64,000 nt of DNA. It comes from Solimicrobium silvestre. Lineage in GTDB: Bacteria; Pseudomonadota; Gammaproteobacteria; Burkholderiales; Burkholderiaceae_D. This document shows, in pieces, positions 1 to 64,000 of the stretch. The notes under the pieces are model-generated. The model made no database searches. It was not told the DNA's origin and saw only the letters and a program-made list of their open reading frames with translations. Within the stretch, counting starts at the first letter, position 1, and the number at the start of each line of letters is the position of its first letter. The translations under genes were made by a program, and so were the position numbers. The stretch covers positions 85,498-149,497 of the forward strand of contig NZ_PUGF01000013.1 of the NCBI RefSeq assembly GCF_002976435.1, read 5' to 3'.

Positions 1-2
1 TA

Positions 3-974
3 GACAGCGGCCTAGAAAAACGCACTGCTGAAAAACTTGATGCGAGCGCATCGTATGATGTATTAGTCGTCGGCGGTGGCCCGGCCGGTGCTGCAGCTGC
101 TATTTATTCAGCCCGCAAAGGCATACGCACCGGCGTGGTCGGTGAGCGTTTTGGCGGTCAGGTATTAGATACGATGTCGATTGAAAATTTTATTTCAGTC
201 ACTGAAACCGAAGGGCCTAAATTTGCCGCCGCATTAGAGCAGCACGTTAAAACCTATGACGTTGACATCATCAATTTGCAGCGCGCTGAAAAACTCATTC
301 CAGCCAGCGCAGCTAATCCACTGACTGAAATCAAATTAGCCAGCGGTGCGACCTTAAAAGCAAAAACCGTGATCATCGCCACCGGCGCACGCTGGCGTGA
401 GATCAACGTGCCGGGAGAACGTGAATATCGCAACCATGGCGTCGCATATTGCCCGCACTGCGATGGCCCGTTATTTAAAGGCAAGCGCGTGGCAGTAATC
501 GGCGGCGGTAATTCCGGCGTAGAAGCCGCGATTGATTTGGCAGGTCTGGTTAGCCACGTAACGCTCTTGGAATTTGGCGCAGAATTACGCGCTGACGAAG
601 TATTACAGCGTAAATTACGTAGCTTAACTAACGTCACCGTTCATACCAGCGCACAAACCACTGAAGTAAAAGGCGACGGTAAAAAAGTAAACGGTATTGA
701 TTTTAAAGACCTAACTTCCGGCGAATTAAAACATGTCGAACTCGAGGGTGTTTTTGTGCAAATTGGCTTAGTGCCGAACACCGAATGGCTCAAGGGTACG
801 CTGGAATTATCACGGCACGGCGAAATCATTGTTGATGCACGCGGCCAAACTTCGTTACCGGGCGTGTTTGCAGCAGGCGACGTCACCACTGTACCGTTTA
901 AGCAAATTGTGATCGCGGTTGGTGAAGGTGCTAAAGCGGCATTATCAGCGTTCGATCATTTGATACGGTCTTAA
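3..974 (+). CDS. ahpF: Alkyl hydroperoxide reductase subunit F, C-terminal part (truncated by window edge)
   Basis: FAD/NADH-dependent disulfide reductase that recycles the peroxiredoxin AhpC. The frame is open from base 3, so the N-terminal thioredoxin-fold half of this roughly 520-residue protein lies upstream; 323 residues are visible. They show an FAD-binding GGGPAG motif at the start, the redox-active CPHCDGP disulfide motif, the NAD-binding GGGNSG motif and the C-terminal FAD motif around FAAGDV. The [16 protein letters not shown] block is essentially identical to the E. coli AhpF sequence as I remember it. AhpC is expected just upstream. A strong terminator follows directly. Confidence 0.96.
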
Positions 975-1016
975 AATGCGGTCTTAGTAGCATGTGAGCT
1001 TATTGCTCACTCAGCC

Positions 1017-1054
1017 AAAGCCCCTCTTACTTTTCATCAGTAAGAGGGGCTTTT
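1017..1054 (+). terminator. Rho-independent terminator after ahpF
   Basis: Perfect 14-bp inverted repeat (1017-1030 with 1040-1053), 9-nt loop, running into TTTT, 43 bp after the ahpF stop codon. Confidence 0.9.
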
Positions 1055-1080
1055 AGTTTATATGGCCAAGCTCCTAAAAA

Positions 1081-1098
1081 ATGCCCTATTTAGGGTAT
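1081..1098. promoter_or_regulatory. Palindromic element upstream of Pmp3-like gene
   Basis: Imperfect palindrome with arms ATGCCC and GGGTAT around a 6-nt AT spacer, ending 79 bp before the start codon at 1178. A nearly identical element lies at 16447-16464, a similar distance before the slipin gene, which suggests a shared operator or promoter feature. No protein is known to me for this motif. Confidence 0.35.
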
Positions 1099-1177
1099 AG
1101 ACAAACAATGAGTATTACCTCACACTCACCGGCGATTCTCAATAGAACGTCAACAAACTCACTAAAAGGTTCTGACT

Positions 1178-1372
1178 ATGCGCTTACTTATTTCCCTGAT
1201 ACTCCCTTGGCTCACCTTCTTCACAATCGGCCGCCCGATTGCAGGCATTATCTGCCTTCTTTTGCAAATAACCCTCATCGGCTGGATTCCTGCAACGATT
1301 TGGTCGGTGTATGCATTAAGCCAATATACGACCGATAAGAAGATTGAAAAAGCGTTAGCGCAACGGGGTTAA
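1178..1372 (+). CDS. YqaE/Pmp3-family small membrane protein
   Basis: A 64-residue inner-membrane proteolipid of the Pmp3/YqaE (UPF0057) family. Family members have two transmembrane segments and are linked to membrane potential, salt or cold stress. Visible here: hydrophobic segment 1 (about residues 2-22), the family-typical GRP-A-G turn, hydrophobic segment 2 (about 27-48) and a short charged tail. The ATG at 1178 has an AAAGGT ribosome site 8-12 bases upstream. A longer overlapping reading frame from 1081 is in another frame and has no homology signal. It is monocistronic, between two terminators. Confidence 0.85.
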   Translation: MRLLISLILPWLTFFTIGRPIAGIICLLLQITLIGWIPATIWSVYALSQYTTDKKIEKALAQRG

Positions 1373-1435
1373 TCTGTAACCGACTCATCAATCATGCGTT
1401 ACCGGGTAATTATCAATAATTAATTCAGTATCATC

Positions 1436-1478
1436 AAAAACGATTGGACTAGTGCCTTAACTAACCCAATCGTTTTTT
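1436..1478. terminator. Hairpin terminator between convergent genes
   Basis: Arms AAAAACGATTGG and CCAATCGTTTTTT (1436-1447 and 1466-1478), with an A run on one side and a T run on the other. It can therefore serve both the Pmp3-like gene and the minus-strand DJ-1/PfpI gene. Confidence 0.85.
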
Positions 1479-1503
1479 AGCAAACTATGAAATGCTTAGG
1501 GCA

Positions 1504-2400
1504 TTAACTGCATTGGTAATACTCATTCAGCACCGCAACAAACTGCTGCGCAAAAGTATGCACATCCCCCGGCCAACGTCCAGAAACATACGTCCCGTCA
1601 CGCACCACCCATGCAGCTTGTGAATTATTAAGTCGATCGCGCACCAACCCGCTGGTTTTCAGAAAGTGGTGCTGGGTACCCTTGGGTACATCCAAAAAAT
1701 CGCCCTCTTTTGCCAATGCACGTTTTATTTCTTGCTCGACACTCCAATAACCGACCGCCTCATTGCCTGATTCTAAATAAGTGCGGTAATAATTAGGGTC
1801 CCAAAAACGAGCCAGGTATTTGGTTAAATTCCACGCCGAGCTCTCCAGCTTCCAAGTAAGTGCCGTGGTCTTTTTCCCATACAGTGCCGATTTATTAGTC
1901 TTCTTGGAAATCGATCGCGCTGCCAATAAAACTCCGTGACAAATAGCGGCAATTGGTTTGTGTTGTCCTGTCGCGTCGCATGTGTCGAAAAAATCGGCGA
2001 CAAAGTTCTGCAGCCTGGCATTTTCAAGATAAGGCTTCATGCCTTGCGCATGACCGCCGGGAAGTACTAACGCATCGTAATCAGCAACAGCCAGCTCTTC
2101 AAAACGCTTGGGTTTTAAAAATCGGGCATCTGCTTCTAATTCGCGATAAGCCTCTCGACCAAAATGATCTGCCCGCAGAAACAACCCCACCAAACGAATC
2201 TTATTGAGCAAAGGGATCCAGCCCCAAGGGTCGAGGCCCTGCCCGCTAATCATCAGCGGGTCTGCATAGCCGCGCTTACCATCCACAGTAGCGAAGTCAA
2301 TTTCACAACCGGCGTCGCGCAGTATTCGCCATGTCACCGCTACTTCAGTGGGATCAAAGTCATGCTGAGGAAGTGGAATAATGATGTGGCGCTTTTCCAT
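1504..2400 (-). CDS. DJ-1/PfpI family protein (class I glutamine-amidotransferase-like)
   Basis: A 298-residue cytoplasmic protein of the DJ-1/PfpI superfamily. The nucleophile elbow AICHG places the catalytic cysteine at C154, and LVLPGGHAQGM (about 111-121) is the usual preceding loop. The C-terminal third carries the RDGTYVSGRWPGDVHTFAQQF segment typical of the YhbO/Hsp31-like branch (shown here only as family resemblance). Members act as glyoxalases, deglycases, amidases or chaperones, and the exact activity cannot be read from sequence. The start codon lies 2 bp from the end of the upstream Fsr-type transporter, so the two are probably co-transcribed. Confidence 0.85.
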   Translation of the reverse strand: MEKRHIIIPLPQHDFDPTEVAVTWRILRDAGCEIDFATVDGKRGYADPLMISGQGLDPWGWIPLLNKIRLVGLFLRADHFGREAYRELEADARFLKPKRFEELAVADYDALVLPGGHAQGMKPYLENARLQNFVADFFDTCDATGQHKPIAAICHGVLLAARSISKKTNKSALYGKKTTALTWKLESSAWNLTKYLARFWDPNYYRTYLESGNEAVGYWSVEQEIKRALAKEGDFLDVPKGTQHHFLKTSGLVRDRLNNSQAAWVVRDGTYVSGRWPGDVHTFAQQFVAVLNEYYQCS

Positions 2401-2402
2401 GT

Positions 2403-3641
2403 TCAGATCTGCATCAGTTGTCGCCGCTGTCTATCCAGGTCAGGTAAAAATGCAGCCAGTAATCCAATCAATGGCAGGAAAGAACAGACGTGATACACGT
2501 AATTAATGTCGGTCATATCAGCTAATTTGCCGAGTGCCGCCGCGCCAAGTCCGCCCATGCCGAAAGCAAAACCAAAGAACAGACCGGATACTGTGCCGAC
2601 TTTTCCGGGTACGAGTTCTTGTGCAAAAACCAAAATGGCAGAGAACGCGGACGACAAAATCAATCCAATAATTACTGTCAACACGCCAGTCCAAAACAGA
2701 TCTGCATAAGGCAGCATTAAGGTAAACGGCGCGACACCTAAAATCGACACCCAAATCACCAGCTTACGGCCAATCCGGTCACCAATTGGCCCGCCTAACA
2801 GAGAGCCGGCAGCGACTGAAAACAAAAATATGAATAAATGAATCTGCGCCGCTTGTACTGATAAGTGAAATTTACTGATCAGATAAAACGTGAAATAACT
2901 AGACATGCTCGCCATGTAAAAATATTTTGAAAAAATTAACGTCAACAAAATGCTAATTGAAAAAATAATTTTCTTACGTGGCAAAACAAGTTGCTGATGC
3001 TGGGCTTTGGCCGGTTTGTTTTTAATTTCCAAACGCTTGCGCTTGTACCAGTTACCGATCTGCAATAACACTACAATCGCTAATAAGGCGGCTAGTGAGA
3101 ACCAGGCAATACTTGATTGTCCGTGCGGAATAATAATATTGGCTGCCAGCAATGGCCCCATCGAGCTACCCGCATTACCGCCCACCTGAAAAATCGATTG
3201 CGCCAAACCGTGCTGCCCACCAGAAGCCATACGCGCAACCCGCGAAGATTCGGGATGAAAAATCGATGAGCCAGTACCCACTAAGGCCGCAGCCAATAGC
3301 ACCATGCCGTAATTAGGCGCAACGGATAAGAGTAATAAACCAACCAGCGTGCATCCCATGCCCAGTGCCAGAGAGTACGGTTTAGGGTGTTTGTCGGTAT
3401 AAATACCGACCAGCGGTTGCAAGATGGATGCAGTCAGCTGATAAGTCAGCGTGATTAAACCAATCTGCGCAAAATTAAGGTGAAAATCGCCTTTTAATAA
3501 GGGATAAATAGACAGTATCAGCGACTGAATCATGTCATTTAAGAAATGCGCAAAACTAATTGCACCTAAAACACGGAAACCGGTTTTTTCGTTGTCGTGT
3601 GCACTTTTGGTGGGGGAAAGCTGATCGATGGCAGTTTGCAT
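2403..3641 (-). CDS. MFS transporter, Fsr (fosmidomycin-resistance) type
   Basis: A 412-residue inner-membrane major facilitator with about 12 hydrophobic segments. The start (GAISFAHFLNDMIQSL), the TLTYQLTASILQPLVG segment and GTGSSIFHPESSRVA are characteristic of the Fsr subfamily, which exports fosmidomycin and some other small compounds. The second half shows GPIGDRIGRK, a canonical MFS loop motif. It is followed after 2 bp by the DJ-1/PfpI gene. Its physiological substrate is unknown. It lies 190 bp beyond the peptide-transporter gene and could be part of the same transcript or a separate unit. Confidence 0.88.
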   Translation of the reverse strand: MQTAIDQLSPTKSAHDNEKTGFRVLGAISFAHFLNDMIQSLILSIYPLLKGDFHLNFAQIGLITLTYQLTASILQPLVGIYTDKHPKPYSLALGMGCTLVGLLLLSVAPNYGMVLLAAALVGTGSSIFHPESSRVARMASGGQHGLAQSIFQVGGNAGSSMGPLLAANIIIPHGQSSIAWFSLAALLAIVVLLQIGNWYKRKRLEIKNKPAKAQHQQLVLPRKKIIFSISILLTLIFSKYFYMASMSSYFTFYLISKFHLSVQAAQIHLFIFLFSVAAGSLLGGPIGDRIGRKLVIWVSILGVAPFTLMLPYADLFWTGVLTVIIGLILSSAFSAILVFAQELVPGKVGTVSGLFFGFAFGMGGLGAAALGKLADMTDINYVYHVCSFLPLIGLLAAFLPDLDRQRRQLMQI

Positions 3642-3830
3642 AGGGATGTCTTAAAAATGAAGCAGTGAGTGTGTTTATCTACGTGATGAGATAAAGAACT
3701 GTTTCAAAATAGAAAGACATATTTTATCGTGATTCCGAAAATCAGGTTGACGACCAAGCGAAATGCGGTAGCTAGCGTGCCTGAATACAGGTTGCTAGCT
3801 ACTTATTTACGAGGGGAATTACTAAACAAA

Positions 3831-5351
3831 TTAATGCACGCCATGCATATTTTTCAACATCCATTTATTCAATAACAGCACGATTAATCCTGCTGTTATA
3901 GGAATGGTCGCAAAGATTAAAAAGAAGCTGGCCAGTGAATAAGTGGTCGAAATATAATCAATATAACTACCTAATGAACCAGCCAATTTATTGGCGATGG
4001 CGGCATTAATAAACCATACGCCAAACATCAAACCCAACAGCCGCGATGGTGCCAGTTTGCTGATGTAAGACAAACCGACGGGCGATATACACAGCTCGCC
4101 CATCGTATGTAGTAAATAAGCCAGTACCAGAAATGCCATGCTCACCGAAGCGGTGCTTGCACCACTGGGAATACCTAATGCGCCATAGGCTAATACAGCA
4201 AAACCCAATCCTAATAAAATCAAGCCGACGGCAAACTTAATCGGGCCACTCGGTTGCCAGTATTTCTCCCACAACGTCGAAAATAACGGTGCCAGAATAA
4301 CGATAAAAAAAGCGGGCAACACGCCGAACCAGGAAGCTGGAATGCTGGATTGGTCATGTGAAAAATCGCGTTGCAGCATCCAGATCAACAAACCCCAGAT
4401 TATGGTAAAACAGGCGAGTAATAACAGGCTGGAGAATAAATACCGTTTCACACTGATCATCACCAGCTTCATCAATACCCACGACAAAATCAAGGTTGGC
4501 ACGATGCTCATCAAGCTGTTAACGACTTTAAACACCATGCCGCTATTACCCGCTAAAACTCGATCGGTATACGACGCAGCGAAAATCGTCATGGAACCGC
4601 CGGCCTGTTCGTAAGCCAGCCAAAAGAAGATAGTGAAAAAAGAAAGCACGCAAATTACTTTTAAACGATCCGCCACAATGTGCGGTGTTTCGTCAGGTGG
4701 TATGAGCGTTTTGTTTTTTGTGAGTACGCCAATATTTCCAAAAATATCTTGAATAAAGTAAAACTGAAGCGCGCCCATCATCATAAAAATACCTGCCAGT
4801 GCAAAGCCATAGTTCCAGGCTATATTTTCACCAATATAGCCGCACAATAAAATACCGAAGAAAGCACCGGCATTCACACCCATATAAAACAAGGTATAGC
4901 CGCTGTCACGCAGAGCCTGATTATCTTTGCCGTATAACTGACCGACGATGGTAGAAATATTCGGTTTAAATAAGCCCGTGCCTGAAACGATCAAACCCAA
5001 CCCAATATAAAACAGCACGGGGGTATTGAACAGCATGCAGGCATGTCCTGCAGCGATGATAAAACCGCCCCACACTACCGCACGGCGACTACCAAGAACC
5101 CGATCAGCCAGATACCCACCGAGAATGGGCGTTAAATACACCAGCCCGGTGTACCAGCTATACAGTGTCAACGCTTCGGCACGATTCCAGCCCCAGCCAC
5201 CTTTGGTCGTTTCCGAAATCAGGAATAGCACCAGCAAGGCGCGCATGCCGTAGTAGGAAAATCGCTCCCACATTTCAGTGAAGAATAAAGTAAATAAACC
5301 TGCCGGGTGATCGAGGATGGTGGTTGTTGTTATTGTTGTTGCGCGCTGCAT
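3831..5351 (-). CDS. POT/PTR-family proton-coupled oligopeptide transporter
   Basis: A 506-residue inner-membrane di-/tripeptide:proton symporter (DtpA/DtpT-like). The diagnostic N-terminus FFTEMWERFSYYGMRALL carries the ExxER-type motif, followed by GGYLADRVLGSRR and FYMGVNAGAFFG, with about 12-14 membrane segments. I chose the ATG at 5351 because it is preceded by AGGAGA; a longer frame starting at 5429 would overlap the upstream peptidase gene. The S33 peptidase ends 32 bp upstream, so imported peptides can be handed to it. The neighbouring hydroxyproline genes suggest Pro/Hyp-rich peptides as cargo (inference). Confidence 0.93.
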   Translation of the reverse strand: MQRATTITTTTILDHPAGLFTLFFTEMWERFSYYGMRALLVLFLISETTKGGWGWNRAEALTLYSWYTGLVYLTPILGGYLADRVLGSRRAVVWGGFIIAAGHACMLFNTPVLFYIGLGLIVSGTGLFKPNISTIVGQLYGKDNQALRDSGYTLFYMGVNAGAFFGILLCGYIGENIAWNYGFALAGIFMMMGALQFYFIQDIFGNIGVLTKNKTLIPPDETPHIVADRLKVICVLSFFTIFFWLAYEQAGGSMTIFAASYTDRVLAGNSGMVFKVVNSLMSIVPTLILSWVLMKLVMISVKRYLFSSLLLLACFTIIWGLLIWMLQRDFSHDQSSIPASWFGVLPAFFIVILAPLFSTLWEKYWQPSGPIKFAVGLILLGLGFAVLAYGALGIPSGASTASVSMAFLVLAYLLHTMGELCISPVGLSYISKLAPSRLLGLMFGVWFINAAIANKLAGSLGSYIDYISTTYSLASFFLIFATIPITAGLIVLLLNKWMLKNMHGVH

Positions 5352-5383
5352 TATGTCTCCTGTTTTATTATTGTGGTTAGCGC

Positions 5384-6694
5384 TTAAAGAGAAGGGATAT
5401 CTCCCTCCAGCATCCCAAGCAAACGCCACATGATGTGTTCGCCGTCAGTGTGAATCCCATCGTGAGCAAATTCGCTGGTGATCCAGCGTTTGATGCCGCC
5501 CAATCGATTTGCGAAGTCGATTGAATAGTCAAAGCCGCAGCAAAGGTCGTCATAATAAACCACAGCGGCAATCGGAATGGTGTTGGCTTGTAAGCGACTG
5601 GCATCGTAGAGCGGTTCCCAATCTGATTTTTTCGCCAAAATTTCCGCTACCTCAGCTAATTGCGCACTACCGGGAAATTCATCGGCCATCCACGGATACA
5701 TATGCTCAGCGGTGAGTAACAAGGTAGTGCCGTCGAATTGATCAAACTGGGGAAATTCTTTTCGTATCCGCTGTGCAGACCAATTGGTAGCTTGCCCTGC
5801 TCCGTCGGCATAAATTGCCTCATGCAGAAGTAGAAAAAACGGATTGCTCGCAAAAGTGGCGAGTAACGGTGTAACGGCGCTAAGAAACGCATCGGTACAA
5901 ACTGGTGCCTGATCGCTCCCGTTTGGGAATGCCCGTTCCAACAAATACGCCAACGTATACGCACCTTGCGCCCGATACAGTTGCAGGCCAAGTGACTGCA
6001 AGCCTCGTACCGTCAAAATTCCACCATTGGGTAATTTTGCAGGTTGCCTGCTCAACAATTCTGCCAGCCTGGTAAATTGAATTTGAAGCGCCGGAATGCG
6101 TTCATACAAATGCAAACTTGCCCGTTCTGCCAGACGATAGGTAACGCGATACACATCATCAATCTGCCAGCCAACCGGAGGTAACGCTCCGGTTAAAATG
6201 ACTGCAGCGATACCTTCCGGCGCGTGCGATAAATAGGTAGCGGCGCAAAAACCGCCAAAACTTTGCCCGATCACCAACCACGGTTTTTCTTTAGTTAAGT
6301 GTTTGCGAAACGCCTCAGCATCGCGCACGATATTGTCTTGCCGATAGTGGCGTAACTGTTCGGCTTGCTGTTGTGGCGTGCCAATAGCCGCGATCTGTTT
6401 GGTAGAGAGTGCCGAGGAGCGTCCGGTGCCGCGCTGATCCAGCAAAAAAAGTCGGTGTCCTATCAGTATTGGAGTAAGCCAACCGGCTCGCCCCATGGGA
6501 CGCGGACTTTCAAACCCTGGGCCGCCTTGTAAAAATAAAGCCCAGGGTAATTGTGGAATGTTGGCCTGTAAACGTAACACCAGTTCGCGGCCATAAATTC
6601 GAATTTGCGGCCCGTTAGGTTGCGCATAATCAAGCGGCACAGTAAGCCAGTGATCGATACAAACAACATCGTCCATGCGGAATGAATCTGACAT
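5384..6694 (-). CDS. Alpha/beta hydrolase, proline iminopeptidase-like (S33)
   Basis: A 436-residue soluble alpha/beta hydrolase of the prolyl aminopeptidase type, which removes N-terminal proline from peptides. Visible: oxyanion-hole motif GGPG (57-60), DQRGTGRS (86-93), nucleophile elbow GQSFGG (143-148, Ser145), and a late histidine in the EFAHDGIHTDGEH stretch near residues 415-425. It has no signal peptide, so it is cytoplasmic. It sits between the AraC-type regulator (11 bp upstream) and the peptide transporter, in one operon. The family hydrolyses Pro and often hydroxyproline derivatives, which fits the divergent hydroxyproline genes. Confidence 0.88.
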   Translation of the reverse strand: MSDSFRMDDVVCIDHWLTVPLDYAQPNGPQIRIYGRELVLRLQANIPQLPWALFLQGGPGFESPRPMGRAGWLTPILIGHRLFLLDQRGTGRSSALSTKQIAAIGTPQQQAEQLRHYRQDNIVRDAEAFRKHLTKEKPWLVIGQSFGGFCAATYLSHAPEGIAAVILTGALPPVGWQIDDVYRVTYRLAERASLHLYERIPALQIQFTRLAELLSRQPAKLPNGGILTVRGLQSLGLQLYRAQGAYTLAYLLERAFPNGSDQAPVCTDAFLSAVTPLLATFASNPFFLLLHEAIYADGAGQATNWSAQRIRKEFPQFDQFDGTTLLLTAEHMYPWMADEFPGSAQLAEVAEILAKKSDWEPLYDASRLQANTIPIAAVVYYDDLCCGFDYSIDFANRLGGIKRWITSEFAHDGIHTDGEHIMWRLLGMLEGDIPSL

Positions 6695-6705
6695 ATTACA
6701 TCCTC

Positions 6706-7500
6706 TTATTCGGCAAAAAAATGAGCGCGGTACTCCACCGGCGGCATGCCGATCAAAGCTTTAAACTGGCGACTGAAGGCGCTATGGTCGGTGTAGCCGC
6801 AGGCATAGGCAATATCGGCAATGCTACGCTGATCACCTGATTCGATAATGGCGAGCGCCGCATTTAAGCGCGATTGCAATAACAATTGACGTGGGCTGAA
6901 ATGGAATACTTTCTGGAATAATCTTTCCACCCTTGCTAACGGCATTTTGGCATTTTCGGCGAGTTTGCTAATTGAAATATCCTGATGATAATTTTCACGA
7001 ATGGTGTCGGTAATGCTGGCAATCTGACGATATTCAGGATGGGTTTTATCCGGCAAACCCAGGTCTTGTGAAATACCGACCAAACCCACTACCGCGCCGG
7101 ACGTGTCACGTAACGGGATTTTATGGGTTAGACACCAACCGCGTTCACGCGTTTGATACAGATGCAGTTCCAGATGTTTTTCCAACGCGATGCCGGTAGT
7201 AATCACCATCTGATCTTGCGCATTAAAGGATTCGGCCAATGGTTTGGCAAAAACACTGTCAACCATTTTTCCGATCATTTCTTCCTTGCTACGCAAGCCG
7301 CAGCGTCGCACCAAGGTGTTATTAACAATCAAATAACGGCCTTGTTTATCTTTGACGAAAAAAACCACATCCAGCAACGCATCAAATAACGACTCTACAA
7401 AACCAAGGTCGGCAATACGAATCGACGGCTCGCACCCCAACAGACTTTGCAACATGGTTGATGAAGGACTATTTTTTGCCGCGTTTGCATGATTGATCAT
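6706..7500 (-). CDS. PAS-domain AraC-family transcriptional regulator
   Basis: A 264-residue regulator with an N-terminal PAS/PAC sensor (about 35-148, DVVFFVKDKQGRYLIVNN) and a C-terminal AraC double helix-turn-helix (about 163-262, including ISKLAENAKMPLARVERLF and SIADIAYACGYTDHSAFSR). It is the first gene of the minus-strand peptidase/transporter operon and is divergent from the hydroxyproline operon, with a 240-bp shared region. It therefore probably controls both in response to a small ligand, perhaps hydroxyproline (inference). Confidence 0.9.
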   Translation of the reverse strand: MINHANAAKNSPSSTMLQSLLGCEPSIRIADLGFVESLFDALLDVVFFVKDKQGRYLIVNNTLVRRCGLRSKEEMIGKMVDSVFAKPLAESFNAQDQMVITTGIALEKHLELHLYQTRERGWCLTHKIPLRDTSGAVVGLVGISQDLGLPDKTHPEYRQIASITDTIRENYHQDISISKLAENAKMPLARVERLFQKVFHFSPRQLLLQSRLNAALAIIESGDQRSIADIAYACGYTDHSAFSRQFKALIGMPPVEYRAHFFAE

Positions 7501-7740
7501 TGCGCCAGCCTTTGAGAAATGAAGGGTATAAAAATAAAATAGAAACTACCATAGCATTATTGGATTCGTCTTGCAGGTGAATAGTTACTTCCTCGATGAA
7601 ATCAGCACAATCAAAAATAAAACTATCCAATGCTATGCTGTTTTTAATCAACATTTTCACTAAAATCGTCAAGACTGAATTGCTTCCTAAACGTATCCTC
7701 TGTACTAACCCATCCCTATAAGATAAGCACAGGAGTTACC
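7501..7740. promoter_or_regulatory. Divergent promoter region of the hydroxyproline/peptide locus
   Basis: A 240-bp gene-free region between the AraC-type regulator and the epimerase gene. It must carry both promoters and probably the AraC-type operator. The plus-side ribosome site is AGGAG at 7731-7735, directly before the ATG at 7741. I could not pick out a clear operator repeat by eye. Confidence 0.6.
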
Positions 7741-8682
7741 ATGCAAACCATTCAAATTATTGATTCCCATACCGGCGCCGAACCAACCCGTTTAGTGTTG
7801 CAAGGCGGCCCAGAATTAGGGAAAGGAAGCATGGCGGATCGACTAAGCAATTTCAAACAAAATTTTGATGCCTTCCGGCGCGGCGTAGTGTGTGAGCCGC
7901 GTGGGTCTGACGTGATTGTCGGTGCCCTGTTATGCACTCCGTTTGACCCGAGCTGTTCGTTGGGCGTGATTTTTTTTAATAATACCGGCTACTTAGGTAT
8001 GTGCGGCCACGGCACGATAGGTTTGATTGCGTCGCTGGCATATAAAGGCATGCTGCAAATCGGAGTACACCGAATAGATACACCTGTAGGCGTTGTGCAA
8101 ACAACATTACACGAAGATGGCTCAGTTACCGTAGTCAATGTTCCGGCCTACCGTTATAAAAAAGCAGTCGAAATTAATGTCCCCGGACTAGGCGTCATGG
8201 TGGGTGATGTTGCTTGGGGCGGCAACTGGTTTTTCCTTGTGAATAATTATCCGGCACCGTTGCAGTTTAAAAATGTGGCGGAACTAACCCATCATGCGGA
8301 AAACGTTCGGATTGCCTTGGTTGCTGCCGGTGTTACTGGCGCAAATGGTGCCGAGATTGATCATATCGAATTCTTTTCCGCCAGCGACACGCCAGGCTGC
8401 GACAGCCGCAACTTTGTACTGTGCCCCGGTCTGGCTTACGACCGTTCACCGTGCGGCACGGGTACCAGCGCCAAATTAGCTTGTCTGGCAGCAGACGACA
8501 AACTCGCGGAAGGTGCGCTCTGGCATCAGGAAAGCATCGTCGGTAGTATGTTTGACGGCAGTTACCAGCGCATCGATGCAGAAAAAGTACAGCCCAGCAT
8601 ACGTGGCCGCGCTTATGTTATGGCCGAAGCGACATTGCTCATTGACCCACAAGATCCTTTCCGCTGGGGCATTGCTGCGTGA
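7741..8682 (+). CDS. lhpA: 4-hydroxyproline 2-epimerase (proline racemase family)
   Basis: A 313-residue cytoplasmic enzyme that interconverts trans-4-hydroxy-L-proline and cis-4-hydroxy-D-proline. The two active-site cysteines are C88 in GMCGHGT and C238 in RSPCGTGTS. This Cys/Cys pair separates epimerases from 3-hydroxyproline dehydratases, which have Thr in the second position. IDSHTGAEP near the N-terminus is also typical. The ribosome site AGGAG is five bases upstream of the ATG. The stop overlaps the GTG start of the next gene, so translation is coupled. Assignment to hydroxyproline rather than proline rests on the following D-amino-acid dehydrogenase genes. Confidence 0.92.
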
Positions 8683-9797
8683 GCACGGATGTACTCGTAA
8701 TTGGTGCCGGCATCGTCGGTGCGGCGTGCGCCAGAGCCTTGCAGCAGCGCGGCCTGTCAGTCGCCTTAGTGGATGCTACAACACCCGGCGCAGGAGTAAC
8801 TGCGGCAGGCATGGGGCATTTAGTGGTTCTAGATCACGACGAAACTGAGCTGTGTTTATTCTCGATGCGACTGTGGCGCGAATTTAATGACGCACATCCT
8901 GAAATCGGCGAATTCAGCCGTTGCGGCACCTTATGGGTGGCAGAGAACGAAACGCAATTGCAAGAGGCGCTGCAACGTGCAGAACGCTATAGCCAACGAG
9001 GTTGGAATGCCGAATTCATCCAGGGGAAAAACATGCGTCAACTGGAACCGCAATTACGTTCCGGTTTGTGCGGCGGCGTGTTGGTAAGCAATGATGCTGT
9101 GGTATTTCCGCCCAAAGTGGCACAATTTCTAGCTATGCAATGCATGCAATTCGGCGGCAAAGTACATCTCGGACAACGCGTTGTTGCATTGACGGATGGT
9201 GCAGTCGAGTTAGCCAATGGCGTGAGTTTAACTGCCAAACATATTGTGCTGGCTACCGGCGTAGAAACAGCGCAATTACTGCCGGAGGTGCCAGTATTTG
9301 CCCGCAAAGGACATCTGGCGATTACCGATCGCTATCCCGGACTATTGCAGCACCAGATTGTGAACATGAATTACGGGCAGATTGAAAGCGGCTCAGATAA
9401 TCTTGCCGTCGCTGCTAACGTGCAGGCGCGCCCCAATGGACAATGGCTGGTCGGCTCTTGTCGGCAAGATGGGCAACTGGATACCAAACTTGATTTTTCC
9501 GTGCTATCCAAGGTACTGCTTTCAGCGATTGAACTACTTCCGTGTTTGTCCGAAATGCGTATTCTGCGCGCCTGGGCTGGCATGCGCCCCGCCACGCCGG
9601 ACGGCCATCCGCTAATTGGGCCACATCCGTTTCGCCCTGGGTTATGGCTGGCAACCGGTCATGAAGGACTGGGCATAACAACCGCTTTTGCTACGGCAGA
9701 AATACTGGCTGATCAAATAATGCGACAACCCGGCTCCTTCGATGCATCGGCGTATTTACCCAGTCGTTTTTCAATGAAGGTAGACCATGCCGCATGA
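8679..9797 (+). CDS. lhpB: FAD-dependent D-hydroxyproline dehydrogenase, catalytic (DAAO-like) subunit
   Basis: A 372-residue FAD oxidoreductase of the DAAO/HcnC type. It has the Rossmann motif [12 protein letters not shown] at residues 6-17 and the C-terminal FAD segment [18 protein letters not shown]. It starts with GTG at 8679, overlapping the epimerase stop by 4 bp. With the next two genes it forms the HcnABC-like heteromeric dehydrogenase that oxidises cis-4-hydroxy-D-proline to pyrroline-4-hydroxy-2-carboxylate. The symbol follows the LhpB/E/F naming of Pseudomonas by order and domain type; orthology was not tested. Confidence 0.88.
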
Positions 9798-10047
9798 TGC
9801 AACGATAACGGTCGATGGAAGAGTAATCTTAGCCGATACCCAAATGAGCGTAGCAAGTGCAATTGCCTTGACTGACCGATTATTAACGCGCCGCTCCGTC
9901 ACTGGCGAAGCCCGTTTTGCCGTGTGCGGTATGGGTGTTTGTCAGGAATGTCGGGTGACGATTAATGGCGTTCCGCATCGGTTGGCCTGCCAAACCCGCT
10001 GCCTGCCAGACATGGTGATTTTAACTGGCCGCGAGGAACAACGATGA
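9787..10047 (+). CDS. lhpE: [2Fe-2S] subunit of D-hydroxyproline dehydrogenase (HcnA-like)
   Basis: An 86-residue ferredoxin-fold subunit. Its cysteines C47, C52, C55 and C68 in CGMGVCQECRVTINGVPHRLAC-type spacing (C-x4-C-x2-C-x12-C) match small HcnA-like [2Fe-2S] proteins. It overlaps the previous gene by 11 bp and the next by 4 bp, which indicates a co-translated complex. It relays electrons between the two flavoprotein subunits or onwards to the respiratory chain. Confidence 0.88.
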   Translation: MPHDATITVDGRVILADTQMSVASAIALTDRLLTRRSVTGEARFAVCGMGVCQECRVTINGVPHRLACQTRCLPDMVILTGREEQR

Positions 10048-11315
10048 AGCAGATCCAACAACATACAGACATTCTGATTTTAGGCAGCGGCCCAGCCGGA
10101 TTAGCGGCAGCAGATGCCGCAGCAAGTTCAGAGCAATCTGTAACGGTATTGGATGATAATTTTGCCCCCGGCGGGCAAATCTGGCGCGGTGGCCCAACGC
10201 AGTGGAGCGACGCACGCGCCAAGGTTTTATGGCAGAAATTAATAACCTGTACGAACGTCCATTTTTTATATGAAGTCAAAGTAGTAGCTGCGCCTCGCAT
10301 CAACACCCTGCTGCTAGAAACACCTCAAGGCGCTTGCAGCATTACTTATAACCGCTTAATTATTTGTAGCGGCGCACGCGAGTTGCTGTTACCGTTTCCC
10401 GGCTGGACTTTGCCCGGAGTTACCGGAGCGGGCGGCTTACAAGCCTTGATCAAAGGTGGTTTGTCAGTTGCCGGAAAACGGATTGCCATCGCTGGCACCG
10501 GCCCTTTATTACTAGCGGTTGCGGCAACTGTGCAGCGTCAGGGAGGACAAATTGTGCTGATTGCCGAACATCGCAGCACAATGGAATTAACGCGATTCAT
10601 ACTAAACCTGGCGCGCTCACATCGCGGCAAATTGATGCAGGCGATTCCCTTGCTCGCACGCTTGTGGTCATGCTCATATCGCCACGCAACTACGGTGCTT
10701 CAGGCACATGGTGATAATCAATTACAGAGTATTAGTTACCTGCAAAATGAAAAAACAGTACAACTCGATTGCGATTATTTAGCCTGTGGTTATGGCCTGG
10801 TCCCAAATTTAGAATTGGCGAAACTGCTCACCTGCGAGGTGCAAAATAACCGCGTAGTCGTTAATGATAATCAGCAAACTTCACAAGCGCATATCTGGGC
10901 GGCAGGTGAAGTTACCGGCATTGGCGGTGTTGATAAAGCGCTTGCAGAAGGCCGGATAGCTGGCCTGTCAGCGAGCCATCAAACCGCTTCAGATAAAGAG
11001 CAAAAAACACGCAACCACACCCGGCAATTTGCGGCATTACTGGAGCACAGTTTTGCACCAACAGACGCATTGCGCCTGCTCTGCCAACCCACTACCTTGG
11101 TGTGCCGCTGTGAGGATGTGGGAGCGCAGCAGCTTACGATACATCCAGATTGGCGCAGCGCAAAATTGGCAACGCGCTGCGGCATGGGCGCTTGTCAGGG
11201 GCGAATCTGTGGAGCTGCGTGTGAGTATTTATACGGATGGCAAGCACCCGGTTTGCGGGAACCGCTTTTCCCCAGTACAGCAGCGACGTTGGCGTATGAG
11301 CCAACATGCCCTTGA
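10044..11315 (+). CDS. lhpF: FAD/NAD(P)-binding oxidoreductase subunit of D-hydroxyproline dehydrogenase (HcnB-like)
   Basis: A 423-residue flavoprotein with FAD motif GSGPAG (14-19), a second nucleotide-binding motif AIAGTGPLLLA (148-158), the WAAGEVTGIGG segment (285-295), and a C-terminal BFD-like cysteine cluster (C354, C356, C379, C384) suited to a [2Fe-2S] centre. This layout is that of HcnB/OoxA-type subunits. It closes the four-gene hydroxyproline operon. The deaminase (LhpC) and semialdehyde dehydrogenase that would complete the route to 2-oxoglutarate are not in this window. Confidence 0.88.
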   Translation: MKQIQQHTDILILGSGPAGLAAADAAASSEQSVTVLDDNFAPGGQIWRGGPTQWSDARAKVLWQKLITCTNVHFLYEVKVVAAPRINTLLLETPQGACSITYNRLIICSGARELLLPFPGWTLPGVTGAGGLQALIKGGLSVAGKRIAIAGTGPLLLAVAATVQRQGGQIVLIAEHRSTMELTRFILNLARSHRGKLMQAIPLLARLWSCSYRHATTVLQAHGDNQLQSISYLQNEKTVQLDCDYLACGYGLVPNLELAKLLTCEVQNNRVVVNDNQQTSQAHIWAAGEVTGIGGVDKALAEGRIAGLSASHQTASDKEQKTRNHTRQFAALLEHSFAPTDALRLLCQPTTLVCRCEDVGAQQLTIHPDWRSAKLATRCGMGACQGRICGAACEYLYGWQAPGLREPLFPSTAATLAYEPTCP

Positions 11316-11356
11316 TAATTAGCGACGTGTACCTTCGGCAGTCCAGCCATTTACAC

Positions 11357-11388
11357 GGCAGTTCATGTTGCAAATCAACTGAACTGCC
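11357..11388 (+). terminator. Strong inverted repeat downstream of hydroxyproline operon
   Basis: GGCAGTTCA pairs with TGAACTGCC, extended by GTTG/CAAC across a one-base bulge, 41 bp after the operon stop. There is no clean T run, so this is a probable but not textbook terminator. The rest of the 11316-11625 gap shows nothing else except the GGGGAG ribosome site of the next gene. Confidence 0.5.
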
Positions 11389-11625
11389 AATACATATAAG
11401 CCTCACTTCCCCCCTTAAAACAACCTGAACACTGGTAAATCTACTTAGCGACCAAGGTATATTTCAGGATTGTGTTTGCTTAATCGAAAAACCACCATGC
11501 AGAAGCACACTACTTGCGGCTCGATCTTATTGCTGCCTTATGTCGCTCAGGGAAACAATATGTGATCTCCACAAATGATGTGCATCGGTAGTTCAATCTA
11601 ACTGCAACCAGTAAGGGGAGAAACG

Positions 11626-13599
11626 ATGAAGCTGCAAAATAACAAGTATGAAAGTGCTCACAGGTATGCGCCTGAAAAATTTCACATCAAGATCGGGAAA
11701 GTAATCGGTTTTTGCATGTTATGCGCGGCATTACCGGCGTGGGCAGTAACAGGCTATTTGCGTATCAATCAAGTCGGTTATGAAACAGACGTCGCAGCAC
11801 AAGCCTACCTGATGACGTCATCACCGGTGAGTGATGTAAGTTTCCATGTAATCAATTCAAGCGGCGACACAGTAACCAGCGGCACCGTCGGTGCAAAAAC
11901 AGGAACGTGGGGAAGTTACACTGTGTACCCTGTCAATTTCACCGTAGCCGACTCCGGCAAATATTCAATCTCAGTGTCCGGGCCAGTCAGCACGTCTTCT
12001 CCCGTTTTTACTGTTGATACCTCAACTAATCTGTATTCACAGGCATTGGTTAATACGCTCAGTTTTTATCAAAACCAACGGGATGGCTCCAACTTCATCC
12101 CTTCCGCCTTGCGCACAGCTGCGGGACATCTCAATGACGCCAACGCAACCGTCTACAAAACACCACCGATTACTAACGACAACATCACCGCAAAACTTTC
12201 GCCTACCGGCCAAAAAATAAACGCCGAGGGCGGATGGTGGGACGCTGGGGATTATCTTAAGTTCGTGCAAACCCACAGCTATACCGTCGCACTAATGCTG
12301 ACAGGAGTCAGGGATTTTCCCAATCAGATGGGAGCCGGATCAGCCAAATCCAACTTTACTTCTGAAGCCGAATTTGGGCTGAACTGGCTACAACAAATGT
12401 GGGACGACAGTACCCAGACTCTTTACTATCAAGTTGGTATAGGAACTGATTTCACCGTCAACTCCGATGTCAGTGACCATGATCTTTGGCGTCTGCCGCA
12501 GGTGGACGATAATTACGTCCCGCCCTCCGCAACCGGTTTAACCGTGGCGCAGATTCCGTACATTCGCAATCGCCCAGTATTCGTCTCTGGCCCGGCAGGT
12601 TCAAAAATCAGCCCGAATCTGGCTGGCCGGCTGGCTGCTGATTTTGCGCTGTGCTATCAAGTTTTTAAACTCAGCAATCCAAGCTACGCCAATAAATGCC
12701 TGCTGGAAGCCGAGCATGTTTTTGCGCTAGCCAATACATCACCAGGCACACTGTTGACAGTAGCTCCCTATGATTTTTACCCAGAAACAGAATGGCGCGA
12801 CGACATGGAATTAGGCGCAACAGAACTGTACTTTGCGCTGCAGGCGGGTAGCCTGCCAGCGGGATTACCCGTGACTAATGCCAGTTACTACCTGACTCAG
12901 GCTGCAAATTGGGCACATGCTTATATCACTGGCCCAAACGATCAGGCCGACACCTTAAATCTATACGACACCTCCGGCCTGGCGCATTTCGAGCTATATC
13001 GTGCAATAGGTATGGCGGGCAAGCCGACACTGGCCGTTACGCAAGCGGCTCTACTCAGCGATCTGTCTAGCCAAATGAGCACTTCGGTATCGCAGTCAGG
13101 TGATCCTTTTGGAAGCCCGATCGGCTGGAAAAATGGCGACACCGCTTCTCACGTGTCCGGACTTTCGGTGATGGCTAGTGAATATGGCTATCTGACCAAT
13201 TCAAGTAGCTACACCACGGATGCAAATCGTTGGGCCGGTAATTTGCTTGGCGCCAATGCCTGGGGCGTTTCCTTCATCGTTGGCGATGGAACCACCTTCC
13301 CTAACTGCATACAACATCAGGTGGCCAATATCTCAGGCTCGATGAACGGAAAAGGAAATGTCTTAGCCGGTGCCGTTGTCGAAGGGCCGACCAATACAGC
13401 AAGCTCAGGATCACTGCCCGGCATGGTTGCATGCCCGGCGAATGGCGTCGACATTTATGCGAAATTCAATGCCAGTGGCGCCGTCTATCGCGACAATATG
13501 CAGTCCTATGCAACGAACGAGCCTGCCATCGACCTCACCGCCGCATCGATGTTGATGTTTGCATGGCAAATTGCAGGTGCGCCAAACGGTACGCCTTGA
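11626..13599 (+). CDS. Secreted glycoside hydrolase family 9 (endoglucanase-type) with N-terminal Ig-like domain
   Basis: A 657-residue exported beta-glucanase. An unusually long n-region precedes a signal-peptide core, with likely cleavage after AWA at residue 40. Residues 43-130 form the CelD_N immunoglobulin-like domain (YLRINQVGYET start). The (alpha/alpha)6 catalytic domain follows, with the GH9 motif WWDAGDYLKF containing the catalytic-base aspartates D206/D209, and the proton donor E632 in NEPAIDLTA. GGGGAG lies upstream of the ATG at 11626. No carbohydrate-binding module is seen. Expected substrate is cellulose or mixed-linked beta-glucan. The gene stands alone, with no other cellulase or sugar transporter nearby. 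Confidence 0.92.
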   Translation: MKLQNNKYESAHRYAPEKFHIKIGKVIGFCMLCAALPAWAVTGYLRINQVGYETDVAAQAYLMTSSPVSDVSFHVINSSGDTVTSGTVGAKTGTWGSYTVYPVNFTVADSGKYSISVSGPVSTSSPVFTVDTSTNLYSQALVNTLSFYQNQRDGSNFIPSALRTAAGHLNDANATVYKTPPITNDNITAKLSPTGQKINAEGGWWDAGDYLKFVQTHSYTVALMLTGVRDFPNQMGAGSAKSNFTSEAEFGLNWLQQMWDDSTQTLYYQVGIGTDFTVNSDVSDHDLWRLPQVDDNYVPPSATGLTVAQIPYIRNRPVFVSGPAGSKISPNLAGRLAADFALCYQVFKLSNPSYANKCLLEAEHVFALANTSPGTLLTVAPYDFYPETEWRDDMELGATELYFALQAGSLPAGLPVTNASYYLTQAANWAHAYITGPNDQADTLNLYDTSGLAHFELYRAIGMAGKPTLAVTQAALLSDLSSQMSTSVSQSGDPFGSPIGWKNGDTASHVSGLSVMASEYGYLTNSSSYTTDANRWAGNLLGANAWGVSFIVGDGTTFPNCIQHQVANISGSMNGKGNVLAGAVVEGPTNTASSGSLPGMVACPANGVDIYAKFNASGAVYRDNMQSYATNEPAIDLTAASMLMFAWQIAGAPNGTP

Positions 13600-13614
13600 T
13601 TAGTTAATCGTGGT

Positions 13615-13646
13615 ATTCGGTGTAATAAGCGCTTATTACACCGAAT
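13615..13646. repeat. Perfect 32-bp palindrome (terminator-like)
   Basis: Perfect inverted repeat with no loop: 13615-13630 is the exact reverse complement of 13631-13646. It contains GGTGTAATA and TATTACACC, resembling the TGTATTA core of the REP-like repeats further along the window. It sits between convergent genes 16 bp after the GH9 stop, so it may end transcription from both sides. Confidence 0.7.
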
Positions 13647-13676
13647 TTGATATAGCAATAAGCTTTAGTTCATCAC

Positions 13677-14075
13677 TCATTCCACGGCCCACATTCCCAA
13701 TTTTCCCAGGCTGGCCGCAAGTTTAATCCTGGCACTACGCCAATTAGATAAAACTGAAATCTTCTGCTGTCGCGCATTGATCAATACGGTTTGTGCGGTC
13801 AATAGTTCGAGAATATTACCAACGCCGTATTTATATCGACCTTGCGATACGTTGAATGATAATGAGGCACTGTCTTCTAATTCTGCACTCAGCTTAAGGT
13901 TTTCGGTTTCCATCTCCATCGCGTAATAATCTTTCCAGACTTCGAGTGAAATTCGTATTTCTAGATTGGCGAGTTCAGCGGCTTTGCTTTCATACTTTGC
14001 TTTTGCAGCTTGAACCCGATAGGAATGACTGACTCCGTCAAAAAGAGGTATTGCCGCCGACCGAAAATTGACCCA
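13677..14075 (-). pseudogene. C-terminal fragment of a TolC-family outer-membrane efflux protein
   Basis: The minus-strand frame encodes a TolC/OEP C-terminal repeat. It has IPLFDG, a typical strand entry, then a long coiled-coil helix (AAKAKYESKAAELANLEIRISLE-type heptads) and the end helix YKYGVGNILELLTAQ, which is the conserved tail of the family. Only about 130 of the usual 420-480 residues remain. The upstream part is replaced at about 14075 by an oppositely oriented transposase tail, so no start or signal peptide exists. It was probably once the outer-membrane exit duct for the neighbouring toxin- or microcin-like genes (inference). Confidence 0.8.
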
Positions 14076-14222
14076 ACGGCGAAAGCGGCTAACCCACAAC
14101 GCTGGAGTGGTGCTACGCGGAATTGGACGCGAACGGCTATTGTGCATTTAAATCCAGACAAAATAACTAGGGAAGAATCAATTTATGAGGAGGTGTATCA
14201 GGAACTGAAAATAGCAGCTTAA
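14076..14222 (+). mobile_element. Transposase C-terminal remnant (IS3-like)
   Basis: The plus-strand frame reads ANPQRWSGATRNWTRT, then VHLNPD, ending TAA at 14222. This NP-RW-G-TRNW-LNP tail resembles the extreme C-terminus of IS3-group transposases as I remember them. Everything upstream of about 14076 in this frame is antisense to the TolC fragment, so the insertion sequence is reduced to its last ~48 codons and marks the break in the TolC gene. No terminal inverted repeat was found. Confidence 0.6.
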
Positions 14223-14288
14223 AAAATAGCATTTAGGCGACAACTAGCTTGAAAAATTCCGTAAAGCACTCTGTTATGCAATGCCGAG

Positions 14289-15320
14289 TTATTTAAGCAA
14301 TTGCACATGCATACCGCTTTTCGTTATTAGCGCCAACATACCGTCGCATTGAGCTGAGTCATGATCAACATTAAATAGGTGGGCTGCCCCCAACACATAA
14401 AAGTGAATTCCTCCGTCATTGATGCCCGCCATTTCCTGCATCCATTCCTTGTTACGCTGACAGGTAAAAGTGTGATCAAGATCAAATACTTGATTAATGC
14501 TATTTGGCGGATATTTACCGTTAGTAATTAACTCGCTAAATTCAAATTCAAGCCGTGGAATTTTGGCTGTGAATGAATCCGAAGTAAGCAATTCCTGATT
14601 GTTGATCTGACTCTCAAAAAAATGAATGCGCTTCGGCCCAGAACTGCAATAGGCGCGCCGTGCCCCGTAAAAGGAGTCAACATCGCTGACTGAGATTTCC
14701 GGCCGGATTTGTCTTAAATGGAAAGCGATGTTGCCACGAGCTTGTGGGCTTAACGGCTTAGAAGATGATTCGGCAGTGCCGGAATCGGTCGAGTTGGTTG
14801 CCAAAATAATGACATCGGATTGGTACTTCGTAATCAGTTCGAATTCATCGAGATCTCTGACATAGGCACGCGATAACATGGCACGTTGCGGTTCACTCAA
14901 AGGGACTGACACTCCCTTCAGTAGCATTTGCTGATAAACAAATTCACGTTCACGCACGGCCAAGTCGGCAATTTTCTCGCGAATTTCTGCCAAGATTTTT
15001 TTTCCGTTTTCGTCTAACACATTTGGATCACAAACCGGCCTTGCTTCCGGTTCTCGCCCGCCTGCTCCTTCATAGGATAAGGTGTTGGCTGTCTTAAACG
15101 CGGGAACAACTACTTTGTCGAAATAACTTCCGAACTCGGTAGGCAAACCATAGTGCGTCGCCCCCAATAGATAGAATGTGGTTTTTCCATCAACAGATGT
15201 GGCCTGCCACAGTCTGGGGGGCGCTTCGTTGTCGGCACTATGCACAGTGTGTGACCATAAAATGGCGTTAAGTAAAATGATTATTCGAAAAAATAACGTC
15301 GAGTTGGGGTGAAAATTCAT
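14289..15320 (-). CDS. TraB/GumN family protein, exported
   Basis: A 343-residue protein with an N-terminal signal peptide (hydrophobic core about 8-28). The two TraB/GumN signature segments are present: FYLLGATHYG near residue 50 and IHFYVLGAAHL near residue 315. Relatives are Tiki-like putative metal-dependent hydrolases of poorly known function, often periplasmic or lipoprotein. It starts 12 bp after the HlyC-like acyltransferase gene and is probably co-transcribed with it. It contains several cysteines in the second half, compatible with periplasmic disulfides. Confidence 0.82.
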   Translation of the reverse strand: MNFHPNSTLFFRIIILLNAILWSHTVHSADNEAPPRLWQATSVDGKTTFYLLGATHYGLPTEFGSYFDKVVVPAFKTANTLSYEGAGGREPEARPVCDPNVLDENGKKILAEIREKIADLAVREREFVYQQMLLKGVSVPLSEPQRAMLSRAYVRDLDEFELITKYQSDVIILATNSTDSGTAESSSKPLSPQARGNIAFHLRQIRPEISVSDVDSFYGARRAYCSSGPKRIHFFESQINNQELLTSDSFTAKIPRLEFEFSELITNGKYPPNSINQVFDLDHTFTCQRNKEWMQEMAGINDGGIHFYVLGAAHLFNVDHDSAQCDGMLALITKSGMHVQLLK

Positions 15321-15332
15321 GTATTTTTTAAC

Positions 15333-15806
15333 CTATATTCCATCAGAATTGGTAACGATCAACGGTCTTCTTACAGCCTCTTTAATTAACACTTCCTGCC
15401 CTACTTTACGGATATAGCGCACTGTTTGATGCGTTAAAAATAAGCTGTCACGTAATGCACGATACACATAATTCATATTTCCAAAAGGAGCTAAAAGTTC
15501 AATAATCCAAAGACTGTTTCCTTCATTCCATTCGGATTCATGCAAGGAAAATTCTCCTGTCTGAATTACTCTGTGCTCGACATCTTCTGCCAGCAGAGCC
15601 CAGATCACACATGCCACGACATTGCCATCTTCATTAAAATAAAACTTAATCGTCTTGTGGGAAATTGCGGCCTCAATGATTTTGTATAACTTACTTAACG
15701 GCTGATCGCGGTGTGCTGGGCTCGCGCGCATTAATATCAGCGCATAGCCAAATAATTCACTGCGATTTTTCAAGCTATCGGATGGCGCATCGAACCCCAC
15801 CGCCAT
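15333..15806 (-). CDS. HlyC/RTX-type toxin-activating lysine acyltransferase-like protein
   Basis: A protein of about 157 residues similar in order of motifs to HlyC, which transfers fatty acyl groups to lysines of RTX toxins. ILMRASPAHRDQPLS aligns with the HlyC segment around catalytic His23 (SPLHR). WIIELLAPFG aligns with WFIDWIAPFG, with Glu in place of the catalytic Asp. WALLAEDVEHR matches the intervening helix. The open frame extends to 16016, but residues before the ATG at 15806 show no family similarity, and that stretch is better explained by an overlapping frame. No good ribosome site precedes 15806, so the N-terminus may result from a deletion. No RTX toxin gene is in the window. 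MceI/MchD of class IIb microcins are relatives. Confidence 0.72.
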   Translation of the reverse strand: MAVGFDAPSDSLKNRSELFGYALILMRASPAHRDQPLSKLYKIIEAAISHKTIKFYFNEDGNVVACVIWALLAEDVEHRVIQTGEFSLHESEWNEGNSLWIIELLAPFGNMNYVYRALRDSLFLTHQTVRYIRKVGQEVLIKEAVRRPLIVTNSDGI

Positions 15807-16119
15807 TATTGACAATGCGTTGACCGCCGTACCTCTCCGCGTTAAACGTGCGCCACTCGTTGCGATAGACGGTATCCCTATCAGCAACATGGGGCAGGCA
15901 ATAATCAAAGGAAGACAGATCCACATCACGGGCAATTGCACTATTGCGCCAGACAAGACGTGCGCTAGATAAGCGCGATACGGAAAATGGAATGAATGAA
16001 GTTGATGGCAGTCCATCTAACGTTTTATGAAAATCCAGATCAATTGGAAACGGATTGGTAGCATGACTCACCTGAACTTCATCATCCGCCGTTGTTGAAT
16101 ACATCATCGTCGCATCCAC
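15775..16119 (-). pseudogene. Remnant upstream of acyltransferase, possibly MchC/MceJ-like N-terminus
   Basis: A 114-residue minus-strand frame with protein-like composition containing FDYCLPHVADRD, NAERYGG and NNGGGVRC, then ending abruptly 31 bp inside the HlyC-like gene. The YGG and NGGGVRC pattern reminds me of the N-terminal part of the MchC/MceJ proteins that work with HlyC-like MchD/MceI in microcin maturation. That identification is from memory and unverified. If right, most of the ~500-residue partner has been deleted and the frame fused out of register to the acyltransferase. An unknown small protein is the alternative. Confidence 0.35.
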
Positions 16120-16522
16120 ACTTTGTGATTGAATTCTTCGCCTGATTTATCGGAAAATATTTTGTTTTTTCGAGGTGCTAATTTATTTAATTAGTAAATT
16201 CTTAAATCTGGATTTAATTCTGAGGGTTGCGAAAGTGAGTGTGCAACTGGTTTCTAAAAGTAATTTTTGATTTAATATCACTTGATTTTTTGAGAGATGA
16301 AAATAACTATTAGCCGTGTCAGCTAAACCTCAATAAAGTCCAATACCAATTTGTTGTAAATACGAAGTGGTATTTAAATTTGACCTTCTCAATTTGGCTT
16401 AACTGTTTCCCCGATCGTGCCCGCCAACCCCATTTTCAGCTCTAAAATGCCCTATTTTGGGCATATTCAACAAATTGGAATTGAGGTAAAGTCTGGTTTG
16501 TTTCCTTGCCGCAATTTGATAA
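16120..16522. other. AT-rich intergenic region
   Basis: About 400 bp without a supportable gene. The left half is very AT-rich and probably carries promoters of the minus-strand remnant/acyltransferase operon. The right end carries the palindrome listed separately and the slipin promoter. Confidence 0.5.
16447..16464. promoter_or_regulatory. Palindromic element upstream of slipin gene
   Basis: Perfect 6-bp arms ATGCCC/GGGCAT around TATTTT, ending 73 bp before the preferred slipin start at 16538. The same core and preceding CTAAAA occur before the Pmp3-like gene (1081-1098). Confidence 0.4.
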
Positions 16523-16537
16523 ATGAGAGAGAACAAC

Positions 16538-17314
16538 ATGAATGAATTGTCTGTATTTATCTGCTTGGCCTTATTCATCTTCGTGATGGCCGGATTTCGC
16601 GTTGCAAATCAATACCAGCGTGCCGTCGTTTTTCGGCTGGGCAAACTGCAAGGGCTTCGTGGGCCCGGCTTGTATTGGATCATTCCCTTTTTCGAATGGC
16701 AAAAAATTATCGATATACGTACGATCACGATCTCGGTAGACCAACAGGAAACGATCACTAAAGACAACGTTCCGGTCAAAGTTACGGTTGTAATCTGGTA
16801 TGCAGTCACTGACCCGATACGCTCTGTAGTTGAAGTGCGCGATGTCGACAAATCGGTAATTCAGGTCGCACTTACTTCGATGCGCAACATTATTGGACGC
16901 CATACTCTGGATGATGTACTCAAGGAACAAGAAAGACTGGGTGCTGATATGCGTCAAACAATCGACTCGGCTACTGAACCTTGGGGTGTCAAAGTCACTC
17001 GAGTAGAAATGCGTAATGTGGAAATTCCAGAGTCAATGCAACGTGCCATGGCGCAGGAAGCAGAAGCCTTGCGTGAAAAACGGGCGCGCATTATCAAAGC
17101 CGAGGCTGAACTGGAAGCTGCTGTCAAACTGCGCGATGCGGCGAAACTGATTATGGAAAATCCAGCCGGGCTAGAATTGCGCCGCATGCAGATGATTACG
17201 GAGGTAGGTGCCGAACAAAACACCACCACCATCATCATGATGCCGAGTGAGTTTGTCTCTATGGCGAAGGGAATTGCAGATTTCACGGCAAAACTCAGCA
17301 ATAAAGATGCCTAA
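16538..17314 (+). CDS. Slipin / stomatin-like SPFH (band 7) membrane protein
   Basis: A 258-residue protein anchored by one N-terminal membrane segment (about 2-20), followed by the SPFH/band 7 domain (YQRAVVFRLGKLQG, GPGLYWIIPF, VDQQETITKDNVPVKV) and a C-terminal helical region ending in MMPSEF. This is the stomatin/slipin type that scaffolds membrane microdomains and often partners NfeD-like or peptidase proteins; none is adjacent here. I chose the second ATG (16538) because GAGAG lies 7 bases upstream; an in-frame ATG at 16523 is possible. Confidence 0.92.
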   Translation: MNELSVFICLALFIFVMAGFRVANQYQRAVVFRLGKLQGLRGPGLYWIIPFFEWQKIIDIRTITISVDQQETITKDNVPVKVTVVIWYAVTDPIRSVVEVRDVDKSVIQVALTSMRNIIGRHTLDDVLKEQERLGADMRQTIDSATEPWGVKVTRVEMRNVEIPESMQRAMAQEAEALREKRARIIKAEAELEAAVKLRDAAKLIMENPAGLELRRMQMITEVGAEQNTTTIIMMPSEFVSMAKGIADFTAKLSNKDA

Positions 17315-17540
17315 AAAAAATTCCCTGTTTTTAATACCGAAATGAAGACACGACACTAACCAATATGGCTAGAATCTAAATTGACTACTACTTCTTTTGC
17401 TCAAACTGACAGCGCATTTAATCCTTCAAATTATTCGCATACGGATCTGACTTCAAGGGCAAACAGGGTCGCCGTCATATATCGCTTGAAACAACAATTT
17501 CTACATGTAGTAAATACGAAAATTAGGGAGAAATGAATCA

Positions 17541-18020
17541 ATGACTGTGATCAATTCAAAAGTGGCCAATATAGGCGAAATGAAGTTAGAGCATTTTGAG
17601 AAGGGCGATACGTTTGAAAGTAACTCCGTGCGTATTGGGACACTCCTCGGAGCGAAGGACTTAGGTTATTCCTACGATGTTGTGCCACCTGGAAAGCGCT
17701 CTTGTCCATTCCACAGCCATCGCGGTGAAGAGGAAATGTTCTTTATCGTGAAGGGTTCCGGCACGCTTCGCTACGGTAGCGAAACACGGAAAATTCGTGA
17801 GGGCGATGTTATATGCTGTCCGACTGGTGGGCCGGAAACAGCCCATCAAATCGTTAACGATTCCGACGCTGATCTTGCCTATCTCTCCGTCAGCACAAAG
17901 ATGGCGGCAGAAGTTTGCGAATACCCCGATTCGAATAAGATCGGCGCTTATGGCGGCAATCTGCGTCATTTGACACGCATCGAACACGATCTGGACTATT
18001 GGACTGACGAAGTGCCGTAG
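17541..18020 (+). CDS. Cupin-domain protein
   Basis: A 159-residue single-domain cupin. The metal-binding motif 1 appears as CPFHSHRGEEEMFFIVKGSG (histidines and glutamates in G-x5-HxH-x3,4-E arrangement) and motif 2 as the segment around GGPETAHQI. The family includes dioxygenases, isomerases and binding proteins, and no substrate is indicated. AGGGAG lies upstream of the ATG. It stands alone between the slipin gene and a gene remnant. Confidence 0.85.
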   Translation: MTVINSKVANIGEMKLEHFEKGDTFESNSVRIGTLLGAKDLGYSYDVVPPGKRSCPFHSHRGEEEMFFIVKGSGTLRYGSETRKIREGDVICCPTGGPETAHQIVNDSDADLAYLSVSTKMAAEVCEYPDSNKIGAYGGNLRHLTRIEHDLDYWTDEVP

Positions 18021-18046
18021 TTGGGTTGAAATCACTACTTTGATAA

Positions 18047-18169
18047 GTGGAATGTATAAGCTGGGATTTCATCCCAGCTGACTACGAGCATGAATTTGGC
18101 ACGGTTGATGTTGAGGATTATTTGGATGCATCGGTGGAGAGTTTGCGGGAGAACGGCTTTGTGGGATGA
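18047..18169 (+). pseudogene. Possible short coding remnant of unknown origin
   Basis: A 40-codon open stretch reading WDFIPADYEHEFG then DVEDYLDASVESLRENGFVG before a stop. It has the look of a real protein end (amphipathic, charged helix) but no ATG and no recognisable family. A 9-bp hairpin (18059-18079) lies inside it. Listed with low confidence. Confidence 0.25.
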
Positions 18170-18226
18170 ATTAGGGGGGCGGAGGCAGGTAACGACGTCC
18201 CTATGTCAAATTTGAAAAAGCGATCT

Positions 18227-18493
18227 CTATTTGAATCTATTTGGATCTAGTAGCTCGGCACTTAAGGTGCTATATGCGTCTTGAAGATCTTGATATTGAT
18301 CATATAACCCGCTGTCAAAAATCGTCTTGTTTCCCCATATTTTTGTAGGTTCGATAAATTTACCATCCACAGCATCGGTGATAATCGGCAAAAATCGATC
18401 AAGCAAAAATAACATATTTCCATCAGTCGTTGAATGTTTGAGGATTACTTCCTTGAGTCGCCTGGCTGCCTCTTTAATCCGCTGCTGATCCAT
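18227..18493 (-). CDS. Small protein of unknown function
   Basis: An 88-residue acidic/helical cytoplasmic protein (starts MDQQRIKEAARRLKEV) with AAGGAT at a good distance upstream of its ATG, which supports real translation. No membrane segment, cysteine motif or signal is seen. Size and composition resemble small immunity or adaptor proteins, but nothing specific supports that. It is oriented against its neighbours. Confidence 0.6.
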   Translation of the reverse strand: MDQQRIKEAARRLKEVILKHSTTDGNMLFLLDRFLPIITDAVDGKFIEPTKIWGNKTIFDSGLYDQYQDLQDAYSTLSAELLDPNRFK

Positions 18494-18605
18494 GGTGTAT
18501 CCTTTTTAGATTCTAGTGATTTGGAGTTTACCATTTGGTTTCGCAATATGAGGAATAATTTAAATTTCCGCTAATTAAAACATAGGGATAAAAAAGCCCC
18601 CATCG

Positions 18606-19055
18606 ATGACCGAATTAAATATGCTAGTCAGAAAAATTTTTCCTGAAGAACTTGCATGGGCTAATGAGCAGTATTCAGAAATTAACTTCAAATTATCGAC
18701 AGAATCAGATCTTATTGCGATTGCCGAAATAAATGGTGTTAAGGCCGGGCTTGGACGCCTCTGTGCAGTTGATAATAAGGCTGGCGAACTAGGTGGCATG
18801 TTCGTATTGCCTGATTTTCGGGGGCACGCCATTGCAGCGAATATTGTCGATTTTTTGTTAAAAAATTCTAATTATTCCACTCTATATTGCCTCGCGTTTG
18901 CACACCTTGAGGTGTTTTACAAACGATTTGGTTTCTTGCCCGTTGATGAAACAAAAAGCGTTCCCAAAGAAGTTACAGATAAATTTTTATGGTGCAGGGA
19001 CACATATGATTCATCAGTTCTTCTCATGTGCCGTGAAGAATTTTTTACTGACTGA
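18606..19055 (+). CDS. GNAT-family N-acetyltransferase
   Basis: A 149-residue acetyl-CoA-dependent acyltransferase. It shows the GNAT core: AGLGRLCAV strand, GELGGMFVLPDFRGHAIA (motif A with the pyrophosphate-binding R-G-x-x-I/A loop) and the C-terminal LEVFYKRFGF motif common to this fold. The acceptor is unknown. It sits 76 bp before a TetR regulator on the same strand. Confidence 0.8.
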   Translation: MTELNMLVRKIFPEELAWANEQYSEINFKLSTESDLIAIAEINGVKAGLGRLCAVDNKAGELGGMFVLPDFRGHAIAANIVDFLLKNSNYSTLYCLAFAHLEVFYKRFGFLPVDETKSVPKEVTDKFLWCRDTYDSSVLLMCREEFFTD

Positions 19056-19131
19056 ATCCGGCAAAAAGCGGAGCATCGACGATATAATGCGTTCCTAGGG
19101 CGTTTTGGCTTAGACATCTCCCCAAAAATGA

Positions 19132-19782
19132 ATGTCAACACGCACTGGCACACCACTAACACAAATGACAACATCCAAAAAGCAAATTTCTACATCACGT
19201 GCATATCGAACTCGCCAAAAAATGTTCGACGCTACCGAGCAAATACTGAGTCTTGAAGGTTATGCCGCGTGGAACGAAGAATATTTATGCAAGCTATGCG
19301 AATGTTCACGCGGTGCACTGCGCTATCAGTTCCCTGATGGAAGATACGACCTTTTACCTAGCTTTATAGAGGCCGTCATTGAACAGGATTCAAAAATGGT
19401 TGAATCCCTTGGTGATTTGACTCCGGTTGAGCGGATGTATCTGTTTCTGATGAGCATGCGCTTCAAACCGCCGTCACAGGCAACAAGAGCTATTCTGGAA
19501 ATTTCAATGGCGGCAAGAGGCGATGCAAAATTACTCAGTCGTATCGAACCTATTATGGAAAGCGCCAACGCGCGTGTACTTGGTATGGCGGCTGGCGAAA
19601 CAGATCCGGAAATACTTGCTTTGCGCTGCCTGTTGCATGGAGCAAGCATGTATAGCCTCCATAAAGATTTCACGCCTCTTGGTTTAAACCAGTCACTGGG
19701 ATGGATTCTGGATTTATTACCTATCCCGCCTGCGCTCGCAGCGCGTGTGGCCGAAATGGTTAAAGCACGCCAGGTTGCTTAG
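19132..19782 (+). CDS. TetR/AcrR-family transcriptional regulator
   Basis: A 216-residue repressor-like protein with an N-terminal helix-turn-helix (about 22-70, TRQKMFDATEQILSLEGY ... CECSRGALRYQF) and a helical ligand domain. No efflux pump or enzyme is immediately adjacent except the GNAT gene upstream and the phosphoesterase 325 bp downstream. The start is uncertain: ATGs at 19132 and 19165 are both possible and no strong ribosome site decides. Confidence 0.85.
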   Translation: MSTRTGTPLTQMTTSKKQISTSRAYRTRQKMFDATEQILSLEGYAAWNEEYLCKLCECSRGALRYQFPDGRYDLLPSFIEAVIEQDSKMVESLGDLTPVERMYLFLMSMRFKPPSQATRAILEISMAARGDAKLLSRIEPIMESANARVLGMAAGETDPEILALRCLLHGASMYSLHKDFTPLGLNQSLGWILDLLPIPPALAARVAEMVKARQVA

Positions 19783-20106
19783 TGTATCCAACTTTTGTAT
19801 CCGGCTTTTTAATACCGTGCTGGACAACATAATAGCTACGGTTCATTTTTACAAACTGATTCCGTTCAGCGCCATTCATCAGGTTTACTGACTACCCGAA
19901 CTCACTCCTGTTTTCAACCAACCTGTCAGTCGATCATCCTAATTTTTTTGATGGGTTTTCGAGCCAGCGTCGTCGTCATTTAACCACCCACAAAACATAC
20001 ATAAATGTTTGTTGTCACGAAAAAGACATATTTGTATGTTTCAATGCGTGCGAGTTATTCATCCGTCTTTGCCTATTTAATTTCACTCAACAGGAGTAAA
20101 AAGCAC

Positions 20107-21387
20107 ATGTATTCTTTTAAAAATTTAACATCGCTCGTTGCCGGATTCATCATCCTGTGCGGAGTTGGGCTAGTTGCCGGCTGTAATACGCAAAGTACGC
20201 CAGTTACGACAACTGCGCAAAATTCAATTAAACACGTATTTGTGATTACCCTGGAAAACAAAAATTTTTCCAGCACTTTCGGCAACAGTACACAAGACAC
20301 TTATCTTCAAGGAACGTTAGTGCCTATGGGGGCATTGCTCACACAGTATTACGGTACAGGTCACGTCAGTTTAGATAACTACGTATCGATGATCAGCGGC
20401 CAGCCGTCCAGTCTGGCTACTCAGACCGATTGTGCTGAGTACCAGGATTTCAGCTTAAGCAGCACGGATTCAAATGGCATCGCTACAGGTACTGGCTGCG
20501 TATATCCCGCCAGTGTTAAAACCTTGCCTGATCTGCTAACGGCAGCCAATCTCTCATGGAGAGGTTATATGGAAGATATGGGCAATGACCCAACACGTGA
20601 AAGTGCAGCGTGCGGACACCCAGCGTTAAATACACGTGATCTGACACAATCGCCAGAAGCACCAACAACAGCGGTACCCAATGGCGACCAATATGCAACA
20701 CGACATAACCCGTTTATGTATTTTCATACGATCATCGATTCGCCTTCGTGTGCAACCAATGTCGTTGCATTGCCACAGTTGAAGAAAGATCTTGCGGCGG
20801 CATCAAGTACCCCGAATTTTGTATTTATCACGCCCAATTTATGTCATGACGGCCATGATGGCGACGGCACCGGCACTGCTGGCAAGGGCTGTGTTAATGG
20901 TGAACCTGGTGGGCTGACTTCCATCGATGCCTTCCTGAAAGAATGGGTACCATTGATCATGGCTTCACCGGCTTATCAACAGGACGGCATGATTGTTATC
21001 AATTTTGACGAAGGCGCGCCGCCGACACCAGCTGTTACGATGGTGAGCGGAATACCGACACTAACATTGACTTACCCTGGCGCGCCATGCTGCGGCCAGC
21101 AAACCGGCCCTAATGTCACTCGCCCTTACATCACAGACTATCCGGCGTCTGCTGCAACAGGTGGCATGCCTGTGCAACTGTCCTACGCCGGTATCGGTGG
21201 CGACCAAACCGGTGCCGTTTTGATTTCACCATTCATCAAACCCGGCACCGTTTCTAATACGCCTTATAACCATTATTCGTTATTGAAAAGCTTGCAAGAT
21301 ATTTACAGTGTCACTCCGTATCTTGGCTATGCAAGCCAACCTGGTTTGGTCGGATTTGGCTCGGACGTGTATGTTAAATCCAATTAA
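20107..21387 (+). CDS. Phosphoesterase (AcpA/phospholipase C-like) lipoprotein
   Basis: A 426-residue exported hydrolase of the phosphoesterase family (acid phosphatase AcpA / phospholipase C superfamily). The lipobox LVAGC puts the lipid-modified cysteine at residue 26. VFVITLENKNFSSTFG is the metal-binding start of the catalytic core, followed by GHVSLDNYVSMISGQ. IVINFDEG and the late NHYSLLKSLQDIY segment are also typical. The ATG at 20107 is chosen for its CAGGAG site and signal sequence; the frame is open from 20005. It is followed 30 bp later by a di-haem peroxidase lipoprotein. Confidence 0.88.
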   Translation: MYSFKNLTSLVAGFIILCGVGLVAGCNTQSTPVTTTAQNSIKHVFVITLENKNFSSTFGNSTQDTYLQGTLVPMGALLTQYYGTGHVSLDNYVSMISGQPSSLATQTDCAEYQDFSLSSTDSNGIATGTGCVYPASVKTLPDLLTAANLSWRGYMEDMGNDPTRESAACGHPALNTRDLTQSPEAPTTAVPNGDQYATRHNPFMYFHTIIDSPSCATNVVALPQLKKDLAAASSTPNFVFITPNLCHDGHDGDGTGTAGKGCVNGEPGGLTSIDAFLKEWVPLIMASPAYQQDGMIVINFDEGAPPTPAVTMVSGIPTLTLTYPGAPCCGQQTGPNVTRPYITDYPASAATGGMPVQLSYAGIGGDQTGAVLISPFIKPGTVSNTPYNHYSLLKSLQDIYSVTPYLGYASQPGLVGFGSDVYVKSN

Positions 21388-21417
21388 ATCTAATTAAATA
21401 TCAGCTAGGTTTTGGCC

Positions 21418-22707
21418 ATGATAAATTTTTTAAAAGCTGAAACCAGCCCTATCTCACCATGGTCACGTAGTGCAATAGTATTTGCATGCGTGACCCTGGC
21501 ACTAGCTGCCTGCCAGCCATCAACAGATCAAGAAAAATCCAAGTTAATCAATCACAGGTCAGTTACAGCGCAAGATGCGCAAGCATCTTCATCTGGATTA
21601 TCTGAGTTGGCACTGCTAGGAAAAAAATTATTTTTTGATCCGGCACTATCCGGCTCTGGAAAAATGTCATGCGCTACCTGTCATGACCCGGCGAATGCCT
21701 ATGGACCGCCTAACAATCTCGCCGTTCAACTGGGTGGCGCCGATCTAAAGACCCAAGGTCTGCGCGCAGTGCCGTCACTACGTTATGTGTTAAATCGAAC
21801 GCCATTTTGGTCTAAGCAATTTGTATCCAATCCGGTTGAACGGCTTATTGAAACTGACTCCCCACCCGTTGGTGGCCTAACTTGGGACGGTCGTTTCAAC
21901 ACCTTGCACGAACAAGCAAGTGCACCTCTGCTGGCAGCCAATGAGATGGCAAATGAAAGCCCGAATTCAGTAATAAGCAAGGTTGCAAAATCTGCTTATG
22001 CAACTGATTTTGCACATGCCTTTGGCCAAAATGTCTGGCAAGATCCGGCTCGTGCCTTTAACGGTTTGCTGCTGGCAATTGAACGATTTGAACTTGAAGA
22101 TGCCAGTTTTCACCCCTACACAAGCAAGTTCGATCAGACGCTTAAAGGCCAGGCAACATTATCGGCAAGTGAGTTAAAAGGCCTTCAATTATTTAGCGCG
22201 CCTGACAAGGGCAACTGCGCCTCATGTCACTTAGCGGTATCTGGTGCAGATCATTCTGCGCCGTTGTTTACTGATTTCAGTTTTTCAGCTTTAGGTGCGC
22301 CACGCAATCCCCAAATTATCGCTAACCGCAATCGACAATTTTACGACCTCGGCCTGTGCGGGCCATCGCGTATTGATCAACAGAAAAAACACGAATATTG
22401 CGGCATGTTTAAAACGCCAGGCTTGAGAAATGTCGCTAATCGGCGTGTTTTTATGCATAACGGTGTCTTTAATGATTTGGAAAGTGTCGTTCGATTTTAT
22501 GTGGAACGGGACACAAAACCAGAAAAGTGGTATCCAAAAAACTCCGATGGCAGCGTCAATAAATTTAATGATCTGCCAGTGAATTTACGAAGCAATGTCG
22601 ACACTCTTGACGTTCCGCTAAATCGAAAAAAAAGTGATAGCCCAGCGTTGAGTGATGAAGAGATCAAGGATGTGGTGGCGTTTTTAAAAACGCTATCTGA
22701 TCAGTAA
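21418..22707 (+). CDS. Di-haem cytochrome c peroxidase / MauG-family lipoprotein
   Basis: A roughly 429-residue periplasmic haem protein. The signal sequence ends in LALAAC (lipobox-like). Two CxxCH haem motifs are visible, CATCH and CASCH, with the family segments GKKLFFDPALS, LTWDGRF, FKTPGLRN and YCGMFKTP. The family reduces H2O2 or carries out haem-dependent oxidation. The ATG at 21418 is preferred; a TTG six bases earlier is also in frame. The pairing with the preceding phosphoesterase lipoprotein suggests one envelope-located operon. Confidence 0.9.
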   Translation: MINFLKAETSPISPWSRSAIVFACVTLALAACQPSTDQEKSKLINHRSVTAQDAQASSSGLSELALLGKKLFFDPALSGSGKMSCATCHDPANAYGPPNNLAVQLGGADLKTQGLRAVPSLRYVLNRTPFWSKQFVSNPVERLIETDSPPVGGLTWDGRFNTLHEQASAPLLAANEMANESPNSVISKVAKSAYATDFAHAFGQNVWQDPARAFNGLLLAIERFELEDASFHPYTSKFDQTLKGQATLSASELKGLQLFSAPDKGNCASCHLAVSGADHSAPLFTDFSFSALGAPRNPQIIANRNRQFYDLGLCGPSRIDQQKKHEYCGMFKTPGLRNVANRRVFMHNGVFNDLESVVRFYVERDTKPEKWYPKNSDGSVNKFNDLPVNLRSNVDTLDVPLNRKKSDSPALSDEEIKDVVAFLKTLSDQ

Positions 22708-22834
22708 ATCTAGTTTTCATCACTGAGGCAGAATCGGTTCGACCCACGCTAGCGGAGTTTCGTCACAGTGGCCGCCACGCTACAGCCGTGCACCGCCATA
22801 ATCCTTCCAATAATTTTTACTACAAGGAGGCACC

Positions 22835-23260
22835 ATGTTAACGATAGACCGCAACAAAAACGCACTAATCTTTTTACGCATCCTCATTTCCTGCCTAATC
22901 GCCGTACACGGCTGGCACCGCCTCATCTATTCGGACCCGGCGGATCTGGGCGGGGCAATTACCGACTTTGGCTTCCCAGTTGGGCTAGCTTTAGGTTGGT
23001 TGATTACACTCGTCGAAGCGTTTGGTGCACCGCTATTCGCAATGGGCTGGTTAGTGTTTCCGCTGGGGGTGTTTTACACATTTGTCTATGTGATGGCGAT
23101 CATTTTTTATCACGCGCCGCATGGCTGGTTTTCATCCGGTAGCGGGGCTGATGGCTGCGAATATGCGGTGCTGCTGGTGGGTGGCCTGCTATGTGTGAGC
23201 ACGCAGCATGTTCCAACGTGGATAACAGTGCGCGGGCTGAAGTTTTGGCAACGGGCATAG
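22835..23260 (+). CDS. DoxX-family membrane protein (first copy)
   Basis: A 141-residue inner-membrane protein with four hydrophobic segments, ISCLIAVHGWHRLIYSD near the start and the ADGCEYAVLLVGG block. It has an excellent ribosome site (AAGGAGG). DoxX-like proteins are linked to redox and thiol homeostasis. A second DoxX protein with the equivalent GGCEYSVALC block lies at 25450-25914, on the far side of the two-component system. Confidence 0.85.
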   Translation: MLTIDRNKNALIFLRILISCLIAVHGWHRLIYSDPADLGGAITDFGFPVGLALGWLITLVEAFGAPLFAMGWLVFPLGVFYTFVYVMAIIFYHAPHGWFSSGSGADGCEYAVLLVGGLLCVSTQHVPTWITVRGLKFWQRA

Positions 23261-23415
23261 CGACGCGACGAGCAGTAGAATGTCGATCTATGCTGACGTT
23301 ACGCTGCTCAACGAATCGATGAAACCTGAGGTGCAACGATGAAATATAACAATGAAATACAGCGATGAAGGACAGAGCCACTTAGTTGTAATAGTCGCTG
23401 CTATACTGCTCCGCT

Positions 23416-24612
23416 ATGAAAACCGAAAATAGAAATGCTCCCAGCTTGCCAAAGTTGAACTTGGCTGCCTGGCAAAAACTGTCGAAAATTTTCGCCCTTA
23501 ATCTAGTGGCATGGCTGACCTTTACCTCGATAGGCGCACTAACTTCATTCAATGACGATTTACGTTCAGGTTTATTGCCTGATTATTGGGAAATATTCAA
23601 GGATTGGGGCAACAGCGCCATTGCACTAGCGCTACTCAGTTTCGTTATCTATGCTATTTTCTCGCGCTGGCCGCAAGTGATTGCAAACGGCAAAAAAATT
23701 ATTTTAAGCTATGGAGTTTTGCTACTTTTTCTCTTGCCGTTGAATTTGTTTTATGTCGTCAAATTCCTTCTAAGCGAAGCCAATCAAAGCATGAATTGGG
23801 TTGAGAGTTGGAATGCAAGTTGGGATGTGATTCAGACCCAAATTTTAGTGATTGACGACTACTCCTCTTTATTACGCTTATCCTCAGTCACAGCGGTTTT
23901 CTTCGCCGTAGTCATTGTCAAAATCTGGCAACGCAGTCAGGCGCGCGACAAAGCTTGGGAACAAGAGCACGCCCACAACCTGAGCCTGCGTCTGGAACTG
24001 GAGGAGCAAAGACTATCCGCTTTACGCGCACAACTTGAACCGCACTTCATGTTTAATGCACTCAACGCGATTAGTGCCTTAGTGTTGACTGACAACAAAG
24101 AAAATGCGCTAAACGGAATTCATGGCCTGAGCGAATTATTGCGCTATGCCTTAACCGTTAGCGAGAAAAATAGTGTCAAATTATCAGAAGAACTGGCGTT
24201 TTTAAACGACTATATCGCGCTACAAAAACTGCGCTATGGCTCTCGCCTGCAGATAACCATTGACGGCGTGGATGATGTCATCGGCGAGGTAAATTGTCCG
24301 CCTTTGCTGCTGCAACCATTGGTTGAAAACGCACTGCGTCACAACTTGGATTGCCATCAACATGACAGCGACATTCACCTTAGTTTCAGCCAGCAACAAA
24401 CAAATATACTCATTCGCATCAGCAATCCCTTGCACGACACAATAAAGACAACAGGCAGCAACCCTGGCGCAGGTCTCGGTTTACGTAATACACGTGCGCG
24501 GCTGCAACTTGCGTACGGTGCGTACGCTTCATTACAAACCAGCGTAGTCAACGGCCGTTTTCAGGTTGATCTGCTGCTACCCGTATCTTTAAACGATTAT
24601 TTAAACGATTAG
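23416..24612 (+). CDS. LytS/YehU-type sensor histidine kinase
   Basis: A 398-residue membrane sensor kinase. It has four hydrophobic segments (about 25-45, 65-82, 95-118, 153-170), a short coiled linker, then the His_kinase domain with phospho-acceptor His210 in LEPHFMFNALN and an HATPase_c domain (PLVENALRHN N-box, GAGLGLRNTRARL G-box). It is separated by 3 bp from the LytTR response regulator and certainly works with it. No extracellular sensor domain is visible, so the signal may be membrane- or quinone-linked (inference). Confidence 0.92.
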   Translation: MKTENRNAPSLPKLNLAAWQKLSKIFALNLVAWLTFTSIGALTSFNDDLRSGLLPDYWEIFKDWGNSAIALALLSFVIYAIFSRWPQVIANGKKIILSYGVLLLFLLPLNLFYVVKFLLSEANQSMNWVESWNASWDVIQTQILVIDDYSSLLRLSSVTAVFFAVVIVKIWQRSQARDKAWEQEHAHNLSLRLELEEQRLSALRAQLEPHFMFNALNAISALVLTDNKENALNGIHGLSELLRYALTVSEKNSVKLSEELAFLNDYIALQKLRYGSRLQITIDGVDDVIGEVNCPPLLLQPLVENALRHNLDCHQHDSDIHLSFSQQQTNILIRISNPLHDTIKTTGSNPGAGLGLRNTRARLQLAYGAYASLQTSVVNGRFQVDLLLPVSLNDYLND

Positions 24613-24615
24613 GTC

Positions 24616-25443
24616 ATGATAGACAACAACCACACTACAACTGATTTTGCTATCAATCGCGCCATCATTGTCGATGATGAAGAGTCTGGCCGCATCATGC
24701 TGCGCTATGCTTTGTCCGCGAAAAAAAATTGGGTAATAGTGGGCGAATTTAACAATGTCGCAGCAGCCCGTGAATTTTTAAAAACACAAGAAGTCGATGT
24801 GATTTTTCTTGATATACAAATGCCCAGAGAAAATGGCACCGGCCTTGCTCGCAGTGTCAGTGATATGGAACGGCCACCCTTAATTATTTTTGTCACGGCC
24901 TTTAACACGCATGCCATAGAGGCCTTTGAAGTGCATGCCTTAGATTACCTGCTTAAACCGGTTGGCCCGGCGCGCTTTACTCAAGCCCTCAGTCGCGCTG
25001 ATGAAATCCTCACGCAAAGGCGTGGTTACGCCAAAGCGCTACGCAGCTATGTTGACAGGGAGGAGCAGGCCAATGACACAATCACCAACGCAGGCAACTA
25101 TTTACAACAGATCGTTGCCCGCTCGGTCGGGGAGATGGAGTGCATCGCACTCAGCGAAGTTTTATGGATGTCCAGCGCGGGAAATTATGTAGAGCTACAT
25201 TTAGATAAGCGCGTGGTACTGCATCGTATGGCACTGAGCGCAATAGAAAAACTCATCAATCCAAAAGACTTTATCCGCGTACACCGCAGTGCCATTGTCC
25301 GCACTGACCAATTTCAACACATCAAAGTGATCGGCGATGGCTCGTATCGCCTCACACTTCTCTGCGGCGCAGAAGTTACGGTTAGCGAGCGCCATATTGA
25401 ACAGGTGCGCGGCTTCTTTAAAGAGCTACAGGGATCTGAATAG
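24616..25443 (+). CDS. LytTR-family response regulator
   Basis: A 275-residue DNA-binding response regulator. The receiver domain has the acidic pair in VDDEESG (19-25), phospho-acceptor D66 in FLDIQMP and K114 in YLLKPVG. The C-terminal LytTR domain runs from about 165 to 270 (SSAGNYVELHL, FIRVHRSAIV). It pairs with the LytS-type kinase immediately upstream. Targets probably include nearby genes, such as the two DoxX genes (inference). Confidence 0.93.
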   Translation: MIDNNHTTTDFAINRAIIVDDEESGRIMLRYALSAKKNWVIVGEFNNVAAAREFLKTQEVDVIFLDIQMPRENGTGLARSVSDMERPPLIIFVTAFNTHAIEAFEVHALDYLLKPVGPARFTQALSRADEILTQRRGYAKALRSYVDREEQANDTITNAGNYLQQIVARSVGEMECIALSEVLWMSSAGNYVELHLDKRVVLHRMALSAIEKLINPKDFIRVHRSAIVRTDQFQHIKVIGDGSYRLTLLCGAEVTVSERHIEQVRGFFKELQGSE

Positions 25444-25449
25444 GCTTAC

Positions 25450-25914
25450 TTAGCGAGCCATTAAAGGTAATTGTGAATCATCAAAACTCGGTCGAACGAT
25501 GGTTTTTTGTTTTTCTCTGTCGATTGCGGCCATGAGCAAACACATGACGCACAAAGCGACACTATACTCACAACCACCTTCACCCCATTCGCCGACAAAC
25601 CAACCGAGGCGCGCATGAATGATGATGATACCTCCGGCACTAATACCGAAAAAACTCATTGCGACCCAGCGGGAAAATTTATTAAAAATTAAAAATACGC
25701 CACCGACCATTTCAATCGCCGTCGCGATATAAGGAACAGCATGTGCAAACGGAACACTACGCTGGGCGAGAAAATCGCCAAAATCATGAAAATAATGTGG
25801 CTCAAAGAATCGCATCGTGGCGTGCGCCATAAATAAAGCGGCAAGTGTCAGGCGGAAAATCACCAAACTCTGATCCAAAGTTAAATAAGGAAATTCATCA
25901 ATGTATTTTTTCAT
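25450..25914 (-). CDS. DoxX-family membrane protein (second copy)
   Basis: A 154-residue four-helix membrane protein (TLAALFMAHATMRFFEP, IEMVGGVFLIFNKF, GGCEYSVALC). I chose the ATG at 25914 because GGAG lies eight bases upstream; the frame is open to 25938. It is convergent with the response regulator, 6 bp between stops. It resembles the DoxX protein at 22835-23260 in layout and the GCEY block, but is clearly diverged. Confidence 0.82.
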   Translation of the reverse strand: MKKYIDEFPYLTLDQSLVIFRLTLAALFMAHATMRFFEPHYFHDFGDFLAQRSVPFAHAVPYIATAIEMVGGVFLIFNKFSRWVAMSFFGISAGGIIIIHARLGWFVGEWGEGGCEYSVALCVMCLLMAAIDREKQKTIVRPSFDDSQLPLMAR

Positions 25915-26096
25915 GAACGACTCCAAAAGTAGAGTCACGATTATGTAATTGAATACGCAACTTGTGGAGGTTGCTGTGACGAATATCCGTTCCGGTGTGA
26001 CTAGTGGCTATATCCGATCGCGTTTTTATCCGGCGTAGGCATGCTGAAATACGAGCCAGCACGCCGCACACAAAGCAGCACAGATCAAGACCGGTT

Positions 26097-28157
26097 TCAT
26101 TGCTTAGTTAAACTCACCCTAGTTAAGTCCACCATGTTTAAATCCACCTTATATATCGTTAACCCAGTAAGCGGATCACTGCTCAGCACCGACAAATTAC
26201 GCATGCCTACGCTACTTGCCAGAGCCAGTTTGCCTTGTGGCGCGGTATACGTTACGTTACCGAGCGTCGCCACTTTGGTGAAGTGCCAGCTGCGGTCCGA
26301 TCCGTTACTGCTCAGGCTTAAATTGGATTTTTGCGCTTTAACATACGCTGCCAGCACAGCACGGTTAGCATCCTCCGAGCTGTAAATTGTCTTACTACCG
26401 TCCAAACCCGGAAAATTACCACCGCCGCTGGCACGGTAATTATTGGTCGCCACAATGAACTGCTGGCTGTCAGCGACTGCTGCGCCCAGGTAAGTCAAGT
26501 TCTTAATCCGCGCGCCGAGTGGCTGGGTCACATCAATTTCATAACTAATATCTTTAGATGTAAAGGTGTCAAAGTTGTAGCCGTAGGAATTGGGATTGAT
26601 CAAGGCTTGATCTGTCGTTAAGGTCGGATTAATTTGATTAAACCGATAGGCCGATTTTTCCAGCCAGGCGTGCAGATCGGCGCCAGAAATTTTGACTGCC
26701 GTAATCGTATTGGCGAAGTAATACAGATCAGCGGTATTACTTAAAACCAGGTTCCCAGCAGGTACATCGGTGTAATCATGGGCACCGCCGCGGCCGCTTT
26801 TAAACGGCGCGCTGACCGACAATACCGGCAAATTAGCCAGTTGCGGAAAATTGGTTTTAACAACATTACTTACATACTCGGTTTGTGCCTGATTAACGAT
26901 CTGAATAGCTGTTGGATCACCGAGATCAGCAAAAAAACTGGACATTTCAAAATCAGTCCGACCCACCGGCGTCTTCATGTAAGCAATCGTTGCTTGGTGT
27001 TCCGCCTCGATAATCGGAGCAATAGTTGGGTCGGCCGCCACCGTAGTTGCCGCCTTATTTGCATCCAACGTCGTCGTGCCACGGGTCTGCACCACTGTTT
27101 TAGTTTTATCGACCACCCAGTGTGTTCCGTTGTATGTCAACGCCAACTGAATCACGCCCAGATGTTTTCCCCAATAATTCGCCATCACCGTAGGTACGCC
27201 GTTGACCAGACCAGCTACTTTATCCACGCCGGGCAACTGGAATTGCGGCACTGTACTGCTTGCATTCGGAAAAATCTGGTGTACATGTCCGATCAGCATC
27301 GCATCTATACCGGCGACTTGAGACAAGTAGTAATTACCGTCTTCCATTGACGGCGTATAAGGTGAATTGTCCAGCCCGCCGTGCGAAATAGCGACCACGA
27401 TATCCGCACCCTTAGCGCGCATTTCTGGAATGTATTTCTCTGCTGTTTCCTTAATTCCTACGGTAGACACTTTGCCGTTCAGCCAGCGGCTGTCCCAACT
27501 GGTGATGGTCGGCGGAGTAAAGCCGATCACACCGACTTTGATCGTCGCGCTAACAGTTTTGCCATTCGGGTCGGTGGCCGATACCACTTTATCCAAAATG
27601 ACGTAAGGCTTAAACAGCGGTTGTTGATCTCGGTTGCTGACAACATTAGCCAGTATTTGCGGAAAATTAGGGCCGGCACATTGTTGCTGATCTGCGACTG
27701 CCGGCAAGCCGTCCACATTGAATTTACTACCGGTCACTTGCGCCAGATAAGGCAGTCCAAAATTAAATTCATGGTTACCGATCCCTGCGGCGTCGTATTT
27801 GGTTGCATTCATGACCTTGTACACGGCCAGTGTCTGATCACATTTAATTGGGTTGGCAATGGCCTGATAATCAGCCAAAGGCGTACCTTGAATAGCGTCG
27901 CCATTATCGAACAACATGGAATTACTGAATTCGCTACGGGCAGCGCGTATCAGGCTCGCGGTACGCACGAATCCAATTGAAGTATCTTCCGCCGCCTTAA
28001 ATTAATCATAGCTGCGCAGATTGGCATGAATATCGGTCGTTTCCAACAGGGCCAGCCGAGTATTCGTACCAGTCGCTGTAGTCGAGGTAACTGGTGTGAC
28101 AGTGGAGCAGGAAGACAACACTAATGCAGAAATGACAGTTAAACACGGCAGTTTCAT
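26097..28157 (-). pseudogene. cpdB: 2',3'-cyclic-nucleotide 2'-phosphodiesterase/3'-nucleotidase, broken by one in-frame stop
   Basis: Periplasmic enzyme that hydrolyses 2',3'-cyclic nucleotides and 3'-nucleotides. The frame reads from ATG 28157 through a lipoprotein-type signal (ALVLSSC) and the metallophosphatase start LLETTDIHANLRSYD. It then meets TAA at 28004-28002 and continues in the same frame with FKAAEDTSIGFVRTASLI to 26097. Downstream motifs are intact: DNGDAIQGTPL, GIGNHEFN, HGGLD, GHVHQIF and the C-terminal 5'-nucleotidase domain. The stop sits where relatives have an aromatic residue (E. coli DFDYYK), so a TAT/TAC to TAA change is the simple explanation. Without it the protein would have 686 residues. 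A sequencing error or readthrough is possible. Confidence 0.9.
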
Positions 28158-28417
28158 CGCAGTTCTCAAAAAAATTTAAAAGCCTGACTGTAGCGTCACT
28201 ATGTGACTTTGCGATGACGCTGCTTTAATCAAAGCAGGGCTTCCATCATTAGCATTCCCAACTAGTTTTTTGAGATGTGGCAATATTGACATACAGCATG
28301 TTAATGGGCATTATCGCCCAACGTTGGACAATTGCACGCTTCGCAAATTAGATGCATCACCACTTACTTTATTGCTTGGCGCATTCGTAAATACTGATTT
28401 GAAAGTTAGTTAAATTT

Positions 28418-29623
28418 ATGATTTTTTCGAAAATATTCTCTCCTAAAAACTTACTTATTGGGATTGCGCTCGCAATATCTTCCCAATTTTCCGTGTCCGG
28501 CGGCGTCAATGCAGCCGAGTTATTACATGCCGCCAATTCACTGCCGCCAGCATCGATTCAAACGGAAGCGTCAATCAAATCAATCGTCACTGCCGCCGCC
28601 CAAGAGTATCTTAGCGACCCAAACACAGCGGGTATATCGATTGGCATAGTGCGTGGAAATCACAATTACGCATATCACTTCGGCACAGTCGATAAGACAC
28701 TAACGCAGCTACCGAACGACAGCACCGTTTATCCAATTGCGTCTATCACCAAAACTTTTACCGGCACGCTTCTCGCTCAAGCAGAGCTTGATCACAAGCT
28801 CAAAATTACCGATGATGTCCGCTTATACCTCAACGGCGACTATCCAAATCTCGAATTTGCTAAACAGCCGATACAACTATTCCATTTGCTAAATCACCGC
28901 TCCGGCCTGCCTTTTATTTTGCCCAACCCACCCGAAGCGGCACCTGACTTTGTTGATGTTGTTCCGTATCCACTGCGTATAGATAAAATTGTGGATAGCA
29001 GTAACAAGAACGGCTTTTATACGGCTCTTCACCAGATTACGCTTAGTGCCGCGCCCGGCACACATTTTCAGTACTCGAATGCAGCGGCCCAGTTAGCTGG
29101 GTACATTGTTGAGCATGTTTATGGCGAGACGTTTGAAACATTGCTGCACGAAAAAATAACCGGACCGTTGGCAATGCATGACACCGTAATCGAACTTGCG
29201 CCCTCCCAAGCAAAAAGGCTGGTGATCGGCTATGACGAAAATGGTGCGCGCTATCAGCCATCGTCCAACAAATTCCAGGGCGCGGCCGCGATCAAATCGA
29301 CTCTCCCAGACATGCTGAAATACGCGCAATGGCAGCTTGACGCGCACGCGCCGGAAGTAAAGCTCTCTCATATCCCAACATATTCCAACGACGATTTTTC
29401 CATCGGCCTGAATTGGCAGATGCTTAGTGCCAACGGGCGCAAAGTCCTTTGGCAGGATGGCGCGACGCCCGGCTTTGCCAGCTTTTGTATTCCGCAGCCG
29501 GATGCCAATTTAGCGCTGGTCATTCTCTCTAATGAACTAGGCCCAGCCACGCTTGGACGGCTTTCGGCAATGGCCAACAAGATCATGAAGGCTATTGATG
29601 AACGTAGTATTACCAAGCCTTGA
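28418..29623 (+). CDS. Exported beta-lactamase-fold serine hydrolase (class C-like)
   Basis: A 401-residue protein with a signal peptide (about 1-32) and the serine beta-lactamase/D-alanyl carboxypeptidase-like fold. SITK (109-112) supplies the catalytic Ser and Lys, and YSN (219-221) the catalytic Tyr. The third motif lies around WQDGATPGFASF, where an HTG/KTG-like triad is replaced by DGATPG. Such proteins are esterases, D-aminopeptidases or carboxypeptidases, and true beta-lactamase activity is not implied. It is not close to the AmpR-like gene at 36.7 kb. Confidence 0.85.
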   Translation: MIFSKIFSPKNLLIGIALAISSQFSVSGGVNAAELLHAANSLPPASIQTEASIKSIVTAAAQEYLSDPNTAGISIGIVRGNHNYAYHFGTVDKTLTQLPNDSTVYPIASITKTFTGTLLAQAELDHKLKITDDVRLYLNGDYPNLEFAKQPIQLFHLLNHRSGLPFILPNPPEAAPDFVDVVPYPLRIDKIVDSSNKNGFYTALHQITLSAAPGTHFQYSNAAAQLAGYIVEHVYGETFETLLHEKITGPLAMHDTVIELAPSQAKRLVIGYDENGARYQPSSNKFQGAAAIKSTLPDMLKYAQWQLDAHAPEVKLSHIPTYSNDDFSIGLNWQMLSANGRKVLWQDGATPGFASFCIPQPDANLALVILSNELGPATLGRLSAMANKIMKAIDERSITKP

Positions 29624-29746
29624 GATTGTTTATTTATTTGCTGGCTGCGATTGATGCTTTGCGGTGAAAAATGAGTCCACTCAATTTCCCTTTCATGTAT
29701 CCAAATACCCTATTTACAGCACCATACGCCAACGTTTAATTTGCTA

Positions 29747-30013
29747 ATGCTTAATATGAAAATTTGTGAAATTTGTGGATCGATTCTGGAAGAATGTGGG
29801 ACTTGCCTATTTAATGTGCCGGAAGACAAAGCGCCTTGCCTTGCAGACTATGAAGCGATGGCACGAGGTGAAATGAGTCATGCCGAACATCAAATTGTGG
29901 TTGGGCGGTGGGCGCTTCACAATACTGAATTGCAAAGCCAAAAGACCCTCATCAAAATGCGCGAATTTGCCGATAGTGCGTGGGGTAAGAAGGTAAAGAT
30001 TTTTAAGATGTAA
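29747..30013 (+). CDS. Small cysteine-rich protein of unknown function
   Basis: About 88 residues. An N-terminal cysteine set (KICEICGSILEECGTCLF, plus a later APCLADYE) looks like a small zinc ribbon, followed by a helical charged region. Starts at 29747 or 29756 are possible. No family is recognised. It lies upstream of acylphosphatase with 130 bp between them. Confidence 0.55.
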   Translation: MLNMKICEICGSILEECGTCLFNVPEDKAPCLADYEAMARGEMSHAEHQIVVGRWALHNTELQSQKTLIKMREFADSAWGKKVKIFKM

Positions 30014-30145
30014 CTCGGCAGATTAACGCGCCATTGTTTTTACGCAGAGTGTTGAGCTGGTGATGTGTTAGCTGAACATTCTGCGCTTTAATGATGCAAG
30101 AGACTTGAATACTTTATTCTACATTTTGACATGACGAGGCTGAAA

Positions 30146-30424
30146 ATGATAAAACGGCTAATGATTGAAGGACGCGTGCAGGGTGTCGGTTATCGCGCTT
30201 CCTTTGCCGACAAGGCGATTGCCCTTGGCCTTTCCGGCTGGGTGAGAAATCGCCGGGATGGTTCTGTGGAAGCCTGCATTCATGGCGATGCGCCTGCAAT
30301 TGAATCCATCATCACTTGGTCGAGGCATGGACCTCCGGGCGCTGGGGTGCGTAATGTCACCGTCGAAGACACCGAAGAGCCAGCACCTTCGGATGGAAAA
30401 TTTAAAATTTTGCCGACGCAATGA
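30146..30424 (+). CDS. acyP: Acylphosphatase
   Basis: A 92-residue enzyme that hydrolyses carboxyl-phosphate bonds. It has the full family signature: GRVQGVGYRAS with catalytic Arg17 and GWVRNRRDGSVE with Asn35. The ATG at 30146 has GAGG seven bases upstream; a start at 30131 would add five residues. Small cytoplasmic metabolic housekeeping enzyme. Confidence 0.95.
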   Translation: MIKRLMIEGRVQGVGYRASFADKAIALGLSGWVRNRRDGSVEACIHGDAPAIESIITWSRHGPPGAGVRNVTVEDTEEPAPSDGKFKILPTQ

Positions 30425-30525
30425 ATCATTCAAAATCAAGCTCGCACGACCTGAGTTAAATAGAACAATGGAATAATTTTTGGACGGCAATCACAAATTA
30501 AAGGGATAGAAAGAGCGAGACGATA

Positions 30526-31938
30526 ATGAAATTAATGACTTCATTCAAAGAAGCCAGCGTGACTATGTTGGCTTCGATTCTTACCTTAATGTGTAGCTTG
30601 ACACTAAATCCAAGCACAGGATCTGGCGTGCTCGCTGTCGTGCTATGCCTTTCACTCTCACGCAGCCAACTTGACCGTGATCAGCGCGGTCGAATTGAGG
30701 CGGCCTTTGCGCTTCCTGTCGTTAGCATGATTGCAGTTGGGGTCGGCTTCCTATTGCTGCATACCCCGTGGCTAGGCGCTTTCGTTTTTGTGGCAGGTAT
30801 GTTTCTGTCTATCTGGCTGCGCCGCTTTGGCGACATGGCACAACGTGCCGGCTCACTCATTGCACTTCCCTTTGTTGCACTGCTTACCACGCCGCACATT
30901 TCTCATCATCAGAATAGTGCCGTTCCGGCAGTACTCATCCCGGTAGTGATTGCGCTGTTGGCACTGCTGTGGGTGAGCTTGCTGCATACGGCAGCATTTC
31001 ATCTACGTTTCTTAAAACCCGTACCGAAGGTGCAAACCAAGAGCACGGCATCGACCAAGGCTAAAACCGAGAGCGCACTAAAACCAATAGCCAGCACCAG
31101 AATGGCGATCCAGATGGCCGTCGCGCTGGGTATATCATTTGGCATTGGGTATGTCTATTTTCCTGAACGGTGGTCATGGGTAGTCCTCACCGCTTTTATC
31201 GTTTCTGCCGGTAACCGGGGTCGATTGGACGTTGCGTATAAAAGCGTACTGCGCGTAATAGGTGCGGCAGCCGGAACCTTAAGCGCCATAGCCATTAGCA
31301 CCCAGATTGAATCGCACGCGTTAAATCATCAAATCGTTGTCGCGCTGATCTTAGGCGCATTGTTTCTGGGCATCTGGCTGCGTCCCATGGGTTACGGCTG
31401 GTGGGCTTTGTTTGTGACACTTACGCTAGCTCTGCTACAGGAGTTAGCAGGCACATCTGCATTGCGCATATTGTGGCCGCGGCTGGAAGAAATATGCATC
31501 GGAGCAGTTATCGCGGTTGCCACTGCCTGGTTTGTGCTCCCGGTACGCTCAACTGCGGTGCTGCGTAAACGCTTGAGCCAAGCGCTTGCCAGTCTGTCGG
31601 ATGCGTTGGATCCGGCGATACCGGAACGCAAGCCCGACGAGTTTATTGCAGCGGTCGACGCAGTTGAAGAAATAGTGCCCGCGTTCAGAGCCAGTCGTCT
31701 AGTGATGCGCTATACCCACGACCAGCATCCGGCAGATTGGGTGGATGCCCTACTAGCGTGCAAAAATCCCGCTGTGACACTAATCGAATGCAATGCAACG
31801 CCCGGCAGTGCAAGGCGTGCAGTCGGTGCTGCGCGCAAATCACTGCGCGAACCCAAGGATATTTTATTGTCGTTGCAGGAATTACGTAGTTCGTTGATTG
31901 ATAGCGAAAAAACTATTCATGTCAATGAACATGGATAA
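30526..31938 (+). CDS. FUSC-family (aromatic acid exporter-like) membrane protein
   Basis: A 470-residue inner-membrane protein with two blocks of hydrophobic segments (about 15-160 and 190-350) separated by a hydrophilic linker (about 165-190), then a soluble C-terminal domain of about 110 residues. RWSWVVLTAFIVSAGNRGR and the following KSVLRVIGAAAGTL match the FUSC pattern (T-x-x-x-V ... G-T-x-x-G). This fold is used in YccS and AaeB-type exporters. No membrane-fusion or outer-membrane partner is adjacent. Confidence 0.85.
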   Translation: MKLMTSFKEASVTMLASILTLMCSLTLNPSTGSGVLAVVLCLSLSRSQLDRDQRGRIEAAFALPVVSMIAVGVGFLLLHTPWLGAFVFVAGMFLSIWLRRFGDMAQRAGSLIALPFVALLTTPHISHHQNSAVPAVLIPVVIALLALLWVSLLHTAAFHLRFLKPVPKVQTKSTASTKAKTESALKPIASTRMAIQMAVALGISFGIGYVYFPERWSWVVLTAFIVSAGNRGRLDVAYKSVLRVIGAAAGTLSAIAISTQIESHALNHQIVVALILGALFLGIWLRPMGYGWWALFVTLTLALLQELAGTSALRILWPRLEEICIGAVIAVATAWFVLPVRSTAVLRKRLSQALASLSDALDPAIPERKPDEFIAAVDAVEEIVPAFRASRLVMRYTHDQHPADWVDALLACKNPAVTLIECNATPGSARRAVGAARKSLREPKDILLSLQELRSSLIDSEKTIHVNEHG

Positions 31939-32313
31939 CAGTATCTACAAAACACGGGCGGTTGGGCTAAAGTTTTATCAGTCCAACATTTCTCCAATAT
32001 TGAACTATTTTTTGGCAACTTAAAGACGTGAAATTTTTAACGTGCTATCGCTTTCTACATAGGCTGGTGAGCTGATCGTTAGTGATGTATTACCTAGCGC
32101 ATTAAGCATTACCCACGCCTTTTGGAGTGCTAGATTTCATTCCGCTCTCAAGTTCCTTGATCCACTTTTCAGTCTCTTTTTTAATAATTGCGTGTTACAG
32201 GCTAATGCGGGTTATACGTCGCACAACATGTCAATTCCGAGACCAAGCGGCGAATCTTTCGTAATGGCAGATCCGCCACCGGCTTCTATTTAAAAATCAG
32301 TTGTCTCTTTGAT
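31939..32313. other. Intergenic region without visible gene
   Basis: 375 bp between the FUSC gene and a convergent unknown gene. I see no coding signal, repeat family member or convincing terminator. Confidence 0.4.
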
Positions 32314-33210
32314 TCAAGCCAATTTGTCTTTCAACCAAGATTGCAAGTCGGCTCGACGTTTCAACGTACCATCCAGCATCGCTTCAATGCGATCACAATC
32401 GCTCTTCGCGATATCTTGATATGCCCACGCCAGTAAATTTTTGTCGGTAGTCGATGCAAGTGTCGAGTTATCGTTGGAGGTAAAGCTTACACCCAGATTC
32501 CTCGCCAAAAGGTAAAATCCACACATATTGAGTATATGTATCCTCACCTTATGACCTGTTGGATTTTTCTCCATTTTTGTTGCATAGTGACGCGCTAATG
32601 CTAAAGCATTACCAGAAGCGATCATTCGTTGATCAGATTGTTTAGGGGTGTTAATTCCAGCAAGAATATTTTCGATGCACTGTTTTTTTTCTTCCTTCGT
32701 GAGCAGAAACGGGCGACCGCTATAACGTGCGATGTTCGCCATCCCAATCCAATTATTACCATCCCAGACCTCTACACCTGTAGATCCGTCAAAATACTTG
32801 ACGCCATACGCGCCAGCTTCCAGGGGTGGGCGGTTCATCGCAATGCTAATTGCATCCGAATACGTGATATCCATAGCTGTCGCGACAATCGTTGTGCCAT
32901 TTAACCAGGCGAACTGGACTGAGTTACTTGGGGTAGTTGGTGTCACCGTCTTTCCTCCTAATGGCCCCCACCCTGCCGGGCACGTAAGGCTCTGCGGGTT
33001 GTTTATCTCCCCATTTATGTCGACTTGGGTTGCTGGTGGGGGTCCTTCAAAAAGCATATCGGTCGGAAATGAAGTTCCAGGAATTACTTCGCTAGGAAAC
33101 TGAAAGGTTGAAGGCGATGCGGTTATTGTAAATCGGTAGGCCACAGAACTCAGGGCTCCAACTTTTAAGGTCATGTGTACGTACTGTTGTGCTTTTAGAA
33201 TCAGTGACAT
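32314..33210 (-). CDS. Protein of unknown function, 298 residues
   Basis: Intact reading frame with AAGGAAA upstream of its ATG. The N-terminal half (about 1-150) is beta-rich, with proline/threonine loops (GGKTVTPTTPSNSVQF) and a repeated-looking strand pattern (FDGSTGVEVWDGNNWIGM), suggesting a small beta-sandwich or tail-fibre-like module. The C-terminal half (about 160-298) is helical and charged. No signal peptide, membrane segment or known motif is visible. It stands alone between two gene-poor gaps, which suggests acquired accessory DNA. Confidence 0.65.
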   Translation of the reverse strand: MSLILKAQQYVHMTLKVGALSSVAYRFTITASPSTFQFPSEVIPGTSFPTDMLFEGPPPATQVDINGEINNPQSLTCPAGWGPLGGKTVTPTTPSNSVQFAWLNGTTIVATAMDITYSDAISIAMNRPPLEAGAYGVKYFDGSTGVEVWDGNNWIGMANIARYSGRPFLLTKEEKKQCIENILAGINTPKQSDQRMIASGNALALARHYATKMEKNPTGHKVRIHILNMCGFYLLARNLGVSFTSNDNSTLASTTDKNLLAWAYQDIAKSDCDRIEAMLDGTLKRRADLQSWLKDKLA

Positions 33211-33875
33211 AGTAGTTTTCCTTTTGATCTTTATTTTCGATATTAACAGTGTCTTTCAGTCGCTTTAATATACCCATAACTTACCGATACTTGATCGATA
33301 TTACCAGCTCAAAAAATCCCCCGCGCCATTATCAATTCAACCACTTCCAGGAACATAGTTCATTATTACAGATGCTCAAAGTGCTTATTCGGTCGCTAAG
33401 AGCAAGTCATAAAAACAACCCAAACGACTCCTTACTTTAGTCATTACAGTCTTTCGCCAGTGACCAACAATAATTTAAAAATTAATATATAGCAACTTCT
33501 CTATCGCTGGCCGGAATGGTATTTACAACAGTCATTCAGATTTTGCCCCTGAAGACTTGTTGGTGCCCATACCGGTCTCTGTCGAGGCTATCCAAAGCAG
33601 GCATTCAAAAACGTGATTCTTGGTATTGGTATTGCCCGTTATTTTGTATCAATAAAAACTTGAACACCTCGCCAAATGCGGATGCTTAAAGAAATAAGCA
33701 ATTTTGTGGCGTTTTAAGCATACCCAAAACTAGATATGCGATAGCCTTTTAAAAACTCTGAGGAACGCTGGTCAAAAGTAATTGGATTCAACTAGCTCCT
33801 TTCTATAAAACTGACTAGTATCACCTCGGCCACCCCATCTTGAATAGCGATGGGGCGAACAGTCCGCATATGAAG
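33211..33875. other. Gene-poor AT-rich region
   Basis: 665 bp without a supportable gene. A short AT-rich segment at about 33466-33492 (ACAATAATTTAAAAATTAA followed shortly by TAGCAAC) recurs at about 62091-62117. Confidence 0.4.
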
Positions 33876-34514
33876 TTAAGTCTTGCCCTCCATCCGTTGG
33901 CCACGATCTACCGGTTTAAGCAACGGATTCCCATTAGTGAACTTGGCATCGTCCCGAACATTTTTAGGTAACCTGGCCAGTCGCTCAGACAGCGGATCAA
34001 GATAGCGCGCCATTGCGGCAGCATTTGATCGAATTACGGGATCGGACTGCAGTTCCGCTTCCATGGCGTAAGCCCAACCTGCCCACGGTAATTTCTTTTC
34101 CACCTTAGCCACCCAATCGAGCACCTCGACCCGGTATTTTTCGTTTTTGGTTTCAAAATACAACCACTCCATGATTTCGGCATAACTGTAGTCCGGCAAA
34201 AATCCGGTGGCCAGATTGTTGGTTACGAACAGTTTGGCCATATGGGCCGACTCGATCGAACCGTCAACGTCATGCTTGAAAGCCTGCAGCACGGATTTGG
34301 TCAGATGATAATCAAACTGGCGATCATCCTGATGGAACAAGGTCGGAAGATTTTCGATATAAGCAGTGTCATTGATTTTGGCGGCTGCAAACGCCCAGTA
34401 TGGCTCGAAGTAAGTGACCAGTGGGCAGGTCATGTCATACAACTGCCCGGCCTCAGCCATTACCTTTTGAGCGCCCACGTAGTCCTTTGCCTGCATGTCC
34501 CGATAACCTATCAT
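33876..34514 (-). pseudogene. 5'-truncated gene of unknown function cut by a REP-like repeat
   Basis: The 212-residue frame has a helical, TPR-like look (EPYWAFAAAKINDT, QAFKHDVDGSIESAHMAKL, DWVAKVEKKLPWAGWAYAME). It begins exactly where a REP-like repeat (34503-34562) ends, with no ribosome site before the ATG. The original 5' end and any signal peptide seem to have been removed or replaced by the repeat. The function is not recognised. Confidence 0.55.
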
Positions 34515-34562
34515 GTGAAATGGCTTGCAATCGCAGGGTGTATTACAGACTACGCGGGCTGG
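34503..34562 (+). repeat. REP-like repeat copy 1
   Basis: Contains the family core GAAATGGCTTGCAATCG and GGGTGTATTA, near-identical to copies at 40.4, 57.8 and 58.4 kb. It lies between the truncated gene and the esterase gene. Confidence 0.8.
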
Positions 34563-34566
34563 TTTA

Positions 34567-35547
34567 TCACCTTTTCACACCAATCGTCGTCAGCCACGTT
34601 TCAACCAAAGTAGGCCATGCCGTGGCCGGAAATTCGGTTCGTCGCAGCCCAAATGCATGCCCACCTTCGGCATATGAATGCAACTCAACAGGAACGCCAG
34701 CTTTCCGTAGCGCCACATAATAGCTCAGTGAATCCATAACACTATCAACATGATCATCTTCATTTTGTAAGAGAAAGGTCGTTGGTGTTTGCGCGGTGAT
34801 GTACGAGGCAATCTCCGGGTTGAGTACCAGACTATTCTTGATCCATGATAAATGCCCTGGATAGAGAGCAACCGCAAAATCGGGGCGGCTACTCTGCTGG
34901 TCAGCGGAATCTATTGCATGATAAGTTCGCTTTGAAAAATGCGTGCTAACAGCTGCCACCAGATGCCCACCAGCCGAGAAGCCAAGAACACCGATCTTGT
35001 GGGGATCAATATTCCATTCCGCAGCATGGAAACGGATCAAGCTCACAGCACGTTGGGCATCTTCGAGGGCAGCAGGTATTTTAGGCGTAGCTTGACATTG
35101 GCATTTTTCATTCCATTGAGTCCCAGAATGAGGTACACGATATTTCAGCACAATGCATGTGACGCCTATTCCGGTCAGCCAATCGCAAACCTCAGTGCCT
35201 TCCAAATCAATGGCGAGAACATTATAACCACCACCAGGGAACACCAAAACCGCGGCGTTGGCATTCGCCCCCTTAGGGCTATATATCGTCATCGTTGGCC
35301 GCGCCACATGGGATATATAGCTCCATTGCTTACCGGCGACGAGTTTTGTTTTTTCAATCTCTCGTGTTTCGGACTCAGTAGAAGGCCGCGCATCTGGCAC
35401 TGCATCCGGCCAGAGTTGAATCTGCACCGGCTCGTGAATTGGCTCTTGAGTTTGTAGCTGTGTGAATTTATCGGCATTGTCAGAAAAACTATGTGCTGAG
35501 CTAAAAATCGTAGAAATCGCAAATAGAAATAGGCAAAGAATTCTCAT
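34567..35547 (-). CDS. Exported alpha/beta hydrolase, acetyl-xylan-esterase/BD-FAE-like
   Basis: A 326-residue hydrolase with a signal peptide (about 1-22). FPGGGYNVLA (HGGG-like oxyanion region) comes first, then the nucleophile elbow GFSAGG, an acid loop near NEDDHVDSV and the catalytic His in EGGHAFGLR. Together these give the carbohydrate/acetyl esterase pattern (AxeA1, 'endo-1,4-beta-xylanase B' in many annotations). The expected reaction is deacetylation of xylan or related acyl sugars outside the cytoplasm. Its stop lies 5 bp from a REP-like repeat. Confidence 0.85.
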   Translation of the reverse strand: MRILCLFLFAISTIFSSAHSFSDNADKFTQLQTQEPIHEPVQIQLWPDAVPDARPSTESETREIEKTKLVAGKQWSYISHVARPTMTIYSPKGANANAAVLVFPGGGYNVLAIDLEGTEVCDWLTGIGVTCIVLKYRVPHSGTQWNEKCQCQATPKIPAALEDAQRAVSLIRFHAAEWNIDPHKIGVLGFSAGGHLVAAVSTHFSKRTYHAIDSADQQSSRPDFAVALYPGHLSWIKNSLVLNPEIASYITAQTPTTFLLQNEDDHVDSVMDSLSYYVALRKAGVPVELHSYAEGGHAFGLRRTEFPATAWPTLVETWLTTIGVKR

Positions 35548-35642
35548 GGTGCTTCTAACTAGCCTCTGTTATCAAGTAGTTGAATCCTCCCACCCTAAAC
35601 GGCCAGATGGGAATCTCTAAAGCAATCATTAAAAAGGGGATT

Positions 35643-36347
35643 TCAATCCTTGATGCGATTGACCACCTCAAGCACTTGGTAGTCCACCAAAAAATCGCTC
35701 AATGATTGACGGATAACGCCATGATCACGATGGGCATGCCAAACGTCACCATCAACATAAATGCCTACGTGATGAGTGCCTCGTCCGCCGATCCGCGTAC
35801 AGAAGATCAAATCGTGTTTGCTTATGTTTGCCAAGTCTTTACTTGTACCGCTTCTTCTCTGATCAAAAGTGTTTTTCGGAATACAGCGATCAAGTACATC
35901 TCTGAAATAACATTGCGCTAAACCTGAACAATCTATTCCAATCCTGGTAATGCCGCCCCAAACGTAAGGAGTTCCACTCCATAAATCAAAAAATTCACCA
36001 GTTGAGAGCTTCATCGAGGTGACTGGATCAAACGCTTTAATCTCAGGACTGATCTCGACTTCATTTTGCAAGACCCAGCCCAACACCTTATCTGACTTCA
36101 TAATTAAAATATGCTGTTCATGATGTCCGAGCACTCGAACGACCTCATTCGATTCAATCTGTGATTGTCGCAGTGAGTCCTTTCGCGAAGGTGAAAAATT
36201 TGAATAGCCATCCTCAGGGAAGCGCAGGATATCGGTTAATTGCATTGCCCTTGCAAACGTTGCAGGTATCCATAAATTTGGTTCAATTCGCACCATATAG
36301 GATTTATTCCCTAATTTTTTTAGTTGGAGAGGTGATGGTTTGTACAT
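35643..36347 (-). CDS. NlpC/P60-family peptidoglycan hydrolase
   Basis: A 234-residue protein. Residues 1-105 look like one or two bacterial SH3-type domains, and 110-234 form the NlpC/P60 papain-like domain with Cys140 in GIDCSGLAQ, His193 in THHVGIYVDG and a polar third residue in the WHAHRDHG segment. It probably cleaves peptide cross-links or stem peptides of murein, as in YkfC-like enzymes. No signal peptide is seen, so a cytoplasmic muropeptide-recycling role is possible. It is divergent from an AmpR-like regulator, 365 bp away. Confidence 0.85.
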   Translation of the reverse strand: MYKPSPLQLKKLGNKSYMVRIEPNLWIPATFARAMQLTDILRFPEDGYSNFSPSRKDSLRQSQIESNEVVRVLGHHEQHILIMKSDKVLGWVLQNEVEISPEIKAFDPVTSMKLSTGEFFDLWSGTPYVWGGITRIGIDCSGLAQCYFRDVLDRCIPKNTFDQRRSGTSKDLANISKHDLIFCTRIGGRGTHHVGIYVDGDVWHAHRDHGVIRQSLSDFLVDYQVLEVVNRIKD

Positions 36348-36712
36348 AAGCGGATCAAGGCCTAAAAAATAGTTAAGTCAACTTACAAAGAGATAGTGCA
36401 TTTCTATTCGCTTTATAGAGAGGCAAAGCTGCCGCCACTCACAAACATAACGTTATTGATGTTTTTTTACTCAGCTTATGCTGTTCTGACGCATAAGTAA
36501 TATCTTTTGTTTTTTGACAAATTCCTGTTTATTCATAATAGTTTCTTATGACATTTCTGCTTACAGAGCCTCAGGCATAACTCAACTTTCCGGATTTACC
36601 CTTGTAAATTAAGTTCCCCCATAGAGGCGATGCAAATATCTCATCTTTGGAATTTATTGACAAGAGAGAATAATTTCAACTAGAGTAAAGAAAAACTTAT
36701 GACTGACTCCCC
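36348..36712. promoter_or_regulatory. Divergent intergenic region, NlpC/P60 gene versus AmpR-like regulator
   Basis: 365 bp, AT-rich, no gene. As for LysR-type regulators in general, the operator is expected here; I could not single out a T-N11-A site with confidence. Confidence 0.4.
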
Positions 36713-37582
36713 ATGCGATCTAATCTTCCTCTCAATGCATTACGCGCATTTGAGTCATCGGCACGACATCTGAACTTCACCCACGCGGCACTTGAATTAA
36801 ACGTGACTCAGGCTGCGGTCAGCCAACAAGTTCGCATGTTGGAAGAGCGCCTTGGCACAATTCTATTTAAGCGCTTGCCACGTGGATTAAGCATGACCGA
36901 CGAAGGCTGCGCGCTTCTGCCGGTATTGAGCGATGCGTTTGGCCGCATTGAGGCTGTGCTCAAAAAATTTGAAGGCGGCCATTTTCGTGAAGTGCTTTCG
37001 GTGGGCGTTGTTGGTACATTTGCCCTCGGTTGGCTAATGCCCCGGCTAAAATTATTTCAGGAGTCTCACCCGATTGTTGAGCTAAGACTTTTTACGCATA
37101 ACAACAAGGTCGATCCAGCGGCGGAAGGTCTGGATTTTGCGATTCGTTTCGGAGAGGGCACATGGCCAACAACTCAAAATGTTGCGCTACTTGAGGCACC
37201 GCTTGCCGTTTTGTGCGCACCAGAAATCGCACGACGCATTAAGGTCCCGGGTGACTTGGTCAACGAGACGTTGCTGCGTTCCTATCGCAATGATGAATGG
37301 AATATCTGGTTTGCCGCCGCGGGGCTTGAACCGTGGATGCTAAGCGGGCCAATTATTGACTCGTCGCGGCTGATGGTGGAAGTGGCAATCCAAGGCGACG
37401 GCGTTGCCTTAGCACCGCCAGCCATGTTTACGCGCGAAATCCAATCAGGCTTGCTGGTACGCACGTTTGATATTGAAATTAAGACCGGCGGTTATTGGCT
37501 TACCTGGTTAAAATCCCGCCAAATGTCCGTGGCGATGAAATTGTTTCATGACTGGGTTATAGAACAAGCGGAAGCAGCTTAG
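36713..37582 (+). CDS. AmpR-like LysR-family regulator
   Basis: A 289-residue LysR regulator. Its start, LPLNALRAFESSARHLNFTH and VTQAAVSQQVRMLEERLG, and the ligand domain (GVVGTFALGWLMPRL, THNNKVDPAAEGLDFAIRFG, LLRSYRNDEWNIWFAAAG, GVALAPPAMF) follow AmpR of ampC beta-lactamase systems closely, as remembered. AmpR senses muropeptides. The divergent neighbour is not ampC but an NlpC/P60 peptidoglycan hydrolase. Confidence 0.88.
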   Translation: MRSNLPLNALRAFESSARHLNFTHAALELNVTQAAVSQQVRMLEERLGTILFKRLPRGLSMTDEGCALLPVLSDAFGRIEAVLKKFEGGHFREVLSVGVVGTFALGWLMPRLKLFQESHPIVELRLFTHNNKVDPAAEGLDFAIRFGEGTWPTTQNVALLEAPLAVLCAPEIARRIKVPGDLVNETLLRSYRNDEWNIWFAAAGLEPWMLSGPIIDSSRLMVEVAIQGDGVALAPPAMFTREIQSGLLVRTFDIEIKTGGYWLTWLKSRQMSVAMKLFHDWVIEQAEAA

Positions 37583-37715
37583 ACAATTTAATGTCAAGAT
37601 TAATGTCCCCGCAATGGCATTCTCTGCTTAATAATTGATTTATCAATCTACACTTCAATAATCTTTGACGGATTTGTACCACGCCACCTGTCGATATTTC
37701 AGTTTTTATTTGATC

Positions 37716-38396
37716 TCATCGATCCCGAATTGCCGGTATGGTCGGATAACCCCAAAGCCCGACACCTACATTAGTTGAATAATGATCACCAGGAGAATAT
37801 TTGCTCCATTGTCGCCACTGAAGTTGAATTTTCTCACTTCTTCCATTGTCATCAATCGTCAGGTAATAGTTCAATCCATGTTTCGACGGTCTAGAACTCT
37901 TGTCTAGAATAAGAAATGAAACCGGTACAGGATCTGACCTGGGGAAGTGGTTGTTAGTCACCAAGGTTAAACCCACAGTGCCAGCAACAATTCCCACTGA
38001 AAATAGAAAAATCTTGGCAGTATTATTTGTCCTATCACTATCATCAGGTCTGGAACGAATTGCAGCTAAGGCTGCTAGAACGGCTAAAGTCACGCCAATC
38101 AACAATGCTGTCTCTACAAGCGGCGTTGAATTCAAAATTCTTGGTCCTTCGACCATGCTCCAAATCAACAATAGCATTCCTCCGAAAAATGTCATAACCA
38201 CTTTAACGTCTGATTTTGACATTTTTTTTCTGGAATTATTTGTTTTGCCAGAACGAATTTCTAGTAATTTGTTTTGAAATTCAATTCGATCCGGCTCTTT
38301 TCTAATGGCCTCTTCAAGTACCTTTTCAGCTTGCGGCTTCCGACCGTATGAAAGGTACACCTCTGCAACGGCCAGCGGATCATTAGAGTTTTGCAT
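37716..38396 (-). CDS. Membrane protein with N-terminal TPR/FimV-like segment
   Basis: 226 residues. DPLAVAEVYLSYGRKPQAEK (residues 6-25) followed by EEAIRKEPDRIEFQNKLLEI is the tetratricopeptide type seen at FimV C-termini. Three membrane segments (about 65-85, 92-112, 128-148) and a C-terminal beta-rich region of about 75 residues follow. Function is unknown; the TPR suggests a protein-binding role on the cytoplasmic side. Confidence 0.6.
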   Translation of the reverse strand: MQNSNDPLAVAEVYLSYGRKPQAEKVLEEAIRKEPDRIEFQNKLLEIRSGKTNNSRKKMSKSDVKVVMTFFGGMLLLIWSMVEGPRILNSTPLVETALLIGVTLAVLAALAAIRSRPDDSDRTNNTAKIFLFSVGIVAGTVGLTLVTNNHFPRSDPVPVSFLILDKSSRPSKHGLNYYLTIDDNGRSEKIQLQWRQWSKYSPGDHYSTNVGVGLWGYPTIPAIRDR

Positions 38397-38867
38397 GCAT
38401 CAACTTTAAAAATAGTTGCTCAGAATCAGTACGTGGGTCTATCTAGAACAAATTTAAAACTGATCAATATGGCCGTTTTGTGCCGCGATCGTGTAAAAAC
38501 CAAAAATCCCGCAACGCGTAATTTATATACGTTTCGATTGAGGTTTGAAGAGGTGCAGGGCGTCGTAGTTTAATCTGATTTTTTAATTTCACGCTGCCCG
38601 CTTTTCAGTTTTTTGTAATTTTAGGCCTTTATTGTCACGAATGCGTGCGCTAACGCACCGATTCGATAGATACCTTGGAATAAAGTAGAAATGCTGACGT
38701 GTGAATCATCCTAAAGAATCGGATGCATTTAACTAAACCAACGTCGCAACGACAGCGATTTTGCCCTTGCATTCGATACTGGAAACACAATGCAAAAAAC
38801 TGGCGTGGCCTACCGTTCCATACACAATATCGTGTTCAATTTTTACGCATTATAAATAAGGATCTAT
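38397..38867. other. Intergenic region without visible gene
   Basis: 470 bp between divergent genes. No coding signal or repeat copy was seen. It must contain the promoter of the collagen-like gene, whose AAGGAT ribosome site is directly before the ATG. Confidence 0.4.
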
Positions 38868-39212
38868 ATGAAACATTCCAACCTATTGGCTGCGTTAATT
38901 ACTACAGCTGCTCTCTGCGCATGCGAAAAACCGATTGTCACACCTGCTCCTGCGCCTGCTCATGCGACCTCCCCCACCACTATAGTCATTGCCGGGCCCG
39001 CTGGCGCGACCGGAGCCACAGGAGCTTCAGGTGCTGATGGAAGCAATGGGGCGACAGGCAATACCGGCAACGATGGTGCAAATGGCAAAGATGGCGCTAA
39101 TGGTACTAATGGCGCAGCAGGAGCCACCGGTGCGACTGGAAATGATGGAAACAAAGGAGACACGGGCAAGACCGGCGGAGACACAGTTGTGATCGTTCCC
39201 GCTCAAAAGTAA
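38868..39212 (+). CDS. Collagen-like (Gly-X-Y repeat) lipoprotein
   Basis: A 114-residue exported protein. The signal sequence ends in the lipobox-like ALCAC (Cys19). A Pro/Ala linker follows, then about 20 Gly-X-Y triplets (residues ~42-104, e.g. [16 protein letters not shown] and [13 protein letters not shown]) and a short tail. Such low-complexity triplets form collagen-type triple helices on bacterial surfaces. The repeat tract is internally repetitive at DNA level and may vary in length. AAGGAT precedes the ATG. Confidence 0.85.
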
Positions 39213-39235
39213 TGCACTCTGGATGGTCGTATTTC

Positions 39236-39262
39236 GGAGTCAATGAATATCCCATTGACTCC
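39236..39262 (+). terminator. Hairpin after collagen-like gene
   Basis: Perfect 10-bp arms GGAGTCAATG/CATTGACTCC with a 7-nt loop, 23 bp after the stop codon. No T run follows. Confidence 0.5.
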
Positions 39263-39442
39263 CGACGACTGCAACTTGCTTTCCACTAACACCTCCTACT
39301 TATTGCACGCTACACGGGCAATCAATCAAATATCTAAATACGAAAATAATCGTTCGCGGAGGGCCGTTAACGCGCTCTAATTGACAGATGGCCAACGATT
39401 AATTCTGGCGTAAATCCAAGCAAGCCCTCAACAAAGAAGAAC

Positions 39443-40384
39443 ATGCATATCGATTTCAATCGCAGAAAACTACTAGCCGCATTTGCGGCACTCGGACTAG
39501 TCAATATCAGCTCCTTGGCACAAACGACCGCTCCAGGAAAGAAAACCCGCCTGATCCTGCTCGGCACAGGCGGCGGGCCGACGCCTAAGGAGAGTCGCTC
39601 CGCGCCAGCTCAGGTAATCGTCATCAATGACGTCGCGTATGTGATCGATTGCGGCAACGGCGTGGCACGTCAGTTCGTAAGCGCAGGCCTCAAACTGAGC
39701 GCGATCCGCAACGTATTCATCACGCATCATCACTCCGATCACAATGCCGACTATGGCAACTTGTTGCTGCTGGCTTGGTCCGCCGACCTGGCGCATCGCG
39801 TCGATACCTATGGTCCGCCACCGTTAGTGAGGATGACGCGGCAGTTCTTAGAACTCAACGATTACGACATTCAGACCCGCATCACCGACGAAGGCCGCCC
39901 GCCTCTGGCACCACTGATCCATGCGCATGAATTTAGCGAACCAGGACTGATCATGCAAGACGAAAACGTGAAAGTAACCGCCACGTTAGTACGGCACCCA
40001 CCGGTGGTGTCGGCCTTTGCCTACCGTTTTGACACGGCCGACCGCTCAATCGTAATTTCCGGCGACACGGCACCGTCTGACAATTTGATACGGCTGGCCC
40101 AAGGTGCCGACGTGCTGGTACACGAAGTAATGTACATGCCAGCGCTCGAAAATTTGCTTACCATCGAAACCAATGCGATCCGCTTGAAGGAGCATTTATT
40201 GGCAGCCCATAGCACCGCCGAACAAATCGGTAAAGTCGCCACCGCAGCCAAGGTGAAAACGCTGGTGTTATCGCATTTCGTACCGGGCGGATATCCCTAT
40301 CTGGACGACCATGTTTGGCTGGATGCGGTACGACCGCACTTTACCGGTGAAATCATCGTCGGGCGCGACCTGATGGAAATCTAA
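39443..40384 (+). CDS. Exported MBL-fold metallo-hydrolase (RNase Z/arylsulfatase-like)
   Basis: A 313-residue protein with a Tat-like start (NRRKLLAAFAALGL), suggesting export in folded, metal-loaded form. The metallo-beta-lactamase motif is HHHSDHNADYG (THHHSDH), with later ligands in SGDTAPSD and the C-terminal LSHFVPGG histidine. The pattern is that of the RNase Z-like/arylsulfatase branch. The substrate is unknown; the Tat signal argues against an RNA-processing role. Confidence 0.85.
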   Translation: MHIDFNRRKLLAAFAALGLVNISSLAQTTAPGKKTRLILLGTGGGPTPKESRSAPAQVIVINDVAYVIDCGNGVARQFVSAGLKLSAIRNVFITHHHSDHNADYGNLLLLAWSADLAHRVDTYGPPPLVRMTRQFLELNDYDIQTRITDEGRPPLAPLIHAHEFSEPGLIMQDENVKVTATLVRHPPVVSAFAYRFDTADRSIVISGDTAPSDNLIRLAQGADVLVHEVMYMPALENLLTIETNAIRLKEHLLAAHSTAEQIGKVATAAKVKTLVLSHFVPGGYPYLDDHVWLDAVRPHFTGEIIVGRDLMEI

Positions 40385-40410
40385 TGCAAACCCAATGAAT
40401 CGTTGATGCT

Positions 40411-40470
40411 CAACTAGTAACCTGTAATGTGAAATGACTTGCAATCGTCGGGTCTATTAGCTGCGCGTAA
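40411..40470 (+). repeat. REP-like repeat copy 2
   Basis: AGTAACCTGTAATGTGAAAT followed by GACTTGCAATCG and GGTCTATTAGC, the same family as the copies at 34.5, 57.8, 58.4 and 60.8 kb. It lies between the convergent MBL and arginase-like genes. Confidence 0.85.
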
Positions 40471-40507
40471 ATCAAAGAATTTGCGTCGCGCTACCACTCG
40501 TCCCGTG

Positions 40508-41332
40508 TCAGGGTAATACTTCATTGAGCAGCTTGATGCAAGCCATCGCCGTCTTGTCATCGACGTCTTGCTCTGCGTGCCATGCAGACATCGATATTGC
40601 GACAATATTTTTACTACGCAAGCTCTGGAGCAGTGCCGTAATATCGGCATAGGTAGGCCCTTCTTTAACGTGGTATTTTAATGCCGGCATGTCTGCTTCA
40701 GCATCCAACACGTCCGTATCAAAATGAAGGTATAGGCGCTCACCCGGCACAAGGTGCAAGGCAACTTCCTGAATGGAGCAGCGGATAACGCCCGATTCAG
40801 CAAGCGCTTCCTTTTCTCCAGGATCCAAGTCGCGTGCGTCCGACAGAATGACTTGTTGTTCAGGATAAGGCGTAACACCTATCGCAGCTCGCAAGGCAGC
40901 AAATGTATCGTGGCTGTACTTCCTCCCATCAGATTGCCCCACCATCATTGCCAGTGGCATACCGCCAATGTACTGAGTCTGAGTTGTGCTATAGGTATGA
41001 AAATCACCGTGTGCATCGAGCCACAAGATTCGATCCGGCGCCTTGCCTGCCTGTTGCAGCCCGGCCAACATACCGAGTGTGCTAACACAATCACCAGCAA
41101 TGCAAACAGGCACAGCGCCGCTTGCCACAACGGCCACCACGGCATTGGCAAGATTTGCATAAACTTTACCCATACGACGCATCTGTTCATTCGCATCAGG
41201 AATAGATACCTCGTGGAGATCAGGAATTGCCAACACTTCCCACGCGCGGGAATCAAGGTCACGCACACGAGAGAGCCTATCCCGACGCTGACCCATTAAA
41301 TATGGAACGAGCAAGTGGTTTTTCATATCCAT
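40508..41332 (-). CDS. Arginase/agmatinase-superfamily protein
   Basis: 274 residues with the ureohydrolase metal-ligand pattern: LWLDAHGDFHT (D106, H108, D110) and HFDTDVLDAE (D205, D207). The first motif, normally GGDHS, reads AGDCVS, so Cys82 replaces the histidine ligand. One manganese site may therefore be altered. Related divergent members hydrolyse guanidino or formimino compounds. It overlaps the sulfotransferase gene by 10 bp as the third gene of a tight operon. Confidence 0.8.
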   Translation of the reverse strand: MDMKNHLLVPYLMGQRRDRLSRVRDLDSRAWEVLAIPDLHEVSIPDANEQMRRMGKVYANLANAVVAVVASGAVPVCIAGDCVSTLGMLAGLQQAGKAPDRILWLDAHGDFHTYSTTQTQYIGGMPLAMMVGQSDGRKYSHDTFAALRAAIGVTPYPEQQVILSDARDLDPGEKEALAESGVIRCSIQEVALHLVPGERLYLHFDTDVLDAEADMPALKYHVKEGPTYADITALLQSLRSKNIVAISMSAWHAEQDVDDKTAMACIKLLNEVLP

Positions 41333-42558
41333 CGTTCTGAATTCATCGTGTATCCCAGCGTGTCCATCATGGAGCGTACTTCTAGCCTGGTTCCAAGCTG
41401 CATTAATTGATCCTCACGACGTTTCCATCGTGTCGTGCCAGGCATCTCAGTCGCCATCGTTACCGGCAACGCTTCCGGAACTTGGAGAGAGGCGAGGCCA
41501 AGGTAGTTCGTTATTCTCCGCACCGTAGCTGTCGGGTCCATCAAAAAACTCTCAAATGCAATCTGAAGTGCCGGAACGCCTGTATTTAAAAACTCACGAT
41601 GGGATGATATCCATTGATTCAGGCAAATGTCTTCCAGATGTGCGCCAATATAATTTCGCCAGTTCGGAGGAAGGTCGAATTTCCACCAATTTTTGCCAAA
41701 CGGCACGGCATCGGAATAACCTTTGATATTCAATTTGAACCCAGTCTGCCCCAAATTGTGGGAAAAAAAACCGACTGGGGACAACCATCCGTCCATCAAC
41801 CCATTCACAGTTTGTGCATAGCCTCGGGTTAGATGAATATATTTAATGTCAGCATTCGGAAAAAGCTGCTCGTACATGCCAACTCTGTAGACATCAGTCG
41901 ACGTTTTGAATAGCAGCATTTTTTTGTCAGCATCGCCGTCCGAGAAAGGACGTCTGTTACGCCGTGGCACAACAAACGGCGGCTCTTCAATTTTGAATGC
42001 TTCGTCAAAATATCGGCCTGCTCCCACCTTTTTCTCGCCATCGTAGTAAGCCATTCTCCATGGTTCATCACTAAATATCCTAGAAAGAACATGGTGTTGC
42101 AGGTGCCTTTCTTGAGGGTAGCGATTCACGCAATCTTGAGTAAGGGTGACGTCAAGCGCTTGCAATAGTTTTTGATGCTGGTTTAAATCGGAAAACTTGG
42201 CGGGGAACTGCATGACTAGCCGCTTTGCCCATTGCTTCTTGAGTTGCGTGGGGGAGGCCTTATCTGCCAACACGGTCAGATTATCGAATATATTATCAAC
42301 CAACTCGCTTAGATTCGATAACACGCTCAACGCATCGCTGTCTGAATTGAATCCGAAGCCGTTTCCCGTCAAAGAGAGAAATGGTTCAATCTCCCCATCC
42401 ATAGAGGCGATATCGCTATGTGAGGAGAGAACCTTTGTCACCAGACTTGATCCAGATCGTGGGCTAGCCACAATCACTGCCACATGTTTGACCGCTGCCC
42501 CCAATTCAACATGGGGTATATCGCGCATTATGTTAACTGCGTCGATAAGCGTCCTCAT
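41323..42558 (-). CDS. Sulfotransferase-family protein
   Basis: 411 residues. The PAPS 5'-phosphosulfate loop appears as ASPRSGSSLVTKVL (31-44), and the 3'-phosphate-binding region is likely near HLTRGYAQTVNGLMDG. The length and late ALQIAFESFLMDP segment fit bacterial small-molecule sulfotransferases (Sulfotransfer_3 type). It transfers sulfate from PAPS to a hydroxyl or amine acceptor. It overlaps the methyltransferase by 4 bp and the arginase-like gene by 10 bp, indicating one coupled pathway of unknown product. Confidence 0.82.
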   Translation of the reverse strand: MRTLIDAVNIMRDIPHVELGAAVKHVAVIVASPRSGSSLVTKVLSSHSDIASMDGEIEPFLSLTGNGFGFNSDSDALSVLSNLSELVDNIFDNLTVLADKASPTQLKKQWAKRLVMQFPAKFSDLNQHQKLLQALDVTLTQDCVNRYPQERHLQHHVLSRIFSDEPWRMAYYDGEKKVGAGRYFDEAFKIEEPPFVVPRRNRRPFSDGDADKKMLLFKTSTDVYRVGMYEQLFPNADIKYIHLTRGYAQTVNGLMDGWLSPVGFFSHNLGQTGFKLNIKGYSDAVPFGKNWWKFDLPPNWRNYIGAHLEDICLNQWISSHREFLNTGVPALQIAFESFLMDPTATVRRITNYLGLASLQVPEALPVTMATEMPGTTRWKRREDQLMQLGTRLEVRSMMDTLGYTMNSERWI

Positions 42559-43259
42559 ATTGCGCTCTCTAACTCCATCCTTTTGATAAGGAAAACAGTG
42601 AATTCAGCATATCCGGCCTTATCGACCTCCTTGGCAACAGTACTGCCCAGTGAGTGTACAGAAAAGCCAGCTGCCTTAGCGAGCGCTTTGATTTCTTTGA
42701 TCGCACCAAAATTAGCTTGCGAAAAATAGATGCGCCCATTCGGTTTCAAGTACTTACCTACCTCTGTAAAAAATCCGGTATTGGTCTTAAAATCCGTGTC
42801 CCATTGCGATTGAGCGACGATGTCATGCGCGGGTTTAATTCTAAACGGCAGGTTTGCCGTGATCACATCAAACTGATCTTGGCCGACCTGCTGGAATAGA
42901 CAGGACTGTTTAACTTCTACGACGTGCTCAAAGCCATGCTGCCTAACATTATATTTAGCACTCCTGATCGCGGACGGGTTGACATCAACAGCAACAACCC
43001 TGCCAGCCCCCTTATAGCAGGCAAAAATAGCAATGACGCCAGACCCGGTGCCAACATCCAACACGCTCTCACCTGGATTAATGTGAAAATTATTCACTAG
43101 CGGATGGCTGTCCGCAAAAGGCAAGAATGTGCCGGGGTAAACTCGAAATTCCTTGCCAAGATACTGAATTGCTTTCCCTGATCGTGGTAACGCCTTGATA
43201 GCTTCCTGGCGTTCTTGTTGCCATAAATCTGTTCTCTCTAATAAAGATATGTTATCCAT
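42555..43259 (-). CDS. Class I SAM-dependent methyltransferase (PrmC/HemK-like fold)
   Basis: About 234 residues. The SAM-binding motif I is VLDVGTGSGVIAIFA (67-81), with VVAVDVNPSAI as motif II and ANLPFR at the position of the (D/N)PP(Y/F) motif of N-methyltransferases, with Leu for Pro. I chose the ATG at 43259 because of an upstream AGGACGG; the frame is open to 43301. It is the first gene of the overlapping methyltransferase-sulfotransferase-arginase operon. The acceptor is unknown. Confidence 0.82.
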   Translation of the reverse strand: MDNISLLERTDLWQQERQEAIKALPRSGKAIQYLGKEFRVYPGTFLPFADSHPLVNNFHINPGESVLDVGTGSGVIAIFACYKGAGRVVAVDVNPSAIRSAKYNVRQHGFEHVVEVKQSCLFQQVGQDQFDVITANLPFRIKPAHDIVAQSQWDTDFKTNTGFFTEVGKYLKPNGRIYFSQANFGAIKEIKALAKAAGFSVHSLGSTVAKEVDKAGYAEFTVFLIKRMELESAI

Positions 43260-43297
43260 TTTAATCACCGTCCTATAAATGCAGTCATACGAAATAA

Positions 43298-43317
43298 CCA
43301 CCAGCTTAAGCTGGTGG
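43298..43317. repeat. 20-bp perfect palindrome followed by TTTT
   Basis: Perfect self-complementary CCACCAGCTT/AAGCTGGTGG, then GGTTTTGC. It lies in the upstream region of the methyltransferase operon with no plus-strand gene to terminate. It may be an insertion-sequence end hairpin or an attenuator-like element. Confidence 0.5.
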
Positions 43318-43431
43318 GTTTTGCGTTACCAGAACCCGTTAAAAGCAGTTCATCTGTAACGCTCTTTATTCCCACGCATCGTCTACCCACCAACCAGGTA
43401 CAGTCACCTTAAGCGTAGCGCGAGGTAAAAG

Positions 43432-43710
43432 TGTCACTTCTACGAGGGTAAATGTGTCAATTCAATGAGGGAAAAAGAAAAAGTGTCACCAAATTTTTCT
43501 CCCCCCGAATAGTGAGGGTTTTTTGAGTCGAGTTAATTTTTGACTATACGCTTCGAAGACCCGTATGCCACGCGGCCTGGATGCATTCATTGCGGTTTGG
43601 AATGGTAAATTGCTCATGATTTCAGCAACTTACATCAACTTGTGTTAATTCAAAGCTCCGAATTGACAGGTTTTCTTTGCTATGTTGTGAATTGACACTT
43701 TTGCCTGGTT
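43432..43710. mobile_element. Insertion-sequence end debris with repeated TGTCA motifs
   Basis: Three direct copies of a GAGG-x-AAA-x-GTGTCA motif (about 43432-43449, 43444-43466, 43467-43490) face two inverted copies, AATTGACAGG and AATTGACACTTTT (43659-43672, 43689-43701). Multiple subterminal repeats of this kind are typical of IS21-like elements. No transposase frame survives in 43302-43985, so the element is a solo or collapsed remnant. The rest of the interval shows no convincing gene. Confidence 0.45.
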
Positions 43711-43985
43711 TGCTGCAAGGGGAAATGTCTCACTATGCCGAGACCATAAGAAGAAATGAGGAAAAAATCGGTGACACATTCACCTTGCGCTACGTCAAGC
43801 CGCGCACGACTACCGATATTGTGACGGATGCATTGATGGTAGCTGGGTTTCGCCTTAGGCCGAACGCTAGTTTGATGCGCTGCGGTTGGTGGTAGCAAAT
43901 TAGCATTAAGCAATGATGCGCTCAATGGCGGCGAGCTCCTGATTCACGTCAAGAAATCAGTTCAATGCAAGCCGCCCAACGCCCC

Positions 43986-44528
43986 TTATTTTGATGAGTT
44001 TTCTGCTTTCCACTTTCTCACTGCGGCAAGCGTGTTTTCAACATGCTTATCCGGCGCCATATCGGTAAAGGAATAAATAACTTTGCCATCTGGTGAAATA
44101 ACGTAGGAGGTGCGATTTGCGTACTCAGGTTTTTTCGCGAGAATCGCATCGTAGGATTTCATAATATGTTGATCGGTATCGGCCGCAACCGCAAATTTGC
44201 TGCGACATTCGCTAACCGAAAACTTGTTAAGCGTTTCAATACTGTCATGCGATACTCCGATAACCGTTGCGCCCAGCGCACGATACTGTTCAACTGCCTC
44301 AGCAAATTCGTGCGCCTCGATTGTGCAACCGGTCGTAAATGCCGCGGGGTAAAAATACAAAACAACTGGTCCTTTTTTCAGCGCCTCGGCCAATGAAAAT
44401 GTGAATTCTTTTCCAGCGATCGAGGCCTGTGTAGTGAAATTGGGCGCCGAGTCACCAACAACTAGGGCGGCAAAACTTGGGGTAACGAATACTGTAGCCA
44501 ATAGTGTACTTGCCAAAAATTTTTTCAT
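43986..44528 (-). CDS. Periplasmic peroxiredoxin (AhpC/TSA, BCP-like)
   Basis: A 180-residue thiol peroxidase with a cleavable signal peptide (cut after SFA, residue 20). The peroxidatic cysteine is C68 in YPAAFTTGCTIEA, the PxxxTxxC motif. A second cysteine in SVSECRSKF could be resolving. The fold matches bacterioferritin-comigratory-protein/AhpC-TSA enzymes, and the exported location is unusual but known. It is monocistronic. Confidence 0.9.
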   Translation of the reverse strand: MKKFLASTLLATVFVTPSFAALVVGDSAPNFTTQASIAGKEFTFSLAEALKKGPVVLYFYPAAFTTGCTIEAHEFAEAVEQYRALGATVIGVSHDSIETLNKFSVSECRSKFAVAADTDQHIMKSYDAILAKKPEYANRTSYVISPDGKVIYSFTDMAPDKHVENTLAAVRKWKAENSSK

Positions 44529-44721
44529 TATTGATCTCCATGTGTCGAATTTAGTTATATACGTCAGGTGAACGCCATTGAATAGGTCTGGTGTGTAAGC
44601 AGTTATCCAGCATCGAAATACCTCATATTGCCAAACTCGTGCCTAGCTGATATTAGCAGAAAACCCAAGTATCCATACCTTTCCATACAGAGTAATACGC
44701 TGTGCGACCGAATACGATCCC

Positions 44722-44835
44722 ATGTCCGGTTTAATTGTGCCGCACTGGTCGCTGCTGTCATTTATTGCGATCACCTTTGTACTAATGACGCTGATTGTGC
44801 GAGGCCATCGCAAACAAATTCTTGGCCGTCAATAA
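44722..44835 (+). pseudogene. Short remnant, possibly LysE-type transporter N-terminus
   Basis: A 37-codon frame with hydrophobic LLSFIAITFVLMTLI following a short polar start, like the first helix of LysE/RhtB exporters, then an abrupt switch to a charged tail and stop. No ribosome site of note. Low confidence. The surrounding 44529-44866 shows no other gene. Confidence 0.25.
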
Positions 44836-44866
44836 CGTCGGTAGCGCCTACATCAAGACTACCTTT

Positions 44867-45748
44867 CTACCTAAACTGCTGGGCCAGCATTGCAGCAGCC
44901 TCGGCAGCGAAGGCAGAATTGAAGACGTGCGGGACGATCAAATTAAACTCGACCTCAGGCAATATCGGCAACCCTTTTCGTCCGCGAAACGCGGTGACTT
45001 TTGCGGGTACAGCCGAAGCATTGAGGCAGCTCACGCCGAGTCCAGCTGACAGTGCCGACTGGAGCCCGAGAACTCCCGATGCGGAATGCGCAACGTAATG
45101 GGCGACGCCACTTTCCTTGAGTATGGCCAGCATGTAGCGCTGCTGGGAACAGGTGCCGGGCAGCGCAATCAAGGGGAGCGGTTCCAGTTCTCGCATCACA
45201 AACGAAGGCGATGCAACCCAGGCAAGCGGCTCACGGCGTATTGGAATGCACTTATGCGGACTATCGGGTTTCTGTGCGTTGATGATCGGCTCTCCGACTA
45301 TACGCATCGACAGGCCGATATCAAATTCATCGGCACTTGAGGTTTGTTCAATTTCCACACTCTTACGTACGGACACGTGCAGGCGTAATGCGGGGTACTG
45401 ATCATGGAGCCGCTTTAGTATCGCCGCCAGCCCTGCCGGTTGAAAATAATCGGTGATTGCCAACCTGAGCTCGCCAGCCAGCGAAATACCCTGCATATCC
45501 AGATAGACGGCATCATTGAGCGACAACATGCTGCGGGCGTGACCGAGCAGACGCTGCCCAACCGGGGTTAATGTCGAGCCTTTTTTACCGCGCAAGAAAA
45601 GGATTTGCCCACAGGATTCTTCCAGCTTGCGGATTTGTTCACTCACGGCCGACTGTGAGCGCGACAAACGCAGCGATGCAGCAGAAAGGCTTCCGGTTTC
45701 GGCAACAGTTGCCAAAGTGTGCAACAGCTCAAGGTCATAGCGGCGCAT
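44867..45748 (-). CDS. LysR-family transcriptional regulator
   Basis: 293 residues: winged HTH (1-60, HTLATVAETGSLSAASLRLS and SQSAVSEQIRKLEESCG) and a periplasmic-binding-like ligand domain. It is divergent from the tautomerase-YdhR-MFS operon with a 106-bp gap and is probably its regulator, by the usual LysR arrangement. Confidence 0.9.
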   Translation of the reverse strand: MRRYDLELLHTLATVAETGSLSAASLRLSRSQSAVSEQIRKLEESCGQILFLRGKKGSTLTPVGQRLLGHARSMLSLNDAVYLDMQGISLAGELRLAITDYFQPAGLAAILKRLHDQYPALRLHVSVRKSVEIEQTSSADEFDIGLSMRIVGEPIINAQKPDSPHKCIPIRREPLAWVASPSFVMRELEPLPLIALPGTCSQQRYMLAILKESGVAHYVAHSASGVLGLQSALSAGLGVSCLNASAVPAKVTAFRGRKGLPILPEVEFNLIVPHVFNSAFAAEAAAMLAQQFR

Positions 45749-45854
45749 GATTATCCATCCGTTTTGTCGATGGAAGACATCATATATTCCCGCTTTTCAA
45801 TTGGGAAGCTTTGTTTCAAACTCAGTGTCCTTCTTCAACCATTTCGAGGTGGAT

Positions 45855-46292
45855 ATGCCAGGCATCATGCTTAAAATTTCGGGTCGTGAAACTCACGATC
45901 AAACCGTAAGCTTCGCTGACGAACTCACCAGCCTGGCCTGTTCAGTGCTGAACAAGGAAGCGAGCCAGACCATGGTGATCATTCAGTTCGTTCCTCACGA
46001 ACAGTGGTTTATTGGTCGCCGTTCCCTGGCCGAGCTGGGCAAGAATTCATTTCGGCTTGAAGTGACGATTACCGACGAAACCAACACCAAATCGCAGAAA
46101 GCCCAGTTTCATCGAGATGCATTCGAACTCTTGTCCCGGATGCTAGGTAACGTGCATCCGCATTCCAATGTGCACATCATCGATTGCAGGGCCACTGCCT
46201 ATGGGTATGGCGGTATCACGCAGGAGTATCGCTATCAGCGCGCAATTTATGCGGAAGTTAAGGCCGTCGCCGAGCGGAAGGTTCAATCATGA
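45855..46292 (+). CDS. Tautomerase-superfamily protein
   Basis: 145 residues from ATG 45855. The start gives Met-Pro, so processing would expose the catalytic Pro-1 typical of 4-oxalocrotonate tautomerases (PGIMLKISG). The length corresponds to the two-repeat/trimeric CHMI- or MIF-like type. AGGTGG precedes the ATG. Upstream in-frame codons back to 45747 lack similarity. Its stop overlaps the next gene by 4 bp. Confidence 0.8.
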   Translation: MPGIMLKISGRETHDQTVSFADELTSLACSVLNKEASQTMVIIQFVPHEQWFIGRRSLAELGKNSFRLEVTITDETNTKSQKAQFHRDAFELLSRMLGNVHPHSNVHIIDCRATAYGYGGITQEYRYQRAIYAEVKAVAERKVQS

Positions 46293-46606
46293 TCACCGTC
46301 CTCATTTCGTTCAACCTTGCGCCGGGTACGACGCGCACCGACGCACTCCACATTTACCGCAACAGCGCAAAAAAATGGGCAAGCAATGTCGACCTGATCG
46401 AGAAATATTATTACTTTGATGAACAAACCCTGTTGGGCGGCGGCGTCTACATTTGGAAAAGTATCGAGGCTGCACGACAATGGCACGGCCCGGACTATGT
46501 AGCCATGGTTGAGTCGGTGTATGGCAATGCACCACGTATCCAGATACTTGACACACTCATCCACATCGAGCCAACCACCAGACGTATTGTCGAATATGGA
46601 AACTGA
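46289..46606 (+). CDS. YdhR-like putative monooxygenase (ABM fold)
   Basis: A 105-residue dimeric alpha/beta-barrel type protein. TVLISFNLAP at the start, EKYYYFDEQTLLGGGVYIW in the middle and a YGNAPRIQILD tail match the YdhR family of putative mono-oxygenases related to quinone-forming ABM enzymes. It is translationally coupled to the tautomerase (4-bp overlap) and overlaps the MFS gene by 11 bp, so the three act together. Confidence 0.8.
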   Translation: MITVLISFNLAPGTTRTDALHIYRNSAKKWASNVDLIEKYYYFDEQTLLGGGVYIWKSIEAARQWHGPDYVAMVESVYGNAPRIQILDTLIHIEPTTRRIVEYGN

Positions 46607-48056
46607 TACAAACTCCCAGCTTGCTGTGGCCAGCCCACAAACCAAGACGGACAATAACGGCGCCGCCCAACGCCGTGTTCTCATGGCCACTGCCATCAGC
46701 TACGTAGTCGTGCTTCTTGATACGTCGATTGTTAACGTGGCGCTGGATCGCATTTCCGTGTCGCTGGGAACCCAGATCGCGGGTCTGCAATGGGTGATGA
46801 ATGCCTACATTTTGGCGTTCGCCAGCTTGCTGCTGTCAGGTGGTACGTTGGGTGATCGATGGGGTGCACGTAACATCTATCTGGCGGGTCTGGTGGTATT
46901 TACGCTAGCGTCGGCGGTCTGTGGTCTGGCACCAGATTTACCTAGCCTCATCGTCGCACGCATCTTGCAAGGTGCCGGTGCGGCCATGCTGGTACCGTGT
47001 TCCCTTAAACTCATCAATCATGCCTTCCCCATTCCGGTGCAACACGCTCGCGCCGTCGGCATATGGATTGGATGCGGTGGAGTCGCCATGGCCGCTGGTC
47101 CTTTGATTGGTGGTGTACTGATTCATTGGTTCGATTGGCGCAGCATCTTTTTTGTTAACGTGCCGATTGGATTGATCGGTATTGGGATGACGTGGCGTAT
47201 CGCGCCCGACGCTCGACTATTGACACTGCGCCGTTTCGATCCGGTAGGCCAGATAACGGCAATCGTCGCGCTTGCTGCGCTTATCGCCGCACTGATCGAA
47301 GGTCATGCACTCGGCTGGAATTCACCGCTGATATTGGCAGGTCTTGCCGTTACCGTTGTGGCCGGAACAATATTTATTTGGGTCGAGGCGCGCAGTAGTG
47401 ATCCGATGTTGCCGCTATCGTTTTTCAAGAACGGCATATTTACCGGATCAACCTGTGTTTCCATGGCCTCGGCCTTCGTATTCTATGGCTTGCTCTTCGT
47501 TTGTAGCCTGTATTTCCAACGCTCACGCGGCAACTCACCATTAGTCGCTGGATTCGCTTTCCTACCGATGACGGCGATGGTGGCCGCAGGCAGCATCGTC
47601 TCCAGCCGCGTTGTGACAATTTGCGGGACGCACTGGTCCATGTGCGGTGCATTCGGGTGCTATGCCGCCGGTGCTCTAGGGATGTTGTGGGTCGACCAGA
47701 TCTCTCCTTACTGGCTCGCGGTCGCACCGATGGTAGCCATTGGACTCGCCTCCGGATTCATCTCGCCAGCGGCAACCGCTCCGGCTATGGGGACGGTCGA
47801 CAAAAATCGATCCGGCGTGGCGGCGGCTGTACTCAATTCGGCAAGGCAAACGGGCGCTGCGCTGGGTGTGGCCATCTTCGGCTCGTTGATCGCTGCGCTT
47901 CATCCATTTGAAGTCGGTATGCATGCCGCCTTGTGGACGGCTGCTGCCGTATCACTGATCGCAGCGCTGACTTGGTGGTTCATATTAGAGCAAAGCCCAT
48001 TGCGCCAGACCCGACAAGAGGGATCATGTGCTGCACAGGAAAAACGCAGGGGCTAA
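46596..48056 (+). CDS. MFS drug transporter, DHA2 (EmrB/QacA) family
   Basis: A 486-residue exporter with 14 predicted membrane segments. VVLLDTSIVNVALDRIS is the DHA2-specific motif D1 region, GGTLGDRWGARNIYLAG is motif A, and QGAGAAMLVPCSLKLI with AMAAGPLIGGVLIHWFDWRSIFFVNVPIG covers motif C. The start at 46596 lies inside the end of the YdhR-like gene. It probably removes the aromatic or quinone compound handled by the upstream enzymes (inference). Confidence 0.92.
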   Translation: METDTNSQLAVASPQTKTDNNGAAQRRVLMATAISYVVVLLDTSIVNVALDRISVSLGTQIAGLQWVMNAYILAFASLLLSGGTLGDRWGARNIYLAGLVVFTLASAVCGLAPDLPSLIVARILQGAGAAMLVPCSLKLINHAFPIPVQHARAVGIWIGCGGVAMAAGPLIGGVLIHWFDWRSIFFVNVPIGLIGIGMTWRIAPDARLLTLRRFDPVGQITAIVALAALIAALIEGHALGWNSPLILAGLAVTVVAGTIFIWVEARSSDPMLPLSFFKNGIFTGSTCVSMASAFVFYGLLFVCSLYFQRSRGNSPLVAGFAFLPMTAMVAAGSIVSSRVVTICGTHWSMCGAFGCYAAGALGMLWVDQISPYWLAVAPMVAIGLASGFISPAATAPAMGTVDKNRSGVAAAVLNSARQTGAALGVAIFGSLIAALHPFEVGMHAALWTAAAVSLIAALTWWFILEQSPLRQTRQEGSCAAQEKRRG

Positions 48057-48115
48057 AAAATAAATTCTGAAGTACAAAATTGATCGCTTGACTCCCTATA
48101 ACTCTTATTATAAGA

Positions 48116-48146
48116 TTTATTAACTCTAGTTATTAGAGTTAATAAA
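48116..48146. promoter_or_regulatory. Long AT-rich palindrome, candidate operator
   Basis: Perfect 13-bp arms (TTTATTAACTCTA and TAGAGTTAATAAA) with a 5-nt spacer, 76 bp before the NmrA-like start. Size and symmetry fit the site of a dimeric repressor; HxlR, encoded two genes downstream, is the natural candidate. A related TTATTAGAGTT stretch lies in a smaller palindrome at 55284-55302. Confidence 0.55.
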
Positions 48147-48222
48147 TTCGATAGCAGTCCAGCATGGTTGCAGGCGCCGATTACCGAAGCAACAGGCTCA
48201 ATCAAACCCATGGAGTCACAGC

Positions 48223-49317
48223 ATGTCATCACCCATCATTTCAACCATTTTCATCATAGGCGGAACAGGAGCCCAGGGTATCCCTATCATTCGCGCATTG
48301 GTCGACGATAAAAAATATGCTGTTAGGGTTCTCACCCGCGATGCCACATCCCGACGAGCCAAGGCCCTGCTTGAACTACCCAACGTCTCCACTTTGGAAG
48401 GGTCATTCGCTGACGAAGATATTTTGCGGGCAGGGTTTCGCGGTTGCGATGGCGCATTCATCAACATCGATGGATTCAACACCGGCGAGAAAACCGAAAT
48501 CTACTGGGCCATACGCAGCTACGAAATCGCCATCGAAGAAGGGGTTAAATTCTTCGTTTATGGAAATTTAGACTACGTGCTCAAATTATCGGGTTACGAT
48601 TCGACCTTCCGCACGGGTCATTACGATGGCAAAGGGCGTGTGGGTGAATGGATTCAGTTTCAGAATCAGGCGAACCGGGAAAGAATGGGTGCTGCGATAT
48701 TCACTTCGGGACCGTACATGGAGATGGCGATGTCGCCGATGACACCGATGACGCCGACGTTAGAACAAGGCGTCGTCACTTGGCGGGTTCCGCTAGGCGA
48801 GGGAGCGGTACCCCATGTAGCGCTTGAAGATTGTGGATACTATGTGCGTTGGCTTTTCGACCACCAGGAACGCGCGAATGGCATGAATCTCGAAGTCGCA
48901 ATTGAACATGTACGCTATGCGGATCTTGCTGCGGCATTTGAAAAGGTCACTGGACATCCGGCGCAATACATAGACACGAATTTGGACGCGTACTGGGATG
49001 GTTCACTCAAGGCTGCAGCGAATGCGCCAGCTGGTTACAATGCGAATCTTAACGATAAAAGCACCATGACTTTCAGGGACAACTTCACGGGATTCTGGAA
49101 TGTCTGGAAGCACTGCATCGTCAAGCGGGATTATGCTTTGCTGGACGAAATCCACCCGAACAGGATCAAGAGCGTGGACCAATGGTTAAGAAGAGAAGAC
49201 GAGTTGGGAAGAGCGCTTGGAAAAGGAAGTCTTTGGGACCGGATACAGCCGGAGAACTTCCGTAACGAAACGCCTATTTTAAAAGTTAGCGAAGATGGTA
49301 GAAAAGGAAAACTATAA
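48223..49317 (+). CDS. NmrA-like NAD(P)-binding protein
   Basis: A 364-residue atypical short-chain dehydrogenase. It has a Rossmann start FIIGGTGAQGIPIIRAL (GGTGxxG) and the RVLTRDATSRRAKAL strand-helix of the NmrA family, but no Tyr-x-x-x-Lys catalytic pair is clear. Members act as redox-sensing regulators or quinone/isoflavone-type reductases. It is preceded by a long palindrome and followed after 49 bp by an alpha/beta hydrolase and then an HxlR regulator. Confidence 0.85.
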   Translation: MSSPIISTIFIIGGTGAQGIPIIRALVDDKKYAVRVLTRDATSRRAKALLELPNVSTLEGSFADEDILRAGFRGCDGAFINIDGFNTGEKTEIYWAIRSYEIAIEEGVKFFVYGNLDYVLKLSGYDSTFRTGHYDGKGRVGEWIQFQNQANRERMGAAIFTSGPYMEMAMSPMTPMTPTLEQGVVTWRVPLGEGAVPHVALEDCGYYVRWLFDHQERANGMNLEVAIEHVRYADLAAAFEKVTGHPAQYIDTNLDAYWDGSLKAAANAPAGYNANLNDKSTMTFRDNFTGFWNVWKHCIVKRDYALLDEIHPNRIKSVDQWLRREDELGRALGKGSLWDRIQPENFRNETPILKVSEDGRKGKL

Positions 49318-49366
49318 ATGGAAAACTACACGTGCGTGACTTATCCGATTTCTTGAAAGATCAGAC

Positions 49367-49990
49367 ATGACAATCACGCCAACCAAACTAATCTTCCTGC
49401 CGGGTGCCGGAGGTAGCGCCGAGTTCTGGCACCCGGTCGCCAGTTTGCTCACTCATCCTGCATCCCGTGTACTGCTTGGATGGCCCGGTTTTGGGTCAGT
49501 CCCAGCCAATAGCGATGTGCAAAATATAGATGACCTGGTAGCACTGGTGGTCGATGAGATTGATCAACCATCTGCACTGCTTGCCCAGTCCATGGGAGGC
49601 GTTGTCGCCATTCAGGCCGCACTAAAACGACCTGAGTTGATTACACATTTGGTTCTGGCGGCAACATCCGGCGGAGTGAATATGTCCGACCTGCAGGTGG
49701 CGGATTGGCGTCAGGCATTCATCGAAGCAAACCCGACATTTCCCCGATGGTTTGCAGATTACAACGACGACTTGTCGACTTCAATTGTCGCGATACAGGC
49801 GCCAACATTACTGCTGTGGGGAGATTCGGATCTGATCAGCCCCATCGACGTAGGACTGAGATTGAAAGAATTATTACCTTCTAGCCGTATTCACGTTCTT
49901 CCAAACGGAGAACACGATTTTGCCAGTAAACTTGCCGCATCAGTCGCACCGCTGATTGATACCCATCTTAACAATGCAAGATCAACCTAG
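49367..49990 (+). CDS. Alpha/beta hydrolase
   Basis: A 207-residue compact alpha/beta hydrolase. FLPGAGGSAEFW is the oxyanion-hole region, AQSMGG the nucleophile elbow (Ser near residue 76), LLLWGDSDLISP the acid-bearing segment and NGEHDF the catalytic histidine. It lacks a large lid domain. It is located between the NmrA-like gene and the HxlR regulator. Confidence 0.85.
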   Translation: MTITPTKLIFLPGAGGSAEFWHPVASLLTHPASRVLLGWPGFGSVPANSDVQNIDDLVALVVDEIDQPSALLAQSMGGVVAIQAALKRPELITHLVLAATSGGVNMSDLQVADWRQAFIEANPTFPRWFADYNDDLSTSIVAIQAPTLLLWGDSDLISPIDVGLRLKELLPSSRIHVLPNGEHDFASKLAASVAPLIDTHLNNARST

Positions 49991-50043
49991 GTTACGCCCT
50001 CCCATAATCTTATAATGAGAGCTTCTTGCAAGGAGAATAGAAA

Positions 50044-50598
50044 ATGCGTTCAAAAGGTTTTGATGGGATGGTATGTTCAATCGCCGGCGTGTTGGCCGCT
50101 ATCGGTGACCGCTGGGGCCTGCTGATCTTGCGCGACCTGTTCTTCGGCATTAGTCGATACGATGATTTTCGATTATCGTCCGGCGTGACGAATGCAACCC
50201 TCAGCAATCGACTGAAACACCTTGAGGCCAACGGTCTCATCGAGCGGCAGCTTTACCAGTCAAATCCGCCGCGATACGAATACCTGTTGACCCAAAAGGG
50301 TCGGGATGTCGCTCCAGTGTTGGCGATGCTCGCCGAACTTGGGGATCGCTGGGACGTCTCTGGCGCCACAGAACCGCCACTAATGTTCGTCAACCGAAAG
50401 TCCGGAGCCCCGGTTCGGTGGATGCCGATAGACCAAAACACTGACGAGCAGTTGAGCACTTCGGACGTAATGTTCAAGGAAGGTCCAGGCGCCGACGATC
50501 TGGTTCGGTGGAGATTATCCTATGCGGAGAGTAGCGATGTGGTCGGCGACAAGCTTGCTGCGCAATCTAGAGCCGCATCAAAACCAACGAAACGATAA
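50044..50598 (+). CDS. HxlR-family transcriptional regulator
   Basis: 184 residues. The N-terminal winged helix (about 8-100) has CSIAGVLAAIGDRWGLLILRD, RYDDFRLSSGVTNATLSNRL and LTQKGRDVAPVL, all standard HxlR features. The tail of about 80 residues is longer than in minimal members. It has AGGAG before its ATG. HxlR proteins respond to electrophiles or aldehydes and commonly control neighbouring reductases, so it is the likely ligand of the palindrome at 48116. Confidence 0.9.
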   Translation: MRSKGFDGMVCSIAGVLAAIGDRWGLLILRDLFFGISRYDDFRLSSGVTNATLSNRLKHLEANGLIERQLYQSNPPRYEYLLTQKGRDVAPVLAMLAELGDRWDVSGATEPPLMFVNRKSGAPVRWMPIDQNTDEQLSTSDVMFKEGPGADDLVRWRLSYAESSDVVGDKLAAQSRAASKPTKR

Positions 50599-50869
50599 CG
50601 TTCCAGAACATCAGAGGTGTGACAATAATTTCCATGGCGTCGATATGTAAGTGAACTAGTGGTATGAGAAGCTCTCATGCTGGCTGGAGTTGATTTTAGT
50701 TCGTCCGAATATGTCATGTTTGTACTATTAGTTAAGTTCTATCGGCTGTAAGGCATAGCATCGCTTATCCGCCTGACCAGCCGGTCTGGATTTCGTTGTC
50801 CGATATTCTGTGATAGTCAGGATATCGGACGGTTAAAGGGTCTATCCCAATTTTAAATAGGAGAGTGCT

Positions 50870-51457
50870 TTGAATTCCACATTGAAGAATCTTTTAGAAG
50901 AGCTGGAAGCGTTCGGTCACACGAATGACGACTCGGTTAAGGACCGACCACGCCGCATGTTAAACATCACGCATGACACAGGAGAATTTCTGTCAGTCCT
51001 AATAAGAATCATGGGCGCCAAACGAGTTCTTGAAATCGGAACCTCTAACGGCTACTCAACGCTTTGGCTTGCTGATGCTTTACGTACTATTGATGGGACG
51101 GTAAAGACTGTTGAAATGTCAAAATTCAAAATTGAGATGGCGACAAAGAATTTTGCCAGCTCGGGCTTGCTTGAATATATAACCCAAATTGAGGGCGATG
51201 CTGGCAGCGTGTTGAGTGATGCGGCAGATGCCAGCTTCGACATGATTTTTCTTGATTCAGAGCGCTCTGAATATGTAGGATGGTGGCCTGATTTGAAGCG
51301 AGTCCTGCGTAACGGTGGATTACTGGTCGTGGATAACGCCACCTCACACGCGGAAGAGATGACGCCATTCATCAAACTAATTCAAGCAGATGCAGATTTT
51401 GTTACGAGCTTAGTCCCCCTAGGGAACGGGGAATTCCTGGCGACAAAGGAAAAATGA
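50870..51457 (+). CDS. O-methyltransferase-like class I SAM methyltransferase
   Basis: 195 residues starting with TTG at 50870, supported by GGAG nine bases upstream. RVLEIGTSNGYSTLWLA is motif I, TVKTVEMSKFKIEMA the acidic ribose-binding strand, and IFLDSERSEYVGWWPDLKRVLRNGG plus VVDNATSH the catechol-O-methyltransferase-type segments. A REP-like repeat starts just after the stop. The acceptor is unknown. Confidence 0.85.
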   Translation: MNSTLKNLLEELEAFGHTNDDSVKDRPRRMLNITHDTGEFLSVLIRIMGAKRVLEIGTSNGYSTLWLADALRTIDGTVKTVEMSKFKIEMATKNFASSGLLEYITQIEGDAGSVLSDAADASFDMIFLDSERSEYVGWWPDLKRVLRNGGLLVVDNATSHAEEMTPFIKLIQADADFVTSLVPLGNGEFLATKEK

Positions 51458-51459
51458 AT

Positions 51460-51523
51460 GGTGTATTACGTCTTTGGCTAATACACCCTACCGATTGCCA
51501 GTTATTACAGGTTACGCGAGCTG
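51460..51523 (-). repeat. REP-like repeat copy 3 (inverted orientation)
   Basis: GTGTATTA and TAATACAC form a hairpin over a 10-nt loop, followed by CGATTGCCAGTTATTACAG and GTTACGCGAG, the reverse complement of the family core. It immediately follows the methyltransferase stop codon. Confidence 0.85.
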
Positions 51524-51592
51524 AATGTAAAACAAATTCAGGCAGTTTTTTGCGCCAGTTAAGAGTGTCAGTGCATGATACGTAGTGCAGCT

Positions 51593-52009
51593 TCAGAAAG
51601 GTGGTCGGTATGTAACACCGTGCTCAGTACAATATTGAACACCCGCATAAAGCAACTTCACATTGCTGCATACACATGCAGACGATTCTGAAGCCGGCTT
51701 TTCCGGAACACAGTATCCCTCACAGTCACTTCCTTTTTTGCATGATTTCCCTACGTCATGCGTTGGGGGATTGCAACCGGAACCCAAACCAGTTTCACCG
51801 TTGTCTCCGAGCCAATGCCCTCCTATTTTCTTACATTGAATCTCAGTATCGGGGCATTCTTCATTGTCCCCAACAGAGTAACTAATCGTTGGTCCTTTCC
51901 AGCACATTTTTATATTTTTTGGCGGGACATCAGGCGGTTGTGCATAGTTACCGAAAACAATAATGGCTAGTAATAGCAAAAGCTTTTTTTTAATCATTGT
52001 TATGTTCAT
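51593..52009 (-). CDS. Small secreted cysteine-rich protein of unknown function
   Basis: 138 residues (a second possible start is Met5) with a signal peptide core of LLLLLAIIVFG and cut near residue 20-24. The mature part has about 10-11 cysteines (CPDTEIQCKKIGG, GKSCKKGSDCEGYCVPE, ACVCSN), suggesting a disulfide-rich fold. No family is recognised. It is flanked on both sides by repeat copies. Confidence 0.65.
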   Translation of the reverse strand: MNITMIKKKLLLLLAIIVFGNYAQPPDVPPKNIKMCWKGPTISYSVGDNEECPDTEIQCKKIGGHWLGDNGETGLGSGCNPPTHDVGKSCKKGSDCEGYCVPEKPASESSACVCSNVKLLYAGVQYCTEHGVTYRPPF

Positions 52010-52095
52010 TCGCCAATTAGAATTGGTTGTAAGTGAAACGTCACAGTTTAAGTCAACTCGTAAGATGTAATAGCAAAGCGTATTGCACCAATTTC

Positions 52096-52242
52096 TTAAT
52101 CAACATAATCCGACATTACATCACCACCCCAATCCACCGGATAAACCCCATCTTCCACCAATCGATGAAAAGTTGAATACAGCCAATCGCATACTCGTTT
52201 AACCAAGCCATGTTTAACTAGATTGATATGCGCGTAATTCAT
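52096..52242 (-). pseudogene. C-terminal remnant of a REP-associated tyrosine transposase (RAYT)
   Basis: The frame reads NYAHINLVKHGLVKRVCDW, then YSTFHRLVEDGVYPVDWGG. This is the conserved C-terminal end of RAYT/TnpA_REP proteins (YIHxNPVKHGL...DWPYSSFHR...YPxDWG). The catalytic HUH and Tyr regions are missing; upstream sequence is a REP-like repeat. RAYTs mobilise REP palindromes, so this is a relic of the enzyme that may have spread the repeats seen here. Confidence 0.82.
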
Positions 52243-52277
52243 ATGTGGCGTAATACACCCTACTGATTGCGGGCTTC
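52243..52277 (-). repeat. REP-like repeat copy 4 (partial, inverted)
   Basis: GCGTAATACACCCTACTGAT followed by TGCGGGCTT, matching the right half of the repeat unit. It directly abuts the RAYT remnant. Confidence 0.7.
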
Positions 52278-52284
52278 GTCTCAA

Positions 52285-52772
52285 TCAGGGCGACGCTTTG
52301 CGTTTCGGCTCCCACAATTCGATCTTGTTGTCTTCTGGATCAAGAATCCTCGCTAAGCGGCCATTCGGATCGTCATCGGTGCGCTTCAGGACTGTGACGC
52401 CTTTCGCGAGCAGACGGGAGGGAATTGCATCCATATCGTCGACTGCATAGTTGATCATAAATTGACTGGTCGATGGTGCGAAGTATTTCGTCGACACCGG
52501 TAACGTGCTCCAGATCAGCGCCGACGGATGCTTGGGCGCATCATAGCGCAGCGCAGCACCTCCCCGACTGCCAGCTGCAGACCAAGCACATCGCGATACC
52601 ACGTAGCCAGGGCCTTCGGATCCTTCGCCTTAAAGAACACGCCGCCAACGCCAGTGATGTGTCCGGCTGTCTCGGCAGACGCAGATTCACCTGTCACATC
52701 AGAGGACCAGGATGGGCCCGACAGGCTTAGAAGCAGGGCTGAAAACACAATGGGAATTCCGATTTTTTTCAC
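52285..52772 (-). pseudogene. Exported VOC/glyoxalase-fold protein with a frameshift
   Basis: Frame 1 from 52772 gives a signal peptide (about 1-23), then GVFFKAKDPKALATWYRDVLGLQLAVG, the start of a vicinal-oxygen-chelate domain. It goes out of frame at a GGGG run near 52558-52565. Frame 2 continues the domain with ALRYDAPKHPSALIWS and ends RILDPEDNKIELWEPK at 52285. Restoring one G gives a continuous ~162-residue protein. A natural frameshift or a homopolymer sequencing error are both possible. Confidence 0.8.
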
Positions 52773-52865
52773 TGTCGACTCCTTTTAAATATGCAAATTT
52801 TGGTCTTAACCTGATCATCGACTACGTGCCGATATTTGCCATTTTAATTCTAAATCCCCCTGAAC

Positions 52866-52896
52866 AACTCTTAATCTGTAATGTGAAATGACTTAA
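52866..52896 (+). repeat. REP-like repeat copy 5 (partial)
   Basis: AACTCTTAATCTGTAATG then TGAAATGACTT, the left half of the unit. It overlaps the 3' end of the GGDEF/EAL gene, supplying its last codons and stop. Confidence 0.75.
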
Positions 52897-55159
52897 ATTC
52901 CTGGATTGGCATCGGGCGTCCGTAAAGATAACCCTGATAAGCATGGCATCCGCAGCTCGCCAGAAAATCACGTTGCGCGGAAGTTTCGACGCCTTCGGCG
53001 ATGACGCCAAGACCGAGACTTTTGCCGAGAGCGATGATGGTTTTTGCGATGGCGGCATCGTTGGGATCACTTAGCACATCGCGGACGAACGACTGATCGA
53101 TTTTCAGTTGATCCAGAGGCAGACGTTTCAAGTAGGATAGCGAAGAATAGCCAGTGCCGAAATCGTCCAACGAAAAGCACACACCGCGCGCCTTTAACGC
53201 TGACATTTTCTCAATCACTTCGTCAACATTCATGATCAATAAGCTCTCCGTCAACTCCAACTTCAGGCGCTGCGGATTAGCACCCGAGCTTTCCAGCACC
53301 GTCAACACTTCATCGACAAAATGGTGCTGCGCGAATTGCCTTGCGCTGACATTGACGGCGATGCTCAAATGAGCCGTTTCTGAAACTGCGGCCCAGTCGG
53401 CCAGTTGGACGCAAGCGGTTTGTAGCACCCATTGCCCTAGCGGCACGATTAGCCCAGTCTCTTCAGCAAGCGGAATAAATTCGGCGGGAGACACCACGCC
53501 ACGCTGCGGATGCCGCCATCGCACCAACGCTTCTACTCCGGTCACACATCCATCTTCCTGCACCTGCGCTTGGTAATAGATCATAAATTGTTCCGCACTG
53601 ACTGCCTCGCGCAAATCTTCAGTCAATGTGGCACGAGCTGCGACCTTGGCCTGCATGTCACGATCAAAAAACCGAACCGTGTTGCGCCCGGAGTCCTTGG
53701 CCTGATAAACCGCAAGATCCGCCTGCTTCAGCAGCTCATCAACCATATCTTCGTATTCCCCGAACAAGCTGATGCCTATGCTCGCAGAGCAATGGTATTC
53801 GATCGATTTATGCCGGTCCGCTCCCATTTTCAGTTCCAGGTTGAACGGCTCATTGAGCACAGTAAGAATCTTTTGCGCCACGGTTTCTGCTTGAGAAGCT
53901 GCCAGCGTATCGGGTAACAGATCTTCCACCATTACCACGAAATCGTCACCGCCCAAACGTGCCACGGTGTCGCCTTGTCGTACCGAGGATTGGAGCCGCC
54001 GCGCCACTTCGACCAGCAAACGATCGCCGACATCATGTCCATGAATGTCATTCAGTGTCTTGAAATTATCCATGTCGATAAACATAATCGCACCTTGTCG
54101 ACGGCTGCGCTTACACCCCGCCAACGCATGACCAAGCCGATCTACCAGCAGCCGCCGGTTCGGCAACTGCGTCAATACATCATAGAAGGCCAGGGTGTGG
54201 ATTTTGCTTTCTGCGACCCTGCGTTCGGTGATGTCGGTTGCGACGGAGATCACGTATCTGGCGATGCCTGCGGCATTGCGAACCACCGAGCTATGAACAT
54301 GAACAAAAATGTGGCTACCGTCTTTGCGGACGTAACGTTTCTCGCGGTCGAAGCTCTTAATTTCCCCATGATTTAGCGCCTCGAGCCCGGCAATGTCGGC
54401 CGCCACGTCAAGAGGGTGCGTGATGTCCTGAAAAGCCAATCCAAGCAGTTCTTGCCGGCCATAACCGGTGATGTCGCAAAGCTTCTGATTGACTTGCAGC
54501 CAGTGACCGTCCAAACCCAAGCGAGCAACGCCGATCGGTGCATTTTCGAAAGTCGCGCGGTATAGTGCCTCGCCGTCATGGCTTTTTTCCAGCGATTTAT
54601 CCAGCCCATGCAGCAACATCACCGTTGCGATCGTAATCAGTGAATTAATCAAGGTGAAATTGATCGTGATGATAGTCCAGCGCAGCAATGGGTGTGCTTC
54701 AAACCCTTGAATATTTAAGTCGGCGTTAAACAAGTAACCAACGCACAAAAGCGTAAAAGCATTCAGGGCAATTCCAAACAAGGCGGGTCGCAATCCAAGC
54801 AGCAGAGCAACCATCACGGGGAAAGCCATCAGATAGATTTCACTCGCAGGCCCTACCGAAAATAGTAGCGACAGCCCAATCAAGTAAATCAGGGCGCAAA
54901 AATTCCAGGCACGAGCTCGGTAGCTAAGCCGCCGACTGTGCCAAAGGGCGAACAACCAAGCCACCGCCAATGCATCAGATATCGCGATCGCGGGACGTTT
55001 GTCGAACAAGGCGGCAAGTGCACTGGGCACAGCCACGATAGTCCCGAGTATCAGGACCACAAGTAAGATCGTAGACAGGACATAATTACGCCATTGCGCA
55101 ATATCCCCGAGTTCACTCTGCGGCGCGATGATGAGTCGACGTATGGACTGAATCAGCAT
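52871..55159 (-). CDS. Membrane-bound PAS-GGDEF-EAL cyclic-di-GMP protein
   Basis: About 762 residues: N-terminal membrane region of roughly six helices (about 25-200), PAS/PAC (about 200-320, FENAPIGVARLGLDGHW), GGDEF (about 325-490) and EAL (about 505-755). The diguanylate-cyclase signature is GGDDF rather than GGDEF/GGEEF, so cyclase activity is uncertain. The phosphodiesterase motifs EALVRWRHP, ELTESLL, DDFGTGYSSL and KIDQSFV are complete, and EGVET is present. Net c-di-GMP hydrolysis is likely. The start at 55159 has GGGGAG upstream. The final SFHITD residues are encoded by a REP-like repeat. Confidence 0.92.
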   Translation of the reverse strand: MLIQSIRRLIIAPQSELGDIAQWRNYVLSTILLVVLILGTIVAVPSALAALFDKRPAIAISDALAVAWLFALWHSRRLSYRARAWNFCALIYLIGLSLLFSVGPASEIYLMAFPVMVALLLGLRPALFGIALNAFTLLCVGYLFNADLNIQGFEAHPLLRWTIITINFTLINSLITIATVMLLHGLDKSLEKSHDGEALYRATFENAPIGVARLGLDGHWLQVNQKLCDITGYGRQELLGLAFQDITHPLDVAADIAGLEALNHGEIKSFDREKRYVRKDGSHIFVHVHSSVVRNAAGIARYVISVATDITERRVAESKIHTLAFYDVLTQLPNRRLLVDRLGHALAGCKRSRRQGAIMFIDMDNFKTLNDIHGHDVGDRLLVEVARRLQSSVRQGDTVARLGGDDFVVMVEDLLPDTLAASQAETVAQKILTVLNEPFNLELKMGADRHKSIEYHCSASIGISLFGEYEDMVDELLKQADLAVYQAKDSGRNTVRFFDRDMQAKVAARATLTEDLREAVSAEQFMIYYQAQVQEDGCVTGVEALVRWRHPQRGVVSPAEFIPLAEETGLIVPLGQWVLQTACVQLADWAAVSETAHLSIAVNVSARQFAQHHFVDEVLTVLESSGANPQRLKLELTESLLIMNVDEVIEKMSALKARGVCFSLDDFGTGYSSLSYLKRLPLDQLKIDQSFVRDVLSDPNDAAIAKTIIALGKSLGLGVIAEGVETSAQRDFLASCGCHAYQGYLYGRPMPIQEFKSFHITD

Positions 55160-55822
55160 GATGATGCCGTCTCCCCTTCCAATATCTAAGCACAAAACGA
55201 TGCGGCGTTACATTGAAAAGCGGAACATGCTTAATCTAATTCAAGCTAATAGTTTCAGGGCTTGATGGTCCATGGCAGAGCTCCTAATAAATTCTTTATT
55301 AGAGTTGCCAGATACTTGCTATTTTTAACAGGGAAACCCGTCTGCTATTCCACCAACCGGCCACATTATTAGCCAATCCGGATTACGCGTTAATTTCCGA
55401 ACAGGCGGCAAAAAGCCAGCACCTTATTAGTCTATTCCAAATCGATTAATGATCAAGGCTCGAATTGCACTTGGCGTAGCGAGCGGGTTGAATCCCGCTT
55501 TGTGAAAAAAACATAAAATTCCGTATTAAATCAAATGCTTAGTTTATTTTTATTATTTGCCAATTTTATTTTTTTGACTCCGCTTGCTCCACCGAAATCC
55601 TGCAAATATCTAGTTGGTATGCTGGAATTACCCCACAACTTTGTGCCCCTACTTGCAGCTATCGCCACTCGTGCTCTTGTTTTGTCACGAGAAATGGCTA
55701 GCGAAGCAAGTCCACTAGCCATTGAAGCAAAAAATTTTGTGAGGCCTGAACAAACATGGGCTATCCCAAGCAAGGCAAATTCATTGAAACGCTCAATCTC
55801 GTTGTTTTACAGACTACGCAGA
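55160..55822. other. Intergenic region with small palindrome
   Basis: About 660 bp. An 8-bp-arm palindrome (CTAATAAA/TTTATTAG, 55284-55302) lies 125 bp upstream of the GGDEF/EAL start. Both strands of 55531-56068 are open for some distance, but neither frame looks like a protein family, so no gene is called. Confidence 0.4.
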
Positions 55823-56488
55823 CTAGTTTCCTTGCGTATTAATATCAAAATCAAAAGCAGACATGCAATTTGCTCCATCCACATACTCAACGTTCACAGT
55901 ATCAAACCGTTTTGCACTCCTGGTAAAGAGCCGACTGAGATTAGCGTGACGGGTTCCATGCGGATCATGGAACAATTCCCATCCCATATTTGTGTGTTCA
56001 ATAGCTTCCGAAATTTTTTGCAAATCAATGCACATCGGAAGGGCAAATGGATTAGACGAGTTTTTTAGATTCCACCATCTAAACCCAAAACCTGTACTGT
56101 TTGGCCCGACTGTAATTCCCAATGAAAAAGACCAATCAACTCCTACCTGTATGTAAGACTTGTACCATCTACTTTTTTTCCGTTGATGGGTGGACTCCTC
56201 ATGGAGCGATTCAGGCCCCACTTCGCCTGGATTACCCATTTTTATGCCGAAAATAGCTTCCACTTTCTCTTTGGATAATTCCTTAGCCGGTATTTTTAGC
56301 ACCTGCATCAACTTGTCCTGCATCTCGTCAGGTGTAAAAGAAAAGGGGGATTCCCGCTTAATTGAAGCTTGATTCTGGGAGTTATTTCCGCTATTTACCG
56401 TCGATCCAGTTTGATCGTTTTGAGCTATCGCCGCATTAAATGGGACGAATACAATTAGGCATAGCGATGCTAGAAACATTGATCTCAT
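55823..56488 (-). CDS. Exported protein of unknown function
   Basis: 221 residues with a signal peptide cut after AIA (about residue 22). A Ser/Asn/Gln-rich linker is followed by a helical segment (TPDEMQDKLMQVLKIPAKEL) and a beta/aromatic region (WYKSYIQVGVDWSFSLGITVG, FGFRWWNL). It has two cysteines. No known domain. It is probably periplasmic. Confidence 0.6.
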   Translation of the reverse strand: MRSMFLASLCLIVFVPFNAAIAQNDQTGSTVNSGNNSQNQASIKRESPFSFTPDEMQDKLMQVLKIPAKELSKEKVEAIFGIKMGNPGEVGPESLHEESTHQRKKSRWYKSYIQVGVDWSFSLGITVGPNSTGFGFRWWNLKNSSNPFALPMCIDLQKISEAIEHTNMGWELFHDPHGTRHANLSRLFTRSAKRFDTVNVEYVDGANCMSAFDFDINTQGN

Positions 56489-56532
56489 CGATGATTGACC
56501 TGTTTATTCAACTGTTCAAATTGCCGGGTAAC

Positions 56533-57048
56533 CTACCTGGCTTCCGAGGACACGTTGTCGCGCCGATTAACTGCTCGTTGTAGCATCATGCGAGATAAGA
56601 GCTTATGAAACGGCATGATGGTACACAAGTAGATTCTTCCAAAGAGACTGTTAATTTTAACCAAGGTTGAAATCGTCACTTCTGATCCCTTCAGACTCGG
56701 TTTAATACTTATCCAGATCCGAAAATCCAGATGCTTGTCGTCACCACCAACGACGACTTCAGCGCCCGTATTTGAAATAATCGGAAACACGTCAATCTTC
56801 CCCAGCCCGCGATCGCTAAAGTCAATACTGGCCCTTAGTCCGAACGGAGCCACGATTCTGTTACGCAAGGTCATCAGACATCTGGCCATGTGTGGCGGAT
56901 CGGCGAAGGCGGCGCGCGCTGCTTGTGCGGCGTCGACGTAGGTTCGATCTGCCTGACCGGAATAACCATCGGCGAAATCAATGTGCGACAATCCCGACGC
57001 ACGAATTGCCGCTGTCGGCGCGGGAATCAACAAAACTTTGTTTGTCAT
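56533..57048 (-). CDS. DUF2867-family protein
   Basis: 171 residues. The LMTLRNRIVAPFGLR block and the following FPIISNTGAEVVVGGDDKHLDFRIWI are characteristic of DUF2867, a SRPBCC/START-like ligand-binding fold that is often fused to or beside NAD(P)-binding proteins. Function is unknown. AGAGGAT lies upstream of the ATG. Confidence 0.75.
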   Translation of the reverse strand: MTNKVLLIPAPTAAIRASGLSHIDFADGYSGQADRTYVDAAQAARAAFADPPHMARCLMTLRNRIVAPFGLRASIDFSDRGLGKIDVFPIISNTGAEVVVGGDDKHLDFRIWISIKPSLKGSEVTISTLVKINSLFGRIYLCTIMPFHKLLSRMMLQRAVNRRDNVSSEAR

Positions 57049-57483
57049 GAGTATCCTCTGAAAGTGGTGTGCGGTTAAAATCTTGAAAATATACAGCTTC
57101 GATTTCTCAATTCTAAAAACAAAGATCTACGCAACCGTCCCCTTTCCGTCTTTTTCCGTTCAGATACTACATGACGGTTGCCGTTTGTAAACATGCATGG
57201 CCAGCATGGTCATTTAAAAATGGGAAAGCGCCCGTTTAATGGATGCGTAGGCCAACGTTATTCTATGGTGGACGGATAGGTGGTATCGGATTTTATTTAA
57301 TCCTATTCAAGAATTTTTAAAATAAAATTTGCTTAACTGGCGGCTCGCGACGGTAGGATGACCCAAGTAGTTTTGCCAAATTCAATGGTTAAATCAGCGC
57401 TGAACTACCGTTTGAGTTCTAGAGACTTGAGATTAGAATTCGACTCTTGAGACTAAAATCTTGAACAGCAAGGAACCGACAAT
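57049..57483. other. Intergenic region without visible gene
   Basis: 435 bp between divergent genes; only promoter sequence is expected. A triple near-repeat GAGACTTGAGATTAGAAT / GAGACTAAAATCTTGA occurs at 57421-57463 just before the next gene. Confidence 0.4.
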
Positions 57484-57756
57484 ATGAGTAGTCAATTACC
57501 TAAACCTTTTGAAAAACCGTGGTTCATCGTGAACTGTGTGGCGTTATGTATTGGGATCTATGCCATGATCTTTCATCATGCCACTGTAATTTTCGGTATT
57601 TCAATGATATCTTTCGCTGCACATGCCATATATAGCGGCCATTTCTCATTGAGAAATACAGACTACTCGAGAAGGGAAGATTCGGGAGCATTTTGGATGA
57701 GTGTTTTCGCCTATACCTGCATTGGTCTTTTTTTTTGCCTCATCAGGAAGCTATAA
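57484..57756 (+). CDS. Small membrane protein of unknown function
   Basis: 90 residues with two or three hydrophobic segments (about 11-30, 31-48, 70-86) and a positively charged loop with DYSRREDS between them. AAGGA lies eight to twelve bases before the ATG. No family recognised. Confidence 0.6.
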   Translation: MSSQLPKPFEKPWFIVNCVALCIGIYAMIFHHATVIFGISMISFAAHAIYSGHFSLRNTDYSRREDSGAFWMSVFAYTCIGLFFCLIRKL

Positions 57757-57819
57757 ATAAATCAGTAGACTCACCTCTCAATTAACACCCGGCTAGATCT
57801 GGTGCAGCCGCGTTGATCA

Positions 57820-57885
57820 AACTCGTAACCTGTAATCTGAAATGACTTGCAATCGCAGGGTGTATTACAAGCTATGAATTAGCTT
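57820..57885 (+). repeat. REP-like repeat copy 6
   Basis: CTCGTAACCTGTAATCTGAA followed by ATGACTTGCAATCGC and GGGTGTATTACAAGCTA, where ACAAGCTA pairs with TAGCTTGT downstream. It lies between convergent genes. Confidence 0.85.
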
Positions 57886-57904
57886 GTACGCCTTACCACG
57901 TTGG

Positions 57905-58414
57905 CTACAAAATATAGTCGCAGTGAATCTGCAAACTTTCGGTAGCATTGCGATGAATCTGAAAGCCTTCTTCTCTCAGGGCAGCTTGAATCTGTGCAAG
58001 GCTCACCGCGCATTTCCTCGTGCGGTGCTGCTGCCAGAAAAGCGGCGTAAATACCCCTAGCGGCAACATCCGCATGCGGCGTCCATTGATAAGAAACGAA
58101 ACGTCGACGTGCGTGCCATCGATATCGTGCCCATTGCTGCCAAAGATATCCATTATTTCAGTACGCCTACCCGGATAAAGTAAGCAAAACAATCTGACGC
58201 CTAGTGCGCGAAAATGAATACGCGTAAAACCAAGACTGGATGCTCGTCGTTCGTAGCCGCGCGTCAGTATCAGACCAATCTCAGCAGGTAATTTTGCTTG
58301 GATTGTCTGGAGCTTACTCAGAACCTGTGAATCTATTTGCACCTGCCGAGCAGGCCAACGTGGCCGAATCTGTAAACCGGCATTGAATCCGCGAGATAGG
58401 CTAAGCAAAGTCAA
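57905..58414 (-). CDS. Possible M15-like (VanY/D-Ala-D-Ala) peptidase-fold protein
   Basis: About 169 residues from a TTG at 58414, preceded by AAAGGTGAG. The longer frame to 58486 begins inside a REP-like repeat and is not credible as the native start. The segment SNGHDIDGTHVDVSF resembles the M15 SxHxxGxAxDV zinc motif in order and spacing, with preceding LTRGYER like the substrate-loop arginine. A later histidine could be the third ligand. No signal peptide. The assignment is tentative. Confidence 0.45.
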   Translation of the reverse strand: MTLLSLSRGFNAGLQIRPRWPARQVQIDSQVLSKLQTIQAKLPAEIGLILTRGYERRASSLGFTRIHFRALGVRLFCLLYPGRRTEIMDIFGSNGHDIDGTHVDVSFLINGRRMRMLPLGVFTPLFWQQHRTRKCAVSLAQIQAALREEGFQIHRNATESLQIHCDYIL

Positions 58415-58437
58415 ATGTCTCACCTTTCGATAGTTAT

Positions 58438-58525
58438 TAACTCGTAACCTGTAATGTGGAATAACTTGCAACCGTGTATTAGCCAAAAGCGTAATACACC
58501 CGATTGCAAGTTATTACAGCTTACT
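58438..58525. repeat. REP-like repeat copy 7 (most complete unit)
   Basis: Full two-armed unit of about 88 bp. The left arm has CTCGTAACCTGTAATGTGG, AATAACTTGCAACCG and TGTATTAGC. The right arm GCGTAATACACCCG, ATTGCAAGTTATTACAG, CTTAC is its inverted copy. It can fold into one long hairpin. Confidence 0.9.
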
Positions 58526-58541
58526 CTTTAAATACCTTATT

Positions 58542-59121
58542 TCAATACAACTCACAATTCTGTTGCTTGCCATTCGATGGAATCTCAGTGACAGTTAGTC
58601 CATCGTTAGATACACGCACACTGTACCTGGTTACAATCCACCAACCTCCTTTTCGAGGGTCTTCATTCGACATTTTCAGGGGCCCTACATGCACTTAACT
58701 CAAACGAAACCGCACCAAAATACTCTTCCTGCTTATTTTGAAGATTGACTGCTTCCTCAGATAATCTTCCCGCCAATTTCCACTGAGTAAATCTTGCCGA
58801 TGTCCATAAAGTATTATTTGCAGGCCCTTCAGTGACGACACTTCTGACGATATAAAGTTGAGATTTCGGACAAGATTTTGCCTCAGTTCCTGGATCACAT
58901 TCACCTAAGTCAGATGACCGAAATACTCTGACTTGCAATCCCGATCTTAATTGAATCTCTTCCAACAACTCTAGAGATGCCAGCATATTTGCAAAGTTCT
59001 GATCCTTGCTGGCCTCAATTACTGCAGCCTTCGCATCACAAAAAAGTGAACCTAATATTGCGACTACAAGGATGACAATTATTCCAATCGATTCAAAATG
59101 TCAAAACTTACTTAAATTCAT
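58542..59121 (-). pseudogene. Type IV pilin-like exported protein gene with stop and frame break
   Basis: From ATG 59121 the frame reads MNLSKF, then TGA (59103-59101), then continues in frame with FESIGIIVILVVAILGSLF, resembling a prepilin hydrophobic N-terminus (F-x-x-I-E-type helix), and KAAVIEASKDQNFANM onward to 58663. A second frame, ATG 58673 to stop 58542 (43 codons, SNEDPRKGGWWIVTRYSVRV), overlaps the first stop and looks like its continuation. Two lesions suggest a dead gene; readthrough or two small genes are the alternatives. It lies 38 bp after the M48 protease gene. Confidence 0.5.
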
Positions 59122-59159
59122 ATGGACATCTCTATTGAAGTTAGCCCACGTAGCCTATA

Positions 59160-60719
59160 TCAAGCAACCTTTTTTTCAAGTGCATCTCGTTCTCGCCAGC
59201 GCACAGCATAACTCTCGGCCATATCAACGCTCTTGCGTTCTACGAGAAAAGAGTAAGCGCGTTCGCAAGCTGGTTTAGTCGCTTGTGGGTCAAGTTGCAT
59301 CGAGAGATCCAGAAGCGCCAAGCCTTCCTGCTCACCTTTATTGAGTCGTGCAATCCCTTCAAAATACAAGCCAAGCGCATGATTAGTATTGGCGGCATTA
59401 AAATCTGCCCACGCGGTACGAATGTCTGTCTCTGGTTCCAGACGCATTAAGAGATTCAGCATTTCAAACTGGCGCTCAGTATCACGATGCGGCATGCTTT
59501 GCAATTCTTGCAATCGCATCTGCTGTTTATGGATTTCAATATGACGAGTCCCCCAAGACGGAGCGACTTGTTTAGCCCATTGTTCTTGCAGCTCTATCCT
59601 CAGTGATTCCAGTGACTGAGCAAACCAAACGCTACTCGCAGGCTCCTCTAATATAGTTGGCGGCAAGGTAAGCAGTTCCTCCTCCTTGTTTGCAATACTT
59701 ACAAGACGCTTACGTAATGTAGGATGAGTATCGGCAAAGTGCCCTTCCTTGTCCAACGCATCTTCCAGCCAGCGAACCATCTGAGTCTCTTCCGGCGCTA
59801 TCGATGTCGAAGAAGCCCACCGCTGCAATAAATCGTTGGGTGGTGTGGAGTTCTCATTCACCTGTTTGAACGTATTTTCCAAATACTGACGAAATCTTGG
59901 CGCGATGATATTTACACGCTTGAGTGCACGGGTAGCGTTATGCGAGCCGACAAGCTCGGCAGATGCTGCGTCAGCTCGATACTCGTCAGCACGCGCCAAA
60001 ACAAATGTATAGGCATTGAAATAGGATGCATACCACCGCACCATTGGCGAAATCAGGCGACTCAACCAACCTTGAAAGTGTGAAATATAGGCTTCTACTG
60101 TCGACCATGTATGACGCAAACGATAAATAAAAGCAGAAAAGCGCCCATGAGATCCTGCTAAATGCCCGTATTCATGCGCAACGACTGCCAAAGCCTCATC
60201 GGGAGTCATATATTCTAGAAGCGGTAACCCTAACAATAGGTAATTCCGCGGCCAACCAAAGAGTCCCAATGCCGGTCGCTGAACAACAGCCGCATTAACA
60301 TCATTAATAAGCAAAACATGGTGAACCCGAGGCCCATCCATCTGGCTGCGCATATTGTCTAACGCAGCAAACAATTGAGGTGCTTCGGTTCGATTGATTT
60401 CACGGCCAGTTGGTGCTGGCATACGGATGAACAATGCCTGCACAGAAGACTTCAATGTGAACCAAAATGGTAATGCAAGAAGAATCAAAAGCTTTCCAAG
60501 CTTTAATAAAAGAATGAGCGCCGCACCCCCCGTAAATACCATGGCGGCAGCAAAACCTACTACGAGAACTAAACCCAAACCGACTGCTGCCAGTATAAGA
60601 GCAAGAATTCCGAATCCGACTAACGTAAGCATTATTACTTTCAACCGATATCGCGTCGGCGTAGCAGCACTCTCTTGCTCAAGGCGCGTCACCATGCTCT
60701 TAAAACGGTCCATTTCCAT
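59160..60719 (-). CDS. M48-family membrane metalloprotease
   Basis: A 519-residue zinc protease. Two long N-terminal membrane segments (about 27-58 and 60-95) are followed by the peptidase domain with AHEYGHLAGSH (HExxH at 182-186) and the third-ligand region ARADEYRADAASAEL. A long C-terminal helical region (about 320-519), including LNLLMRLEPETDIRTAW and LLDLSMQLDPQA, is TPR-like. The arrangement resembles HtpX/BepA-like quality-control proteases. The pilin-like pseudogene follows on the same strand. Confidence 0.9.
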   Translation of the reverse strand: MEMDRFKSMVTRLEQESAATPTRYRLKVIMLTLVGFGILALILAAVGLGLVLVVGFAAAMVFTGGAALILLLKLGKLLILLALPFWFTLKSSVQALFIRMPAPTGREINRTEAPQLFAALDNMRSQMDGPRVHHVLLINDVNAAVVQRPALGLFGWPRNYLLLGLPLLEYMTPDEALAVVAHEYGHLAGSHGRFSAFIYRLRHTWSTVEAYISHFQGWLSRLISPMVRWYASYFNAYTFVLARADEYRADAASAELVGSHNATRALKRVNIIAPRFRQYLENTFKQVNENSTPPNDLLQRWASSTSIAPEETQMVRWLEDALDKEGHFADTHPTLRKRLVSIANKEEELLTLPPTILEEPASSVWFAQSLESLRIELQEQWAKQVAPSWGTRHIEIHKQQMRLQELQSMPHRDTERQFEMLNLLMRLEPETDIRTAWADFNAANTNHALGLYFEGIARLNKGEQEGLALLDLSMQLDPQATKPACERAYSFLVERKSVDMAESYAVRWRERDALEKKVA

Positions 60720-60803
60720 TTAAATTATCTCCCTGTGATTTTGATATTTCATTCAATTTATTATTTGATTTATTAAAAAATTTTAACGATATGATCTATG
60801 ACC

Positions 60804-60870
60804 CTAACTCGTAACCCGTAATGACTTGCAATCGTAGGATCTATTAGCGAATAAGCGTAATACACCAAAC
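60804..60870. repeat. REP-like repeat copy 8
   Basis: AACTCGTAACCCGTAATGAC, TTGCAATCGTAGGATCTATT, AGC then GCGTAATACACC. The left arm lacks the internal TGTGAA stretch seen in other copies. It lies upstream of the M48 gene, in its promoter region. Confidence 0.85.
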
Positions 60871-60924
60871 AGTTAATTAGCTTAAATGCTTCTTAATTAT
60901 ATTTATCGATGATTGACGGATTAG

Positions 60925-60957
60925 GCTTTATTACAAGCTACGCGAGCTGCAAGTTAA
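60925..60957 (-). repeat. REP-like repeat fragment 9
   Basis: TTTATTACAAGCTACGCGAG and CTGCAAGTTA, a partial right arm of the same family. It ends directly at the stop codon of the phosphatase gene. Confidence 0.6.
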
Positions 60958-60959
60958 TC

Positions 60960-61283
60960 TTAACGTAAAAATTTGCCAGCTTTTGCTTCAAGAAGCCTAA
61001 TTAGCTCAGGTTGCATATATTCGTATTCATCAGGGATTTCCAAACAGATTACACGCTTACCATTGAGATAGGATCTAAATTTAGCGGAAAGCTTACTCCT
61101 ATGAGGCTTCTCCATCACAAATATTATATTCGCCCAAGCTAACTGCTCCGGTGAAAGCGAAACGTTGGCATCGTTGCCGAGACCAGCAGAATCGGTCTCT
61201 ACGTCTGGCCACGATGAAAAGATTTGCTCCGCCGTTGGACTACGTAGCCTGTTTTGAGTGCAAATGAATAATGCGCGTTTCAA
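60960..61283 (-). CDS. Small low-molecular-weight protein-tyrosine-phosphatase-like protein
   Basis: 107 residues starting FICTQNRLRSPTAE. The P-loop C-x5-R-S has Cys8 and Arg14, as in LMW-PTP-like minimal phosphatases annotated as predicted protein tyrosine phosphatases. The usual late DP general-acid motif is only weakly represented by EIPDEYEYM. A REP fragment lies at its 3' end and a MITE-like repeat upstream. Confidence 0.8.
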   Translation of the reverse strand: MKRALFICTQNRLRSPTAEQIFSSWPDVETDSAGLGNDANVSLSPEQLAWANIIFVMEKPHRSKLSAKFRSYLNGKRVICLEIPDEYEYMQPELIRLLEAKAGKFLR

Positions 61284-61379
61284 GTTAACCTGCCTAATTG
61301 TTAGGAACTAAGTGATGGGATTGACTTAAAAGTGAGTCGCTATCGATCATCATGATATGAATTTCGAATTCCCGGCGGA

Positions 61380-61510
61380 TTGGGCTGGAGCTTCGCCAGC
61401 CCAACCTTCTTTAATTAATAATGACGATCATTGAATACATAAGCCACCAAGTAATTTGGTGTTTTGCGTTTTTTACTGTTGAGTGTTGGGCTGATGAAGC
61501 TCCAGCCCAA
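61380..61510. mobile_element. MITE-like repeat, copy A
   Basis: 131-bp element bounded by 15-bp terminal inverted repeats TTGGGCTGGAGCTTC / GAAGCTCCAGCCCAA. The internal sequence is over 90% identical by eye to 63756-63880. It contains no reading frame. No clear target-site duplication was seen. Confidence 0.8.
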
Positions 61511-61538
61511 CCTGCAATGGTCGGTTTCAAGAACTTCC

Positions 61539-61955
61539 TCAACTGTCCGGATAGCTCGTAGACCGTATTTTTCCTGCACACTCTTTCAATCGGGTCGTCA
61601 GAAGATTGTATTTATGATCCGACGTGTCCCGCAATGCTAAGACACGTGACGATAGCATATCGTCGTATGGTTCAGGCTCGCCGAACTGACTAACAGTTAG
61701 ATCCCATTTAATTCCGTTTATCCTGTTGTAGAAATGTGTTCCGCCTGATGTTTTGGTGGAAAGTATTTCTCCGCCAAAGTAGTCTTGGACAATCAGTGAT
61801 GTCACGCTGCAATGGTTTTTAGCGGGGGATTGCGGTGACAATGAATCCGGTGGACTTGCAGTGTCGCTCACCCAAACTTGGGTGAGAGCACGAAAGAGGT
61901 CCTTTGGGGTCGATAACTGCGGATTATTTGTAGGCATTCTGGTTTCCAATTCCAT
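61539..61955 (-). CDS. YunG-like protein
   Basis: 138 residues. CSVTSLIVQDYFGGEIL, GGTHFYNRINGIKWDLT and the end region YNLLTTRLKECAGKI match the YunG family of Bacillus and Proteobacteria, of unknown function. The conserved Cys-His-Asp set (C near 50, H near 75, D near 85) suggests a papain-like hydrolase fold (inference). A start at Met7 is also possible. It lies immediately beside MITE-like copy A. Confidence 0.7.
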   Translation of the reverse strand: MELETRMPTNNPQLSTPKDLFRALTQVWVSDTASPPDSLSPQSPAKNHCSVTSLIVQDYFGGEILSTKTSGGTHFYNRINGIKWDLTVSQFGEPEPYDDMLSSRVLALRDTSDHKYNLLTTRLKECAGKIRSTSYPDS

Positions 61956-62427
61956 TTTATTTAAATTCTTGAAAAATCAAATTTCGAAATTCTATTGACT
62001 GGTTGCTCCGTGCCTCCGATTCCGAGCATTCGCCAAAATATGCTGACCGGCTCTTGATCTTCACATTCCGGCCATACACAAGGAAAAGACAATAATTTAA
62101 AAATTAAATACTAGCAACATTTTAATCATTGGTCGTAGCTGGGGATACAACTGGCAATCAACATTTCGCTCTGAACGCTAGATGTGTGCCCACTAAGGAA
62201 TTTCTCCCAAAGGATCTTCAGCTCGTATCTATGGACTCCATCCGATTTGCAAGGTAAAAATCGGGTGGAGTCCATAGATACGAGCAATCGCTTACGCATT
62301 TGGGGGCGATGTCAGATTCCTCTGGACTTAGCGAAACATCAGATTAATATGGATGAGAGGTCTGTCGGTCAAAACCGTCCACTTAGTCTGGCAGCACGAC
62401 ATGGTGGAATATTAAAGGGAATAGCAT
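61956..62427. other. Intergenic region with long hairpin
   Basis: 470 bp, AT-rich. It holds the AT motif shared with 33.47 kb (about 62091-62117) and the hairpin at 62221-62285. No gene is supported. Confidence 0.5.
62221..62285. repeat. Near-perfect 28-bp inverted repeat (hairpin)
   Basis: 62221-62248 pairs with 62258-62285 across a 9-nt loop. Of 28 positions, 27 are Watson-Crick and one is a G-T pair. There is no T tract. It sits 140 bp before the redoxin start and is longer than a normal terminator stem. Confidence 0.85.
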
Positions 62428-62931
62428 ATGTTACGCAGAAACTTTATTCAATCTGGCTTGATGGTTGGTTTATCGATGTCGTCAGGACTTTCATTGGCAG
62501 ATACAGCGCCAGCGCCGTTTGTACTGCAGGGAACAGAGATTAGCGGGAAGAGACTCGACCTGAGAGACTTTTCGGGTCTGACCGTTCTGGTCAGCTTTTT
62601 CACCTATGACTGCGATGTCTGCACTGACGATTTGAAACTGATGCGCGAATTCTATTTCAATAACCGGAAAAAGAAATTCATGCTGCTTGGTGTTAATTTG
62701 GACACCAACAAGAAAGATCTTGACGATTACAACGAGCTGACGACGCAAGCATACCCCAAGGATCAGCGATTTCCGACCGTATGGCGAAATGCAGCAGGCC
62801 ATAAGGACAATTTTGGAAATATCAGTGTCAAGCCAACTCATTTTGTACTGGATAGTAAAGCACAACTAAAATTCAAACGAGAAGGCAAGTTTCAACCAGA
62901 AGATTGGGATAACTTATGGCTTGCTTTATAG
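62428..62931 (+). CDS. Exported thioredoxin-fold (TlpA/redoxin-like) protein
   Basis: 167 residues with a short Tat- or Sec-type leader (LRRNFIQSGLMVGLSMSS) cut near residue 24. The redox pair is CDVC (C62, C65) in FFTYDCDVCTDDLK, after the strand LTVLVSFF. The cis-Pro segment is likely VKPTHFVLD. It is probably a periplasmic thiol-disulfide or peroxide-handling protein. AGGGAA lies before the ATG. It is followed 74 bp later by a lipoprotein gene. Confidence 0.82.
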   Translation: MLRRNFIQSGLMVGLSMSSGLSLADTAPAPFVLQGTEISGKRLDLRDFSGLTVLVSFFTYDCDVCTDDLKLMREFYFNNRKKKFMLLGVNLDTNKKDLDDYNELTTQAYPKDQRFPTVWRNAAGHKDNFGNISVKPTHFVLDSKAQLKFKREGKFQPEDWDNLWLAL

Positions 62932-63005
62932 GCTATTTCAACAAAGCATCTGGCCCATGAAGTGGATCGCGGTGCCCCTAATTTCACGCAGACTGGAGTA
63001 TTTCA

Positions 63006-63563
63006 ATGATCGCAAATCGCAACGCCAGCAGACTTGCTTCTGCATGGATAGTATCCACCTTACTTATCACCGGCTGTGCCAGTTCGCCAAGCCAGATATC
63101 GTCGGAAAAATTCATCAAACTGCCGTTGGTGCCAGGATGGTTTGAAGGAAAACGCGTGTGGTATGTCACAACGGATATGTCGGACCACGCAATGGCAACA
63201 GGGGGCAACGCAAACTTTGTACCGTCGCTTGCCAACGCGTTACCGCCCGATCCTCCTGTACCCGGAACACCGCTTTCGATAGACCGGATTTACAAGTTTA
63301 TGAATTTCGATCAGGGAAGCGTGCTTCCGTCTATACCACAACCGTTAGGCGGAGCTAACAGCAACCGCGAATATAGTCCGTTATGGCAGCTATATGCTGT
63401 GTATTGGCAACCAGGAAAAACTCCTCACGAGCTGCACTCAGAGAAGGAAGTCCTTGAGGCACAAGACAGTGGCTTAATCCGCATCAAAGCGTTGCGCATT
63501 ATTGTGAATTGCCCAGTAATCAAAGTTGAAAATGCGCTGCTTCCTGGCGCTGAATTGCCCTGA
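63006..63563 (+). CDS. Lipoprotein of unknown function
   Basis: 185 residues with lipobox LITGC (Cys at about residue 24). The mature part begins with a Ser-rich linker and contains KRVWYVTTDMSDHAMATGG, reminiscent of metal- or haem-associated periplasmic domains found beside redox proteins, a Pro-rich loop, and a single C-terminal cysteine (IVNCPVIK). It probably shares a transcript with the redoxin upstream. GGAGTATTTCA precedes the ATG. Confidence 0.75.
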   Translation: MIANRNASRLASAWIVSTLLITGCASSPSQISSEKFIKLPLVPGWFEGKRVWYVTTDMSDHAMATGGNANFVPSLANALPPDPPVPGTPLSIDRIYKFMNFDQGSVLPSIPQPLGGANSNREYSPLWQLYAVYWQPGKTPHELHSEKEVLEAQDSGLIRIKALRIIVNCPVIKVENALLPGAELP

Positions 63564-63755
63564 CGTCAAAAATCAAGAATTATTTGGAAGGCAATGAGAT
63601 TGAGTTAACGCTTCAACTAACTGAAATTAACTTTTGAATGTTATCTGTTAATGACAACCATCAGGCAAAAGCTTTAATTCGATTGAGGAGTCGTTTATGC
63701 ACGGTTAGCGTATGGGCTCGCGCATTTGGCGTTTAACGTTGATTTGGCCAACTCG

Positions 63756-63880
63756 TTGGGCTAGCGCAGCCCAACATTCTTTACTTAATCATGACAATCA
63801 TTGAATACATAAGTCGCCAAGTAATTTAGTGTTTTGCGTTTTTTACTGTTGAGTGTTGGGCTGATAAAGCTCCAGCCCAT
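63756..63880. mobile_element. MITE-like repeat, copy B
   Basis: 125-bp relative of 61380-61510, same orientation. The right end and internal part are conserved, while the left end has decayed to TTGGGCTAGCGCAGCCCAA. It lies downstream of the lipoprotein gene; 63881-64000 shows no gene. Confidence 0.8.
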
Positions 63881-64000
63881 ACATGGACGCCTCCCGCTTG
63901 CAAGTACAATTTGCAAATAATGTCATGACATAGTCGATTGCAGCCATACATTCGGTCTTTAGCGCAGCTACTTTTGTATGAGCTGCTGACGCACGATGAA

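Follow-up and report, generated by a model that had tools for sequence, protein, structure and literature searches.

Three overlapping genes in a stretch of 64,000 nucleotides of Solimicrobium silvestre DNA (the window) encode a methyltransferase (MT), a sulfotransferase (ST) and an arginase-family protein (ARG). They form a conserved operon and are not chance neighbours. Our best reading of the sequences is that this is a mobile tailoring operon that would produce an arginine-derived sulfated small molecule, the product being perhaps a signal. We put at a little under an even chance the proposal that MT, ST and the DcsB-like ARG act jointly on an arginine-derived guanidino compound to give a sulfated small molecule, which would be sensed in some relatives. 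MT-ST-ARG was classed as a small-molecule tailoring operon; no description of an MT-ST-ARG operon was found in the open-access literature among the matches listed.

Layout and conservation of the operon

The first gene of the operon, MT (42555..43259, minus strand), encodes a class I SAM-dependent methyltransferase of 234 aa. ST (41323..42558, minus strand) overlaps it by 4 bp and encodes a predicted PAPS-type sulfotransferase of 411 aa, and ARG (40508..41332, minus strand) overlaps ST by 10 bp and encodes an arginase-family (ureohydrolase) protein of 274 aa. These three minus-strand open frames and their overlaps had been described in an earlier note on this DNA and were recovered unchanged. 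The family labels given there were confirmed by Pfam: MT matches the class I methyltransferase families PF05175 and PF13847, ST scores 41 bits against Sulfotransfer_3 (PF13469, cut-off 27) and ARG 84.4 bits against Arginase (PF00491, cut-off 22). For the families shown, no housekeeping equivalog cut-off is attained by any of the three proteins.

A REP-like dispersed repeat lies just downstream of the operon (about 40409..40461) and has 13 other partial matches in the window's genome (E<=0.001), in agreement with the REP repeat reported previously. The upstream intergenic stretch (43260..43985) contains short inverted repeats as well as a hairpin (43298-43317). It had been taken for IS debris and this was not borne out, as at E<=0.001 nothing else in the genome matches the stretch apart from its own hairpin on the opposite strand. 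The G+C content of the operon (0.483) shows no deviation from that of the window (0.475). Downstream of the operon is a gene with a metallo-beta-lactamase fold, and upstream of it a peroxiredoxin-like one.

Conservation was assessed in 45 separate named loci, all found through ST by searching a genome set, with each species represented once, with an ST alignment; the neighbouring genes were identified by tblastn with named queries. MT, ST and ARG were neighbours in 43 of the 45 loci, with a full-length MT in 42, so that the neighbourhood check proposed in the note identified a conserved operon. In 43 loci the spacing between ST and ARG was -4 bp (26 loci), -10 bp (16 loci) or, once, +31. Loci L026 and L035 carry ST and ARG without MT (the ARG of L026 is cut by a contig end) and L009 retains only a 75-aa remnant of MT; because of these cases, MT looks dispensable. 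Other neighbours were set aside as lineage-specific: a PF13454 FAD/NAD(P)-binding gene downstream in Massilia/Duganella-type loci, a penicillin-amidase neighbour and a TolB-like neighbour, the last read by eye.

The loci are labelled mostly as Oxalobacteraceae or Sphaerotilaceae (Burkholderiales). Within the window's genus, ST was present in one of five genomes, the window's own; within the family it was present in 15 of 294 genomes, belonging to 5 of 44 genera, and in a sample of the phylum in one of 398 genomes, again the window's own. Trees of MT, ST and ARG were built with 44 rows each, L026 and L035 being left out as they have no MT. By eye, well-supported clades recur from tree to tree; the deep branching is unresolved and the position of the window's proteins is unsure. 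Three of the 45 loci (L009, L011 and L026) belong to MAGs of Patescibacteria, all with ST and ARG and one with a full MT. The MAGs of L009 and L011 belong to separate sets and measure 1.1 and 1.4 Mb; the gene surroundings look non-proteobacterial by eye, and each of the three trees joins the two as sisters (100/100), features that argue against contamination. Combined, the patchy distribution and the agreeing clades fit transfer and loss of MT-ST-ARG as a unit. The transferred cassette proposed previously is thus consistent with the distribution of the genes, whereas IS debris can no longer be cited as evidence of transfer.

A DcsB-type site in ARG

The alignments used were A1, A2 and A3, which count the window's protein among their 23, 22 and 18 rows and were hand-picked from the matches listed, and A4 and A5 (71 and 62 rows, from the same listings of the best 120 of 1775, 550 and 606 matches). 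ARG belongs to the PF00491 superfamily and has its DxHxD and DxD metal motifs, with substitutions at three places: Cys replaces the first metal-binding His of arginases (C82, in the motif GDC), His replaces the Ser beside the Asp pair, and Gly replaces the proton-shuttle His. Residues C82, D106, H108, D110, D205 and D207 are invariant in 71 of 71 homologues among the matches listed, and the same holds for H203, G123 and G124.

Ordinary arginine or agmatine catabolism by a gene with chance neighbours would agree with the Pfam Arginase score of ARG and is nonetheless very improbable. ARG falls far under the equivalog cut-offs for arginase (RocF, TIGR01229; 85.2 against 227.6 bits) and agmatinase (18.2 against 174.3 bits), the three catalytic positions are changed in a manner that is invariant across the 71 homologues among the matches listed, and the operon is conserved.

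The Cys at the place of the first metal His had been noticed before and was thought to indicate changed chemistry. The substitution is real but not unprecedented, since DcsB has Cys86 at this place and shares the His with ARG: C86 and H196 of DcsB align with C82 and H203 of ARG, and the GG loop is present as G123-G124. The PDB titles for DcsB name Cys86, and entry 7eul is titled 'C86H-H196S mutant'. The likeness does not extend to the substrate places. Where arginases and DcsB have a Glu at the guanidine place, ARG and its homologues have Ala (69 of 71) or Ser (2 of 71) at position 250, and at position 112, following the DAHGDF-type motif, His stands in place of Asn in 71 of 71, both counts being among the matches listed. 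We take this Glu to be E277 and to bind guanidine. The changes from Glu to Ala/Ser and from Asn to His count against our main reading, in which a guanidino substrate of ARG is suggested by its family, and since Ala/Ser250 and His112 stand in place of the Glu and Asn of DcsB, ARG was not filed as DcsB. The sequence scores of ARG against DcsB (56.2 bits) and against plain arginases (56.6 bits) are equal.

The sulfotransferase and the methyltransferase

ST carries a 5'-phosphosulfate loop of the RSGSS type, and R34, G36, S37 and R245 do not vary across 17 aligned sequences of bacterial, phage and haloarchaeal origin; the loop and the Sulfotransfer_3 score place ST among the PAPS-type sulfotransferases, with PAPS as its predicted donor. 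Its fold matches are weak (best Foldseek E 1.5e-5, TM by query 0.36). A PDB search with the ST sequence gave no usable relative, and one with the ST profile gave short matches only, the best being the P-loop of CurM/olefin-synthase domains. PAPS looks available because APS kinase is matched in the window's genome (two full-length matches) and in the Kerfeldbacteria genome of L011 (one); there was no APS kinase match in the L009 genome, and the one in the L026 genome fell below the cut-off. A gene located 4 kb away in L011 resembles ATP sulfurylase by eye. A match on a Streptomyces plasmid (H10), in an unannotated record, spans 48% of ST.

MT is HemK/PrmA-like with an NLPF motif of the NPPY type, a motif used by nucleic-acid and protein N-methyltransferases. 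It scores below the equivalog cut-offs of PrmC (68.9 against 199.1 bits) and PrmA (54.3 against 183.15 bits). The N-x-P-F motif is invariant in 18 rows picked from the matches listed, and four weaker matches to MT, at 25-39% identity, are found elsewhere in the genome. Nothing specific emerged when the window's proteins were scanned against defence-system and phage families: ST and ARG had no match, and MT bore a weak likeness to the MADS methyltransferase (82 bits, spanning the MTase fold) and to some phage methyltransferases.

Relatives of ST in haloarchaea and viruses

Relatives of ST with 27.7-31.1% identity to the window's protein are found on haloarchaeal plasmids. On all nine plasmids (eight by annotation, the ninth by tblastn), the ST relative lies beside a YqcI/YcgG gene and cysC, which encodes APS kinase, the enzyme that makes PAPS. 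The YqcI/YcgG enzymes, DcsA included, are heme-dependent guanidine N-hydroxylases according to PMC12866846. This setting, together with the match of Cys82, His203 and Gly123 of ARG to DcsB, favours a narrower version of the pathway in which the operon is specific to N-hydroxyguanidines, ST O-sulfating an N-hydroxyarginine-like compound and ARG hydrolysing it in the fashion of DcsB. We consider this version rather unlikely: YqcI/YcgG (PF08892, DcsA-type) is present in 0 of the 15 ST-positive genomes of the family (11 of 294 genomes overall; the search control matched in 2 of 14), and the Glu and Asn at the substrate places of DcsB are altered in ARG. Because the hydroxylase is absent from these 15 genomes, the hydroxyguanidine version is not established for the operon.

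Eleven ST loci, with 31-44% identity to the window's ST, were found on viral contigs, and a viral profile added 6 new contigs, for a total of 17. L075 and L076 are duplicates, as are L151, L152 and L153 (L153 being identical to L151); no ST was found in the INPHARED phages. In 16 of the 17 contigs, a gene of ADI/DDAH-like (14 contigs) or arginase family (L148 and L150) is located at most about 2 kb from ST, and the exception, L152, is a 4.8-kb fragment that duplicates part of L151 and stops short of this site. In the first 11 contigs the ADI/DDAH-like gene was identified downstream of ST by tblastn; it is adjacent to ST in 10 and two genes after it in L078, and it was confirmed by Pfam (PF02274) in L069, L074, L077 and L079. 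The PF02274 gene follows the ADDT gene in L154 and lies upstream, about 1.6 kb from ST, in L151.

The Cys and GG loop of ARG are also present in the arginase-family gene of L148, as are the His that precedes the Asp pair and the two Ser of SxS; the frame of L150 has the same features apart from the Cys region, which is uncovered. These phage arginase-like genes are known only as neighbours of ST, and a profile of window-type ARG (two patterns) had no match in the viral contigs. ARG-like and ADI/DDAH-like proteins presumably have unrelated folds. No other observation hints as strongly at chemistry involving a guanidine as the interchange of two guanidino-hydrolase folds near one ST family. Combined, the gene associations of ST in haloarchaea and phages back the guanidino-type substrate that had been proposed from the window.

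Several of these contigs carry genes of DNA modification. ADDT (PF18724) is above its cut-off in L077, L079, L150 and L154, just below it in L148, and detected by tblastn only in L151; L148 has a match to 5-hmdU DNA kinase (PF18748), L069-L076 have thymidylate-synthase-like genes and L078 has a Gp23-type capsid gene. The ADDT, 5-hmdU DNA kinase and thymidylate-synthase-like genes indicate that the viral ST loci are likely thymine-hypermodification cassettes. No sulfotransferase in such a cassette has been described in the open-access literature, among the matches listed.

The phage settings point to modification of DNA over a free metabolite, and in this they count against our main reading. 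Alternatively, the target of the set may be macromolecular, namely DNA, RNA or protein, in line with the likely role of its phage relatives in thymine hypermodification; this would agree with the viral ST relatives accompanied by ADDT or thymidylate-synthase-like genes, with L148, where ST occurs together with the kinase match and an ARG-like gene, and with the NPPY-type motif of MT. For the bacterial operon we find this explanation distinctly unlikely, as the linkage to a sensor favours a diffusible product. ADDT is present in 0 of 8 ST-holding genomes, a weak argument since the search control was likewise without a match.

A linked binding-protein and kinase sensor

A binding protein of the SsuA/TauA type (NMT1) and histidine kinases are encoded near the operon in 18 of the 45 loci, several of the 45 being cut by contig ends. 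Neither this sensor nor the phage and archaeal relatives of ST had appeared in the earlier note. Ten of the 45 loci have MT, ST and ARG in between the sensor genes, with kinase/receiver ahead of MT and the binding protein, then a kinase, after ARG. In L044 and L045 the sensor genes are downstream in the opposite orientation, and six Sphaerotilaceae-type loci have a more distant binding protein (30-32%), either upstream or downstream. The binding protein is related to SsuA (TIGR01728) without being a member of that family (116 bits against a cut-off of 163.5), and its closest named relatives are taurine and sulfonate binding proteins.

The binding protein was surveyed at E<=1e-70 in the 294 genomes of the family and found in 33: 14 of the 15 ST-positive genomes and 19 of the 279 ST-negative ones (Fisher p 3.8e-14, kinship ignored). 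By genus, the ST-positive genomes with the sensor were 8 of 8 in g41, 2 of 2 in g12, 3 of 3 in g33 and 1 of 1 in g6. The sensor-positive genomes in all numbered 10 in g41, 3 in g12, 5 in g33, 13 in g6 and 2 in g27; g27 has no ST-positive genome, and in g6 the sensor is present in 13 genomes and ST in one. When the stretches of 16 of the 19 ST-negative genomes were fetched, kinase/receiver, binding protein and kinase were found together in 15, and binding protein and kinase only in the 16th. The one ST-positive genome that lacks the close sensor is the window's own; all it has is a binding-protein gene of 31% identity, which adjoins a kinase gene on a different contig.

Since a sensor encoded near the operon would detect what the operon makes, MT-ST-ARG may be the source of a chemical signal so far undescribed. 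The binding protein and kinases could instead respond to sulfur or amino-acid status and have no role beyond regulating the operon, whose product would then be an ordinary secondary metabolite; the occurrence of the sensor gene without ST in the 19 ST-negative genomes and its relatedness to taurine and sulfonate binding proteins speak for this. The presence of the sensor in 14 of 15 ST-positive genomes and its adjacency in varied arrangements are also expected of a cognate receptor and fit both readings. We regard simple status sensing as unlikely.

Proposed pathway

In the pathway that we favour, MT would methylate a planar nitrogen. ST would use PAPS to sulfate the same molecule, either at its guanidino (or hydroxyguanidino) end or at a hydroxyl, and ARG, through a predicted Cys-containing two-metal centre, would hydrolyse a guanidine or amidine C-N bond. 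The anionic product would exit the cell, where it could be read by the binding protein and a phosphorelay. The order of the steps, the substrate and the signal role are what we infer from the genes.

A broader proposal, which we advance tentatively and judge unlikely as a whole, is that the operon is the bacterial branch of an undescribed pairing between a guanidine-directed sulfotransferase and a guanidino-hydrolase, either DcsB-like or deiminase/DDAH-like, giving products of the sulfo-guanidine or sulfamate type. The product would serve in Burkholderiales as a sulfated, arginine-derived autoinducer with its own relay of binding protein and kinases and in phages as a sulfated thymine in DNA. 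Under this proposal the two types of guanidino-hydrolase would be interchangeable in phages. If true, guanidine-directed sulfation would be a recurring chemistry common to bacteria, haloarchaea and phages, and the Cys/His arginase site known from DcsB would have a second natural setting. The binding protein and kinases would offer a ready receptor for fishing out the product, and some phages would be predicted to carry sulfur-bearing or arginine-derived thymine modifications.

Comparison with known systems

The N-omega-hydroxy-L-arginine hydrolase DcsB of D-cycloserine biosynthesis (PDB 6lug and others) is about 20% identical to ARG. DcsB has Glu and Asn at the substrate places whereas ARG has Ala/Ser and His, and the genome that carries ARG is without a DcsA-type gene, unlike the setting of DcsB. 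Arginase RocF has in common with ARG the fold and the Asp/His metal-ligand positions except the first His; in ARG this His is Cys, the proton-shuttle His is Gly and the guanidine Glu is Ala/Ser, and the RocF equivalog cut-off is not reached.

By fold, ST is best matched (E 1.5e-5 to 1.9e-4) by tyrosylprotein sulfotransferases and by the sulfotransferase domains found in curacin CurM and in Synechococcus olefin synthase. The RSGSS-type 5'-phosphosulfate loop is a feature in common with ST, whereas identity to these chains is 11-14%, TM by target is 0.41-0.53, and ST is about 80-140 residues longer. With respect to the YqcI/YcgG pathways (AglA, DcsA and GntA; PMC12866846), the family adjoins an ST relative and cysC in haloarchaea, in contrast to the bacterial operon, where none of the 15 ST-positive family genomes has the hydroxylase gene.

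The phage cassettes for thymine hypermodification, with 5-hmdU DNA kinase and ADDT, include ST relatives with ADI/DDAH-like or ARG-like genes; the operon differs in having MT in place of HMUDK/ADDT, of which it has none. In LuxP-LuxQ, a periplasmic binding protein acts with a hybrid histidine kinase. Sensing of this type and the linked sensor have these two components in common; the linked sensor differs in that its binding protein is SsuA/TauA-like and in that the synthase would be the linked operon.

Related cassettes and flanking features

A sulfotransferase gene, cysC and a YqcI/YcgG gene form a conserved cassette on haloarchaeal plasmids, found in all nine of the loci concerned (L080, L081 and L083-L089), and the YqcI/YcgG proteins of these cassettes belong to the guanidine N-hydroxylase family.

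In the window, a hairpin at 43298-43317, CCACCAGCTTAAGCTGGTGG, lies shortly before the methyltransferase gene; a search of the genome at E<=0.001 matched it nowhere else, and it is possibly a terminator or the end of a mobile element. An ORF at 38868-39212 was seen by eye to encode collagen-like Gly-X-X repeats after a lipoprotein-like start. In Massilia/Duganella-type loci, the arginase-family gene is followed downstream by a gene for a PF13454 FAD/NAD(P)-binding protein (L041:12666-14033 and L017:12079-13530). In the Kerfeldbacteria locus, it is directly followed by a gene for an MntP manganese efflux pump (PF02659; L011:12132-12665), in keeping with a manganese-dependent arginase-family enzyme. 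The same Patescibacteria genome (G688) carries an APS kinase gene and what looks by eye like an ATP sulfurylase gene, 4 kb apart (L161), a pair unexpected in a genome of only 1.4 Mb.

On IMG/VR contigs L069-L079, L148, L150, L151 and L154, a sulfotransferase gene occurs together with an ADI/DDAH-like gene or an arginase gene resembling DcsB, the N-hydroxyarginine hydrolase of D-cycloserine synthesis. On L148, the arginase-like gene is followed by a second, short arginase-like ORF (7448-7924) with a CHDH motif noted by eye and no match in a Pfam scan. These viral cassettes suggest sulfated or arginine-derived DNA bases in phages, and they likely represent phage thymine hypermodification.
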